A stretch of DNA of 64,000 nt from Fusarium oxysporum f. sp. lycopersici 4287 (lineage: Eukaryota; Ascomycota; Sordariomycetes; Hypocreales; Nectriaceae): positions 328,039-392,038 of the forward strand of contig NC_030996.1 of assembly GCF_000149955.1 (NCBI RefSeq), given 5' to 3'. The position numbers and the translations under genes were made by a program. The stretch's first letter is position 1. Each line of letters opens with the position of its first letter. Under the pieces are notes generated by a model. It saw nothing but the letters and a program-made list of their open reading frames with translations. It ran no database searches and was not told the DNA's origin. Shown here one piece after another: positions 1-64,000 of the stretch.

Positions 1-125
1 CTACTACGTAGTAGCAACTCCACACAGAACCCCACGAACCTACATCATATCTTGCTGTTTCCAATTCCTATATAGCATCTTTTCTTCCAGTCCCATAGCG
101 CCAGTACGACTACAATCAGTTCACC

Positions 126-953
126 ATGCTCAACTCGGATCAGTCCTGGCCTTTATGGGGCAATGACTCCCTCGACGGAGCATTCGATCTCGACAGCCCT
201 GGCGACAACGCCGTCGTGACCAAGGTCCATCGCCCTTTCTTATTCGGCTATCGCCCTTCGAAACCCAATGGCCGCGGCATTCTTATTCTCGGAGGTGGGG
301 GATATGTTCAACTCATGGTCGGTCGCGAAGGCGTCGCAGTTGCAAAATGGCTCAACAGTCTTGGTTTCTACGCGTTCGTCCTGGTGCATCGCTTCCCGAA
401 TAGTGAGACTGGTGCGCAAGCGCCGTTGGATGATGGAAGAAGAGCTCTGAAGATCATGTCTGAGAGTGGACTTGCGCCAAAGGGTATTAGCATCTGCGGC
501 CTCTCATCTGGCGGTCATCTCGGCGCTGCTCTTCTGGCAGAGTATCCTCAAGTCTGGACATCACCAGATCCCGAAATATCGCAAATCGAATTCGCCGTAT
601 TGGGTTACGGACCCATTTCAACGAATGCGGCTGGCCGTACAATTATTGAGAACAAACCTCCTCTGCCGCCGAAAGAAAAACAAGAACTGTACGATGTTGT
701 ACAACCAGATGTTCAGCTCCGATCTCCTGCGCCGCCAGTATTCATCGTGTACTCCAACAATGATCCAGTTGTACCTGTCGTCAACGCATATCGCTTAGCA
801 GAGGGCTTTACAAAGGGCGGAGCACCGATCGAGTTACATATCTTTGCTGACGCGCCTCATGGGTTTGCACTGGATAGCCCGAGGGAGTTGCCTGTATCAA
901 AGTGGCCGGTTATGTGCGAGGCATGGCTGAGGCAGAACAATTGGATAGAATGA
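126..953 (+). CDS. alpha/beta hydrolase, carbohydrate-esterase-like
   Basis: Single-exon gene of 275 residues starting at an ATG in a CACCATG context. The fold is seen from a GGGGY oxyanion-hole segment at residues 57-60, the nucleophile elbow GLSSG with Ser127, Asp213 in NNDPVVP and His245 in APHGF, all in the order and spacing of the alpha/beta hydrolase superfamily. The closest family I can name is the BD-FAE/acetylxylan-esterase-like group, whose members remove acyl groups from small esters or plant polysaccharides. No signal peptide is visible, so an intracellular role on imported or metabolic esters is more likely than wall degradation. The substrate cannot be told from sequence. The next gene is convergent, 80 bp downstream. 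Confidence 0.85.
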   Translation: MLNSDQSWPLWGNDSLDGAFDLDSPGDNAVVTKVHRPFLFGYRPSKPNGRGILILGGGGYVQLMVGREGVAVAKWLNSLGFYAFVLVHRFPNSETGAQAPLDDGRRALKIMSESGLAPKGISICGLSSGGHLGAALLAEYPQVWTSPDPEISQIEFAVLGYGPISTNAAGRTIIENKPPLPPKEKQELYDVVQPDVQLRSPAPPVFIVYSNNDPVVPVVNAYRLAEGFTKGGAPIELHIFADAPHGFALDSPRELPVSKWPVMCEAWLRQNNWIE

Positions 954-1033
954 GTTTTAAAATTCCCAAAGCGCAAAGCTATCATTGACCTTCATGGTAT
1001 CAACACCAAACGCCCAGCAACTGATGTTGTCTT

Positions 1034-1576
1034 TTAAAACAACTTCTTCACCTTCTCACCTCTCTCCTCGTCCTCGCCCCATCTATCCTCCCAGAGATCT
1101 GATGCCACGTACTGCCATCCCATAGGCGCACCACCCATCCCCCATCGAGTCTTCATTTCATTGAGAGTAACTGGGTTTGCAAGTTCGTAAAGCTCCAGGA
1201 TCGGATAACCGTACTTGGACTCCTTGAGTCCAGCGTTGAAGTCCTCATTGCCAATACCAAAAGGCTCGGTCGGCACAAAACCCGGCTCATGGCGGGTATT
1301 TGGAGTAATCACTGCGATGTAGCTATTGATCAATTAGTTCGATTATTCTGATCTCTGGTATAGAATAGTGTTGCTGTGCTGAACATACGTGATTGATGAG
1401 CGACCGCCTCCACTGCCAGTTTCGTAAAGCCAGAGACGCGAGACACCGTCTTTCAGACGGTACTTGCGATACTCATGGTTCTTTTCTCTGCTGATGATAT
1501 TTTCCAAGTGCTCGGGCTTGATGTCGAGTAAGACATCGGTTTCGACTCGCCCAGCGCGGTTCTTTGATGGTGGCAT
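1034..1576 (-). CDS. small PUA-like/ASCH-type domain protein
   Basis: Two exons, 1389-1576 and 1034-1322, joined across a 66-bp intron with a GTATGT donor and ATAG acceptor, give 158 residues. The N-terminal part (DVLLDIKPEHLENI, then KNHEYRKYRL and SRLWLYET) and the middle (GNEDFNAG, GAPMGWQYV) match my memory of a fungal and bacterial family with the PUA/ASCH fold, which is linked to RNA or modified-base binding. No catalytic motif is seen. It probably acts in the cytosol or nucleus. The fold is a fairly good guess, the ligand unknown. The upstream neighbour is the convergent hydrolase, and the P450 lies downstream in sequence on the same strand. Confidence 0.7.
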
Positions 1577-1836
1577 CGCTTTCGGCGCAGTACGTACTCA
1601 CTGAATGAGGGAATGTGGAGAAGCCTGGAGATGGGAAGCGAATCGGAAAAGTTTAAGCCGGCATCTCTTATCTTAACATTTGCCGGAATGTCTCCTCCGG
1701 GCCAAGCTGAATTTTATCATCACGAGCAAATACTGTGAAACATTCTTAAGGTAGACGTCACGCACGAATATTCTCTTTAAAATAGCTTTATGTACATCAT
1801 GCTATCAATTGGCTGATCCCTTACTTCCGTAGTAGT

Positions 1837-3658
1837 TCAATCTTGTCTCTCGTCTGGAAGAAATGATAGTTTGTGCTTCCGCCTAAGCCGAACATTAAAG
1901 TTGCTCTGTTTCACGAACCATGCTGGTTACAGGTCAGTATCAAGAAAGGATATCACAAGATGGCTTTTGCAGATACAAAGGGATATCTGTCGGAAAAAGC
2001 TTACCATTGTTCAAATGCCATGTGTTATCCGCCGACGGGAACTCGAGCTAGACCCAACGTCTCAGTAAAGGGCACTTCAATCGACACTGAAACTTACCTC
2101 GTATCGCCTCAATAAAGCCGGTACCATCTTGTACATTTCTAACAAGCTGATGTTCTTTCCAATGCAAGTCCTCGAACCCGCACCAAATGCAAACATATAG
2201 TTCTCCATCCGTCTCTTCTGCTCAGTCGAAGCTTCAATCCATCTCGAAGGTCTCCATCGATCTGCATCATGTCCGAATATATCCTTGTTGCGATGTAGAA
2301 CCCAAGCGTTGACTCCAACAATGGTGCCACCGGAGATATGATGGCCGTTGACTTCGAGGCCTCGTGCGGGGACAATACGCTCTAGCATGAGACCTGCAGC
2401 GGGATGGCATCGAAGAGCTTCTTTGACAACAGCGTTGAGGAAAGGAAGGTCTCGGACTTCGTTCCAACTGACAAGGCCATCTTCGCGGGCAAATCGGCCA
2501 GCTTTTTCTTCCTCTGCAAGCTCAGCCATCAAAGTCTTCATATCAGCGGGGTTCTTCATGAGATAATAAAAGATAGCTCGGAAAGTAATCGCTGTTGTAT
2601 CAGAGCCTGCAAACATATTTGCTACAGTCAGAGCGAGCACTCGATCGTTATTCATGAACTCCGGGTCTTTCTGGTTGGCTTCGAGGAAGCGTGAGAGAAA
2701 GTCTCGGCGGCCATTGTCTTGGTCAAACTTCATGTCGCCTAGCTTTTCGGGATCAACGCGGGCGAGCATTCGGTTGCGCGCGAAGATGGCCACGGGTGAT
2801 GATGAGTTTGTGAAGCCCCATTTTGTAAGCTGTAGCCTTAATGGGTTCTTGAGGAGTAAGCTATCGAGGATTGGCAATTGTCCGACCTACATGACCATCA
2901 GATTAGTAGACCCAGTCACGGTTATTGGTATACATACAGGTGCTGCATAGTTGAGCAACCATTCAAGATTCCCAATAATATTATCCACGTCTTTTCCATG
3001 GTCCACAAAGCCTAGTCTCTTGGAGTAAGTTAGCTCCCCGATGACGTCGAAGGCATAGTACTGTAGCCATGTGCCAAAGTCGAGGATGTCGTTCTGGTTT
3101 GCATATCGTTGGTCAAGTTGTTTGAAGAACTCTGTCGTAGTGGAGTCGACGAATGGTTCGAACTGAACGAGAGTGCTCATGGCATAAGCATTTGATACAG
3201 AACGTCGAAGCTGCGAGTGGAACTTTTCATCTTGTGAGGTGAAGAGGGTGATGAGTCTCTTGCCACTCTTGTTGATGGTCTGCTGCACCGGGCTACCGCT
3301 TGTCAGCCTGGGCAACTATTTTCATCGCCCTGGTGACTTACTAGAAATCTGACTTGGTATATCCCGAATTGTGAGCGTAGATTGTCTGTATAGCAGCTGG
3401 ATCCGCGATCGATACTGTGTTGGGACCGAGTCTCACGACGGTGCCGTACTTTTCATGTAGAGCAATCTGCGTCACTTCTGGTCGCCTTCTATACACGTCG
3501 AGAAAGCGCCAGAGATCGGTGAAGGACGCCAAAGCTGGTCCGGGGATTCCGTTCAAGCCATTACCGTACTTATTGACGAGGAGCTTCGTCACAAGTAGTC
3601 CCACGACGGCAGCTGTCAGATACGCCCATGGATGCTGAAGGAAGAGATCCAGAATCAT
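1837..3658 (-). CDS. cytochrome P450 monooxygenase, five exons
   Basis: Exons 3342-3658, 2938-3292, 2098-2886, 2005-2047 and 1837-1922 join in frame to 529 residues. All introns are 49-82 bp with GT..AG ends. An N-terminal hydrophobic anchor (residues about 5-27) places it in the ER membrane. Diagnostic parts are the I-helix AGSDTT, the K-helix KEALR, the RWRPSRW segment and the heme loop FAFGAGSRTCIGK with its cysteine ligand. The overall pattern resembles pisatin-demethylase-like fungal P450s, which hydroxylate or demethylate small hydrophobic compounds. The last two short exons are easy to miss: the third exon reads into an intron and stops a few residues after RRYE, but splicing restores a typical C-terminus with WFVKQ. 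The substrate is unknown, and no other biosynthetic genes adjoin it. Confidence 0.92.
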
Positions 3659-4248
3659 TTCAGATACTTATCAGAAGTCGCAAATCTTATCTGATTCATA
3701 GTAGTGCGTGTCAAAGCAGTGGTCGACCCATTGCTTTTAACAGCATTCTACCCCGCGTGATACATGCTTGGTGGTTTCGCAAGGTCAACGGCATTTACCA
3801 AGGCATCGGAAGTTTCCATGCGGGGTAATTTCCGAATAACATCACCAAAAAATCGGTAAGGTTCCGATTTGACTCTTTTAAGTTCTGTTCTGTAGTAGTA
3901 TTTTGACTGTTAGTTCAGGCTACGGGGATGATTCGGTATGTTTTGGTAAGCACCTCTCGCCAATTGGACCCAAGTTGCCGCGAACCGGCGGACCTCTCAA
4001 GACACCTCATCCTCCATTGCTTCCATCACAAAGCTGATCCAATCCAGTGAGAATTTATTTAACATATTTTTTGTTCAAAGTCACGACGAATTCACATCAT
4101 TCTGCTTCACAGCCCGAGAAGAGGCAGCGAATGCCACGTAGGGAACAGCCCCCGAGTAGGTACATATAGTGAAATCGCCAGCCATTCTAGGACACTTGAC
4201 AATCAATCTACCTTGTCTATGGGTCGTTCAGCGCTGGCTCGAAATAAA
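3659..4248. other. intergenic, P450 promoter side
   Basis: About 590 bp between the P450 start and the end of the kinase remnant. I see no coding pattern or RNA gene. It should contain the P450 promoter, but I cannot point to a convincing element. Confidence 0.4.
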
Positions 4249-4863
4249 TCAACAAAAAGTATCAGGCCCGCGTAATAAACTCGCCAGTCTCGGAATCCTA
4301 TCCCCAGGTTTAAGCTTGCACTGCGGCGGCCGTTGCCAGTTCAGAACCGTCTTGCCTTTATCTGACAACCTTTTCCTCTCCGTGCTCCAGAGCACTTTAA
4401 GCTCGGTAGTACGCTTGCCGTCGTAGTAAGCCATTTCGGAAGGCGACGGTTGAGGAGTATCGGGCCAATCGATGAAGTTGGGCGCGTCTTTGTAGGCAGT
4501 GATCTGTTTGCCTCTGCGACGCTTTTCAGGCCACTCTGTGAGGACCTCGCTAAACTCCGAGACTGGGCGGTCAAGTTGGACATCTGGATGCTGGATCCAA
4601 TCCTTCTGTTCGATTTCCAGGACGTGTTGCTCCTCGTGCCGAATGGCACGCAGTGTTTCGTCGCGAGTAATGATCTCGTAAATGGTGAAAAGTACTCCCT
4701 TAATGTCGTTCCGTGCCTCGCTGTAGCCATGCTCTCCAATTCGAACTGAGAAATTAAAGTCAAAAATCATTATGGAATCTGCTGCCTCGAACATCTCGGC
4801 CGCACGCAAGATGCAGGCGCGTATTGAAACACCTCTCAGCCCAAGCTCAGCGACAGCTCAGCT
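4249..4863 (-). pseudogene. C-terminal remnant of a fungal protein-kinase-like gene
   Basis: An open frame on the minus strand runs from a TGA near 4863 to the stop at 4249, without an ATG until inside conserved sequence. It contains a DFG-like segment (MIFDFNFSVRIGE) followed by NDIKGVLFTIYEIIT, the place where kinases have the DxW of helix F, and then a basic C-terminal tail. This looks like the C-lobe of the divergent fungal kinase-like proteins. The ATP-binding lobe and the HRD loop are absent, and the 500 bp upstream show nothing that could supply them. I therefore read it as a 5'-deleted remnant. An unrecognised upstream exon is the alternative. Confidence 0.55.
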
Positions 4864-5380
4864 TAGAGCGCCAAGAGCTCGGCTCGAGCAACGCAAATGG
4901 CATTTGGTGTGCTTAAATTTCATTTCTGAGTAAATATCATACTGCGCGATAAGTCGAGTTGTTTTGATGGCCCCTCTCTACCCGACTACTGAAGTGGTCA
5001 CTATCACAATATTTATAAACAAAGTGAGGCGCGACCCCAAAGGATGACTTCGTGGAGCTCTTTCAATTTATATCCACGTCAAACATAGTCAAATATTAAC
5101 CAGGTTTCATAATCATTTATTCTATTTGCTACTCTTTGTTTCCAAAAGTGATAATAGCAACAAATACCTTCTTCTCTAGGTTAGGCTGTCTTGCACTAAC
5201 AATTAGATAAGTGATAAGTTGCAAAGGCGCGCCCTGTGATTCACTGAAACCTAAGCACTAAACCCCGTCCGCTTTAGTGCTCGCCTCTCTCATTCGTTGA
5301 TTCATCACTTTATTTCCTTCTTCGCCCTTGCATATTTCCATCCGCATCATCATCTTTAACTCGTTTCTACACCCGCAAAC
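4864..5380. other. intergenic, divergent promoter side
   Basis: About 520 bp between the kinase remnant and the AlaX-like gene. It is A+T-rich in the middle and pyrimidine-rich just before the ATG at 5381, as is common in fungal promoters. No other gene is seen. Confidence 0.4.
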
Positions 5381-6193
5381 ATGGCATCAGCAGCACGAAC
5401 TGTGCTTGCCTTCCAGCGCAATGCAAAGCTCTACTCCCTTCAAACACTGGTCAAAGCAATCCGACCTTTCAGCAGCTTAGAGGATGAGAATCGTGAGCTA
5501 TTTAAGCAAGGCACCGACGAAGACTATGCAGTCGTTACAGAAGAGACAATCTTTCACCCACAAGGAGGAGGTCAGCCTTCGGATGTTGGAAAGATAACTG
5601 ATGAGGCTGGAGCTTCTTTCACTGTTGCATCTGCTCGTATGGACGCAGTTCGCGATGGCCAGGTCTTGCATTTCGGAAGATTCAACTCAGACAAGAAGTT
5701 CACAGAAGGGCACAGAGTCACGCAAGAAATCGACGTTGAGAAACGTCTTCTCTACTCTCGATACCACACCGCTGGTCACGTCCTAGGTTCAGCAGTCAAC
5801 CATCTCCTCAAAGACACAGTCGAGGGTTTTGAGGAGTTGAAAGCCTCTCACTTCCCCGACTCCGCATCATGCGAATTCCAAGGCCTCATCGACGGGAAGT
5901 ACAAAGAGCCCATCCAGAAGAAAGTCGATGAATTCTTGGCCGCCAAGATGCCAGTTGAGATTGACTGGTGGGACGCTGAGGAGTTTCGCAAGAACGGTCT
6001 TGAACACCTTACGCCTGACGCGAGCTTTTTGGGACCTGGAGAGACCAAGTTCCGTGTTGTGAGGATTGCTGGAGCGGAGGTTTATCCATGCGGTGGAACG
6101 CATGTTGATACTACGGATCTATGTGGTGAGACGACGGTTAAGAAGATTGCGAGGAGTAAGGGAAAGTCAAAGGTTAGCTATTTGGTGAAATGA
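5381..6193 (+). CDS. alanyl-tRNA editing protein (AlaX-like)
   Basis: Intronless, 270 residues. The segment FHPQGGGQPSDVG at 58-70, the zinc-site motif HTAGH (His129, His133) and the CGGTH motif (Cys237, His241) define the trans-editing domain related to the second additional domain of alanyl- and threonyl-tRNA synthetases. Such proteins hydrolyse Ser-tRNA(Ala) or Gly-tRNA(Ala) made in error, protecting translation. All four metal ligands are present, so it should be active. The first 28 residues are basic and low in acids (MASAARTVLAFQRNAKL), which could be a mitochondrial targeting sequence, though this is an inference. The length fits the stand-alone editing proteins and not a synthetase. 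Confidence 0.9.
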   Translation: MASAARTVLAFQRNAKLYSLQTLVKAIRPFSSLEDENRELFKQGTDEDYAVVTEETIFHPQGGGQPSDVGKITDEAGASFTVASARMDAVRDGQVLHFGRFNSDKKFTEGHRVTQEIDVEKRLLYSRYHTAGHVLGSAVNHLLKDTVEGFEELKASHFPDSASCEFQGLIDGKYKEPIQKKVDEFLAAKMPVEIDWWDAEEFRKNGLEHLTPDASFLGPGETKFRVVRIAGAEVYPCGGTHVDTTDLCGETTVKKIARSKGKSKVSYLVK

Positions 6194-7053
6194 GGCTGTA
6201 GAGTAGACATCATAGACTAGACAAAGCCTAAAAATAGACCACGTATTCGCCATACAAAAAGCCGACACTGTTCTCCAACTCAAATCTTTGTATCGAGACA
6301 CCGAGGGGTGTTTTTTCATAGTATTAAGCTTATTCCGACCGAAATCCGTTGAGCCAGCGGCAACAACCTAATCTCCAGATCATTTGACGCCTATAAAATG
6401 AGCAGTGGCTCGATGCTACAGTGGCTTTCGCCAAGTTATTAAATATTACGGCCCCCACTACCAGTGTGATGATGCTGATGCAAATAGGAAATGTGAAATC
6501 CCACGCAAAAGCTGATTCCTCCAATGTGAGAGCTTTGTCGCAAGTGAAGTCAGATCTCGCAGTTACCGAACAAGTATTTCCTCACAAGTGTACCTATCAT
6601 GCTTGGCAATTCCCCCACTGTCAGATGTATCGTCACATGTGACCTAACATATGCAATGCGTGCATGCTAACCCCTGCAGCATGGAACCCCTGGTCGGCAC
6701 CTCAGACACTTCCGATACAACATACAGGGGACAAGATGGGACGAAACCACCAATTGCGATGTTGCTTGCTCGTATTGATCCATGTTCTGAGAATATGATA
6801 TATCGAATATCATCTTTTCTCAACGGTCCTCTTGCGTCATGATAATGGTCAGCAATTTGTCACGGCAGTTCGCATTCCCGGGAAGAAGCTTTTTGCAAGT
6901 CAATGCGATTGCGCTATCGTATTGAGTCTCAGTGTCCATGGTCACTAAAGCCATTCCTCCATGAAGTAGATACAAACAAAAACTAATGAAAACCGTAAAC
7001 CTCATAAAATACAAGAACAGGCCAGCCTAGTCCTTCTCCCTCCATCAACTCGC
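6194..7053. other. intergenic, convergent 3' regions
   Basis: About 860 bp between the stop codons of two convergent genes. Several short open frames exist on both strands but none shows conserved sequence or splice structure. I see no RNA gene or terminal repeat. Confidence 0.4.
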
Positions 7054-7811
7054 TCAAGCGGCTCCAGCAGCATCAGCCTTCTGGATCAGGAACTCAGGAG
7101 CAGCGCCGGAAGCAGCACTCTGGTAGGCCAAGTGAGGAGCAGCGACGATGAGCGAACCAGTGCAGACAAGATCACCGGTGTTGCAGAAGACCTTGGTGCG
7201 GTCCTCGGGGTAGCTGGGGATCTTTCCGCGGTTCTGGAGGTTCTTGGTATATCCGAAGAGAACGACTCCAGCAATCTTCTCCCGAATACCGGCGTCGACG
7301 TCGGTGACACTGGCAGCGGCGAGAGCAGCACCCTGGCTGTAACCTCCAGCGATGAGAACAGCATCAGGACACTTCTGGTTAGCGTCGTTGAAGTGGCCCA
7401 GCATCTCACGGATAGCAGCGCTAGAAGTTCCACGAGGAAGAGCGTTGTCACCGAGAGTAGCGCGGTAAGCACCGCCAACGCCCTGGATCCAGACACCGTT
7501 CTTGCCGTACTTGGCCTCGAGCTTTGAAGCAACGCGGGGACCGAGAGTTCCCTTAATAAAAGAGTTAGTTATAATCTGTCACTTGGGCGGTTAGTGGGGG
7601 TGAAAAGGGCACTAACAAGGTTGCCAGATTCAGTGGAGCCGCGAGCGTAGATGAAGATGACGCCAGGGCATGAACCGCTGTTGCCGTTGGCAAGATCGTT
7701 GCGGGTGATGCTGCCGCCTAGCTGGCGAGCCTCGAGAGCAGCGGCATCCTGACCAGCGGGAAGAGCAGAGGCGGTGGCAGCGAGAAGAGTAGAGATGATG
7801 GAGAACTTCAT
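7054..7811 (-). CDS. secreted cutinase
   Basis: Exons 7617-7811 and 7054-7551 join across a 65-bp intron to 230 residues. Residues 1-16 form a signal peptide ([16 protein letters not shown]). The catalytic triad is Ser137 in GYSQG, Asp192 in GDLVC and His205 in APHLAY. The spacings of 55 and 13 residues equal those I know for the Fusarium solani enzyme (Ser120, Asp175, His188). The cysteines at 48 and 126 and at 188 and 195 fit the two conserved disulfides. The enzyme is secreted and hydrolyses the ester bonds of plant cutin, helping penetration and saprotrophic growth. Genes of this family are normally induced by cutin monomers, but I found no clear binding site upstream. Confidence 0.96.
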
Positions 7812-9756
7812 TTTGGCGGTTGAGGCGAGAGAAGTAAGAAGAATCGAAGACAGTTGAGTTGGATTTGAAAGAGAGGCTGTTGAGTGAGTGACTGAGAGGC
7901 TTGATTCATCCCATCAACATCGAGGCCATCCCAGGTATTTATCTAAAAAGTCCAAAGAAACATCCATCTTCTGTGCTTTCGCAAGTCTAACGCTTTTGGA
8001 ATAACTCAGAGTACAGACGATGGATCGCTTTCGGTACCATCAGGTCAAAGAACAAGAAGCAAAGATCAAGCAACCTCTATCTCCCGGAAACAAATTAAGA
8101 GCACACACCACCAAACCCATTCGTTCTCAAACCTATCACCATGCGTCCCACCAATCTCAACTCCCGAGTCATGCGAGAAGCCCTTGCCTGCCGCCGCCAA
8201 AACCAGTAGTCTCTTCGCAAGCCCTCATCAAAACGGGAAATGAGCCCCGTTGCGCCAAGTCGAGCAAACTCCACTGATCATCGAAACAGTCAATATACAG
8301 TATGAAACGGCGCCCTATGACCACGTTGCTGGGAACCGGTGTGCGCCGCTTTGACAGTTGCTTTTTTAGACAGGGACCTGAAACCACAGAAATGGTGGCC
8401 TCAGGGGAGTGGTGGCAGTGCGCATTTATTCCCGGTTTCATACTAAAACCCGCTAACGTGGTCAGCCCATACCAGTCCAAGTTTGATGAGTCTTGGGTGT
8501 CAGGAATTGAAAATGACCTCGGTTCGGTAAGTTCCATGCACGCTATTTGCGCAAGTGCAAGGTTGTATTGGCTACGCAAGTGCCAGATTGCGGGTAGTTC
8601 AACGCTAGAGCATTAAAACAGGCGCCTCGTTGACGGGAATTTGAGTTTTCGATAGATTGGTTGTCGACGAGGTCAAGGTGACTTTGACTTCTAGTTTCAG
8701 TCTAACAGGTTTTAGCGCTCTCGTATTGTAGTTGAAACTGGCATGTTTGATCCCTTGGGCTTGGACAAGTGAGGCTCATGACTCGGTATGAACTGATGAT
8801 CTTCTTGTGCTCGGACACTAGAAGGTGTCAAGAACGCTCAAGCTTGCTGTCGTTCCGATAGCGGAATATGTCTAAAAGTATGTCTAATTTTGTTTTTGGG
8901 AGAACGGCGCCGGTAGTGATGCTCGCGGAGTTGGACACCACCTTGGATCGAAATGCAGTGTCTGCAGACTACAACATCTTCAGGCTGATGATCATTCCGG
9001 TTTCCGAACATCGCCAAGGTTCCATGGTCGCGAGAAACACCGTATTAGCTCTAGACTGGCTCGTCTCACCACCATCTTGATCTGTAGGTTGTGACCAGAA
9101 CCGAGGCTCATCGACGCTGTTGTCAATTTGAGGCGAAGTAATGTCGAATATCAATACAGCTTCAAGTTAACAATATCTCGTTCCGAGCCGAGGTTCATGA
9201 ATAGATTAATTCAACACCATCTTCAGTCTTGGAGCCATATCGAACTCACCACCAGTTCAACTTTACCGAGGCCTATCCTCAGATAAATGAAGACAACTCT
9301 GTTCCATCACCATCTTGATCAGCGCCAGGATCCATCGTTATACCGGGTCATAACCTTCGGAAGCCTTAGCTCCGTTATCACTAACGTTTAATATCAGCTC
9401 CCACCTGGCTGGTACCGAGGTCTATCGCCTTTAAGGTAAGGTCATCCGAGCCTCCAGGTTCCAAGTGCCTCGCGTAAAATCATAATGGTGTGAACCCCAC
9501 AAACTGAATCGAAGGTGAACCAATTGGACCGGTCTCACTTAGCTCAGCCATCATATCTCAATTCGCGACAATTGCCGTTCGTGGATTAGTGAATTACATG
9601 CTTAATTTGTTGTCTAATTCTAAATTCTGCAAGTTCATGAACAATGTCTTGATATAGAATATTTTCTGTTTAATAATACAGCAGAACGGGTTTCGAATGC
9701 GGTTACAAAACGGAAGCCTCGGAAAGATATCGCAATTATCCAGCACCTCCTCAAAT
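7812..9756. other. long intergenic stretch with weak repeated phrases
   Basis: About 1.9 kb between the cutinase start and the F-box gene end. No convincing gene is seen on either strand. The phrase CACCATCTT recurs near 9068, 9214 and 9309, with partial similarity afterwards. This may be a very degenerate tandem repeat or the trace of a decayed coding repeat. The part nearest 7811 should be the cutinase promoter. Confidence 0.35.
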
Positions 9757-11151
9757 TTAATCCCTATACGGCTCCGGGAGCGCCAAACCCTGTGAGCCTT
9801 GAGGCACTTCCGACGAAAGTTCTAGGTTGTGAGCTTCACAAGTCGACGCAAACATCCGTTCCCATTTATCCCCATCAACTAGCCATTTTTTCCCAAACTC
9901 CGCAACAACTACCTTTTTCAGGAGAGGAAATACCGAGGCCGAGATATTGATTGACTCCAAAACCTCGTCATGTACCAGCGGATATGCGCTCCCCATTAGG
10001 CCGAACTCCTTAATGGATGTTGGAAGCAATTGGCAAATCCTTCGTCCAGGCCGATGGCCCTGCCATCGGCGATGCAGCATGCCGCTGTCTATGTACAGCG
10101 TCTCAAGGACTTTCATTCCTGAGAGATCTTGGAGCACTATTTCACCTGGGTGATCGAGGTGAATGCCAGGAAAGTCGAGTGTAAGGTGTTTGAGCGTGTC
10201 GCTTCTCAGCATCAAAAGATCCTCAATTCTGTACAGGAGAGCTGTGTCTTGACTTCGGGTATCAGCGCGTTTACAATGATTAGGTGCACCGATCCGGAAA
10301 GTTTGTAGTTTTGGGAAGCCATGCATGATGGCCTCCAGCTGAGTGATGTGAAGCATGCATGATCTCAGTGTAATTTCATTGACAGTGTCGTGGCAAAAAC
10401 TCGTCTTTGGCTTTTTTGTCGCATCCCGTACTTCCAAGTTGACCAGTTCGATTCTTTCCAGTCGAGGTGCTGCGTCCAGTAGGCCAGCCAGACCGTCAAG
10501 GTCGTCAGTCGGGAAACTCCATGACACGGTTATAGTGAGTTTCTTCAAATTCGGAAGACATCCAGACGGGATCGAAGAGCGTTTCCAGTCGGACTCGACA
10601 TGAATTTCAAGCTTGTTGAGCATTGGTGTTAAAGAAACAGCAACAGACATGAGGCAATTGATGGCATTCCCAACTATTCGTCTCCTTTCTCCGAAATATT
10701 CCGTTGCATTCCTGAATTGGTCAACCGGAGCCGTTTGGTTTGTCTGGGCAGGTTCGCAAAGATGAGTGCGGCACCGTTTATTGCACTGTGCAAGAAGTTT
10801 AACCTGGTCATCATATTGAAGAAGCAAACACCGGATCATGTGCTCGTTCAGACAGAGCTCCTTGACATGTCGACCAAGAGCGGGTGTTTCAGCAATGGTG
10901 TCGATAAAACCAAAGAAACCGTGTCCCATCGGTCGATGATACAAGTGCGGCTGCGATATACGCCTCAGTTCCTTGCATGACAGAGATAATGCCAATAGAC
11001 AGTTTCTGTCATGAGCCGGTTTCCGCTCTTCGTAGCGAAAGAAGTGTCGAGGAGAGGCTCTCTCGCTGCAGTGGGGACAGAGCTGCTGGCATAATATGTC
11101 GATGATTTCTTCAGGGAAAGAGAAAAGATGAGTGAAAGATGGGGTCGCCAT
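9757..11151 (-). CDS. F-box protein with leucine-rich repeat-like body
   Basis: Intronless, 464 residues, starting at the ATG at 11151. The N-terminus (FPEEIIDILCQQL, then LALSLSCKELRRISQPHLYH) has the layout of an F-box, which binds Skp1 in SCF ubiquitin ligases. The remaining 350 residues contain irregular repeats of the type LPNLKKLTI, APRLERIELVNLEV and SDTLKHLTLDFPG, i.e. leucine-rich repeats as in fungal FBXL-like proteins. The likely role is substrate recognition for ubiquitination in cytosol or nucleus. The target is unknown. Such genes form large lineage-specific families in Fusarium. Confidence 0.75.
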   Translation of the reverse strand: MATPSFTHLFSFPEEIIDILCQQLCPHCSERASPRHFFRYEERKPAHDRNCLLALSLSCKELRRISQPHLYHRPMGHGFFGFIDTIAETPALGRHVKELCLNEHMIRCLLLQYDDQVKLLAQCNKRCRTHLCEPAQTNQTAPVDQFRNATEYFGERRRIVGNAINCLMSVAVSLTPMLNKLEIHVESDWKRSSIPSGCLPNLKKLTITVSWSFPTDDLDGLAGLLDAAPRLERIELVNLEVRDATKKPKTSFCHDTVNEITLRSCMLHITQLEAIMHGFPKLQTFRIGAPNHCKRADTRSQDTALLYRIEDLLMLRSDTLKHLTLDFPGIHLDHPGEIVLQDLSGMKVLETLYIDSGMLHRRWQGHRPGRRICQLLPTSIKEFGLMGSAYPLVHDEVLESINISASVFPLLKKVVVAEFGKKWLVDGDKWERMFASTCEAHNLELSSEVPQGSQGLALPEPYRD

Positions 11152-12567
11152 GGTTGTTTGGTGATATAAAGAGGAGAGAAATGTCTTGCGAGGATAGATA
11201 CAGATTTGACTCTTTTATAATAAATGATAAACAATGAAAGTTCTAACAAATTTAGCTTAAACGAATAAGCTTTTGGTGTTAATTGAGCATATTTCATATT
11301 TACTACCATATTTAACTTCCTACTCAATATCTGCCTAGGGTTTAAGCCAACTTGGCTTTAGTATGCTATCGCGACACGTATATCCCATTCGATTTTTTTT
11401 TCTTGTCACAACTGGTCTTTGGCTTTTAATTCGAGGCACTGTGGCAAACATGATAATACACTCCATTGATCACGTCCATAACCTTATGGTTAATAATCTG
11501 ATCTAGACTACCCATTATTTTTAAATTAACAAACATCGGTGGTCATTTTCTATTTTTCAGGGAATATGCACGGTCTTCGTTTGTTTATCGTGAAGGTTTT
11601 GCTGTTGCGAGTGCTCTAATAATGTTTTTCGCGGAAATGGTTCAAAGCATGATTTAAACGTGGTTCAATTGACACGTGAGAATGTTGTAGAAATGATAGT
11701 TTAAAAACATAAAGTTATTGCTTCCAGAGGTGATTGGTTACAGTATCTTCCCTTAAACTATCTTTGCCGTCCTGTAAAGCGTATAAACTAAGAGTATTTA
11801 AAATATTCCCTCTCAACACAGGGTAAGTCAACAGTGTGAAAACACTACGTCATCTTTGGATCGCTGCACTAGGAACAGTAAGTCCACTAATCTTATCTAT
11901 CAGTCAGCAGAAAAGTCTCCGGGTCAATAACCTCTCCTATCTCATGCATTTCTATTTCCAGATCCGGGTCATCTAAAACTCCGGCCGCCCGTCTCTCCCG
12001 TTGTGAACCAAAATCTCACTGCATAGCCAGCCTCGCTCTGCTAACTCAGAGGGGGAATTTGGGGGCCGTCAATTTAAACCAGGGGCAGTGACAAAATCCT
12101 CCCCACCTCTCCTCCTGCATATAATGATGAACTGTCTGTTTATTTCTGTCATACTGAATGTAGTGAAACTGGGAATGTCCCCATCACCTTAACCGAAGCA
12201 CTCTTACTGGTCTTCTCCCCTCGACGCTGATCCTTCGGCGCAGCCACGACGGTATTGGGTAGGATATTCTCTGCAAGTAAAAAAAAGAAATCGGATGACG
12301 AAATACCGATGATACCTTGTTGAAACCTGGAAGAAGGACACTTTTCCAGATTACAAATGCTTTCCCTCTACTCTAAGCCTCCTTTGAATAACTGATCCTC
12401 CGAAGGATTCTCATGGTCTTCGTAAGCCTGGGACCAAAAGTTCGTAACCGAGCTGTCGCGTGTTTTGTTTGACTAGAGATCCACGCGTTTGATTGGTAGG
12501 GCTGATTTGCTTGCCTTGAATTGCGCCCAAATTCTCCGCATCAGCCTTGGCTGGTGAGCCATTCACC
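11152..12567. other. A+T-rich intergenic stretch
   Basis: About 1.4 kb between two divergent genes. 11180-11860 is A+T-rich with many TTTAA runs, while the last 600 bp before 12568 are more balanced and pyrimidine-rich. No gene, RNA or mobile element is visible. Confidence 0.4.
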
Positions 12568-15100
12568 ATGGGCTGCTTTAGTCGCTTTTCGGGATGGAAG
12601 CTCACAGCCGTGTACCTCACCATTCTTGTCAGTACGCTCACGACGCTCCTCTTTGTCACGCTTTTCGTGTCGCTGTTTGCGCTGAAGAGCGACGATGAAG
12701 AGGATACAGTTACCGACGGGAGAGATGCCGGTGATGCGCTGGGTCAGAGTGTTTTGTACAAGGGGAACTGCGATACAACTGCAAAAGCGAACTTGTGGAT
12801 CCATTTGCTCATCAATATCGTCAGTACTGGCATTTTAGCATCGTCAAACTTCTTCATGCAAGGTCTTGTTGCGCCGACGCGAGCTGAAGTCGACGCTGCG
12901 CATCGCTCCGGTCATTGGCTGGAGATTGGAGTTCAATCCCTCAAAAACTTCCGGTTTCTCGGCTGGCGGAAAGTCCTCTTTTGGTCTCTCTTTTCTGTGA
13001 GCTCTGTTCCGCTTCATCTCGTCTTCAACGGTTGCGTGCTCGAGAGTAAAGGCACCAATGGCTTTACAGTCATGATCGGCTCTGAGGAGCTCACCCAAGG
13101 TGGCTGGAAGGGACTTCCCTCAATCACAGCAGCCTACTATGATAAACTGAACTACAGCGATCGATCACAGGGCGACGGTAACCCCGAATCTCTGGAGAAG
13201 CTAAAACCTATCAATGATTCCTTCGTGGTTAACTCGACGAGTGGAAATTGGGTTCAACTAACGCTGGGCGAGTGCATGGATCGATACAACAATCCGGAAC
13301 AAGCCTTGACGCACTGGAGACATTTGATGATGATAATTTACGACTACGACGATATATACCGAAATGATACAGTTGGTTGGAAACGAGCTGATGTACTGAT
13401 GAACACGACCAACACCACCGATCTCAACGTGATGAATCCTCTCTGGACGGTGGATTCTTTCACACGCACCGGAAGAACAAGCGAGGCGAGCGGCAGTAAC
13501 AATCAGTACTTGTCGAACCCTGATGCCACTTATCTCTCCAGAGGATACGATTCCGGCGGCACTTTCCAGGATGGGTACGGCGGCATAAATCTCTATGGTA
13601 CGTGGTATATGCAAGGTACTCGCAATGTCTACGACGCCCAGTCTGGTGCCATCATCACAGATCCGAGAGTCTTCAAGCACAAGTATCGCGTTATGCAGGT
13701 GGATCGGTGTTACTCGGAGAAGTACGAGGCGCCGTGTAGATTGAGCATAGCGAATAGTCTTTTGCTCATTGTCTGCGTTATGTGTCTCTTCAAGACGTTT
13801 CTCTGCGTTTTGGTTCTGAAACTTCGTGTTTGGGGGAATGAGAATCCGCTCATGACGCCGGGAGATGCGATTGCGTCGTTTATTTCGAGACCGGATGACG
13901 AGACGAGGGGTATGTGTACATTGACTATGGAGGATTTGAGAAAGACGGCAAAGCCTACGCCGACGAGATTGGGGGAGACGGATCAGAATTATAAATGGCT
14001 GCAGGGACCGAGACAGTGGCAGAACAACTCACCACGAAAGTTTGGAAAGGCCGTTCCTCGAAACATTTGGGTGCTGTCATCTCTGCTCATCGGATGTTCT
14101 CTCGTAGTGGCCTCCGTCATGCTAAGTATCGCCATCCAGGGTCAATCTCTGTAAGTCAGCCTTCTCTTAGTGGTACACATGAAAGACCCTAACCGCATCA
14201 ACAGGAGCAATTCCAAATTCATGCACGCGCCGCAGAACGAAGATGTCAGAGACGCCCATCTAGATAGGCTCCCTCTCATCTCACTCACCATGGTTGCCAA
14301 CACGCCGCAGCTTATCCTCTCCATCTGCTACCTCGCATACAACGGCCTCTTCACACGCATGTTGGCTGAGTTTGAGTGGTCAAAGTACAGTGTTGAGTTT
14401 CGTTCTCTGCGTGTCACGGAGCCGCGCGGCTCGCAGAACGCGACGTATCGCCTTCAGCTTCCTTATCGGTTCTCGATCCCTTTGATCATCATTAGTATTG
14501 CGCTCCACTGGATCTACTCCAACTGCATTTACGTGAGCAATTACGAAGGTAAGCATACTTACCCCAAATAGTTAGCTGTCCAGATCAAAGTGCTGACACA
14601 CCATAGCATACGCCCCAGGATATCCGTATAACAGAACCGTCACAGTCGGTCTCCAGTTCTCATCCAAGGCTATCTTGGTCGGTCTCCTGGCATCGATCGG
14701 TGTCGCCATCACGCCACTCTTCCTCGCCTTCGTAAAACTACCAGGCGTAATGGTTATCGCAGGAGCAAACTCGGCAGTTATATCAGCCGCTTGTCACTAC
14801 CCCTCTACAAAACTCAAATCCCTTAGCCGCGCCACGTCCAAGATGAGTATGAGGAGTAACGAGTACGACAGTATGAGTGCTCGACTGATAGGCGATGAAG
14901 AAGTAGAAGAGCTAAGGGATGTGTCGAGGCGAAAGATCAAATGGGGAAGGATGTCCATGGGCAAGAGTGATGAGAGTTCAGTCGGGCATCTCGGCTTCGG
15001 TACGGAGGAGCTTGATATTGAGAAGCCAGTAGAAGGAGAGTATTACAGTGGCGTAAAAGACGTCTATGACGAAGGATTGAGGAGAATGCGGGTGTTGTAA
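12568..15100 (+). CDS. DUF6536 fungal membrane protein
   Basis: Exons 12568-14150, 14205-14548 and 14607-15100 join in frame to 806 residues. The start is the ATG in CACCATGG. The N-terminal third (WKLTAVYLTILVS, YKGNC, LWIHLLINIVSTGIL, SNFFMQ, APTRAEVDAAHRSGHWLEIG) is the conserved DUF6536 domain. Further hydrophobic segments lie near residues 405-430 and 500-525 and, in exons 2 and 3, around PLIIISIALHWIYSN and LASIGVAITPLFLAF, so this is a multi-spanning membrane protein with a large glycosylatable loop (several NxT/S sites at about 200-290). The function of the family is unknown. The tail after the last segment is charged and probably cytosolic. Confidence 0.88.
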
Positions 15101-16367
15101 TGATAACAGAAGTTCTGGACGGAATCCTTCTGATCGATTGTACTACTTTGTGACGCTCTGGATAAAATCGGTGGCGAATGGCCTATTAGATAGATTCTTG
15201 TACATAAAATATTCATTTCCGTGTTTATCACTGGCTGCTTTGCCTCCTCTCCCCAGAAATTGTGGCTGCATTCCTCATGACAGATTTGGAAGTATTGAAG
15301 GTTATAACACGATGAATTCAGGAAATGACCTTCCCCACGAACGTTAACCTAAGGCTATTCTTATCGTAGCATGGGGTCGTGATGGATAAGGGGACCGGTA
15401 AACCGGCATCGGCGTTTAATATGTCGCCCGCATGGAAAACAGAAGTTCCTCAGCTTCGAAGGCGCACTAGAACACGTTGGTGCTGTACCGAGCGGCCGAT
15501 CTAGCAACGGGAGGCCGATAGCCGTGTTTCCATATCTGTGCCACCTCTTCAGCGTGAGTGGCTTATCTCTCGCCTCTTTAGTATGAACCGTTGAACGTTA
15601 GCGGTTCTATTCCCGTGCAAGACCCGTGTCAGCACGCGACAAAACGTGAGCGAAATCTCACGCTTTTTTATGATGTGACAACGTATCATTGTGAAATTGC
15701 AAGATTAAGCATATGAGGCCCCCAGAATTGCTAATATCAACGATTAATACCATCGGCACTTAACGTGTCTTCCGGCTAACTCGGCGATAGATAGCTCGAT
15801 AGACCAGGGTCTGAAAATGGGACCGACTGCTCCAATCCAGCGCGACCTCGGCTGATCTAGCCAAGCTTGGCAGGTCACCTCGCACCAATGCCGATTTACC
15901 AGGACCTTTTGTTGCTAACTCGCAGCCAAAGACGCGTGATCTTGCGGGGAAGGGGGCAAGGTGCTGTTAATAGGGGACATGTCACTGGCTTGCAATTGCT
16001 GGTTGGACTCATATCAAATTGGGGAGGAGTCGCATGTCTTGCAGTCGATATCAGATACGAAATGAGCCCGGGGCTGTAGCCGCGAATAACGTCGGGAACA
16101 ACAGAGGAACTTTTGGCAGGTTGGTCCTTTTGAAAAGTTCCTGGGCCATTGTGTTGGGTATTGCCGTCCTATCCAGTACGATAGCGTGCCGAAAACCCGG
16201 AATGCCTTTGGTGGTCTAGCACGACTTTATGCTGTAGTATTGACGATGATCATCTTGGTGTTTTAGATATTGAGTACAAAACATGTTGCATCGCCCTGCC
16301 AAGACTTAGGTTTCATCGACATCATTTCTTCTCTATGTTTATGTTTTAATTTCTTTGTTAAGCTACA
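15101..16367. other. intergenic, OPT transporter promoter side
   Basis: About 1.27 kb with no gene that I can support. The open frames around 15867-16219 on plus lack conserved sequence. The region directly before 16368 is T-rich. Confidence 0.4.
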
Positions 16368-18910
16368 ATGAGCATCTCTGAGAAGGAGACCAAACCGGAG
16401 AGCCCTTCTTCCAAGGCGGATATCTATCCTGCTGATGAGAAGAGGGGTCTTCCTCAGGATGACAAGAATGTTCATGATATTGAGATCATGTCTTCTGATA
16501 AGGTGAAGCAGCCTCTTGAGACTGCTGAAGATATCGTCACACATGTCATTCAGGTCGATGATGACCCTACTATGAACCCATGGACCATTCGCATGTTTGT
16601 CGTTGGTTAGTTGACTACCTATTCTTGTGATGTAATATGCTGATGGGTGATAGGCATTGGATTGTCTGCCTTTGGTGGTGTCCTCCAAGAGATCATGTAC
16701 TTCAAGCCCCAGGTCGTCTACGTCTCCGTCATGTTCTTGACCGTCCTCGCTGAGACGCTCGGTACCGGTCTCGCTCACATCATCCCACGCTGGGGTCGCA
16801 TCGGTCGTCTTCTCAACCCTGGTCCCTGGAACAGAAAGGAACATACCGCCGCTGTGCTCATGGCATCAGCTGCATCGGTCTCAGCCTTGTCCACCGAAGC
16901 ATTGACTGTCCAGAAGCTCTGGTATGGCGGTTACCCCGACCAAGCAGCCGGTATCTTCATCACCTTGTCGTCTCAGCTTATCGGATATGGTGTTGCTGGT
17001 ATGATGAGAAGTGTTCTGTTGTACCCTACCAAGATGCTGTACCCTGCCAACCTTCCCATCACGACTGTCATGGAAACTTTGCATAAGCCCAAGTCAGAGA
17101 CCAGGAAGAGATTCCAAGTTTTCTGGATTGTCTTTGTTGCCATCTTCTGCTGGGAGTGGTTCCCCGAGGTTAGTGAACCAACTCAGGTTCATCAAGTCAT
17201 GCTGACAATAGTAGTACATCTTCCCTCTCCTCTCCGCTGTCTCCGTCTTCTGCCTCGCCGACCGTCACAACCCCGTCTTCACAAACCTCTTCGGCGGCTC
17301 ACAAGGTAACGAGGGAATGGGTTTCCTGAGCATCTGCTTCGATTGGAACTACATCGCCGGCTTCGGCTCACCTCTCTGGATGCCCCTTCAGACACTCTTC
17401 AACAGTTATCTTGGTTACATCGGTGGTATCGCTCTGTCTATGGGTCTCTACTATGGAAACTACTGGCGCGCAAAGGACTTCCCCTTCATGGCCCAGCTCC
17501 TCTACGATGGAAGTTCCAACACTACCAGCCATATTCCTTACAACGAAACTGCCATCATGAACCCCGACTTCACCGTCAATAATGATCTCGTCGACCAGCA
17601 AGGTCTTCCTTACTTGACCGCTACCTACATCAACTATCTCATCACTTCTAACGCCGGTCTCACTGCCACAATCGTGCACATGCTTCTCTGGAACTATGCT
17701 GAAGTCAGCCTGGGATGGGCCTGGATCACGGTCGCCAACATGAAGAAGCTTCTTCGCCCTGAGACATACAAGTTCTGGCAGCATGTCGGTACCCGCACCG
17801 AGGAAGAGAAGCAAAAGCTCCGCGACGACCCCTCCATCGACCCTCATTACAAGCTCATGCTCGACTACGACGAGGTTCCTAACAGTTGGTACTTCGTCAT
17901 CCTTCTCTCCAGCATCATCATCGGATTGGCTTGTTTGTATGCTATGAAGTCGACTCTCCCGTGGTGGGGCTTCATCTTGGCCATCATCTTCCTCGTAGTC
18001 TTCTTGATTTTCTTCGGCGCTCAGTATGCCATCACCGGATTTGGTTTCAACCTTCAGCCTATCTTCCAGATGTTGGCTGGCTACATGTTCCCCGGTCGCC
18101 CTCTTGGTAAGGATATCACCATCATTTGCTTTGTCCACAACACTGACCATCTTAGCCAACATGTACTTTACTTCGTACACCTACAACGCTCTCAGCCAGG
18201 GCTTCCTCCTCCTCCGTGACTTGAAGCTCGCTCAGCAGAACAAGCTCTCTCCCAAGGCCACCTTCACTACTCAGGTCATTGGTTGTATCCTTGGTGCCCT
18301 TCTCAACTATGTCATGATGATCAGGTAAGAGTCTATGAACTATGGACCTCGACATTTGAAGCTGACTCGGTGTAGCATCGTTGACAATCAAGCCGCCATC
18401 CTCAAGTCCGCTGAAGGTACCAATGTTTGGAGTGGTGCGCAGGTCCAGCAGTTCAACACCCTAGCTATTGCCTGGTCCATCGCCCCCAAGATGTTCTCCA
18501 TCGGCGCTCGTTACGAATGGGTCACCATCGCCTACCTCATCGGCTTCGCCGCTCCTCTCCCCTTCTACTTCGCTCACAAGTTCTTCCCTCACATCCGAAT
18601 CTTCTCTTACCTCAACATTCCCATCATCCTCTGGTACCTCGGTTACCTTTTCGTCGGTCTGAACGCTTCAGTCACCAGCTACTTCATCCTTGGGGCCTTT
18701 GGTCAGTTCTACCTCCGACGATACCGCCCTGAGTGGTTCGTGAAGTGGAACTACCTGATCTCTGCTGCTCTCGATGGTGGTACCCAGGTCATGGTATTCA
18801 TTGCGACTTTTGCTGTCTTTGGTGGCTCTGGAAAGTCGGTTCCCTTCCCAGCTTGGGCAGGAAACAAGGTGGACAACTTTGACTACTGTGCTTTTAATGC
18901 GAACAGTTAG
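16368..18910 (+). CDS. OPT-family oligopeptide transporter
   Basis: Exons 16368-16605, 16654-17169, 17216-18106, 18156-18324 and 18376-18910 join in frame to 782 residues. Introns are 45-51 bp. A cytosolic, acidic N-terminus ends in the family signature VDDDPTMNPWTIR, followed by about 12-16 hydrophobic segments. The NPG motif (LLNPGPWNRKEHT), the YPTKMLYPANLP loop and the PLANMYFTSYTYN segment are typical of plasma-membrane proton-coupled transporters of tetra- and pentapeptides or glutathione-like substrates. Uptake of peptides released by secreted proteases such as the fungalysin encoded 8 kb away is the likely use, although co-regulation is inference. All key motifs are intact. Confidence 0.95.
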
Positions 18911-19338
18911 ATTAGGAGAGTGAGGGAATGGCGAAGGAATGGCGAAGGAGAGGTCATATTAATAGCATTTCAAAGCACACTAGTGAATAAATGACTTTCA
19001 TTGTTGAAATCTCTGGACTTACAATCTGCTCACTGTCATGACCTGATCTCAATCTTGGAAAGCCTTTCGATAAACTGAAAGGCTCATCATGTGGGTAGTT
19101 GGGGGTAGTTGGTATGGTACCCGGGTGTGTTCTATAAATGATGTTTGCACCGCGCAGCAGTAATATAGTCAATAAGCTTTTTGGAGCTCTATAGTATTAG
19201 TATAATAACTAGATTACAGCAGTAAGATCAGACCTCAGAGCCAAGTAGCAGGACCTTAGCGCCTATATATATAACACCAAATATCCTTGCCGATACTAAC
19301 AGTTCGAACTCGCAAATGAGGTCCCCCACTGAATATCG
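18911..19338. other. intergenic
   Basis: About 430 bp after the OPT gene, turning A+T-rich (19140-19300). It marks the edge between conventional genes and the unfamiliar block that follows. I searched it by eye for a terminal inverted repeat and found none. Confidence 0.35.
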
Positions 19339-20215
19339 GAGGGGAATACAGAAGTCAAGCAGGCAGATCATCTAACGGCAGAAGTCGGCGATAACAACTC
19401 TGTCAAAAGTACCGCAAACTTGGACTCTCCTCAATCGAATTTTCACTTTACTGACCAGCTAGACAAACTGGAGATCTTGAACGAAGAGTCGATCGTGACG
19501 TCGAACCATTAAGCCGAACTCGTGAGTCTCCTCTGGTCGGAACGAAAACCACAAAGCTGCTTTCACTTTTTCTGAGGACGATGGCGCTCCTTCAGCCCCC
19601 GAACGAAAACCCTGCTCCCTCACAATGCTCTTTTCCGATGAGAATGGCGAATCGGCGTGTCCTCAACCGACTCGCGCTTTAGATGGGGAGAAGATCACAT
19701 TAACTCATCCTACCAAGACTACAGGCAGGAATTTCGAGTTCGAATTTAGCAGCTTGTCTTAAAGCGAGGTATGTGACGGAAATCCTGGTGGTTATCTTGG
19801 TCTCGCGTCTTCTCCGCCTGTCCCTGAAGTCCTCAGCCGACAAGAGGCCACCGACTCCAAGAATACAAGTGGTACCCTTAATAATGTTATCGATGAAGCA
19901 GTGTGCCCTGTGGTACCGGAAAACCCCCCGCAACCAAGAGAATTCGACATCACAGTTCGCGAAGAAAAAACAGACAGACGTTTCGAGTTCGACTTCAGCG
20001 ATTTGGTCGACCCTAACGCAAAAGTAATCAAACCAGCATCGAGTCTGCGCGATTCGTTTACTAATCTGCCCTGTATTTTGACGGAATAGAAGACGTTGAC
20101 TAAGAATCCAAACGATACCCCTGGTGACGTTGGATATGAGGCGGATGGCTCTTTTGAGTTGACAGACCTAACAGCTGATGTTTGGGTCACGGGCCTTACC
20201 TTGTTTAATTGGTGT
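19339..20215 (+). pseudogene. decayed ORF with repeated FxF-acidic motifs
   Basis: Plus-strand reading shows coding-like pieces in changing frames with stops between them. Each piece ends in an aromatic-acidic motif: FHFTDQLDKL (about 19441), FTFSEDDGAP (about 19563), LFSDENGES (about 19628), NFEFEFSSLS (about 19730), RRFEFDFSDLVDP (about 19979) and SFELTDLTAD (about 20150). This looks like a gene for an acidic repeat protein broken by frameshifts and stops. I do not recognise the family. It lies just beyond the end of the 883-residue gene and could belong to the same block. It could instead be a multi-exon gene I cannot splice, but several stops are internal to the repeated motif sequence. 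Confidence 0.4.
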
Positions 20216-20915
20216 TTCTATTAGGGGTAGACCGACAGTTCTCTTTAGACTAAAAGCACGCTTCCTTCGCAGACTTTAAGACAGTGGCATGTAATTTTAG
20301 TCGGTCGCTATCATCGCCAATCTCTGTATTAGCGCGAACGTTTAGATAAGGACAACGAAGGAACGACGTAGGAGATTTCGTCTGATGACGGATTGGTAAA
20401 CATCAACCACTATGGAAGACGGATTCTCGTATTATTGGTCCTGTGGTATTTTCAACCTATGGTATATTCGATCTGTTTATGGAATTGAAACCCATTAATT
20501 ATACAAGCCCGTTTTATGTGTTGTCACAGCATATCGCAGACCCTTTGCCATAATCACTACATCTGCCAGATCGCGAAGCGAAGTTGCCAGATGTATATAT
20601 AATACTCCTGGCATTTTGAATCGCACGACAGACGGAAATTATTGGTTAGAACCTGTCACCAAATTAATAGAGACAGATTCGAGATTTGACAAGAAATATG
20701 ATGTGGTAGCAATGTCGGTCTGCATTGTCTGGCTATATAGCTATTGATATAACCTCTTGCCCTTTCCCAGACCACAAACCATTACCAAAAGCTTCCCATC
20801 CTTCGTCCCATCGGCCTCCATGTACTGCTTCGCAAACCATAAGCTGCCAGATATTGCCCTCATGCCATAGCCTGTCTGTCACCAAAATCCGAGATCCGTC
20901 TCACTCTTCATCAGA
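20216..20915. other. intergenic with TCTGCCA-type motifs
   Basis: About 700 bp downstream of the 883-residue gene, A+T-rich and without coding signal. TCTGCCA occurs at 20572, with the related TTGCCAGAT and CTGCCAGAT nearby (about 20593 and 20851). The same motif occurs in the tandem repeat between the two divergent genes. Confidence 0.35.
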
Positions 20916-23621
20916 CTAAGGCTGCTCTCCGCCAGCCTGAGGTTCCTCCTCGATGGAAAACATGCCACTCCATTCGCCATACTCTTCGTCGGTCAGAGTC
21001 TCTTTATACCATTCATTTCGTTTGCCCAAAAAGGCCTCATCTGGAGCGCAACGCTCCATGTTCAAGAGTGCGACCAGGGCCTTTCCGCCCCGGGTAATCG
21101 CCAGGCGTTGAAGTGAATCCCAGTCGTGGTTGTTACAGGCCTCTTGGTCGGTCTGATTGATGGGATGACCTGCCTCCTTCGCCGTATGGCAGACCGAGTT
21201 TGCCATATCCTTCCAATCTGAGATCTCGTCATCGCGCATTCGCCAATGACTCTTGAGAAACAGGACCAGCTGGTCCGCTGATCCGTCTACGGTCGGGGTC
21301 TTTAAAGCGTTTTGCATATCCGCTTCGAGCGCCTCTAATCCTTTCTCTCTTGCTGTCTGCGCAGGATCGACTCGAGACCGAAGTCGGGTCTCGTTAGTCT
21401 CAAATGCGGCGTTCAGAGTTGCCGCAGTGACAGACGAAGATTCACGTAGCTTGGCTACGCTTTGGGCCATGAGCGTATGGTTGTCGATCTCGTGGTCTCG
21501 ACAAGCAAACAGTCGGTCTGTATGCTGCTTGATTAGGACAGCTGTTTTTTGATGAGCCTTTGGTAGGCTCAAAGCCGCGGTCTCAATGGCCCGGATTGAC
21601 CGTCGGGCTCTATCGGTCTCCACGTTGAGGATTTCTTGGCTAGTGTCGTCTTCCACCTCTACCTGTGGGAGGATGGGGGCCTCAAGTAATCTCGAGTCCA
21701 GGTTGAAGTCCTCCGACTTTGCCCATCGGTTGAGGACATTGCGGCGAGCCTTAGAGATAAGTGGGAAGATCTCTTCTGTGACCTCTTCCTCGATCGTCGA
21801 CCCAAACATTTCCTTCGTGCTTTCTGGGTCCATCAGCTGATCTAGCCAATGCGCATTTCGTCGGTCCCATTCTTCCGCTGTGATTACCTTTGTAATCGGT
21901 GCTGTTGGCAGAGTCGGTTGGAATGGGTAAGGCTGCATAAATCCAGTCGGTATCTGCTGAACGTTTACGGCGTTTGCTGGAAATGGCTCTGGAACGGCTT
22001 CAGAGAGCTTCTTGCGCTTTTTGGTCTGTGCCTTGGTCGACTTTGGAACCGGCAGATCAAGCGGCACTGATTCCTCCTCGCCTCTTCTTCCAAGCATGAG
22101 GAGCTGGCCTCGCGATCCCTTGCCCCAAGAGATCGTTTCGCCCAGCTCAATCGCCGACCGCAAGTGGTTAAAGACATGAAAGCCACCGATGATGGTGATT
22201 CCACGTCCGTTCGGCTCCCCATATGCATCGGGCCTCAAGTCCATCGCCGCGATCAGGCAGAGGATTAAGTCGGGCGCCATCGTCAAGACGTAGTGAGGAT
22301 ACCGCGCACTTGCGGCGCGTAGCAGATCTGCTTCGGTGTTGATACGCTTTTGTGCGCCCCAGCCAGAGAAGACCTTGGCCTGGAAGAAGTTGGTGCTGCT
22401 GATATATTTTACAGCCATGTTGAAGATGACTGGGTATTCGTCCGAATCAAGGCCGACTGTTCGCATAGCGTAGTGGATCATGAGCTGGAAGGTCTTGATT
22501 GGCACTTCCTTTTTTGGTTTGCCTTGCTCAAGGTCTGCTCTATCCTTGACCGACGGTTTTGCCATCGTGTTGTGATCTGGCTTCGGACCTTTGCTTACAA
22601 TCTCGTCGGTGTCCCCGATGTGGATGTGAGCGGGCACCTCCCCATCCTTCAATATCCCAGCTTCGTCTTCGCCCAGTCCCTCTTCGAGCTCATCTGTGGG
22701 ATGGCTGATCTTCTTGGAACCCGTGACTTTGAGTTCCCCATCGGTTGGTTTTTTGGGCGGTCTAGGTAGATGCTTTTCGTCGTCGGTCTTTTGTTCCTCA
22801 TCATCCGAGTTCTCAGGTTCGTCGCTTAGTTCGTCCAATAAGTCGTTGAGTGCGTCGCTTGATCCGCCGCTGTCGCTTGATTCGTCGCTCAGTGACTCGT
22901 CATCTGAGTTGATTTCAATTGGTTCGGACGGACCTTTCTTGTCGGTGTTGGTCTTCTTGAGCTGCTTGGGATTGCCCCCTTGTTTCGTAGGTGGCTTCTT
23001 TCGCTTCTTGCTGTCTGTCATTTTCTTTGATGAATGAGTCTCCTCCGGCTGTGTAGAGTTTGCCGGACCCAGGAGTCTTGAGGGATTCTGTTCCTGATCT
23101 GTACTGGAACTAAGAGCGCCGGTCGGCTTGGGACGGATAGGCTTGTTTTGCAAACGAGAGCCACGGGACGAAGGAGGGCTTGTGGGCACCAAGGGAACAG
23201 CAGACTCGTCGTCGGCATCGGAAAGATTGAGGAAAGCAGCTGCTAGGGCTGCATCGGGCTCGACGTGATCCATCGGTTCGGTTTGTTGTGTCGGATTCTC
23301 TTGTTCGTCAACCTTATCGGAAAGATCGTGAGCAGGTGTATGAATCGTATCGGGCTCGACGTGATCCATCGGTTCGGTCTGTTGTGTGAGGTCCTCTTGT
23401 TCGTCTGATTGGTTAGTAAAGACAGATTCTCATTGAGGGGAGTACCAGTTTGCGATACCTTCTGCAGAGTTCTTTGTCGGCGAAGCTGAATTGTTGTTAT
23501 TGTTGGTATCGTTTGGTGCCGCATGTGTGGGCGCTGGGGTCCCGCTGCTTGACTCCGAGGTCTGATCTTGCTGCTGCGATCTAGACGTCGCGCCGATGCC
23601 GCAGTACTTTAAAAAGTTCAT
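20916..23621 (-). CDS. large acidic orphan protein, 883 residues
   Basis: Exons 23459-23621 and 20916-23404 join across a 54-bp intron (GTATCG donor, TACTAAC branch site, ATCAG acceptor) to 883 residues in frame. The intron is supported because exon 2 then opens with a copy of a 32-residue unit that is repeated directly afterwards. Residues 1-55 are Ser/Gln/Asn-rich. Residues 56-330 are acidic and Ser/Lys-rich with nuclear-localisation-like runs (KKRKKPPTK). A compact region begins near EVPIKTFQLMIHYAMRT and continues to GRGITIIGGFHVFNHLRSA. A helical C-terminal half follows. I recognise no domain. It is divergent from the 24565 gene and probably shares its promoter. A role in the nucleus or in an element's own biology is inference only. 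Confidence 0.75.
23251..23404 (-). repeat. 96-bp coding tandem repeat in the 883-residue gene
   Basis: The sequence starting at 23251 recurs at 23347 with a 96-bp period (32 codons). In protein it gives two copies of a unit beginning EQE and containing TQQTEPMDHVEPD. The copies differ at few positions, so the duplication looks recent or homogenised. Confidence 0.8.
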
Positions 23622-23849
23622 TAACCGAGTCGCCTTGATCTGTAGATTATATAAATGAAGTGTTATTATATTATAATAAGATGCGCGTTGTGGGTGACCG
23701 ATCCAAGTCACGTACTGATGTGTTGGAGATGTTGCGGGAGGCGAGCTTTTGGTGTTGAGAGAAAGTGGGTCACTGAACAAGATATAGGAGCAACCAAAAC
23801 AACATCTCCTGGATTACCGTTCGTCCTCGCGTCGCTTAGTCTCGCCGAT

Positions 23850-24262
23850 GGAATTCAAGTCGACTATGCCGCAGATTTTGGCAGACCAACGAGACATCGA
23901 CAGACCGGACAAAGATCGATGTTCGCCTGGCATCTGCCAAATATATTTTCAAGGAGACAGCCGATCATCCTGGCGTCGTGTAATCTCTGAAGCGTGCTTT
24001 TGAGCAAATCGAAGGAATTCAAGTCAACTATGCCACAGATTTGGCAGACCAATGTAACGAGACATTAATAGACCGAATAAAGATTAATATTTGACTAGTA
24101 TCTGCCAAATATGCTTGCAGAAAGACAGCCGATCATTCTGGCACCGTACAATCTCTGAAGCGTGGATTTAAGTAAATAGGGGGCATTTAAGTCAATGATG
24201 CCGCTGAAGTTGGCAGTCTCATATAATGAGACATTAATATATCAGATAAAGACCGATACTTC
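23850..24262. repeat. 2.5-copy tandem repeat, period 164-168 bp, in a bidirectional promoter
   Basis: Units begin at 23850, 24014 and 24182 with a common GGAATTCAAGTC-like opening, and the third is truncated near 24262. The first two each carry an inverted pair TTTGGCAGA ... TCTGCCAAA (TGGCAGA at 23879 and 24042, TCTGCCA at 23933 and 24101). The third keeps TGGCAG at 24211. Units 2 and 3 differ from unit 1 largely by C-to-T and G-to-A changes (for example TCGAC to TTAAT and CGCAG to CACAG), the pattern expected of repeat-induced point mutation. The repeat lies between the divergent genes at 23621 and 24565, so it may be a regulatory or origin-like array. Confidence 0.8.
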
Positions 24263-24335
24263 TAAAGAGACTCCTGGCCACGGCTTTCACGGGTTCATTG
24301 AGGTATGTACACGGGCGAGGTGGTGTCGGGTGGGT

Positions 24336-24349
24336 TGGGTCGTGACCCA
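24336..24349. promoter_or_regulatory. inverted repeat TGGGTC-GT-GACCCA
   Basis: A perfect 6-bp inverted repeat with a 2-bp spacer, about 215 bp upstream of the ATG at 24565 and within the same divergent promoter as the tandem repeat. The form suits a dimeric DNA-binding protein. No known factor is assigned. Confidence 0.35.
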
Positions 24350-24564
24350 GGTCTGCTCCTTCCCCCTGAAGACGACACATATTGCATCACGAAAAGAATT
24401 CCGTCAACCTTTTTCCTGTTCGTTCTCGCAACGATCGACCGAGACTCGACAGACGATATAAGAATTAACTCCAGACCACTACCTTGCAAAAGACAGATCC
24501 GCAACGGACGCAGAAAGAAAGCTTTTCATCAATTAGTGCAGTTACTCCGACAGATCCCCTTGGC

Positions 24565-26157
24565 ATGGCTTCGCTAGACACCAACCGATCTCCGCAGCCG
24601 ACGACTTCACGAAAGCGCAGACATGCTGCATCCAATGCTTCCAAAGCTATATCGGCCTTGATCGCCGATCCATTCAATGATGAGGCGCCAGATCCCACCC
24701 CGGCCACTCCTCCAAGCAAGAGGCGCATAGCACAAGACGAATCCCCCTACACCAATAACTCCTCCTTTGCCGACTCATCAGCAGACGAATCTTCACCCGC
24801 GCCGACGGAGAGCTCTCCTATTGATAGCGAGTCCTCGGATGAGAGTAGTGCTGTTGCGACAGGCGGCACAATCACCGTCTTGTCCGCCGATCCAATTGAA
24901 AACCGACTACATCCACTCGAACCGACCGCATCCAATCTCCACACCGTCGCAGCAGAAGTCGGCCTGGTTGAAGATCCAATGGAGTTTATCTATGCACTAG
25001 AAATACAGCCAGGAAGAAACTACCAGCCTCGTGTTGTGGACAGCGAAGGAAGACTCAATGTAGACCATCCCCTACACAGAGCAGATGGCTGGGTTCTACA
25101 AGCAGAGCAGCTAGGTGAAGATGGGGCCAGGCGTTTTACTCGACTCGACAAAGATGTCTTCAGCTACGAAGAATCCATGCAAATCTGTGAGAGGCTCACA
25201 GATGCCCTCAACAGATGGCCAGATCTTGACGCGATCTCGGTCGGGGGAACGGGCACTTTAAGAAGACGGTACGCAGTACGGATTCTTTTCAGAGCAATAC
25301 AGAATAAACTCTTCCCAGACCGACCTCTTCTATACCATCCACCAAGCCTTGTCTTATTCAAGGCACAGAAGAGTCGCATCGGTCATCACACAAATATTAC
25401 ATTCGATGTAATAAACCCCAGCACACTGAAGGCAGAACAGAGCACTTGGTCATTTCATCGTCAGATGTTTGAGACAGGATTAGCAGCTCATGTTATTCCG
25501 GAACCAAAGAACGTCATATTTTGTCATATGCCGCCGCTTTTCCCATCTTCCTTCAAGACTTTGACCGATCAGCCAATGGACTTAACTAAGGTGGCGGATC
25601 TCAACGACGAAGCTGGCTACCAACGTGCTTACCAGATCGGAAAGTTCATCACTAGTCTTTGGCTAAGGACAAAGTCTCCCTTTATAACCCGCGCCGAAGT
25701 GGTTGACTTTTGCCGAGAAACTGTGAAGCCATTCGCTCCTCGTCCATCTCCATGGAAAGTGCACCGATCTGCTGTATCGCGATTCATTGAGATATCACCA
25801 CGGATTACAGAGGAACACCCGACCTTTGTCTTTAAGCAGATCACAATTCACGGATCAGACTTTTTCTGGCTGCGCCCTGTTATTCAAGCCGGGCAGGATG
25901 CATTAGCAAAAACGGGTGACCAACGGAAGATGTGGCAGGCACGTAGTGAGCCGCAGACCTTGCCAACCAATAGATCGCGGCTGGAGTCTCTCCAACCAGC
26001 TTATGCTCTTGCAAGATGGAAGAGAAAGCCACCAAGCATCATACCTGCGGCGTTTGTGGCATTGAAGCCCTCTGTGGCTCTCTCCACCTTGACTATTCGT
26101 CGGGCCTCCGGGTATGCAACACTTGCGGTAAACGAGGGCATCAAGTCTTCTGACTAA
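24565..26157 (+). CDS. orphan protein with possible GATA-like C-terminal zinc finger
   Basis: The open frame gives about 530 residues from the ATG at 24565. Residues 1-110 are Ser/Pro/acidic with an NLS-like SRKRRH and SKRR. From about 130 to 450 it is a well-formed globular region (DPMEFIYALEIQPGRNY, LTDALNRWPDLDAISVGG, AYQIGKFITSLWLRTKSPF) that I do not recognise. After about residue 480 the frame becomes unconvincing. The -1 frame at 26019-26150 instead encodes CGVCG ... LRVCNTCGKRGH, a CxxC-x19-CxxC pattern like a GATA finger, ending at a stop near 26150. An intron (for example a GTGAGC donor at 25946) or a one-base frameshift must join them, and I cannot decide which. It is divergent from the 883-residue gene. 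Confidence 0.65.
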   Translation: MASLDTNRSPQPTTSRKRRHAASNASKAISALIADPFNDEAPDPTPATPPSKRRIAQDESPYTNNSSFADSSADESSPAPTESSPIDSESSDESSAVATGGTITVLSADPIENRLHPLEPTASNLHTVAAEVGLVEDPMEFIYALEIQPGRNYQPRVVDSEGRLNVDHPLHRADGWVLQAEQLGEDGARRFTRLDKDVFSYEESMQICERLTDALNRWPDLDAISVGGTGTLRRRYAVRILFRAIQNKLFPDRPLLYHPPSLVLFKAQKSRIGHHTNITFDVINPSTLKAEQSTWSFHRQMFETGLAAHVIPEPKNVIFCHMPPLFPSSFKTLTDQPMDLTKVADLNDEAGYQRAYQIGKFITSLWLRTKSPFITRAEVVDFCRETVKPFAPRPSPWKVHRSAVSRFIEISPRITEEHPTFVFKQITIHGSDFFWLRPVIQAGQDALAKTGDQRKMWQARSEPQTLPTNRSRLESLQPAYALARWKRKPPSIIPAAFVALKPSVALSTLTIRRASGYATLAVNEGIKSSD

Positions 26158-26573
26158 AGAATGGTTCAAAGAATGGAGCGACATGTTCCATCGGACTGGA
26201 AATGAATGGCGAACTCGGTAATTATTCAAAGCCCCTGTTCTCCTCGAGGTGGGGGCACGTACTTATGATTATTCTTATGATGAGCTTGGGACGACTTTAG
26301 AATGACTTTTAGAAAATTACAGTATTATCATCATAAATTTATATGAGTTTAGGAGACGGCAAGACCCACTCTCCACTCAAAATAACCTGATCGCAAATAC
26401 AATCATCGAAAGCAGAGTCAGTTTCATGTACTTGCAATTGAAGTCAATATCAACATATGAGGATACTATGTACAACGCATCCATATATACCAAGAACAAT
26501 AAAGACATCACCTCAGTCTCCGACTCATAATCCATCATTCATTCATCCACTCATTTTCTTGACCTCTCACCCC
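26158..26573. other. intergenic, convergent 3' regions
   Basis: About 415 bp, A+T-rich, between the orphan gene and the fungalysin stop. I looked for an inverted copy of the 19.2-19.4 kb edge. Only the 7-mer CCCCCAC/GTGGGGG is shared, which is not evidence of terminal repeats. Confidence 0.35.
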
Positions 26574-28625
26574 TTAGCATCCAGAAGGAAGAGCGAAACT
26601 CTCGGTTCGGCTGGAAGCACTATACTTGGCACCTGTTCCAAGACCACGCTTGGCAAAGCCCTTCCAGATCTCGCACTTGTTAGCTCCCTTGGTAAGAGCG
26701 GTGTCGGCATCGATGATGGCGTCTCGGGCCTGGACCATGTTGGGGTTGCAAGGTTGCCTATTAAACGTTAGATAAGAACTCCTACACATCCCAGAGACAA
26801 CTTACAGCGACATTCCATCCACTACTAACTTCATAGCAAGATATTTGCCATCTGTGGGAACGCCGTTGTTGAATTTGGGTTCATCCGCATCATTCTTCCC
26901 GTGCTTGTCGATCAAGTTCCACATAACCTCATACAGGACAGTAGCCCAGTAAGTACCAATAGCATGGACTCCACTGAGGCTGTTAACACTCTTGTAAGTG
27001 TATGGGTTGGTGGTAAGGCTTGTGCTGTAAGGATACGCCCGGATACCGGCTGCGTTGTTGTACACCCAGTCACCCATGACCTTGTTGCTAGCGCGGGTAT
27101 CCTTGGATTGGATGTGAATGGCAGTAGCCATGAAGTCACCCCAGCCCTCGCCCATACCACCAGATTCACCACCAGGAAGACATCCAGAGTTGGCAGGGCC
27201 GCCAGTAAGACGGTTGGAGAGACCATGGGTGTACTCGTGGATGACAACACCAGCGTCGAAACTGCAGTCGCGCTGGGGTGTGCTGTAGGTCCAGAGGTAC
27301 ATTCTCATTCGGCCGGGCTGGCCGTCAGCTGGTGTAGCGAAGTTGGCGTTGTTGGTGCCACTTCCGTCCTGAGCGTTGAGGATAACCATATCGTTTCCTA
27401 CACCACCCTGACCATTGTTGTTGGTCTGGAAGTTACCAGCCTGTTCGGTAAAGCCAAGAAGATACAGGAGATCGTGGTACTTGTTGGCTGTGTAGAAAAG
27501 CTGGGCGATGGAAGCATCGCGGTAGGTGGTGGGTGTAGTCGTGCTGGTGGAGTAGTCATACTCGAACTTCAGCGAAGGACTATCAGGACGGTAATTGTTC
27601 AGATACGTGGAGCCCCCTGAAGGATTCACCTGTGCAATTCCATTGTTCCCGCGGGTTGTGGTGTAGTTGTTTGAGCCGTCGCTGAGCCAGGTGAACTCGG
27701 AGGCCTCGAGGTTCCAGGGGTTCTCAACAGTACTGCGAGATCCCTTGGAGGGATCATTAACACCCCAGGGGCTATAATAAACTGGTCAATTCTTTCCCAA
27801 TCGTCAATTTACGGAAATACGTACTAGACCTTGTATGTCGCCTCATTGACGTAGTCAACAACACCAACAACCTCATCAGTCTTGGCAGCATTGACATAAG
27901 TCAAAAGCCAGTTGTCAACAATATCAGTCTCAACTCTCCAGGTGAGCTTGAGTTCCTTGTTCTCATCAACGAGGTAGGTGAGCTTAGCCTCAGGCTTGCT
28001 AACAGTACCCTTGGTACCAGTGAAGGTGTAGTGGTTCTTGCTCTTCTTCTCAGCCTTGGCCTTCTCAGCCTCAACGGGGAGAGAAAGGACATCAACAGTG
28101 TCCTTAAGAGCGTCGACGGGGTCTTTCTCGTCACGCTTGGTAAGAGGGCCGGGAATCTTGCCCTCGTAGAAGCTGTTTCCGTAGGAGAAGACCTCGCCGT
28201 CAGCGCCAATCTGTATTCGTGTCAGTTTATCCCAGATCATCAAGGCACTTCGGAATTCTCACGTTGACGTTGAAATCAGCATTATCAATATCAATACCAT
28301 TGATAGTCTGCTTAAAGTGGATATGCGCAATTTTGTTGCTGCCAACATAATGATCGTTGACCATACGGAAAGTAGCCTTGGGGAAAGTTGACTTGACCAA
28401 GTCCTTGGCAGTCTCGGTGTAGTCGGCTCGCTTGGTGACGACCTTGGCACTGACATCATCAGGAACCTCGTCCTGAGGAACGTACTCGGCCATGGGAGGA
28501 AGCTTAAAAGCTTCCAGGTCGAGGCCACGCTTGCTCAGCGGTGAAGGGTTAGGAGCCCTTCTGCTGGGATGAGCACCAGCGAGGCTGGAGAGGCCGATGA
28601 GGAGGAGAGAGTCGGAGAAACGCAT
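26574..28625 (-). CDS. fungalysin, secreted M36 metalloprotease
   Basis: Exons 28263-28625, 27825-28210, 26806-27771 and 26574-26757 join in frame to 632 residues, the normal length of the family. Residues 1-18 form a signal peptide, then an FTP-type propeptide ([31 protein letters not shown]) precedes the mature protease, which starts near residue 250. The zinc site is HEYTH at about residue 428, with the third ligand in GMGEGWGDF. The protein is exported and self-activates by propeptide removal, then degrades host and environmental proteins. In Fusarium, enzymes of this class cleave plant class IV chitinases. All catalytic residues are present. The ATG at 28625 is chosen because the upstream in-frame codon is only a GTG. 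Confidence 0.95.
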
Positions 28626-29789
28626 CTTGATGAGTTGCACTGGAGTGAAGTGCTGAGTTGATGATGATGTTCGTGAATTTCAGATAGACATGCTCGAAAG
28701 ATCTATTATATACTTCTATAGTCTACAATACTTTGCTTCCAGTCGTCCACGCTTCTATCCAACTTCCCAATACAACCGGGACTTTTGTATATCTTGGCCT
28801 CGAATATCTAGAAGCTCATAACTATCCACTGACCTGTTCTGGGATATAAGCGCTGCAAGAAGGGTCTTTTGTCCAGGCACTATCTCACAAACACTACAGT
28901 CATGCGACATTGCTATCTGGGGTCACTTATTCCTGGCCATCAGTCCCGCTAAGGGTTAGCACGTCATCTTCGCAATATCTCGGCGGCAGCGAGATAGGAA
29001 GGTCTTCTCGGACAAACAACAGCCGAGGGACTAAACGGCTCGGGACGAACCATCGTAGATTTACAATTTGGGGAAAGGGTGCGGAGTGTATAGCCTGATT
29101 GGTATGTATGCGCCGAAGACTAGTAACTAGTCACTATTGCAAGCTTAAGAGTAAGGTTAAGCATGATAAACCTTCTTAGCACATCATCGGAGCATTTAGG
29201 GCGCTAGAAATGAAGTGGTGCAGTCATAGATATGATCATACTAGCATAGGGAATGAAAGGGCTGTGGACAAAAGACACTATCTACCATCCCAACACCACT
29301 ATCCAAGTAATCATGCCCCAAAAGGAAGTCCATAGTCCAGATCACTACACCGCAATATACTCTGATCTGCAAGATAAAGACGCCAGACTATTTCTGCACT
29401 CTGCAAGCGCCTCGACGGCCCCTGCGTCTTCTTGGCAAAGGTTCTTTTTAACGAACGACATCCGTGTGATCTACCACGACATCCCTGCATATCTGGGGAC
29501 CTTCCATGTTGGGCCATGTCTCCCGGCAATACCACCCTCAACGCGGAGACGGTGGGCCAATCAATTATCACTCCGCTGTTTATGACTTGCAGGAAGGTTG
29601 ATTGTTATCTATTGTAAAGAGGGGTAGTTGGGGAGCTGCGAGATTTATTAAGGCTTGCTTGGGTATGTGAACTGCCTTTTACATGCTTGTGCTATGATGT
29701 TCAGATTGATATCATCCCGCTTTTGATATGGAAGGTAGTATTGCTTGTTAAGTGAGTGCATCACGCGTGTATTAACAAGTCAGTGACAC

Positions 29790-30010
29790 GATGTTGTATC
29801 TTGCAGATACGAAGCGGCCTCATTATCAGCCTTTCTTGATACCATGATCAGAGGGACTCCAAGAAGCTCATCGCCTTTCACAGTCACGTACTTGAAGCCT
29901 TAGTATTGATGAAGCATCTTCAAGTCGGCACATGAGGGAATAACCGTAAGAACTCTCACAAAAGGCATGCCGACTTGACAAATATCCATTCGCCCGAGAG
30001 ACTATCGTCG
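29790..30010 (-). pseudogene. possible short coding remnant
   Basis: On the minus strand a coding-like stretch reads CADLKMLHQY, a stop, then GFKYVTVKGDELLGVPLIM and SRKADNEAASYLQ in the same frame. It has good amino-acid composition but an internal TAA and no start or domain that I can name. It may be the trace of a decayed gene. Confidence is low. Confidence 0.25.
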
Positions 30011-30840
30011 GATGACTTTAGTGATAGATCCATTCGACCTGCCAATTCTGTCAAGCTTCGAGGCTGCTACTGGCCAAGACTTCCCCACGCCTTGGCTTTT
30101 CAGGTCAGAATGGTCTGTGGGTTCGCATGACCCAGTAGAGACTCGGCATACATTGATGTACTATTGTAGGATATGTCAAGGTACACAAGGAATTATATCG
30201 CTGGGATAGCAGATAAACTATTCAAATCACATGTCAAAGATTCAACTCATTCTGTTCCTAGATCTCTTCTATGGTATTGCGTTTCTAAGATGCAATGCAT
30301 GACATCAGGAAAACAGTTTCGAATTATGTTATGGTTCATGACACATGGAAATGCTTTCATAACAATGTTGCCAGGAAAACATCACTATACAGTTGACATA
30401 CTATTTTTTTGGTTGTTGCAAGAAATTTAATATAATCTTATATATTGCGCAAATGAGATGTTGATCCTTCTCACCTCAAAGCGCTGGGTTTCACTCTACA
30501 TAACCTATACCTGACCTAAATACAGTCTGTCTTCCACATATCGGCATCAACCCAGCCATAATGAATAAGGATATATTGTTTTAAAATCGTGGAAAGGGAA
30601 AGGAAGATGAAACTTAAATAGAAGGCTTAAGAGAGATTAGACTCACATCTCACAACTTAAAACATTCGGTTATGATTTTAAACGACGAGGGATACAACAA
30701 GCTTCTTCGAATCTTGAGAATCCCAAGCTTGCATAAGAATAAGACCCGCCCACTCGCGCTTTTAAAACTTCCCATGAATCCCATTTTCCCCGTGTTACCC
30801 CTTCATATTAACGGGACCTCATTGGCTTTAGTTGCCATCG

Positions 30841-30981
30841 GCCAAATTGGCCGTTGCAGCCCCACTTTTAAGCCGGCGAATTTGGACGCGACAAACCCGC
30901 CATGATCCATCTAGACAACACCATGAAAAGCCTCCGGGAACACTAGTAAAATATGGAACTCGTATGCCAATTTGGCCGTTG
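30841..30981. promoter_or_regulatory. two copies of GCCAAWTTGGCCGTTG upstream of the SDR gene
   Basis: GCCAAATTGGCCGTTG at 30841-30856 and GCCAATTTGGCCGTTG at 30966-30981 share an odd-length palindrome (GCCAA-W-TTGGC) and the same CGTTG tail. They lie 277 and 152 bp before the SDR ATG. Their form and duplication suggest binding sites for a dimeric regulator, perhaps the transcription factor encoded just downstream. That link is inference. Confidence 0.45.
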
Positions 30982-31132
30982 ATTCTCGAAAGATAGAGTA
31001 TGTCGAAGGAAGACTGGTTGTTGTCATTCCTACGAAATTGCCTATATAAAGACCTCACGTTCAAGCTCTTGACTAAAATCATCACCAACCACCAATACAC
31101 ATTCATCCTTCATATAATTCAGCTTGCCTATC

Positions 31133-31864
31133 ATGTCTCGTAACCTAGCTCTTGTCACTGGCTCAACTCAAGGCATTGGCCTTGCAGTTGCCAAAGAGCT
31201 CGCCATCAAGCACAACTACCAGGTCCTTCTTGGCGTTCGAAACACCAAAGCCGGAGAAGAAATCGCCTCTGATCTTCGCAAAGAAGGCCATGAAGCTTCA
31301 GTCGTAGAGCTTGATCTCACCTCTGCTGACTCCATCGACAAAGCAGTCAAGCATATCGATGAGAAGTACGGATATCTCGATGTTCTCATCAATAACGCTG
31401 GTGTTTTGCTTGATAGGCAGGAAGGTCTTTCGACCTGGGATCTCTTCTCCAAGACATTCACTACCAACGTCTTCGGAACTGGCTGTCTTACTCAAAGCCT
31501 CCTCCCACTCCTGCGCAAAGCGAAGAATTCTCCACCGCGCATCGTATTTGTAACGAGCGTCATGGGCAGTCTCACCAAAGCAACCGACGAAACCACGACC
31601 TATTACAACATTGACTACAAAGCCTATGACGCGAGTAAAGCGGCAGTCAACATGCTCATGTTCAACTTCGCACGCGAACTGGATGCTGTTGGTGGGAAGG
31701 TCAACTCTGTTTGTCCGGGACTGGTAAAGACAGGCTTGACCAATTATCACGAGTGGGGAACGAGCCCTGAGACTGGTGCCGAAAGGATCGTTGAGATGGC
31801 GACTATCGGGGAGGATGGGCCTACCAAGACCATTAGTGACCGTAATGGAGAGCTTCCTCTGTAG
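31133..31864 (+). CDS. short-chain dehydrogenase/reductase
   Basis: Intronless, 243 residues from the ATG at 31133 (an in-frame TTG lies 9 bases earlier). The cofactor site TGSTQGIG at 9-16, the NNAG motif, the catalytic serine in FVTSVMG and the YDASK pair (Tyr-x3-Lys), followed by VNSVCPGLVKT, define a classical SDR with NAD(P)H-dependent carbonyl-reductase-like activity. It resembles carbonyl reductase 1-type fungal enzymes acting on small ketones or aldehydes in the cytosol. The substrate is unknown. The transcription factor gene starts 188 bp downstream on the same strand. Confidence 0.93.
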   Translation: MSRNLALVTGSTQGIGLAVAKELAIKHNYQVLLGVRNTKAGEEIASDLRKEGHEASVVELDLTSADSIDKAVKHIDEKYGYLDVLINNAGVLLDRQEGLSTWDLFSKTFTTNVFGTGCLTQSLLPLLRKAKNSPPRIVFVTSVMGSLTKATDETTTYYNIDYKAYDASKAAVNMLMFNFARELDAVGGKVNSVCPGLVKTGLTNYHEWGTSPETGAERIVEMATIGEDGPTKTISDRNGELPL

Positions 31865-32052
31865 AGAGCAACTGTATATCATAGGATGGTAGTTTAGTGT
31901 TTGCCTAGGTAGTCACCTGCGTAAGCGAAACCCTGTCCAGGTTCTTGGCCGCGGGATTTTATCGTTAAATCCGAAGACCGTTTCTGCTTACCAACCTGCA
32001 CCTGTATTCTCCTCCATGCCATCCCCAATTACGAAAACTCGTATCAATTACA

Positions 32053-33526
32053 ATGGAGATTTTGTCAGAGCCTCTGTTCTTTCAAGCGTGTCAGTTATGT
32101 GACAAGGCTTTCACTCAGGGTATACCCGTCCCAAGCATTCCCCACCTGTTGCTGACCATCGTCAGAGCACCCATACAAGCGACACGTCAATTATTGCCGC
32201 CGTGCTCAGACTCAACGCAAAGGACGCCCAAAGTCTTGTACTTCCTGCAGAATAGCCAAGACGAAATGCGACTTTGGTCAGCCATGTTCGAGATGCACGA
32301 AGAAGGATCTGCGATGCGCTTATGGCCGTACAATTCGCAATGGAGCTGCGACGACGATTGAGCATTACCAGAATCTCAATGCTCGGTCAAGCAACGAGCT
32401 GGAGGGCGTCAATGGATTAGTTTCTTGTGAGCCTCCGCGTGTTTCTCTTGAGTTAGACGAGTTCGCAAGCGACTTCATCTCGTCGCTGAACAACATATCT
32501 ACCGATCCCTCTGAACTCATGCCAAATTCTCTTGACGTTTTCCCGCCCAGCATCACAAACGATATGCAGACTCGCGTGCCGCCGAGATCGCTCACCTCCA
32601 AGGGAGATCTAACACGCGTATCTAATCGCCTTTCAAGCATGCAGCACGCGTCGAGAGTCATCATGCAGATGCTTTACGCATATCCGCAGATGATGCTCCG
32701 TCGGCAAACGTTCCCGCCGTTCATCCATCCCCATTGGCATTTGAAAACTCTCCCTGAGACGTTGGGCAACTGCATGAGTCTTTCTCAGCTCTTTGCCGCG
32801 AGAACACCGGAAACCCAGTCGTTCTTGTGGAGAATGGTCGCTGCTGAGGAGGGGCGCTTTCGGGAAAAGGTAAAGATGACGAGCTTTTTCGAGTAGCATC
32901 GGCTAATACGAACCAGTTGCATACGTTCTCTCCTCGTGAGGTGCATTTGTGTCTGGAGGCTATGATTATCTATATGATGATGTCGATGAGTGAAGCCGAC
33001 TCAGAAAGCAAAGAGCGAACTTCTAGGCTCTTCGAAACAGCTGAGGTCAGTGCTGTCAAGCTTTACCATGAATATTGAGCTAATTCTGTACTAGCTCATC
33101 GGTACCCGATTCCTCGATTTCACCGGTAGCTACTCGACCTCTGAAATATCTGAGCCAAGTTCAACATGGCAAGACTGGATATTCGCAGAATCACGCCGCC
33201 GAATGTCCTGTCTCTGGCTTATCATAAGCTGCGTGATAACCATCGAGAACGGCAGGACGTGCAGTAGCTGTAGCGATGTGCAGAATCTTCCTCTCCCATC
33301 GAGCAAACTGCTTTGGGAAGCTAGAAGCCTCGAAGAATGGCAGACGGAGAAGGCTTTCTTTGATATGAGCTGTCCTATCGTTACATTGGGTGAGCTTGTT
33401 GAAGCGAAAGGAAACGCGGGAAATCCGGTTGAAGCTCAGAGGTTGCAGAGTTGGGAGATGGGGAGCGATAAGATGACCGCCATGTTAAATATTGCTGTTG
33501 AGTTTGTATGGGGCAACGTTTTATAA
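32053..33526 (+). CDS. transcription factor with C2HC finger plus Zn2Cys6 domain
   Basis: Exons 32053-32119, 32166-32869, 32917-33045 and 33095-33526 join in frame to 443 residues. The first 46-bp intron splits a zinc finger: Cys13-x2-Cys16 lie in exon 1, and His29-x3-Cys33 in exon 2. A textbook Zn2Cys6 follows at Cys47-x2-Cys50-x6-Cys57-x5-Cys63-x2-Cys66-x6-Cys73, with the basic loop RIAKTK. The remainder resembles the middle-homology part of fungal regulators. The protein is a nuclear DNA-binding activator or repressor. Without splicing, only disconnected frames are visible, so the double finger is easily missed. Its place just behind the SDR gene suggests, but does not prove, local regulation. 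Confidence 0.9.
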
Positions 33527-33969
33527 CGGTTGACTATCATAACCGTTTTTTGATACTGTATCACAGTGCGTCGGTGCGAACCCCAGAAGCCCCACTGAGG
33601 GATGAGAATACCCTTGTATCGGCATTTGAAGTCGCGAACCGTGCGACGAGTCTCGAACAACGCCGCGTCATTGTCCGATATGATCGGTGGAAGATTCCAG
33701 CTGATGATGGTTTTGCATAAAAAAAAAGCAAAACTCCAAAAGATAACGAATTGGAGAAGACAGGCTGAGGCATGATTGCGTCAGATACGCCAGATCACAT
33801 GCACGACGTCACCTCGCGTTTTGAGCTTGGCTCCGTAATAAATCAGGCGCGTTCCCTCCCACAATCCAAACCTTCATCAACGCGATCGATCAGCTTGCCT
33901 CACGCGTGCGTATGTTGACTTCCTTTGGGTGCCATGTGGGTACACCCATAGCTCCTGCTCACCGCAAGC
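33527..33969. other. intergenic
   Basis: About 440 bp before the helicase gene. A plus-strand frame at 33508-33720 has no recognisable motif. A run of A occurs at 33720. Nothing further is seen. Confidence 0.35.
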
Positions 33970-35844
33970 ATGCACTTACATCATGTACAGCTACCTCCTT
34001 CATTCATACCCTATACAATCACTGGTGCCATACCCATGCCCAGGATGAGAGGTCCAACCCCTCCAACTTACCCTCCCACTCCGTCGCCTTTGCAGAGGAA
34101 GAGAAAGGCCAGTGATGCGGTTCCGAAAAGCGAAAACGACCATCAGTCACAGACGCTTCCTCCTTCACCCAAACGGACTCAACGCGAATTATCATTCATC
34201 AGCATCTCATCAGGCGGTCATGAAGACGCCCAGCATGACCAATTGGCACCCCCCGACGATCGACCAGTCATCAACACTGAACCAGAGCTTTCTGATGAGC
34301 AGAAACACCTGCTCGACACCATTGTGAGCGGCAGACACAATGTCTTCTTCACTGGCTCAGCTGGCTGCGGCAAATCAACCGTTCTCAAAATCGCCATCAG
34401 TCGATTGAGGGCACTAGACATGGACGTTAAAATCTGCGCACCTACAGGTCGTGCAGCTGTGCAAATCGGCGGCACGACTACTTATTCTTACATGGGATGG
34501 TCGCCTGCCTTTATCCAAAAAGGGATAGCCGCGCTCCGGGAAATTACATTCAAGAACAAGACCACTCGTAAGCGTATCAGAAGAACAGAGGTACTGATTA
34601 TCGATGAGGTTAGCATGATCAGCAGTGATTTCTTAAACTGCATGAATGAGTGCTTGAAATATGTGAGAGCGGACAAGCGACATTTGCCCTTTGGCGGCAT
34701 TCAGGTCATCGTCACTGGGGACTTCTGCCAGCTCGCCCCTGTCAAACCTTTTCAGTACTGCTATTTTTGCGGTGCCCAGATGAAGTACAATAAGGCGGAG
34801 GGCATGCATAGTTGTCCCAAATCCAGGGACCACGGGCCCTGGGCTGACGAGGACAAATGGGCATTCAGAAGCAGGGCTTGGGCTGAGGCCAACTTTACCT
34901 GTTTCAACTTGAGAGACATTCATCGTCAGAACGACCCCACTTTCATCAAAATCCTGCAGAAATGCCGATTTGGAATCCCCTTCACTGAAAACGATATAGA
35001 CCTCCTCATGAATCACGACTGTGAAGTTGAAAACGCGCCACAGCTCCTCTGCACCAGAGAAGAGGTTGACCCGATCAATCGCACCAAGTTCCAAGCAATC
35101 ACAGAATATAAGCCGAAGCGATACACAGTTCTTGAAGGCTTTGATTGGAATGGGATACTGAAATGGGAGGATGTTAAGTATAGCAAGACGTCTGAAGACG
35201 GCACATTGGCTGCACACAAGGAACATCAACTCGACCCGGTCGTCGACCTCAAGGAAACAATGCAAGTCATGCTCCAAGTGAACCTCGATATCAGAGCTGG
35301 ACTCGTCAACGGAAGTCAAGGCGTTATCTGCGGCTGGGAGAGAATCGACATGGCCATACTACCGGCACTCCAAGGCGAGTACTCAACCGACAGAGAAGGC
35401 CTCGTCCGAGCCTTCACTGCAAAACACATACAGCTTCACCCCGATAAGAGAGATCATGTCTGGCCACGCGTGCGCTTCAGCAACGGACGTACCCGTACAA
35501 TCTATCCCTGGTGTGTGATGAACCCGGTTGGTGATATTAGGCCTTACTCTTTCCTGCACCGAACACAAATTCCGCTTGTACCTGGTTGGGCTATCACCAT
35601 TCACAAGAGCCAGGGCATGACTCTCGAACGTGTCATCGTCAATCTGAGTAGGGCTTTTGCAGAGGGGCAGGTATACGTTGCGTTATCGAGGGCGACAGGT
35701 CTTCGTGGTCTGAAAGTAGAAGGCAACGCGCGGGGAATAACGGTGGGAGAAGGGGGGAATGCGGAGGTTCGTCAGTTTCTTGCTGACACTTTTGGTACTG
35801 AGATGTTTGAAGAGCTTGAGGATGAAGAACCCGATGAATCGTAA
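33970..35844 (+). CDS. PIF1-like DNA helicase
   Basis: Intronless, 624 residues from the ATG at 33970. A second possible start is at 34036 (MPRMRG). Walker A is GSAGCGKST at 129-137, Walker B is VLIIDEVSM, and later superfamily-1B motifs include GDFCQLAPV, the TIHKSQGMTL segment and VYVALSRATGLRGL at the C-terminus. It should unwind DNA 5'-to-3' in genome or mitochondrial maintenance. The N-terminal 100 residues are Pro/Ser/basic and disordered. An insert after the GDFCQL motif has CYFCGAQ ... CPKSRDHGP, a possible zinc-binding CxxC-x14-C-x5-H. Stand-alone PIF1-like genes of this type are multicopy in Fusarium, so a mobile-element origin is possible. No Rep domain of a Helitron is seen. Confidence 0.9.
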   Translation: MHLHHVQLPPSFIPYTITGAIPMPRMRGPTPPTYPPTPSPLQRKRKASDAVPKSENDHQSQTLPPSPKRTQRELSFISISSGGHEDAQHDQLAPPDDRPVINTEPELSDEQKHLLDTIVSGRHNVFFTGSAGCGKSTVLKIAISRLRALDMDVKICAPTGRAAVQIGGTTTYSYMGWSPAFIQKGIAALREITFKNKTTRKRIRRTEVLIIDEVSMISSDFLNCMNECLKYVRADKRHLPFGGIQVIVTGDFCQLAPVKPFQYCYFCGAQMKYNKAEGMHSCPKSRDHGPWADEDKWAFRSRAWAEANFTCFNLRDIHRQNDPTFIKILQKCRFGIPFTENDIDLLMNHDCEVENAPQLLCTREEVDPINRTKFQAITEYKPKRYTVLEGFDWNGILKWEDVKYSKTSEDGTLAAHKEHQLDPVVDLKETMQVMLQVNLDIRAGLVNGSQGVICGWERIDMAILPALQGEYSTDREGLVRAFTAKHIQLHPDKRDHVWPRVRFSNGRTRTIYPWCVMNPVGDIRPYSFLHRTQIPLVPGWAITIHKSQGMTLERVIVNLSRAFAEGQVYVALSRATGLRGLKVEGNARGITVGEGGNAEVRQFLADTFGTEMFEELEDEEPDES

Positions 35845-36133
35845 GGATACACAGAGTTGCGGCATGGGGAAGAAGATGTTGAATGTGGTTCTTGTTGTAT
35901 GGGCTTTTTATTAATAATTGTGTATGAATGATATTATATTCAAGCGACCTTGATAATCCTCCATGTTTCATCATCATTGACTTACGGTATGAATTGGCCG
36001 ATGATGTATTTGTGGCAGTCTAAATGGCCAGATATGTCCTGAACTAGGAGAAGTATTCCTCACAATACATTAGATACCCGTTATGATCTGATCATTCCCA
36101 AAACCGCAAGGTATAGACTTGGAGCTCCCCAAA

Positions 36134-37211
36134 CTATCCATTCACAACCTCCTCATCAGATACTACCCCGCGTTGGTAGCCTAACCTTGGATAAGGAGTC
36201 GGATACTTGTTATTTTCATCGCTTACCCATCGGGGATAATCAGGATCCTGTCCCGAAAGGTAAGAAGGTTACGATCAGTTTGATGGAGGCGACTTACGTT
36301 GTCGAAAAATGGATGCTTCGAGCCAATATCCTGACGCTCTTGATGCCATTCACCTTCTGGCAGATGCCTTCTTCTGCACCAGATACAGCGTGGTACTGTC
36401 ATGTGGGAGACGGTCTTGCCGCAAGTACACCAAAACTGGATCAATTCGTTAGCTTACCTCAGCGTTCTTGATTTGGCAGTCATACCGCTCGCTCAAAAGC
36501 ATGGTCATGAAGCGTCTTTGAGGGTTCAAAATCATCGCCGTAGTCAATATCCTCCCTGACAATCCAATTCCATTCCATCTCTGTTCGTTCAGCAAAGTAT
36601 TTCCTCGCCGTCATGCGCTCCTCCTCTTCACATCTGACACAAATCCACCTCGTATAAACATCACAGTCGCATCTTTCGTTCAGAAACATCCCTGATACTT
36701 CTTTCTCAGTCTTCGCGTCACAATCCTCACACAAGCACATGATATTATCAAGCTCATAACTCCCTCTCAAATGCGGTCTGCGATTTGGATATGCACTCGG
36801 CGGAGCTGCACGAGGATAACATCGGCATTCCTCACAGACGTTAATGCCGCATTTTAAACACGGTAATGCACCCGCCTCATCGCATTTGGTGTTGTATAAG
36901 CGTACTTCGATCTCCTCGTCGCCTTTGAGATGAGGACTCAGCGTCGATTGACCGGCCGTACGGTTCCTGTGATAGGGACTTGCATAGGCTTGACGTGTAG
37001 CGAGGCCACGACCATCGCAGAGGCAATGACGACTGAGCGACTTGAAGATTGTTGGTGACGATTGGATGTACTCGTAAGCTGACTTGCTTGCCAGACTGAG
37101 ATGATAGAGGTCAAGGGTTGAGAGCCACGGTGCTAAGGAAATGAGGATCGAGTATGAGGAGATAAGGTCCTCGATGGTGGATCCAACATTGCCAGAAGGA
37201 GTGGACGCCAT
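36134..37211 (-). CDS. F-box-like protein with Cys-rich zinc-binding body, three exons
   Basis: Exons 36486-37211, 36298-36435 and 36134-36247 join across two 50-bp introns in frame to 325 residues. The first intron has a clear GCTAACG branch site. The N-terminus (LISLAPWLSTLDLYHLSLASKSAY) is F-box-like. The body holds paired CxxC units: CLKCG/CEEC, CLCEDC, CDCDVYTRWICVRC and, in exon 2, CTCGK ... CIWCRRRHLPEGEW. The last exon ends in DPDYPRWVSDENN, the usual ending of this Fusarium family. Reading only the first exon would truncate the protein before its final zinc site. It is probably an SCF adaptor, with unknown target. Confidence 0.85.
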
Positions 37212-37934
37212 AATTGACCGTTTCAAAGACTATTTTCTGATTCAACTTGTCGTCAATTTGCTATAGTTCCATCGACGGGTTGTCGAAGCTTGGCTGTCGC
37301 ATCACGTGGGTAAGCAATAATATGAGTCAGATCGTAACGTTACGTCTTTGTCAGATTGCTCCAGTGGTCAGAATACTAAGAAACGAGATCATGCTTGCCG
37401 GAATTCGGTATCTTGGCGAAATTAGATTCGGAAACCCTTCTGCCGTTGGTGTTGAGCGTGAAATCCTGGGCAAGATCCGCTTCTTACACATACCACAGTA
37501 TGAGCAGCGGTCTGGACCTACGCCACAAATTAACTTATTTTTAGCTCGGCACATGACCTTCGTTCAAGCCAACGAGGTTTCTAACCGGGTCCAATCTATC
37601 ATCAGTGGCTTTTGCAACGGCTTGACTTAGGTATTATCGCCACCATCCTACGGCAGTCTGGACCCGGGGATGGTTGGGATATACGGCGTAACGGCATACA
37701 CATCATCAAAGCCGCAGCCCTGATAGGGTCATTGAAATTGACTTTGAGACAAGACCATCAATCTAATAGCCTGTATCGCTTTGAGATCATGTTGTGCTAC
37801 AAGCACGAAGGTTCCCGTTGGCAATCTCAAATAGCCTGTTGGCACTCTTGAAGATATGATTCGAGTGGAGTTTTAATCGCCCTGATCGCATCCTTCGCCC
37901 TAACCCTTGATAACTAGCAATCGTGACCGTTGTT
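37212..37934. other. intergenic
   Basis: About 720 bp. A plus-strand frame at 37247-37630 is open by chance as far as I can judge, without motifs. No RNA gene is seen. Confidence 0.35.
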
Positions 37935-38758
37935 TCATATCTTCCTGGTCTCTTGGGATACAAGCTCCACGAGCCACTTTCTGTGCTCTTCCACCAGGTG
38001 CGGACTATGTCCAGATTCCATCTCCAAAGTGTCAGCGCCCCAATTCTGAGCCACGCCCAAAAGCATCTCCCTCCCGAAGATGGGATCATTCTTGCAGATA
38101 ACCATAGTCTTGGGAATCTTCAAGTCTGCCGGGGTACAAACGACAGGAAATTCGAAGGGAGCTTTGCTTTGATGACAAAGTGTAGGGATAATCTCATCCG
38201 CAATGCTCTGATCAATATCTGAGAAGAATGCTTCTTTGACTCTATCCAGCTTCAGTGGCATACGTGTGTCCTAACAAACAATTGGTTCGGTGGCTTGGGA
38301 TTCTGAGTTGAGTGCTGACTTACTGTTACGTCATGGAAGAATGGTGTCTTGCGATGCTCGCCCGCAGCCTTATACATAGAAATGCCTTTGTGTAGGACAG
38401 GTGTTGGGGCCACATAAATCACAGAGCCGAAGCCACCAGGAAGGCCTCTCTCTTCTCTCTCTGCAATACTGTGACCTTCAATCGCCACGGTAAGAGGGAT
38501 CGCTCCATAGCTGTGACCAACAGCGATCACCTTTCTTCCGTTGTCCATGTAAGGCAGAACAGCGTCGTGGATTCTCTTTACGTCATCGTGGTATGTCTTA
38601 CCATCTACCGAATCATCGTAGCCGGAGCTTGCAAGCGGCGGTGCAAGAACAGTGTAGCCTTGTTGCTGAAAAGCTTGGATGAGGAAACGGTAGTGGAGAG
38701 GTCGATGCCAAGCGCCGTGAACTAGAAGTATGACTGGCTTTTGGTCTTTCTCGTTCAT
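37935..38758 (-). CDS. alpha/beta hydrolase (AB-hydrolase_6 type)
   Basis: Exons 38324-38758 and 37935-38270 join across a 53-bp intron to 256 residues. The oxyanion segment is LVHGAWHRP, the nucleophile is Ser in GHSYGA, the acid lies probably in ICKNDPIF and the histidine in SGHSPHLVEEH near the end. This is the small fungal esterase/lactonase-like group related to plant methylesterases and EstC. It lacks a signal peptide, so it acts inside the cell on a small ester or lactone. The complete triad suggests activity. It is divergent from the Copia-side intergenic region. Confidence 0.9.
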
Positions 38759-39475
38759 TTTCAATTGTATGAGTGTAAAGTTGAAGCTCCATTGTTGATC
38801 GACTTATGCTGAGATTAAATATGTAAGACTCGATAATCACGGAATCCTTCTTCGGACGAAATCTCCGATCTCGCAAATGATCTCACTGTGATAAGCGATT
38901 TAGTCCTATCATCTTTCGGATAGAGATTCGGACGAACATAGGGCGCGGAAACATGCTGACAATCGTTTCACTCCGTCTCCGGTGGATTTCAAGTTGGGGG
39001 CAGGGTACCATGACCCATGCCCGGATCCGACACGATGTAAGCACTAATATACGCTGTGGTAATATGGTTATACCCTGAGCAAGACTCAGGGCCTGGTGGA
39101 CTTCAGCTCTTGAGCAAGCAGGTCAATATTATGTGTTTCATGCTTCAGGCAGACTCTCGAGTGATACGATCTTCATGGCATAGTTGTAGTACAATAACTA
39201 GCGATAATGCTGAACTTCTGAAGTGAGTACCGAAGCGCCAGTGGACATGGTCGGCTTGGCGCTTATTGATTCATCAGCATTTCCTTATTGTGCGGACATA
39301 CAGGGAAGAATTCCTCTGGCTGCGATTCGCATGGCGTCGGCTAGCAGCGGTAGGCCGGTTATGACTTCACGGTATACTTCAGATCCCACATGCCCGCTGG
39401 ATGTATTTATCCTGATAATTACTCAAGGCTTGATCCAAATCTGAAACTTATTAACGATAAGAATATCTTTGAGTT
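38759..39475. other. intergenic flank of the Copia insertion
   Basis: About 720 bp of low-complexity-free sequence without a gene. It holds the promoter of the minus-strand hydrolase and ends in the apparent 5-bp target duplication of the retrotransposon. Confidence 0.4.
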
Positions 39476-39480
39476 ATAAC
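39476..39480. repeat. target site duplication ATAAC (left)
   Basis: ATAAC at 39476-39480 is matched by ATAAC at 45548-45552 directly after the right LTR. Five bases is the usual Ty1/Copia length. If it is the duplication, the left LTR would begin AGCAGCATGTCTGGG and not the canonical TG, which occurs 7 bases later. Confidence 0.6.
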
Positions 39481-40421
39481 AGCAGCATGTCTGGGAGCTT
39501 TAACAATCTTGACACACGTAGGACAATTGCGCATATTTTCATCTTTACATCACCCACATAGGCTCCTGCAGAAGAGCAGATCACAGATGGAAGGTCAGAG
39601 GCCCCAGCTCTCTGCGCCCATTAGGTGCGCCACCATCCGCCTCCTTGCATCACAGCCTACCATCCTTGTAACATCAACCACCGCAACGCTTCCGTAGTGT
39701 CATATCGGCGGCCAGACTAGTCGCCATTTGGGGCAACTCTAGGTTCATCGAGATCACTCAGAGTAGTGACAGATCACATAAGCGGGAGCCAGGTAGCGTA
39801 TCTAGTCGCAGAAGCTGAAATGCATTCCGGCGGTACCGGGGAATGATTGGCGCCGCGGGCTATCAGTTAGAGCTTCAGTGCCAGCTCGGCACGGCCCGGT
39901 TCAAGCTGAGATATTGATGTCCATCAGGTCAGGGATCGTTGACCATTGCCTTTCTATTGTTCAAGACACGGTGATTTCATCCAGTATTCATCTGCACTGA
40001 ATCGACCTGCACGTCACCTAAATCGGCAGATCGGCGATGCCCCTCGGATGAAAGTGGCTGAAAAGGGCTGAACTGAAAAACGATGATCTTTACCGACGGA
40101 CAACTATACAACGACGCCAAAGACGAGAAAATCTATCATCCAATCCATTGGCTCAGCATTTCTAGCTTTCGGCTCAAGCCGTGTCTTGGATCAGTGCAGT
40201 TTACGGCATTGATGTGCCACGCATAACTGTTGTTTATATTGCGCAGTAGTGCTGGGTGAAAATGTATTTTTATGAAACTTGGTTGTTCATTATTGAGCTG
40301 AGAGTTATTCTCGGGTTTATATCTCTAGATGATTGTATCTAGGACTTTGAACTTTAAATCTAGGACTTTCAGACTAACAGTCTGAATCCTGAAGGGAAGG
40401 GGATTCCCGGATTTTCCAACA
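39481..40421 (-). repeat. 3' LTR of the Copia element
   Basis: On the minus strand it begins TGTTGGAAAATCC at 40421, the standard Copia start, and extends to 39481 or 39488. Near its start it holds a perfect hairpin TTCAGACT-AAC-AGTCTGAA (40368-40386) and two copies of TCTAGGACTTT. The same sequence forms the right LTR. Confidence 0.9.
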
Positions 40422-40441
40422 CGCCCCCATCCACCTTGTCT
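40422..40441 (-). other. polypurine tract of the Copia element
   Basis: On minus, AAGGTGGATGGGGGCG stands directly before the 3' LTR and just after the pol stop. This is the expected position and composition of the plus-strand primer. Confidence 0.65.
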
Positions 40442-43400
40442 TCAGGGCACAGAGTCATCGTGGACTTCAGTACTCCAAATAATACGACCTGCTTCCTCGA
40501 TCGGACATGCACTGACTCGAATTGCTTCTAGAAAGTGACCGTGGCTGACGGCGTTCAATGGTTTAGTGAGTCCGTCTGCTACCTGCTCATGTGTGCTGAC
40601 GTATTGCACATCAATATTCCCGGCTTCAACTTCTTCTCGGATATGGTGCTCGGTTAACGGAATGTGCTTTGTCCGTTGGTGAAGCTCAGGGTTTCTGCAT
40701 AGCTTTAGGGAACCCTGGTTGTCGCCGTTCAGTGGGATAGGCATATGTAGCGGAAGGAGCAGTTCAGAGAAGAGGTTCCTAGTCCAGGCCAATTCTCTGG
40801 CACACTGGGAGAGTGCTGTATATTCAGCCTCGGTAGTCGATAGTGCCACTGTTTCGTGCCGTTTGGCCCTCCATGAGACTGTAGATCCTTCAAGTTGAAC
40901 AAGCCATCCAAACGTCGATCTTCCCGTAACAGTGTCGCCTTTCCAATCCGAGTCGGCCCAAGCTGTGATGCTCCAAGCGGATTCAGGATCTTTCTTGACG
41001 CCCCCAAGCACCAGGCCGTGGTCTCTTGTCTGCTGTAGATAGCGGAGACCTCTTTTGATCATTCGTGAATGTGTTGGTGATGGATTCGACATGTATCTTG
41101 AGAGTACCGAGAGTAGGAAAGCTAAATCGGGTCTGGTTTGGGTCATTCCATACATCAGCGAGCCGGTTTTCGAGCTATAGTCTTCTCGTTCTTCTGGAGA
41201 AGCCGAGTCGCCATTGTCTCTTGGTTGCAGTGTCGAGAGTGAATTTCGCTCCATCGGGGTCTTGACCGGTCGACAATCCTCTAAGCCGAATTTCTTCAGT
41301 ATTCTGGTAAAATATGCATCCTGGGAAAGGTAGATCAGCCTTGAGTTCCTGTCTCGGGTTATTCTTACTCCAAGAAAATGGCTGGCGGGACCGAGATCAG
41401 TCATTGTGAAGATCTCTCCCAGGCGGGCTTTGTACCCTTGGATTGCTTCCTTGTTGCTGCCCATGATGAGGAAGTCATCCACATATGTGATGATGATCAC
41501 TCCCGTTGTGGGATTGTGATATACGGGCCGTGTCAGACGGTAACTTGTCGAAAGTCAAGGGATTCCAAGGCCTCCTTCAGCTTCTTTTGCCATTGCCGAG
41601 GCGCCTGTTTGAGTCCATAGAGGGATTTGATCAGTTTGCAGATCTTCTCGGTTGAGAATCCTGGCGGANNNNNNNNNNNNNNNNNNNNNNNNNNNNNNNN
41701 NNNNNNNNNNNNNNNNNNNNNNNNNNNNNNNNNNNNNNNNNNNNNNNNNNNNNNNNNNNNNNNNNNNNNNNNNNNNNNNNNNNNNNNNNNNNNNNNNNNN
41801 NNNNNNNNNNGACAGGCAGCAACGGTGAGGAGGATTCTCCAAGTCGCCGCTTTGGCAACAGAGGCAAAGGTCTGGTTGTAGTCAAAGCCGAACTGTTGTT
41901 CAAAGCCTCTGACCACCAGCCGCGCCTTGAACTTGTCGAGGTTGCCGTCCTCGTTTTTCTTGACCTTGAATACCCATTTGACGGTAAGTGGCCTATTGTG
42001 AGCTTGGTTGCGGTCCAGCATGCGCCAAGTTCCTTTCGTGAGGAGACTGCGCAGCTCACTGTGTATTGCTCTGAGCCAATGCTCCCTTTGCGGACCTTGA
42101 AGCGCTTCAGTCATTGTTTTGGGCTCAGTGATCACCTCTTTTCGGAGATCGGGCAGCTTAGCTGATGTCATGGATGTTGTCGTCTGTCCATGCTGAGGAT
42201 TATGCACCTCAGCATGCTGAAGATTGTTCACTTCAGACCTTTGTGGCCTTGGAGTCTTTGTCTGCTCCGTGACGGACTGTGGCCGGCTTGAGATGGGAGC
42301 TCCGTTCTTGCGGATTTCCGGCTCAACATCATGCTCAGTTTCGGTCAGGAGTTCTGTCTCCCCAACCTTTTCGTAGAATTGTACATTTGCAGAACGGACG
42401 ATCTGATGTCCCTTCCTGCGAGAGGGCACCCAGCAGGTGTAGATCTGTGAACCTTCCATGCATAGGTAGATTCCAGCCTCTCCTCTTGGGCCAAACTTGT
42501 GTGATCTCAATCTTCGTTCCTGCGGTATGTGTATCGTGACTTGTGAGCCGCAGATTCGTTCTCCGGACAGATCCGGCTTGTTGTCTTGTCCGGGGAAGGC
42601 CTCGTTGAGAAAGCTTTCCATGGGAGTGAGGCCATCAATTGCCCTGGTGGCTGTCACGTTTGTCTTGCGCACCATATCTTCCAGGACCAATGGCCAGAGC
42701 TCTATCGGGATTCTTTCCGATTCCATGGTTGCTCTGACTTTGTCAAAGATGATGCGGTTAGAGCGCTCAGCAACTCCGTTAAATTCAGGAGTATATGGTG
42801 TCGTCTTGATGATCTTGACGCCGTGAGTGTACTCGAGGTTTTTGAGAGACGCACCATAGAGCTCAGAGCCGCCATCCATTTGGATTGCGTACACTCGGAT
42901 GCCATACTGAGTTCGTATCTTGGAGATGAGCTGGCCTAGAAGTTCCGAAGCCATCCCCTTCCTCGTGAACGTGTAGGCCCATCTCATTCTATGCCTGTCA
43001 TCTGTGGCAATCATTCCCCATCGTTCGCCTCTAATGCCCGGTGGATTGACTTTGAAGGTGTCAACATGAATGAACCCGGCCCTGGAGGCTCGTTTCCGTT
43101 TATTTCGCGGAGTCCATCGTAGGGCCTTTGCGATGTCGCAGGCGAGGCAGTAATTGAAAGGCTGATGGTCGTGGTGGCCGTCACAGTACATTCCTCTGGT
43201 CATTTTGGCAGTCTGTGACACCTGATATGCGTTAACATGGCCGAGTCTTCGGTGCCAAAGGTCGACATTCAGGCATTGGTTTGATGAAGCAGTGTGATGA
43301 TTGCATGGTTCTGGCTGGAGTTCCGAGACGGCCTGGTTTGAAACAGTAGTCTTTCCGACCTCAGTGTTCACGTACAGACCGTCCCTTCCTATGCGGAGGA

Positions 43401-44566
43401 GACCAAAGACATCTCCTGTTGGGTCGTACATGTCGTTCCCGTCTATCCAGCCGCCGTTCTTGTATAGCCTGAGTCCTGACATGACATTTACCGGAAACTC
43501 AGGGATGAACAGCGTGTCTTTGAGGTTAATTGTGACCTGCTCACCCCATTTGTTTATGAAGCAAATTTTGACTGTCCCCTTACCGAATGGGTACACCTTC
43601 CCACCGCCCGTAACGAGGACCGTTCGGGTTGCAGGCTGCAGTTCTGTGAATAGGCTTTGGTCGTTGCAGATGTGGACTGATGAACCTGTGTCGAACAGCC
43701 ATTCTGCGGTTGAAGAGATGTTATCAAGGGAGACTTTACACGTCTCTGTATTGTCCATAGGTAGCTCGTCTGAGACGCTGTCTTCAAGAATCAGAAAAGA
43801 TCGCTCAACTGTCATGTGATTTGATTCCTTGATATGGAGATTCTTGGTGCTGTCGCGTTGAAGATCATGCTCCATGAGTTCCTTGGCGAGACGGACTGCC
43901 CAGTCGGGTCGCTTATCCTTATGGGCGAACCAACAATCATTTTCATGATGTCCTCTCTTCTTGCAGTTCGTGCAGGTATGTTCCTTGTTCTTGCCGACTC
44001 GATGATTGGTTTCCTGGCTAGACTTGTTCGCGGCTCGCTGGTTCTTTGAAGATCCTCTCCTCCGGCCACTTGCCTCTTGCTTTCTTGCGGCCGGGCCCTT
44101 CCTTCCAGTCTTTTTACTGTGAGCCCAGTACGTGGAGGCAGTACCATGACTGTCATCATCATCTGATGACCTGTTTTCATCAATGAGATCTTGCTGCATT
44201 GATCGTAGTGTTGGCGGATGCTCCGAGCGTAGGAGAGCGCGCTGTCTGGCAGTCCAGTCAGGGTACTCGTTCTCGCAGGCAGTCAGATAAACAACCTTTT
44301 TGAGGGTATCTGAGATTGGTTCTTTCTGCTCGAGGAGAAGTTTGACGAGTCGTTCAAAGTCGACATTAAATTGTGGAATTGTCTCGTAAGAGCTTGTTTT
44401 GATCCGGATGAACTGGTAAAGTGTTGTCTGCAGAAGAACTGGGCCCGTGCCAATACAATAGGCCTGGAGAAGGTTGAACATCTCCTGGGGATTCTCAATC
44501 CCGACTAGTTGACTGAGTGCTTCTCCAGTGCAGTTACCTCGGATGGAGACGGCAGCTTTTGCCGCC
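40442..44566 (-). pseudogene. Copia gag-pol polyprotein, gapped and frameshifted
   Basis: The frame is open into the gap at 44567, so the true start is not visible. In order on minus there are a gag region, a CCHC knuckle (CTNCKKRGHHENDC, near 43950), a protease motif DTGSS (near 43690), an integrase HHCC (LWHRRLGH ... CLACD, near 43240-43130) with its DDE part, the [12 protein letters not shown] (near 41600), the YVDD motif (near 41480), and RNase H STTEAEY (near 40830). The frame ends at a TGA near 41533 and coding resumes in another frame (RPVYHNPTTG before YVDD), so one base seems lost near 41540. Given the gaps this may be an assembly error or a true inactivation. Confidence 0.88.
41669..41810. 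other. assembly gap (N) inside reverse transcriptase
   Basis: 142 N between VAAC on the upstream side and PPGF on the downstream side of the Copia RT. The frame is kept across it, so its size is plausible, but the hidden sequence cannot be described. Confidence 0.95.
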
Positions 44567-44666
44567 NNNNNNNNNNNNNNNNNNNNNNNNNNNNNNNNNN
44601 NNNNNNNNNNNNNNNNNNNNNNNNNNNNNNNNNNNNNNNNNNNNNNNNNNNNNNNNNNNNNNNNNN
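44567..44666. other. assembly gap (N) at gag start and LTR inner edge
   Basis: Exactly 100 N, the usual placeholder for unknown length. It hides the gag start, the leader, the primer-binding site and about 62 bases of the 5' LTR as judged from the other LTR. Confidence 0.95.
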
Positions 44667-45547
44667 CTTTACATCACCCACATAGGCTCCTGCAGAAGGA
44701 GCAGATCACAGATGGAAGGTCAGAGGCCCCAGCTCTCTGCGCCCATTAGGTGCGCCACCATCCGCCTCCTTGCATCACAGCCTACCATCCTTGTAACATC
44801 AACCACCGCAACGCCTCCCGTAGTGTCATATCGGCGGCCAGACTAGTCGCCATTTGGGGCAACTCTAGGTTCATCGAGATCACTCAGAGTAGTGACAGAT
44901 CACATAAGCGGGAGCCAGGTAGCGTATCTAGTCGCAGAAGCTGAAATGCATTCCGGCGGTACCGGGGAATGATTGGCGCCGCGGGCTATCAGTTAGAGCT
45001 TCAGTGCCAGCTCGGCACGGCCCGGTTCAAGCTGAGATATTGATGTCCATCAGGTCAGGGATCGTTGACCATTGCCTTTCTATTGTTCAAGACACGGTGA
45101 TTTCATCCAGTATTCATCTGCACTGAATCGACCTGCACGTCACCTAAATCGGCAGATCGGCGATGCCCCTCGGATGAAAGTGGCTGAAAAGGGCTGAACT
45201 GAAAAACGATGATCTTTACCGACGGACAACTATACAACGACGCCAAAGACGAGAAAATCTATCATCCAATCCATTGGCTCAGCATTTCTAGCTTTCGGCT
45301 CAAGCCGTGTCTTGGATCAGTGCAGTTTACGGCATTGATGTGCCACGCATAACTGTTGTTTATATTGCGCAGTAGTGCTGGGTGAAAATGTATTTTTATG
45401 AAACTTGGTTGTTCATTATTGAGCTGAGAGTTATTCTCGGGTTTATATCTCTAGATGATTGTATCTAGGACTTTGAACTTTAAATCTAGGACTTTCAGAC
45501 TAACAGTCTGAATCCTGAAGGGAAGGGGATTCCCGGATTTTCCAACA
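44667..45547 (-). repeat. 5' LTR of the Copia element (visible part)
   Basis: It matches 39543-40421 almost base for base and ends on plus in TTCCAACA, i.e. TGTTGGAA on minus. Differences from the left copy are GAAGGAGCAG for GAAGAGCAG, and CGCCTCCCG for CGCTTCCG. Confidence 0.95.
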
Positions 45548-45758
45548 ATAACACCATCGGCTTCCGGGAAGTGAGACAGCCGAGACATATTTCTAGTGTC
45601 CTGGTTTTGTCACATTTTTTATGTGACGGTGGACATGATGCCACCGGCTTATCTGTCATGTTTGTGACCAAAGAGTTTATGCCGCTTCCTAAGTCACCAT
45701 TGGAACATTTCACCAACGAGTCCTGGTCGAGCTTCTTGATCCATGTCTTGAGTGACAT
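45548..45758 (-). pseudogene. small Cys-containing ORF interrupted at its end by the Copia LTR
   Basis: A frame starts at the ATG at 45758 on minus and runs for about 70 codons up to the LTR, then continues 17 codons into it. It contains VASCPPSHKKC and LEICLGC, with no signal peptide. Across the insertion the original sequence would reach a TAA within the duplicated ATAAC site, so the element sits at or just after the last codon. Whether this was a real gene is uncertain. ATAAC at 45548-45552 is the right target duplication. The rest up to 46035 is promoter sequence for the next gene. Confidence 0.3.
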
Positions 45759-46035
45759 AGTTTGTCACTCGTCCGTCTGTTTCTCATCCTTGTGTTTGAT
45801 TCAGCTGAGAACATGATTCCGCCACATTATCATTACGTAGCTCTCATCCAGCTTGTTTCCAGTATTTTATATGCGAAGTTGATACTGACTGACCCAAGCC
45901 ATTGCTCACCAAAGACCAACGCGAGATAATAGAGTGACTTGCTTTGTTTACAATCACAGTTTCCGTCGCCGCGGTGTATCAAGCTTTCATCTGACATCAG
46001 CAAACCTTTGTTTCCTGCTCACAAGCGCCTAAGCT

Positions 46036-47181
46036 ATGGCCTCCAACGGCTTCCAATGGCCCTTTCGGGTTGGGCTGTTCATTATCATGGCTGCCAATCT
46101 CGTCCTTGCTAATGGAAGCCACGATGGCTTGCAGCATATATTTCGCCCTCAAGAGGCTTCTCCTCAGATTATCACGGGCCAGTACAAACCTGCTCAGATC
46201 AGCATCCACAATACCAGTGGCCATGCATCATGGAATTGGTCAAGGATCGACTTCGTTGACCAAGACATACCAAAGAAGCTCAATGAGTGTCTGCAAAATG
46301 GGGGTTCTGTGACAGATGCTAAATGGGCGAATCGCGGAAGAAGCGTTGTGGCAGTCTTTGCGTATGCAGTCGTCGTCGTCAACCATTGTCCCGACGATCC
46401 ATCTAAAGACAAGGCTATAACTTTCGGCATGTGTTTGGACCGATCCGGTCTGGGAGGAACTCACGGCATCGAGCCTCTCCCTGATGGGAAACTCGCTATA
46501 GCGACGACTTCCTATGAAGCAACAGGAAACATCAAGATCGTCAACGCATCCTCGGGTACCTCAAACCCATATCCAGAGTTCCTCCAAGAGCTTGACGGCC
46601 TTCCGGCTGTGCACAGTCTTGTATGGGACCAAGTAACAAAAAGTCTTTGGGCCGTCGGGAATGATCTACCTCCTCAAGGGAAGAGTCCCTCGACAGCTCA
46701 GCTGAATCGCTATGAGTATAGAAATGGTTCATTCTCTCGAAAACCTTCTCAAGTCGAGCCCATCGGCCCTCCGAGAATGCTCAACGAGGAATGGGACGAT
46801 TCATGGTGGGATGGAGCACATGATATTACGCCCGTGCCCAACCAACGACACCTCCTGCTCTCTACAGACCTGGATATTCACCTTTTCAATTTGACTTCAG
46901 ACTCGTTTCTGCATGGAGATGAAGTATTGCAACAACCATTCATGCAGGGATTCAAGCCAGTTTCCTCTCATGAGAAGCATCTGCCGCGGGCTGATATCAA
47001 GTCATTAAGCTTGCACAAGAGCTCCGGTACCCTTTATGTGCAAGCTGATTGGAAAGACTACTTTTCAACTCTAGTCAATCATCTCACATGTGGAGCGCAG
47101 GCTCCAAGGGCCATCTACTTCTCGCAATCGGTATACCGTTCTCGTTGGTTTTCCCCCGTGGCTGGATGGTCCGTTGAGTAG
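46036..47181 (+). CDS. secreted beta-propeller-like protein (DUF6528-like)
   Basis: Intronless, 381 residues. Residues 1-27 form a signal peptide (hydrophobic VGLFIIMAANLVLA). The body alternates short strands and turns as in six-bladed propellers: SWNWSRIDFV, then VTDAKWANRGRSVVAVF, then THGIEPLPDGKLAIATTS, then AVHSLVWDQVTKSLWAVG, then GAHDITPVPNQRHLLLSTD. This order reminds me of DUF6528 proteins of bacteria and fungi, which I recall as uncharacterised. Several NxS/T sites fit secretion. It starts 490 bp beyond the Copia element. Function is unknown, and lyase-like or lectin-like roles are possible for such propellers. Confidence 0.7.
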   Translation: MASNGFQWPFRVGLFIIMAANLVLANGSHDGLQHIFRPQEASPQIITGQYKPAQISIHNTSGHASWNWSRIDFVDQDIPKKLNECLQNGGSVTDAKWANRGRSVVAVFAYAVVVVNHCPDDPSKDKAITFGMCLDRSGLGGTHGIEPLPDGKLAIATTSYEATGNIKIVNASSGTSNPYPEFLQELDGLPAVHSLVWDQVTKSLWAVGNDLPPQGKSPSTAQLNRYEYRNGSFSRKPSQVEPIGPPRMLNEEWDDSWWDGAHDITPVPNQRHLLLSTDLDIHLFNLTSDSFLHGDEVLQQPFMQGFKPVSSHEKHLPRADIKSLSLHKSSGTLYVQADWKDYFSTLVNHLTCGAQAPRAIYFSQSVYRSRWFSPVAGWSVE

Positions 47182-48049
47182 CATTTTTACTGGGGTGTAC
47201 TGAATCTACCGGACTGTTAGCAGTGAGTAAAGAAGTCAGATACTGAATAATAACATGCCCCCTTCTTCGAGAGATCGAATTTTCTGCTGTACCAGTGGAT
47301 ATGCTATTAGTATTTCTAGAATAATTGAGCCATTAAGCTTGAATCTGTGACCCTATGCCCAGCAGCTACCTCATCCCAGCCCTCGGTACTAGTTCAGAAG
47401 TTGTCTGGCCAGACACAGTATGGAACCGTGAACCAAACGGACTTTTCGTGGTTCTCCCACAGCAGCCACGCACGTAGCAGAAGGTGAGTGCTGTACAACT
47501 GATGTAATTTATTGGTTGGTAACGCCGAGGACAAGTCCGAAAGCCTGTTGAGCTATTGCAACCCCATCCCAAAGACTCACCATGAGTGACATAACAAATG
47601 TGGCATTAGGCGGAAGTTAAATTGCTATATACACACTAGATGTATTTGTGTATAGAATTACACGCCCCCGGTTGATATGTCCAATTCACCGCCCCTGTCT
47701 CTATCACATTTCAGTCTTGGTGGGGCGTGACGACTACACGCAATGCAAGAGTCCTACATGGCGCACCTATGCGCCAGATGTTGGTGTTGAGGTTCTTGCC
47801 GTGTCTGAGGGGAGGCCTCAGATGCAGAATAAGACAGTTATGGCAAGAGAAGATGTCAGCCGCAAATTCCAAGTGCGTCGGCACAGTTTACGCAATGCTC
47901 TTACCTACATTTTCATGTAACATATAAAGCCCGTCGAATATCTAGGCAGAAGAAAGGCTTTATCTGCAACATCCTACAGAATTGAGAGATAACCTAGACT
48001 CTACAACCAGCATACAATCTAAAAGCAATTCTCTCTTGTTTATTTCGTC
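47182..48049. other. intergenic
   Basis: About 870 bp, without a supported gene. The open frames near 47648-47927 lack motifs. A TATATA-like stretch lies near 47625. Confidence 0.35.
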
Positions 48050-49189
48050 ATGGCCGATGCATTCGTCGAACAAACCCCGGGTGGTGAGCGAAGCCATGCC
48101 TCACATGAGCCACCAAACATATCCCCAAGCAATGGCAGTTCGGACGTTAGTCCCCAAGCTTATGATGCTTATGCTCCACCCACTGGAATAGGCTACACGG
48201 CTACGTCTGCACTTCCAGTGCGAATGCAGAATGAGGCGGGCTTCTACAAGTCCTTCATCGTTGAAGATGTCATGAATGGAGTGTATGACAAAGCTTCAAA
48301 CTCCAACAAGATCAAGAAGCCGAACTGGCCTCGGGGAAACTTCGAATACTTGCACTCACCACGTAGAGATGTCTTGGGTACCTTTGCCAGTACTTCAGTT
48401 TTCTACAATGACACTGAAGACACCGGTGGCAACACATACATTGACTCGCCAAGCCCATTTGCTCATAATGATGGGCAGAGTACCTACAAGTGGTACACTG
48501 AAACAGACCAGAACGTCTATCTGGCTTTCAACATCAAGTCCCACAAATACATCTTTGTCGACCCAACGCTGCCCATCAGAGCACTCTATTTCCTCCAAAT
48601 CTTCCAGGACCCCAGCTATCCGGGGTTCAACAGACCTAGCACCGTTCAGTTTCACAAGTTCTCCGCGCAAGGCTTGGCCCTAAGGAACTACTGGGACAAT
48701 GACCCCATTCATTTGGACATCACCAACAGCCGGGGACTTGGTTACTCTGGAGCAGCTCTCTGCTTGATGGCATCATTGTGCATTCCAGACGATAGAGTCG
48801 CCCGCCGCGCCGATGGCACGCATATCTGCTTTGACTCTATCTGGCTACTTCGAGAAGCAGCCTCGCCCAACGCGGAAGACCGCTCCGTTTGTCAGTGGGA
48901 CTCGGGAGACTTCCACAGAAAGGGCAACGATTGGATGTCGATAAACGAAGGCATTCGCTTCGTCTATGCGCCCCTTGATAAATCTGCATGGTCAACCTTT
49001 GCCAAGCAGATTGTCGGAGCAGGATTGGGTCTGATTCCTATAATGGGTCCTCTCCTGGCACTTAACTGGGACATCATGTACTCATACTTGGAAGACCCGG
49101 CAGGTTTTGCCGACTATGCCAATATCGGTAAAGATTGGTTAGCTTTTTTGAAGCTACAGGCAGCTGAACTCAAGAAGGCAATCAAGTAG
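48050..49189 (+). CDS. orphan protein of 379 residues
   Basis: Intronless. Residues 1-50 are polar and Ser/Pro-rich, probably disordered. A globular part follows from about MQNEAGFYKSFIVEDVMNGVYDKA to the end, with aromatic-rich segments (TYKWYTETDQNVYLAFNIKSHKYIFVDP, YWDNDPIHLDITNSRGLGYSG). A hydrophobic stretch near residues 325-345 (IVGAGLGLIPIMGPLLALNW) could be a membrane-active helix pair. No signal peptide or family is recognised. Amphipathic glycine-rich hydrophobic hairpins of this kind occur in some pore-forming or membrane-inserting proteins, but that is only a resemblance. Confidence 0.75.
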   Translation: MADAFVEQTPGGERSHASHEPPNISPSNGSSDVSPQAYDAYAPPTGIGYTATSALPVRMQNEAGFYKSFIVEDVMNGVYDKASNSNKIKKPNWPRGNFEYLHSPRRDVLGTFASTSVFYNDTEDTGGNTYIDSPSPFAHNDGQSTYKWYTETDQNVYLAFNIKSHKYIFVDPTLPIRALYFLQIFQDPSYPGFNRPSTVQFHKFSAQGLALRNYWDNDPIHLDITNSRGLGYSGAALCLMASLCIPDDRVARRADGTHICFDSIWLLREAASPNAEDRSVCQWDSGDFHRKGNDWMSINEGIRFVYAPLDKSAWSTFAKQIVGAGLGLIPIMGPLLALNWDIMYSYLEDPAGFADYANIGKDWLAFLKLQAAELKKAIK

Positions 49190-49475
49190 TCAAGGGTGAA
49201 TGCATCTGGACCGTTGTATGGAGTTCTCCTCGGGAGTTTAAGCGCGGCCGGTCTTGATAAAAGGGTCTTTCTCCGTAGTTTCTCCCATATTTTCGTCTCA
49301 AATCCACAAATAGTTCTATTGATAACCTTGTATACTTTACATCTGTGATTCTCTTGAAAATGTCTTTGTCATCATGAGTCTCCATTTCCAATATCCCTTT
49401 GCCCAAAACAAACCCGTCCATCACCCCGGGGAGCAGCAGCATCACGTATGAGAAGACAATTTCTTCAGCAGACAT
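49182..49475 (-). CDS. possible small protein, 97 residues
   Basis: An ATG at 49475 opens a frame ending at 49182, overlapping the stop region of the convergent orphan gene by 8 bp. The composition (MSAEEIVFSYVMLLLPGVMD, then DIFKRITDVKYTRLSIELF) looks protein-like, without any recognised motif. It may be a chance frame. Confidence 0.3.
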   Translation of the reverse strand: MSAEEIVFSYVMLLLPGVMDGFVLGKGILEMETHDDKDIFKRITDVKYTRLSIELFVDLRRKYGRNYGERPFYQDRPRLNSRGELHTTVQMHSPLTT

Positions 49476-49681
49476 GACAGTAGCTGTTGACGCCGTAAAT
49501 TATCGTCAGAGCGATCTCTCTCCGTGAATCAAGGCCTTCACTCTCCATATATGTCCCTGACAAGGTGCGTCTAGCCCTCTATAAAAGGTCCAGCTGTTCA
49601 ACTTGCCAACCATACCAAACTCTCAAGCTGCCCAACTTATCAATCTCCGTTATGATAGAAATCTCTTACCGAACATCTACC

Positions 49682-49915
49682 ATGTCAACAGACACTGACA
49701 TGTGCGACAGCGTATTGGTACAGTATGTAGGCTGCTGCGGCCATGGTATCAGTTCAGGTACAGAATTCATAACATGTGCTTTTCAACGCACTGAGTATTG
49801 TCATGTGAATTATCTTGAGGATAATCGCAATGGCTTCATAGAGTGCAATCTATGCTTCACTGAGAGGGAGAGGAAAGAGGAGGATGAGAGGAAGATGAAC
49901 GCCATGGAGTTTTAA
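49682..49915 (+). CDS. Met-Cys small Cys-rich protein, copy 1
   Basis: Encodes 77 residues from the ATG at 49682. In-frame ATGs at 49652 and 49700 are alternatives, and the last would give the MC start of its relatives. The core MCDSVLVQYVGCCGHGI is followed by a cysteine, a cysteine 15 residues before a CNLC, and a charged Glu/Lys/Arg tail. The cysteine layout matches the four following genes and suggests a small zinc-binding cytosolic protein. There is no signal peptide, so it is not a classical secreted effector. I know of no function. It is the first of a same-strand array spanning 2.3 kb. Confidence 0.65.
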   Translation: MSTDTDMCDSVLVQYVGCCGHGISSGTEFITCAFQRTEYCHVNYLEDNRNGFIECNLCFTERERKEEDERKMNAMEF

Positions 49916-50318
49916 TGCTGCGATCTTGATCAGGTGACTGAGAAAGCGGTATCATCAATAGATAGAGAGGTCGATCACGGCCTTATATAATATACAAATC
50001 CTGATGCAGTGACTCATGGACAGGTCGTCCATTCTAAGTTGCCTGAAGCGATACAGGTATCAGCGGTCGGTGAATCGAATCTCGTCTGCAGGTGATCATT
50101 GTAGTGGTAAACTATTTCATTCTCTTACTTTCAGACACATGACTTCGATGTGGCACACCTACAAAAGCCGAAAAGTATTTAAGCCAAGCCTTCAGCATTC
50201 TCCCAACGTCTCCCTCCAGTATTCCATATCGTATTCTTGTATAAATACATTTACGCTCAACTATTTCCTCAAACATCATATCAAAAATAGCAAAGCTTCT
50301 TGCTCCATTGAGCTAACC

Positions 50319-50501
50319 ATGTGCACGACTACATTTATAAGATACTGGGGTTATTGTGGTCATTTGATAAGTACAGAGACTGTTGATAAGCTTTGCGACG
50401 CAGACAAATGCATTAGAGACTTTGATTTGAAAGACACACTTCTCTATAAAGAATGTGGCTCTTGTGAAAAGGGAGGAGGAGAAGTTGAAAGCGTTGCTTG
50501 A
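50319..50501 (+). CDS. Met-Cys small Cys-rich protein, copy 2
   Basis: 60 residues beginning MCTTTFIRYWGYCGHLI, aligned without gaps with the start of copy 1 (MCxxxxxxYxGxCGHxI). Cys26 and Cys31 are followed by a stretch ending in ECGSCEKGGG, giving the C-x14-C-x2-C end pattern. The cysteines and one histidine could make one or two zinc sites. The upstream 150 bp are A+T-rich with a TATAAATA at about 50240. Function unknown. Confidence 0.65.
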   Translation: MCTTTFIRYWGYCGHLISTETVDKLCDADKCIRDFDLKDTLLYKECGSCEKGGGEVESVA

Positions 50502-50765
50502 GTCATGATGGAATACGATGGCCTAGATTCGGAGAGGTTTAGGATGTCTCTTGACTCTTAACGACAGTAAGCTACCCGAATGATCATCGTTTAACTTTCA
50601 TCCCCTGTATTTATTACTGTGAATCCATGCGAATGATAACATCGCTGTAGAACTATATAAATCAGGCCTTGGGCCGTCCCTGTACTGATATTCAAACAAT
50701 TAAAACTTCTAACTTACGAAAACCACATTAAAAGAACCAGTTAAAAATATAACTCTGCAGCAAAT

Positions 50766-50963
50766 ATGTGCAGAACAATACATACCTCGTCTTTGTGCCG
50801 GGTATGCTCCCACCGGATCGGCTTCAAGATAGACGGGAAGCCATGCCAGAACCCAGGAAATATGGAAAAAGGATGTACAGCCGAGTTTGAGGAGAAGACC
50901 GATTATCTATGTGTTGACTTTTGCTACAAGTGCCAGGAGAAGAAGAAGACAAGCAAGAAATGA
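50766..50963 (+). CDS. Met-Cys small Cys-rich protein, copy 3
   Basis: 65 residues beginning MCRTIHTSSLCRVCSHRIGF. It has an extra CRVC pair, then GKPCQNPGN, a GC, and after 16 residues CYKCQEKKKTSKK. It keeps the family order of Met-Cys start, central C, C-x16-C-x2-C and basic tail, but is the most diverged intact copy. No signal peptide. Confidence 0.6.
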   Translation: MCRTIHTSSLCRVCSHRIGFKIDGKPCQNPGNMEKGCTAEFEEKTDYLCVDFCYKCQEKKKTSKK

Positions 50964-51276
50964 GGGTTATGGCGGATTGCTGCACGGAGGCGGGTGTTGA
51001 TCACTCTATCAATTTGATGAATAGAACTTTCTAATAAATATAATCGAGTGACATTCAGAGTTGGAGAGTCATTGAGTGTCCCTCCGTAGCTTTAATGTCG
51101 AGTAGGTATTGGTTAAATCCGAGCATACTCACACCCCAACAAGCAATATATGAACCCAGCCTACTGTTTGCTTTCTGGCATGCCGTACTTCAGACATATT
51201 CCATCAAATAATTCATCATACAGAACAAACAATAAACAATAAATTGTCTCCTTCCGTTGAGCCTACAGTCGCCAAT

Positions 51277-51491
51277 ATGTGCAAGACAATAAGCATCCGA
51301 TGTCAATGCCAAGATTGCTGGACCCTCGGCCACGACGATACGGCTGTGACGCCGTGCGGGACGCCAAAGGATAGGATGAAATGCTATCCGAGGTTACAGT
51401 CGTAAATAATTACTTTTCTCTTCTATGGTGTTCGGTTTGCGTGGAGAGAAAAGGAAGCAGAGGAAGTGACTTAAATCACTACAGCAACTAG
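51277..51491 (+). pseudogene. Met-Cys family copy 4, frameshifted
   Basis: The ATG at 51277 opens a 42-residue frame (MCKTISIRCQCQDC, then VTPCGTPKDRMKCY) that stops at 51403. In the +1 frame the missing end follows directly: EVTVVNN, then LLWCSVCVERKGSRG, with stop at 51489. Joining the two gives the family's C-x15-C-x2-C end, so a single-base change near 51385-51395 has broken the copy. Without that comparison the gene looks like a truncated orphan. Confidence 0.6.
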
Positions 51492-51735
51492 AGTTAATCA
51501 CTATTGCTTTATTAACAAACGAGAAAGGTTCTCTTTTCAGTGTCTCCTAGACTCACTAGTGAATAAGTATGTAATTTCTCTTCAGTATAACTATTGTGAA
51601 CAGCTCAAATCAGGGGCCGTCGTCTCCGTGTGGGCATAGATATGGCATTGCTTCCCTCGTAACTTTCTCGAAAGGAAAATAACCGGACAGATCCTGTACG
51701 CTCAAGAAGTCGAGACAGGTACACAATCCGCCAAC

Positions 51736-51954
51736 ATGTGCAGCACCACGTTTGTGAGATACTACCGCAACGACAAAAAATGTGACTACTTGATCAGATA
51801 CAAGCAGAACGAAACGCCGTGTGATGAGAAGAAAAAGTCTCCGCGGGCCAAATGTAAGATCGAGATTGATTCGAGAGATCAGTACATGCATTCGAGGGAA
51901 TGCCCCAAATGCATTGAAGCGATGAAGAAGAAAGCGAAGGGGGATGTTTCGTGA
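51736..51954 (+). CDS. Met-Cys small Cys-rich protein, copy 5
   Basis: 72 residues beginning MCSTTFVRYYRNDKKCDYLI, close to copy 2 at the start. TPCDEKKK, then KCKIEIDSRDQ and ECPKCIEAMKKKAKG give the same C, C-x15-C-x2-C order with a lysine-rich tail. The CGH of copies 1 and 2 is replaced by KKC. It lacks a signal peptide. It ends the array. Confidence 0.62.
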   Translation: MCSTTFVRYYRNDKKCDYLIRYKQNETPCDEKKKSPRAKCKIEIDSRDQYMHSRECPKCIEAMKKKAKGDVS

Positions 51955-52405
51955 CAGCTGATCCATCCAGCATTGGAGGGGTCAACGAGGATAGTGAGAC
52001 TTGATAAGAGCGAAGGATTGATCAAGTTAGCGGTTTTGGGAATAGCTTCGAATCAATCGGACGCCCAACTCTAGCCACTTGATTAGTTTTCCTGTCCCGT
52101 CGTACTTTACGACAAACAGAAATTGATGATGATGAATGTGGCATGAGCCCTGTTCTCCTTGCCGATCATTTGATTCCCATGCTTATTGAAAGGTCTATTC
52201 TGGTGCATTGATGCCGCCACGTACTTGATGAGAAAAAACACGTAAGCTCCATATACAGAAACCTACCCGATCCTCCATTGATCATCGGAAGTCGGTGATC
52301 CAAATCTCACGTCAGTCACTCTCATTCCTTTAGCACTTTGAAGAATTAATTCCTCCCTCTGTTCATTCCAAGTATTCCAACTGTCTCAATACTAAGTCAG
52401 TCAAT
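51955..52405. other. intergenic
   Basis: About 450 bp without a gene; promoter side of the F-box/ankyrin gene, with a pyrimidine-rich run before 52406. Confidence 0.35.
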
Positions 52406-53428
52406 ATGTTGCTTCAAAACCTAGCAACAGAGGTCATCGAACTGATCGTACAGAATCTTCCAGTGCGCTCAGACCTCAACGCCTTCTGCCAAACCAACAA
52501 ACGGTTTTACCTCATTGCCAATGACCTTGTGTATCATGAGGATGCGCACTGGAGGTGCAGAGCCCTCCAGTGGGGTTCTGAAGAGGGCCTCGTTTCAGTG
52601 GTAGAGAGATCTTTGGATCAAGGTGCTGATGTCAACTACATCATCAACGACGAAGACGAGACTGCCTTGTTTCCAGCTATAAGGAAACAGTACTGGAATG
52701 TTGTGGATCTGCTGTTGGCGAGAGGTGCTGATGTTCACCGCAGGAACAAGGTTGGGGATAATCTTGTGTACTTTGCGGTGACGACTGGCAGTTATGATCT
52801 AGTGAATCTCATGCTGTATCAAGGTGTTGATCCAAATTCTCACGTCGATGGCGATGTTCCTCCTTTATTGCTGGCAGTGCGAAGAGGATATCTCGATATC
52901 GTGAGATTGCTCTTTGATAGCGGGGCATATATCGATGATAGCGACGACTGGGGTGAAACGCCTCTGCATATCGCCGTAGGTGCGCCTCAGCATGACATCC
53001 TAAGCTTCTTCATCGAAAAGGACGTTTTTCGCCAAGACAAGACTGGGGCTCGTGGAGCTGATGCACTCGAGATGGCTGTCATACGAGGAGACATGTCAAC
53101 TTTGGCATTGCTTCTTGAGGGCGGCGCTGACCCGCTTGTTCGAAGGTGGACGAGACATCATGCGATTATCACGGCGGCACTAGCTCGGGAAGATGATATG
53201 GCGATCTTGATGACAGAACGGTTGGTAGGAGAACCCGGTTTCATTAATGAGCATGGCAAGGAACTCCTCTGGTATGCCGTCAAAGGAAGATGTCAACGGT
53301 ATACTCGATTCCTGTTGGACAAAGGGCTTGATCCAGAAACAGATCTATGGAGGGAAGTCGATGGCAGTATGGTAGGAGGTTCATCTCTGATAGTTGAGAT
53401 GCTGGGCGCTGGAGTACTGATAGCATGA
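52406..53428 (+). CDS. F-box protein with ankyrin repeats
   Basis: Intronless, 340 residues. Residues 1-45 (LQNLATEVIELIVQNLPVRSD, then FCQTNKRFYLIANDLVY) are an F-box. From about residue 55 there are some seven ankyrin repeats, for example DETALFPAIRKQYWNVVDLL with LARGADVH, then PPLLLAVRRGYLDIVRLL with FDSGAY, and GETPLHIAVG. This is the common fungal F-box/ankyrin layout: Skp1 binding at the N-terminus, target binding by ankyrins, and ubiquitin ligase function. The target is unknown. It stands between the Met-Cys array and the coiled-coil cluster. Confidence 0.9.
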   Translation: MLLQNLATEVIELIVQNLPVRSDLNAFCQTNKRFYLIANDLVYHEDAHWRCRALQWGSEEGLVSVVERSLDQGADVNYIINDEDETALFPAIRKQYWNVVDLLLARGADVHRRNKVGDNLVYFAVTTGSYDLVNLMLYQGVDPNSHVDGDVPPLLLAVRRGYLDIVRLLFDSGAYIDDSDDWGETPLHIAVGAPQHDILSFFIEKDVFRQDKTGARGADALEMAVIRGDMSTLALLLEGGADPLVRRWTRHHAIITAALAREDDMAILMTERLVGEPGFINEHGKELLWYAVKGRCQRYTRFLLDKGLDPETDLWREVDGSMVGGSSLIVEMLGAGVLIA

Positions 53429-53621
53429 GATGGGATTGTCAGATGACAGGAAAGGGTTCCATCTCAAGGAAACAGATACTGAGTATGATTGGCACCTTCT
53501 TTATCCAAATTGCTCTCCTTGACAATCACAAAGAGATACACTGGCTTTCTATCTCAAAGGTCTTTTGTTTTATAATCAGTAATAACCCAGCTGCTGCTTC
53601 GACCTAGTTCCATGATTGATC

Positions 53622-54170
53622 TCAAGATCGCTTGTTCTTGATACTTTCATGAAGCCTATTAAGCCATTCCTTGAGCTCTTTTTCTTCTTGGTGTAACTCC
53701 TTCTTCTTCTTGTCAAGCTTTTCCAGTTTCTCTTGGACATCTTTGAGATCAGCGAAACCTTTGTTCCACATGCCTTCCAACCTTCGCAGTGTATATGAAT
53801 CAAACAAGTCAATACGGGAGCTTTTTGGTTCAGATTTCTTATGGCTGTCTTCTTTTTGGGAGTCTTTCTTCCGTGACTCTTTTTTGTGAGAGTGCTTTTT
53901 GCTAGGATCCCTCTTGTGGGACTCTTTCTTGCGTGAATGTTTCTCGTGCAAGTCCTCCTTGAATCTAACCCTCTTCTTTGTTCCATCATTCTTCGGTTCA
54001 TCCTCTTCAGAGCCATCTTCCTGGCTTTGCTCCTCCTCAGATTCAGAATGGCCCTCCTCAGGTTCGCCCTTGGTGAGAAGCTTGGGAATATTCTGAGCGA
54101 CATTCTCGGGTACTTCTTCAGCAGCTCCCTTCTTAATTGTATTGCTCCCTGAAGCGTTGTTGTCTTCCAT
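53622..54170 (-). CDS. charged protein with pentapeptide repeats and coiled coil
   Basis: Intronless, 182 residues. The order is an acidic region (GHSESEEEQSQEDGSEEDE), then about seven tandem pentapeptides of the form S-H/R-K-K-E/D (residues about 78-112), then a C-terminal coiled coil with heptads of Leu/Lys/Glu (LEGMWNKGFADLKDVQEKLE). The repeats correspond to a 15-bp minisatellite. There is no signal peptide and no known family. The basic SxKKE/D units resemble phosphorylatable, nucleic-acid-binding low-complexity segments, which is only a guess about function. It is the first of the coiled-coil cluster. Confidence 0.65.
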   Translation of the reverse strand: MEDNNASGSNTIKKGAAEEVPENVAQNIPKLLTKGEPEEGHSESEEEQSQEDGSEEDEPKNDGTKKRVRFKEDLHEKHSRKKESHKRDPSKKHSHKKESRKKDSQKEDSHKKSEPKSSRIDLFDSYTLRRLEGMWNKGFADLKDVQEKLEKLDKKKKELHQEEKELKEWLNRLHESIKNKRS

Positions 54171-54757
54171 GATTTCGTTAGCCCTGTAGATAGTTACAGA
54201 GGTAGGAGCAGGTTTCGTTGAAGGTGTCGGGTTCCTTGTTGTACGGCTAGAATATGAGATCTAATATACAGGTTTGAGTGATCAGAGGAGCTTCCCCTTC
54301 ATATACTCGCTCGCTCCCTAGCTTCCGTAAGATTCACGACTTGCCAAGTCCAGCACTTGTTCATTACCAATCTTTTCTCAACCAAGGTTCTTCAGAGACG
54401 ACCGACTACCGTGCAGTCAATCAGCTCTTTACACTTTCTTTCTCTTAGAGCTTTCAGAAGACCCCAATTTTCAAATTCTGGTTCTTCTCCTTTCTCACTA
54501 CGGCTCTCAGAATGTATCGTTGCTGATTCAAATCACTTCACAGGCGAAGTATAGGCAGCATCTCGACGGTCGGAACGCCAATACCTTATATATGTATTGT
54601 GCTATTGCGATGGGCGTTCACTCTTATCAGTACGATATGCATCCTTTCGCTTTGGATGCATAATCGTCAGCGATCCCACTCGCAAGTGCCAACATTTCTC
54701 CGTTGAGGCTACAAGTTTCAAAATCTATTGTTCTACCGATCGTAACATCCTGGGTAT

Positions 54758-55111
54758 TTATCTCCTCTGTAGCTTGGCCATCGACTCCCGGTGCCTCTTC
54801 TTAGTTTCCTTGAGATTCTTCTGCTCACGATCTCGATTTTCCTTCTCCATATCCAGGTTCCTCAGCTCCATTCGAAGTTCTCTTATATCCTCTTTGATCT
54901 CCGATTCATCAACCTTTCTGCGACTTTTCTCTAGCCCCCTCTCAACCTGCTCCAACTTCTTAATCTCTTTCTCGGCATATTCTCCATCTAGCTCCAATTT
55001 TGCCCTTTCAAATTCGACTTTATGGAGTTGCTTCTTGGTTTCCTTAACAGCCTTGCCGTGTATCTTGAACGCGTAAATGTCTAATAAATGGGGGTAGTTT
55101 TTGTTTGGCAT
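54758..55111 (-). CDS. small coiled-coil protein, 117 residues
   Basis: Begins MPNKNYPHLLDIYAFKIHGK and is then almost entirely a charged coiled coil (KETKKQLHKVEFERAKLEL, IRELRMELRNLDMEKENRD). It has no cysteine, no repeats and no signal peptide. It stands alone between 600-800-bp spacers and shares only its type with its neighbours. Orphan, likely a self-associating structural or scaffold-like protein. Confidence 0.55.
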   Translation of the reverse strand: MPNKNYPHLLDIYAFKIHGKAVKETKKQLHKVEFERAKLELDGEYAEKEIKKLEQVERGLEKSRRKVDESEIKEDIRELRMELRNLDMEKENRDREQKNLKETKKRHRESMAKLQRR

Positions 55112-55941
55112 TGTTTTCGAAGACGAAGGATAGTGGTTGTGAGGTGAGTGACTGCCAGAGTATACTGGTTGAACTAGTAGAATAATGATGATTTAGATCT
55201 CTTGTGTTATAACGGCTGGATCTTTTTATAGGAGCGTAAGAACTGGTGCGCAACTGCAATGCATCGGGGCAGCCTTGTTCAGATATAATCTTCCATGGCC
55301 TTCTCTGGGGCCTATGTTCACTGCGGCTTTCCTCGCAAATCGTGGGTGGATCATAGACATCCTACTCCTCCGAGAACCCAAACTTCATCACTCTCGACCA
55401 CCTTCCTGCACTTGACTGTAGATAGTCACTGTGAACTCCACCAGTGACGGGTCCTTTGTCTTGTTCAGAGCCAAAACCCACAGCGATTCACGCCAAACTT
55501 GGTTAATCACCCCATTCGCAGCTCACCACTAGCGGTCATTATCCTCTCAGCCCGACTTTATCTGTTTGTTCTTTTTTGGCTTCATTTGACTTGGTATTTT
55601 GTGATGGGTGCTAACTCAGGGTCGAGGCTCTTGCCTGTGAGTTGAAGAGGCTTTCGCGCCTCAGTTCACCGAGACCTTCATGATACTAGGCTTCTTCATT
55701 TCAAGCTCTGTGCAAGAACTATAAGGATGCTTTGGCTCAGATAACGTTCTCCCCATGGATGCATTTAATGACTCGCTCGGCTAATGTTTATTAGTGGAAA
55801 TACCGTTGTAACAATGGTCCAGAAACATGTCTTCTCACCTTTTTACCTAAGAAGCTCTGTTCAACTTCTTAAACGGTTTTGGTTCTCTTAAACGATAACA
55901 ACATAACTATTCCCTCGTCCAGAGCGCCTAGCATTCTACCT

Positions 55942-56685
55942 TCAATTTCCTTTCCTCTTTGTTTGAAGCGGATTTCTCATATAAGGAGTTCTGTCAACCA
56001 AGTGGCCTATGGTGGCAAAGAAAGAGGTTCGTCCATACACGGCTGTAGCATCTATCTTCTTTTTCTTGTGAGACTCCTCCATCTTTGATGACTTGTGTGA
56101 GCCTCTTCCATGGGAGTCCTTCCTGTGAGGGTCCGACCTGCGTGATTCTAGTTTGTGTGAATCCTTTCGGTCAGAGCTTGACCTATGAGAGTCTTTTTTG
56201 TGAGACTCTGATCTGTGAGTTTCAGTTTTGCGCGAGTCTGTTCTATGAGATTCCCTTCTGTGAGACTCTCCTCCGTGAGTGTCTCCCCTGTCAGATCCCT
56301 TTCTCCGGGGCTCTTTCCCCCGTGAGCATCTACTGGGTGAGTTCTCCTCAATGTGAACCCTACTACCAGTTTGTCTAACTGGTTCATCTACCAAGGGTAC
56401 GTTGTTGCCATATACTTGCTCTTGAGAAACGCTCTCCCGAGATGTGCCCTTGTCAGGTCTAGGTTGATCGTGCACCTGCACATTCTCCGGCACGTCCTGG
56501 GGTATGATTTGAGGTGTATCTCTGGCCGTAACCTCTGGTGGGACGTCGTTTGGCTCATCCTGAGGTTCAGTCTTGTGTTCATATACCACCATACCCGTAG
56601 GTGCATTCGCATTCAGGCTCTGCGTCATATCTTCTGGTGCGACCCTGTTGGCCAGATCGTTTTCTGGGAGGTTGTCTTCCGGCAT
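55942..56685 (-). CDS. protein with pentapeptide minisatellite (SHRxD/E)
   Basis: 247 residues from the ATG at 56685; an in-frame TTG further up is not used. The N-terminal half is acidic and Pro-rich. Residues about 145-225 hold some 13 tandem pentapeptides of the type S-H-R/K-x-D/E (SHRRE, SHRTD, SRKTE, THRSE, SHKKD and so on), encoded by a 15-bp DNA repeat. A short conserved-looking end follows. Unlike its neighbours the end is not a coiled coil. The repeat is the same kind as in the 53622 gene. Orphan. Confidence 0.6.
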   Translation of the reverse strand: MPEDNLPENDLANRVAPEDMTQSLNANAPTGMVVYEHKTEPQDEPNDVPPEVTARDTPQIIPQDVPENVQVHDQPRPDKGTSRESVSQEQVYGNNVPLVDEPVRQTGSRVHIEENSPSRCSRGKEPRRKGSDRGDTHGGESHRRESHRTDSRKTETHRSESHKKDSHRSSSDRKDSHKLESRRSDPHRKDSHGRGSHKSSKMEESHKKKKIDATAVYGRTSFFATIGHLVDRTPYMRNPLQTKRKGN

Positions 56686-57323
56686 GGTGGTATATGGAAG
56701 AGGGGAATAGTGGAACAATAGGAATTCCTATGCAACAGTTGGGTCGTCTTATTCTTTGTTCGTATGGTGGTTGATGAAGAACGACAAGAGTGCAGAGCAA
56801 TGTGGCCTTGATATAAGACTGCACCAATCCATGTCACGATTTGATTCAGTACATGTACCACCCGATGCGCGATGAATCATGTACATTCTTGTGTCGTTTG
56901 TAACTGATCACAGTCATACTTTTCTGTTTCACTGAGCATATTTCTGTCGTATCAGTGCCGAATGCTTCAGCTCTTGTGGCCTTTTCAGAGCCAAAGATAG
57001 TGCTGTCGCTGAGGACTCAGCTGATGTCCTATTCACATTGTTCGTCCTCGCCTACCAGATCTTACCAAACCGCCCACAGATACTTCAGTCGATGTTCAAT
57101 ATGCTTCTGTTTTCCTTATCTGTGGTTTCATATGATATAGCTATACTCCTGTGAAGTTATTGCAGGATTTAGGCGATATTGTCTCAACCATGTTCGCCTT
57201 GGCCCCAAGTCGCTTCACACTGCTTTATTAACAGAGCCTTTGGTGTGAAGTCTCTTCCTGACTGCAATGAATCGTGTCTCTCTTTGAAGTGCACCGGTCT
57301 GAATCTAAGCCCACCTAAGCTGC

Positions 57324-57815
57324 TTACCTCACTGGACGATATCTACTCTTCTTCCAGTCCTCATACTTCCGCCTCTCTTCCTCCCTCATCCAGGCCTCAT
57401 ACTCCATTCTCCGACGACGCTCCTTCTCAAGATCTTCTTTCCAATCTTCCCAAGCCATCTTGTTCATTATAAGCTCTTCCCTTTCGTCCTCCAGCTTGTT
57501 TAGCAACTCTCCGCTATCGGAACTCTTGGTTTTACCACTTTCCAACCTTCTCCTCCCACTCTTCAACGCCTTGTGTGATGCTCCTTCTCTTTTTGATTTC
57601 TTGATGACAAGTTTGAGTTTCTTGTTTTCTTTGTCTAGATTTTCCTTCGTACCACAGAGAATATCTATCTCCTTCTCAACTTCAATAATGGTCTTTTGTA
57701 TATCTTCGATGTTCTTCCTTGCGAGGTCGAGATTCCTTTCCAGGTTGCCGCTTCGTTGTTCATACTCATCGCGAGACGGGGCCTCCTCCACTATGGTTAT
57801 TGCTCGGTCGGACAT
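57324..57815 (-). CDS. coiled-coil protein, 163 residues
   Basis: Begins MSDRAITIVEEAPSRDEYEQ, followed by a long coiled coil (LDLARKNIEDIQKTIIEVEK), a basic linker (KSKREGASHKALKSGRRR) and a second coiled coil rich in Glu and Arg (LEKERRRRMEYEAWMREEE). The MSxR-x-ITI start is also seen in the broken gene at 58733 (MSRDPRITITG), so the two are probably paralogues. No localisation signal or known domain. Confidence 0.6.
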   Translation of the reverse strand: MSDRAITIVEEAPSRDEYEQRSGNLERNLDLARKNIEDIQKTIIEVEKEIDILCGTKENLDKENKKLKLVIKKSKREGASHKALKSGRRRLESGKTKSSDSGELLNKLEDEREELIMNKMAWEDWKEDLEKERRRRMEYEAWMREEERRKYEDWKKSRYRPVR

Positions 57816-58399
57816 GTTGAATCGAGACTTATGTAAGATGTTTGAGCAGGAGTATCCTGTGTTGTCGGTGGCTTGTTGTATTCGGTTGAATAACTATGAG
57901 TTTACTGCCACTTAGTGGAACCAGCCTCGCAACTTTATACCGAGGCCATTCACCACACAACGGGGAATCACAATGGCTCTTGTTCATGTGTACTGACCAT
58001 TGTTCATCCTTGCTGCTTAGAGGTGGTGATGAACAGTCCTTGTGTGGACATTCTATCACGAGCAGCTGGGGTTTGTGTGCACTGAACATTCGGCTCAACC
58101 ACGAATCCACTACAATGCCCGAATCGAGATTTAACACCTGGTAGTTCCAATATTTCATGTCAATCATTTCAAGTCAACCGCACACGTACTGGTAAAAGTC
58201 GTGTTCTATTCTTCTGTTTTTTTCCTTTGCCGCCTCGTGTCCTATCTTCTGAGAGGTGTAAGAAAAGGTAGCAGTGGCAAAATAGCCATTCAATCCCAAG
58301 ATCAATATAAGATCGTATGGAAATTTCACTGAAGTTGCGATTTAAATCACTAGAGAAGAACCAAGTAATCCTTTATATCCGGTCCTCTTCCAAGTCCCT

Positions 58400-58733
58400 T
58401 TACAGGCACCGGGCGAGACTATCCCTCTTCTTGGCAATAGACTTCTTCTCGCGCTTCGTTTGCTTTAAGGCACGCTTAATCTCCTTCAAATCATGAAATC
58501 TGCTACGCAGCGTTCTTTTGGCATCATCTATGTCCCTCCGCTTTCGCCGTGTCTTACGTTTCAGTCGCTTTACCTCATCTTCCGCTCTTCTCACTCTCTC
58601 CTCCGGTATATCTCATCGATCTCCGCACGTATGCCATTCAACCTCTCATTCAGCCTATTAATGCGTGTTTATGTTTCCCATCTTGCCTTTCTAGATCGGG
58701 ACCGGTGATGGTGATACGTGGATCGCGAGACAT
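58400..58733 (-). pseudogene. broken coiled-coil gene
   Basis: The ATG at 58733 opens MSRDPRITITGPDLERQDGK, which ends at a stop near 58650. Coding resumes in a second frame (RINRLNERLNGIRAEIDEIY) and, after another shift, in a third (RAEDEVKRLKRKTRRK) to the stop at 58400. The pieces together would make a typical member of this cluster. I found no intron that joins them in frame, so two frameshifts are likely. Sequencing error cannot be excluded. Confidence 0.5.
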
Positions 58734-59367
58734 GTGATTCCTTTCAGCGGCGACTCCAGAACATGGACTGTGTAGTTATCCAGCGAGTGTAGAGACCGGT
58801 AGTTGTCGTCTGTTTGGATCTGTCTTGGCTTGAGGACCGACTCAGAAATCATGGGATGGCTGGGGTCTTTTATGGTCCTCTGGATCTGAGACCAAGAAGG
58901 AATGGATGATGGTCACTCATAGCCAGCGCAGTGAAGAAGTCTCCAAGGCGTGTTCGTCACTGGCACTGCCTTTATCGCAGTCCGTTCACTAGATTCTGTA
59001 GAAAACTAAGTGGTGATTAGCAGCTATCTGCCACTGGTCCTAACTGCAAATGACAGCAGGTTCATCACAAAGTCGTAAACCAAGGTCTATTAGTTACAAA
59101 CGTTTGCTGTAGTCATCTTAAGAATTGCAATGGGTTCGCTAGTAACTATCCTGCTTTGTTCATGAATTTCCATTTCGTATTCCGTCTCCGGTTTCTTGTC
59201 TCAGGCACTTAAGAAAAGGCAGCAGTCACTACATTGCCATTTAATCACGAGATCAAATAAAGAATCGTTTCAAAACCCAATCAGTTTATAATTTGGATCT
59301 ATCAGGTATAGAGCTAAACAATCCCAATTTCTGTCTTCCCCTCTAGCCAGCGTCTCTCCCAGATCCC

Positions 59368-59835
59368 TCACCTGCCCTGCTGGAAACGCCACCTCTGTAC
59401 GACTATGTCCTCTTCCTCTTGCCTAGTTTGTTCCACCATAAGTATAGTCCGTTCCATGGTGTCAACCATCTTTCTCAACTCCTCTTTAGCCTTCTCTATC
59501 GTCTTCTTTGATCGTCTGTCGTGTTTCAAGCGGTCTATTCTCTGGTTCATTTCCTTCACCTCTTCCACCTCCTTGGCTTTCTGGATATATATCTTCTCTA
59601 ACTCCAGACGTACGCGTGCCAGTTCTTCATTGAACCTGTCGTTTCCTATTTCTCTCGGACCCCTTTCCCCACTGGCTCCGGGCTGGGGTTGGTTATCCAT
59701 GGGCCGTGGTTCATTGGATCGTGGATCCATGGTTCTTGGACCACTGGGTCGTGGTTCCATGGGTCGTGGGCCATTAGGTCGTGAGTCACGGGATCGAGGG
59801 TCATTGGATTCCCTACGGTGGCGATGCGACGACAT
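59368..59835 (-). CDS. protein with Arg-Pro pentapeptide repeats and coiled coil
   Basis: 155 residues from the ATG at 59835 (MSSHRHRRESNDPRS); the frame is open further upstream but without ATG. Residues about 18-47 are tandem pentapeptides (RPNGP, RPMEP, RPSGP, RTMDP, RSNEP), again a 15-bp minisatellite. The rest is a charged coiled coil (FNEELARVRLELEKIYIQK, KAKEELRKMVDTMERTI). The gene and both its flanks resemble the broken gene just downstream, so the two arose by tandem duplication. Orphan. Confidence 0.6.
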   Translation of the reverse strand: MSSHRHRRESNDPRSRDSRPNGPRPMEPRPSGPRTMDPRSNEPRPMDNQPQPGASGERGPREIGNDRFNEELARVRLELEKIYIQKAKEVEEVKEMNQRIDRLKHDRRSKKTIEKAKEELRKMVDTMERTILMVEQTRQEEEDIVVQRWRFQQGR

Positions 59836-60527
59836 GGTCTGTGGACGTATTTGGTGATTGTAGAGATGAGCGGATTTGTGTCTTTGGTAATGTGTCTGTG
59901 TTTGACAGCCGACTGAGAAAGCTTGGGGTGCCTCGGGTGTTTTATGGGCTTCAGTTGCAACGCAGAGGGCTTCGATCACTCAGAGCAAGCGCAGTGATGA
60001 AGTCCTGTGAGGCGTACTCATCACCATCACTTTCTCTATCGTGGCTTGTTCACAGATACTTGTCCTCATGTGCAAACAATCACTTCTGTGCCTAAGACTT
60101 CTGTCGTCTGTCACTGCGCTGTCGACTAGCAGGATGCGCTGACATATCCTCCCTTGATTCGGGGCCTGGCAGGATCTCGGCTCGGCTACTCTGTGCTCTG
60201 GTTCAAAGCAACGACGATAGCATCAACAATGATACTGCTTCAGGGCATACGGCCTGCCGCTGTCCTCGGTGATGTTGCACGAATTTATATGTCCGTGACA
60301 GGCTTGCGACAAAGGGAACCATGATACACAGTATTTGACATAAGTGAGTAAGTATGCATCTCGGCGCTGGCATGCATACCTGATTTTCCAGACCATACCG
60401 GTTCCAAGTTCTTTGACAGATAAAAGCCCCAATCAGATCTAACAATCCAAACACCTCTCTAACAAAGGCACCTCGCCAAACGCGTAGCAACTGCCTTCGT
60501 CAACGCTCTTCAATACATTAACATCCC

Positions 60528-60953
60528 ATGTCTTCAAACCGCCACCAAGGCCAATCCAAATCCGCACGACACGGGGCAAACCCAACCCAGCCACAAACAA
60601 CCAGAATTGACTCCGCAATGTTAGTAAGGCTAATCAGTCTCGATAAAATGTTCTTGCATCAGTGTGCAACGGCGGAGTCGCTATTGTCGCGACAAAAGGT
60701 TGTGGTGGATAGACTCCAGTCGTTGGTAGCCGAAGCGCGAGAGGGGCCAAGTAATCGACAATCAGACCGAGATATAGTGGATATTGTCGGGGAATATTGC
60801 CAGGACTTGAAAAAGTTCGAGGGCTGTTTGAAATCAATGCGTGAATTGTCGGGTGAAGTAGAAGACATTGCAAGAGAGCAAGAAAATGTATTGGTGAAGA
60901 TCGCGAAGGAACAGATTCGTCAGCAAGAGGGAAAGGCAATCGAGGATAACTGA
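60528..60953 (+). CDS. small coiled-coil protein, plus strand, 141 residues
   Basis: Begins MSSNRHQGQSKSARHG, resembling the start of the divergent neighbour (MSSHRHRRES). Residues 30-135 are helical and charged (LVRLISLDKMFLHQCATAE, LQSLVAEAREG, ELSGEVEDIAREQENVLVK). There is no repeat. It is the only member of the cluster on plus and lies divergently from the 59835 gene. No known family. Confidence 0.55.
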   Translation: MSSNRHQGQSKSARHGANPTQPQTTRIDSAMLVRLISLDKMFLHQCATAESLLSRQKVVVDRLQSLVAEAREGPSNRQSDRDIVDIVGEYCQDLKKFEGCLKSMRELSGEVEDIAREQENVLVKIAKEQIRQQEGKAIEDN

Positions 60954-61190
60954 GATGTGGACTTGGGAATTTAAGAGCGCTATTGCTTGGCTCTTGAGAT
61001 GATATTAATATACTGAACTTTTGCTTGCGCGAGGCTGTGAAAACAAAAGAAAGAACACGCTATGGGTATGATGTAGCCAACATGATAAATACCAAAACGC
61101 CTGCTCAAAAAAACAATGCTGGGTATCCTGGCGCCACCAATCAGAAAAAAAATCACTTTTTTTGCCTCTTCATGCCCAACGCCGTGCAAG

Positions 61191-61658
61191 CTATTCCACT
61201 GCGCGAGTCTTCCACGCAAGGACAGCTTTAGGCGCGATCGACCAGACCTTCTTCTTGGGCTCCAGATTCGTATCCTCCTCCGCATTATAGCCAACCCACT
61301 GCACGCGATACTTGTTCTTCTCTTCCGCTATTATTCTGAGTATTTTGTACATCTGGAATTTCGTCGCTTCACAGCGCCCACCGATGCTGCGCCAGTAGTT
61401 GAGGACGATGTCTTGGTAGTATTTCTGAAGATCGATTTCTTCCGCCCAGCCACGAGACCAGGTGTCGGTTGGGCTGAACTTGAATTTTATCCGGAAAGAG
61501 ACGTCGCTTGTTTTCTTGTTCTGGATATGAGATTCTATTTGGATGTCGTAGGCGCCGATGAAAATCAAATCGTCGTAGTCTTCCGCGACTTTGGTTTGTG
61601 AGCGAAAGTTGACACGTTGAAGTGGAGTCAACATACATTCTTCCTCAGGCGTAGCCAT
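61191..61658 (-). CDS. small protein with C-terminal chromodomain-like region
   Basis: 155 residues from the ATG at 61658 (MATPEEECMLTPLQRV). The end, YKILRIIAEEKNKYRVQWVG then YNAEEDTNLEPKKKVW and a final helix, has the strand-strand-strand-helix order of a chromodomain (compare KILxHRxxxxxxxYxVxWxGY and xxNTWEP). A Trp-to-Leu change in NLEP weakens the aromatic cage. Chromodomains bind methylated histone tails, but in fungi many belong to retroelement integrases. Here the N-terminal 100 residues are unrecognised, so a domesticated fragment or a lineage-specific chromatin protein are both possible. Confidence 0.55.
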   Translation of the reverse strand: MATPEEECMLTPLQRVNFRSQTKVAEDYDDLIFIGAYDIQIESHIQNKKTSDVSFRIKFKFSPTDTWSRGWAEEIDLQKYYQDIVLNYWRSIGGRCEATKFQMYKILRIIAEEKNKYRVQWVGYNAEEDTNLEPKKKVWSIAPKAVLAWKTRAVE

Positions 61659-63208
61659 GAGAGAAAGATATGGTTCGAGCACTAGGAATGTAAGTAAAAC
61701 GGCTTATAAATCAGTCTGAGGGGCGATCTCACCTTTTTTAGACATTACTATTGAGATCGCTGTGTCGCGATGAAAGTTGCGGCAGAATCGGATGAAAAGT
61801 TTGCTATCCAAGTAGTGTCGCCAAAAGTAGTTGATTTGAGTTGAGTTGAGAGATAGGTATAACGAGAGGAAGGGGATTAGATATTAGTATAGCCGAGCTG
61901 TAGAATCGCGCTATTGGGTAATGACAGAAATGAACAAAGAAGTGTGATGCAGGCGCAGAGTTCTGCCTGTCTGATGAGGTGTCAACAAAGGCGCTTCCGC
62001 TGTGTGACTAACCCCGGTCAGAGGCGTTTGGCGGCAGTTTCGGTCACTCTCACATCACTACTCAACATGAATTTGAACTCATGACAACGAACGTGAAGTG
62101 AATTTACTTTCCTGGAGAGAAAATGGAGGTAATGGTGAATGCGGGAAATTGGGCAAACATTGTAGTCGTCATTTCGATATTTTCGTTTGGTGTAACGTTG
62201 TGAGACAGGCCCTAGCTGTGGTGACCAATCATCCGCACGGGAAATTATTGAGGTTCCGGAGTGTGAGGATGGCTGAATTTGAGTCACAGGTTGGGCGGCG
62301 TTTACTGAAGTGGCGTCTGATATGTCAGAATTTAGATAGGAGAAGGAGGAAGTGCCAAGTTGTCGGGTGTTCTAGAAGAGAAAGATAGGATCTTTATTTC
62401 ATTCACCACTTATCTTATTCTGACATATTCGTTTCTCCGTCGCCTTGTCTTATATCTCAAAGAAAAGCTCAAGGCGACGATCTGAGTTTGCTGGCTGGAA
62501 ACCTATCGACTTTGTATTGGTTTTTGAGGAAACGAGCTGGTGGCACAATCACGGTTTTGTTTTCTCGTAATAAGGTTATTTAATTTATGCCTGATGAAAA
62601 ATACGAGAGAGGCTTGCTGCAGGAAGAGCGAGCGCCAGTTCCTGGTGAGTTGGATGTCAGCCTGGAACGCGCTTGTCGTTACGTCGCGTCGCGCTATAAG
62701 CATCTCGCCATACGAGCAGTCACTCCTTGCTATGCCTGAGGCAGATGCTCACTTTCGCTTTGATAATGACATCATGACTAATCTCCGTTGTTTTCAGTGG
62801 AGTTTACATTGCTGCCTGCGCAAACCAAAGCATTTCGAAATCTAAACCCGACAAGGGTTGAGATGAAGATTTTGTTTTCAATCTTGGTGTTGCGACATTT
62901 AGATGACCTCGTATATCCAGCCAGCAAACCACTCTTTTTATCAATAACAAGAGAAACATTTAATATATTAATAGAGTTAATGTAATATATTCATCCTGAA
63001 AATACTTTCTTATTATAAATTCCAACGCTTAGCATAGCATCTCAGAAATACAAACACAAACATGTAGGGTAGGCAACGGTAACAAATCCTTATCTTATCC
63101 TTATCTCCAGACCATCCCACCATGACCAGAGAACGATTGATTAGTCAGTGTCAGCATTAGTAATTCTCTCAAGCGCCATCAAAGTTCACCATCTCAACAC
63201 AATTCGCG
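61659..63208. other. intergenic, A+T-rich
   Basis: About 1.55 kb without a supported gene. Short frames on both strands (62018-62287, 62540-62845) lack motifs. The stretch 62920-63010 is very A+T-rich. The last 150 bp before 63209 should be the carboxypeptidase promoter. Confidence 0.35.
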
Positions 63209-64000
63209 ATGTGGCTTGGCCCAGTTACAGTGTCGCTCCTCGCAACGATTAGCCATGTCGTTGGCCAGGATCAAAAGCCGTTAACAGATGAAGCCGTGAT
63301 TAAACCCGCTTTCACTGTCCGCGAACAATCTTCTGACCTCTGCGATGCGGGCGCTCGCCAATTCACCGGGACGGTCAACGTGACGGATGATAAGTCCATG
63401 TTCTTCTGTAGGTACACAGGTTTTGACTGAGTTCGGAAACTGATGATGCAAGGGTACTTTGAGAGTCGCAATAATCCAGAGACTGATCCTTTGTTACTAT
63501 GGATGAGCGGGTAAGCAAACCTTAAAGGCCAAGTCAAGCCAAACTAACGCAGGTATCAGCGGACCGGGCGCATCTGGAGAAATGGGATTATTCATGGGCA
63601 GTGGTCCCTGTACCGTGAATCCCGATGGGAACTCAACAAAACGAGCTGAATACTCGTGGATCGATCACGCCAACGTCGTTTACATCGAGTATGTCCCGAA
63701 ACCAGCCTCACCGCTCTGACTGACACTTGATAGTCAACCCGTCGGCGTCGGCTTCTCCAAAATCACAGACCGAAACAAAATCGCCGTTAGTCTCGAACAA
63801 GGCGCGAAAGACGTACATACCTTCCTCTCCACATTCTCCCACGACGTATTCTCCAACCTCGCCGGAAAACCTTGGCACATCACTGGTGAATCCATGGGCG
63901 GCCACTACGTCACAGGTTACACGAAACATATCGTCTCTCACGAACGCGAGAACGCGAAGGGCGGCATCAAGCCTCGGGTCGAGATCTCATCTGCGATTAT
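63209..64000 (+). CDS. secreted serine carboxypeptidase (S10), 5' part
   Basis: Exons 63209-63407, 63453-63510, 63560-63688 and 63734 to the window edge. The product continues beyond 64000. Residues 1-19 form a signal peptide (MWLGPVTVSLLATISHVVG). The family signatures are visible: FWYFESRNNPETDPLLLWMS, GGPGASGEMG, IDQPVGVGFS and the nucleophile in GESMGGHY. Such enzymes are secreted or vacuolar and remove C-terminal residues from peptides at acid pH, so it would complete the action of endoproteases such as the fungalysin in this window. The Asp and His of the triad lie beyond the edge. Three introns are in frame. Confidence 0.93.

What the first reader, a model, noticed from the sequence alone, without database searches (positions are those of the whole stretch)
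19339..26157. Unfamiliar block of two divergent large genes plus a decayed third
Seen: an 883-residue acidic protein on minus and a ~531-residue protein on plus share one intergenic region with a tandem repeat, and a decayed FxF-rich ORF lies next to them. None matches a family I know, while genes on both sides (OPT transporter, fungalysin) are ordinary. Inference: this may be an inserted module or an undescribed element with its own regulatory array. I found no convincing terminal inverted repeats.
Basis: partly seen in the sequence, partly recalled or inferred. Interest (0 to 1): 0.8.

Follow-up and report, generated by a model that had tools for sequence, protein, structure and literature searches.

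The report
Fast-changing Fusarium gene pair, partly decayed
This stretch holds one intact gene and broken remains of others from two protein families seen so far only in Fusarium fungi, between ordinary genes; it looks like a rapidly rearranging gene cluster rather than a new mobile element, and one of the families shows strongly different versions that cross species borders.

Summary
The minus gene (family A, 883 aa, one 54-nt intron) is intact and 879/883 identical to a F. oxysporum hypothetical protein. The plus gene (family B) is broken: it leaves its relatives' frame near 25.95 kb and homology ends at 26147, while a relative has 985 aa. The "decayed FxF ORF" (from 19168) is an inverted relic of a second A lineage. 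The "regulatory" tandem repeat is about three copies plus a fragment of a GMC-oxidoreductase gene lying 27 kb away, intron edges included. A and B have no significant Pfam, NCBIfam or PDB match; 21 of 22 A and 4 of 4 B relatives are named Fusarium (one A is unnamed). One copy of each was found in this genome, apart from relics. In F. oxysporum LZL87 the OPT gene (98.7% identical) is annotated as fused to an A-family gene. One F. oxysporum B protein shares its first 150 residues with a conspecific but its body with F. xylarioides (180 sites against 12). Best reading: a Fusarium-restricted, haplotype-variable cluster evolving by duplication, inversion, recombination and decay. An allorecognition-type locus is attractive but untested; a mobile element is not supported.

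The parts
20916..23621 (-). Family A gene, intact, 883 aa; exons 23621-23459 and 23404-20916; acidic (17% D+E in the exon-2 ORF) with basic KKRKK patches and a conserved core
   Evidence: 22 homologs
24565..26157 (+). Family B gene, broken: out of frame with relatives from about 25.95 kb, homology ends at 26147; relatives have 645, 653 and 985 aa; the last 244 residues are identical in P0001 (strain Fo5176)
19168..20170 (+). Relic of the 5' part of a second A lineage (A2 type, P0020/P0024/P0025), inverted relative to gene A; carries two FEFxFS motifs
   Evidence: 0 of 300 shuffles reach the score; tblastn supports it to 19942, the rest to about 20170 is read by eye from PGDVGYEA against PGDVGDEA
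23770..24315 (+). Shared intergenic region: four pieces (23770-23960, 23961-24124, 24129-24258, 24256-24315) copied from a GMC-oxidoreductase gene (C11:324867-325158), intron edges included; not a regulatory array of the pair's own
26170..26220 (+). Possible relic of the C-terminal part of an A-family gene (RMERHVPSDWK*MANSV), just after the point where B homology ends; suggestive only
   Evidence: 0 of 1000 shuffles, but 1 of 994 other window tiles reaches the score; a competing, non-colinear DNA alignment at 26149-26193 is reached by 7 of 1002 tiles
16368..18910 (+). Flanking OPT oligopeptide transporter; 663/672 compared residues identical to its ortholog in strain LZL87
26802..28640 (-). 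Flanking fungalysin (M36) metallopeptidase, ORF pieces; true 3' end not determined

Best explanation
The block is a small, unstable cluster of two fast-evolving protein families (A and B) known so far only from Fusarium, between conserved neighbours. Shown: A is intact; B is broken, in the same way as in strain Fo5176; an older inverted A paralog is a relic; the shared intergenic DNA holds decayed pieces of a nearby GMC gene; in another strain the same OPT gene is annotated as fused to a different A lineage; B proteins exist in strongly different versions, one of which has the N-terminus of its own species and the body of another's. Inferred: the locus changes by duplication, inversion, unequal recombination and decay, leaving strains with different haplotypes. 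Inferred and weak: A and B act in the nucleus (basic NLS-like patches by eye in both; a conserved C-x-C-x11-C-x2-C-x5-C-x13-C-x2-C cluster in three of four B relatives), and the diversity may be kept by selection, as at fungal allorecognition loci. In this strain probably only A could still act, because the B reading frame lacks the cysteine cluster and the C-terminal half.
For: A relatives: 22 with E<=0.001, 21 named Fusarium and 1 unnamed. B relatives: 4 distinct proteins, all Fusarium. OPT 663/672 compared residues identical to P0025, against 44.7% (relic) and 48.8% (gene A) for the A-family parts of the same protein. Linkage elsewhere: P0021 (F. denticulatum), an A protein, matches residues 801-976 of B relative P0026 at 72.5%; F. 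xylarioides A and B carry tags H9Q70_008217 and _008207. P0010 and P0021 carry a second A N-terminus behind A. Cysteine cluster in P0002, P0003 and P0026, not in P0001 or the window frame. B mosaic: residues 1-150, 24 sites join the two F. oxysporum proteins, 3 join P0003 with F. xylarioides; residues 151-650, 12 against 180; Fisher p 5e-20. A tree (23 rows): one clade for the 10 F. oxysporum-complex rows rejected (AU p 0.003), one clade for F. xylarioides P0006 and P0018 rejected (p 6e-37).
Against: No function was shown. Both structure models failed (mean pLDDT 36.4 and 28.7). The B mosaic rests on three proteins, and its boundary was chosen after seeing the counts; the tested clades were named after the tree was seen. 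Allele, paralog and introgression cannot be told apart without the genomic places of P0003 and P0026. The fusions in P0005, P0021 and P0025 may be annotation artefacts, though they still show neighbourhood. No DNA of relatives was at hand, so dN/dS was not measured. The homolog searches scored only the roughly 8000 candidates sharing most words, so relatives outside Fusarium may be missed.
Confidence: 0.65

Rival explanations
1. A two-gene allorecognition (vegetative incompatibility) locus: linked A and B products of unlike haplotypes react in fused cells, and selection keeps divergent haplotypes across species.
For: Sharp boundary next to OPT; a B body shared across species but divergent within species, with a switch near residue 150; different A lineages beside OPT in two strains. 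Known loci show such features: het-B, a pseudo-allelic pair with trans-species polymorphism (PMC10890737, passages); A. fumigatus het genes with a narrow footprint (PMC11138114, passages); linked cwr-1/cwr-2 haplogroups (PMC9550227, passages).
Against: No significant match to any known recognition or cell-death domain; B is broken here and in Fo5176; allele status unproven; no phenotype data.
Confidence: 0.15
2. A decayed two-ORF mobile element of an undescribed kind that jumped into an older A-family gene next to OPT.
For: An A2-type relic lies on the left and a possible A C-terminal relic on the right, both on the plus strand, as if an A paralog had been split; intact B relatives carry a cysteine cluster.
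Against: One copy of each found in 61 Mb apart from relics; no inverted repeats at the edges; no significant match to a mobility protein; the right relic is weak (1 of 994 tiles reaches its score).
Confidence: 0.12
3. Ordinary orphan genes under little constraint: lineage-specific genes that duplicate and die, with no special selection.
For: Several copies are broken here (B, the left relic, the C12 relic), and nine of the 22 A relatives (P0011-P0019) are shortened as annotated, 518-620 aa.
Against: A is open over 883 codons and its relative P0004 stands for a 90%-identity cluster of 19 sequences; long A proteins occur in F. verticillioides (946 aa) and F. xylarioides (807 aa), with P0004 residues 351-500 at 78-96% identity per 50-residue block; simple drift does not predict the B mosaic.
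Confidence: 0.3

Closest known systems
Fusarium hypothetical proteins FOMG_13487 (A), FOMA001_g14721 / FOQG_13911 / H9Q70_008207 (B)
   Same: Direct homologs: A 879/883 identical; B 98% identical over residues 1-466 of P0002
   Different: Window B is broken and truncated; the sources call them hypothetical or uncharacterised
Podospora het-B (Bh/Bp) and Neurospora cwr-1/cwr-2
   Same: Two closely linked genes with strongly divergent haplotypes; trans-species polymorphism at het-B (PMC10890737 and PMC9550227, passages)
   Different: Those have known domains and shown incompatibility; A and B have neither
GMC oxidoreductase gene at about C11:323.7-325.8 kb (L021)
   Same: Carries the sequence of the intergenic repeat, 76-80% identical piece by piece
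   Different: The window copies are short, multiplied, non-coding fragments; whether this gene itself was the source is not shown

Membership tests
DNA transposon / mobile element | terminal inverted repeats or other defined ends | tested here: not met
   no repeat shown pairs the two block edges (of 34 direct-repeat families 20 were shown); target-site duplications not tested
DNA transposon / mobile element | several dispersed copies | tested here: not met
   one copy each plus relics; counts of this tool are lower bounds, and the search with full-length B did not complete
DNA transposon / mobile element | transposase, recombinase or other mobility protein | tested here: not met
   no significant match; distant homology cannot be excluded
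Fungal allorecognition (het/vic) locus | known cell-death or recognition domain (HET, HeLo, NLR, patatin, as named in PMC10890737 passages) | tested here: not met
   some known het genes lack such domains (recalled), so this lowers rather than excludes
Fungal allorecognition (het/vic) locus | trans-species polymorphism of alleles | tested here: inconclusive
   the B body and the A tree cross species borders, but alleles and paralogs cannot be separated
Fungal allorecognition (het/vic) locus | incompatibility reaction between haplotypes | not testable with these tools
   needs strains
Regulatory repeat array of the pair | repeat without another origin | tested here: not met
   units are pieces of a GMC gene; a secondary regulatory role is not excluded

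The most novel reading that the evidence does not exclude
A and B form an undescribed type of fungal self/non-self or genetic-conflict locus in Fusarium: two linked nuclear proteins without any known recognition or death domain, kept as ancient haplotypes that cross species, with B's body as the specificity part and a shared, exchangeable N-terminus.
Probability: 0.13. Interest if true: 0.8.

Novelty: new member of a known kind. Interest (0 to 1): 0.4.

Why it matters
It turns an apparent new element into a tractable case of a lineage-restricted gene cluster. Two orphan families can now be tracked across Fusarium, with a sharp change beside OPT and a clear recombinant B protein. If the variants prove to be balanced alleles, they would be candidate self/non-self genes in a genus of crop pathogens; that few or no such genes are known in F. 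oxysporum is recalled, not established by a call.

Tried and rejected
Mobile element: rejected as the main reading for lack of ends, copies and mobility proteins. Regulatory array: rejected. Viral or prokaryotic origin: no relative by tblastn in IMG/VR for A or B and none for A in the prokaryote contigs (27 pattern matches, none a relative); B was not scanned there. PHROGs and PADLOC gave nothing significant. Structure: both AlphaFold models were of very low confidence, so no fold search was made. A-B homology: the profile hit is only the B-like tail of P0021. A 50-bp match of 20152-20201 to C11:1927551 led nowhere. Point-mutation decay (RIP): weak support only. The composite index is 0.07 over 19160-20300 against -0.60 for the window, but a 500-bp slice of the fungalysin gene has -0.05; C>T plus G>A is 52 against 25 in the GMC pieces, yet 10 against 11 in the first piece; the relic-to-A alignment is mixed. 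For the right-hand relic two short, non-colinear alignments compete; only SDWK*MANSV is kept, as suggestive. Literature: five locus tags gave 0 papers; one search gave 0; I saw listings only (13 of 13, 10 of 17, 12 of 44 and 12 of 19 papers), and no title or abstract start shown is about these genes; three of the listed papers were then read in passages.

Left undone: a genome-wide search with the full-length B protein and one with the 48 kb ORF did not complete.

Full report
Where it is. The window is C11:328039-392038 of a 61.2 Mb, 71-contig genome. The nearest relatives of both proteins are from F. oxysporum; the genome itself is unnamed.

Gene A. The minus gene has a 54-nt intron and encodes 883 residues, 879 identical to FOMG_13487. 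A search with residues 250-817 of the exon-2 ORF gave 22 relatives, 21 named Fusarium (13 species by name) and one unnamed. No Pfam, NCBIfam, PADLOC, PHROG or PDB match is significant. In its own genome only a relic on C12 (27-28% identity, broken frame) and the inverted relic beside it were found.

Gene B. Four distinct relatives are known. Against P0002 the window is 98% identical up to residue 466, then continues in another frame up to 26147, where homology stops. The last 244 residues of P0001, from strain Fo5176, are identical to the window's, so this is not a private sequencing error. P0026 of F. xylarioides has 985 aa. The cysteine cluster C-x-C-x11-C-x2-C-x5-C-x13-C-x2-C is present in P0002, P0003 and P0026 but not in P0001 or in the window's B frame.

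The decayed ORF. The stretch from 19168 matches gene A's first exon in inverted orientation (score 105, 0 of 300 shuffles reach it, maximum 44) and then the FEFDFS-bearing part of the A2-type proteins P0020, P0024 and P0025. P0025 is an OPT transporter fused by annotation to such an A2 protein. In the pieces compared, its OPT part is 663/672 identical to the window's OPT. So in strain LZL87 an A-family gene follows the same OPT gene, on the same strand as the relic here.

The repeat. The tandem array and its surroundings (23770-24315) are four pieces of a GMC-oxidoreductase gene at C11:324.9-325.2 kb, 76-80% identical piece by piece, with intron edges copied as DNA (score 181 against a maximum of 45 in 300 shuffles). 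It is captured and multiplied gene debris.

Linkage and rearrangement elsewhere. P0021 of F. denticulatum is an A protein that runs into a second A N-terminus and then into a stretch 72.5% identical to residues 801-976 of the B protein P0026. F. xylarioides A and B have locus tags ten apart; that this means neighbourhood is an inference. P0005 starts with 149 residues that are 82% identical to the window's 48 kb ORF and continues as A. These may be annotation fusions, but they show which genes lie next to each other.

Evolution. The A tree with all 22 relatives and the window splits an A2 clade of five F. oxysporum rows from the rest; four of these rows fill under half of the columns. Holding all ten F. 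oxysporum-complex rows together is rejected (AU p 0.003). So is joining F. xylarioides P0006 and P0018, which by their tags (H9Q70, H9Q72) come from different assemblies and so could be alleles or paralogs (p 6e-37). B is more striking. P0003 (F. oxysporum) shares its first 150 residues with P0002 (24 sites against 3) but its body with F. xylarioides (180 against 12; Fisher p 5e-20; a final partial block with one further such site was left out). In 50-residue blocks from residue 151, P0003 is 70-98% identical to F. xylarioides, and P0002 is 40-82% identical to P0003. Between P0002 and P0003 the first 100 residues are 98% identical.

Reading. These facts fit a haplotype-variable cluster of two Fusarium-restricted families that duplicates, inverts, recombines and decays. 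They do not fit an active element. Whether the variation is kept by selection is open. The resemblance to het-B (PMC10890737), the A. fumigatus het genes (PMC11138114) and cwr-1/cwr-2 (PMC9550227), all read in passages only, is one of pattern, not membership.

Noticed in passing
48050-49189 (+): 379-aa ORF of unknown family (no significant Pfam match); residues 1-151 are 82% identical to the start of P0005, a family A protein of another F. oxysporum strain, so the two are neighbours there.
   Followed up: partly
40442-44481 (-): Copia-type retroelement ORFs (identified by eye from the translation); part of the stretch reads as withheld letters.
   Followed up: no
33970-35844 (+): PIF1-like helicase (PF05970, E 3e-26) in a 624-aa ORF; not tested for a Helitron context.
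   Followed up: no
L005:6236-7086 (C12:411.2 kb): Distant relic of family A (27-28% identity) with a broken frame, among unrelated genes; the family is probably older than the block here.
   Followed up: partly
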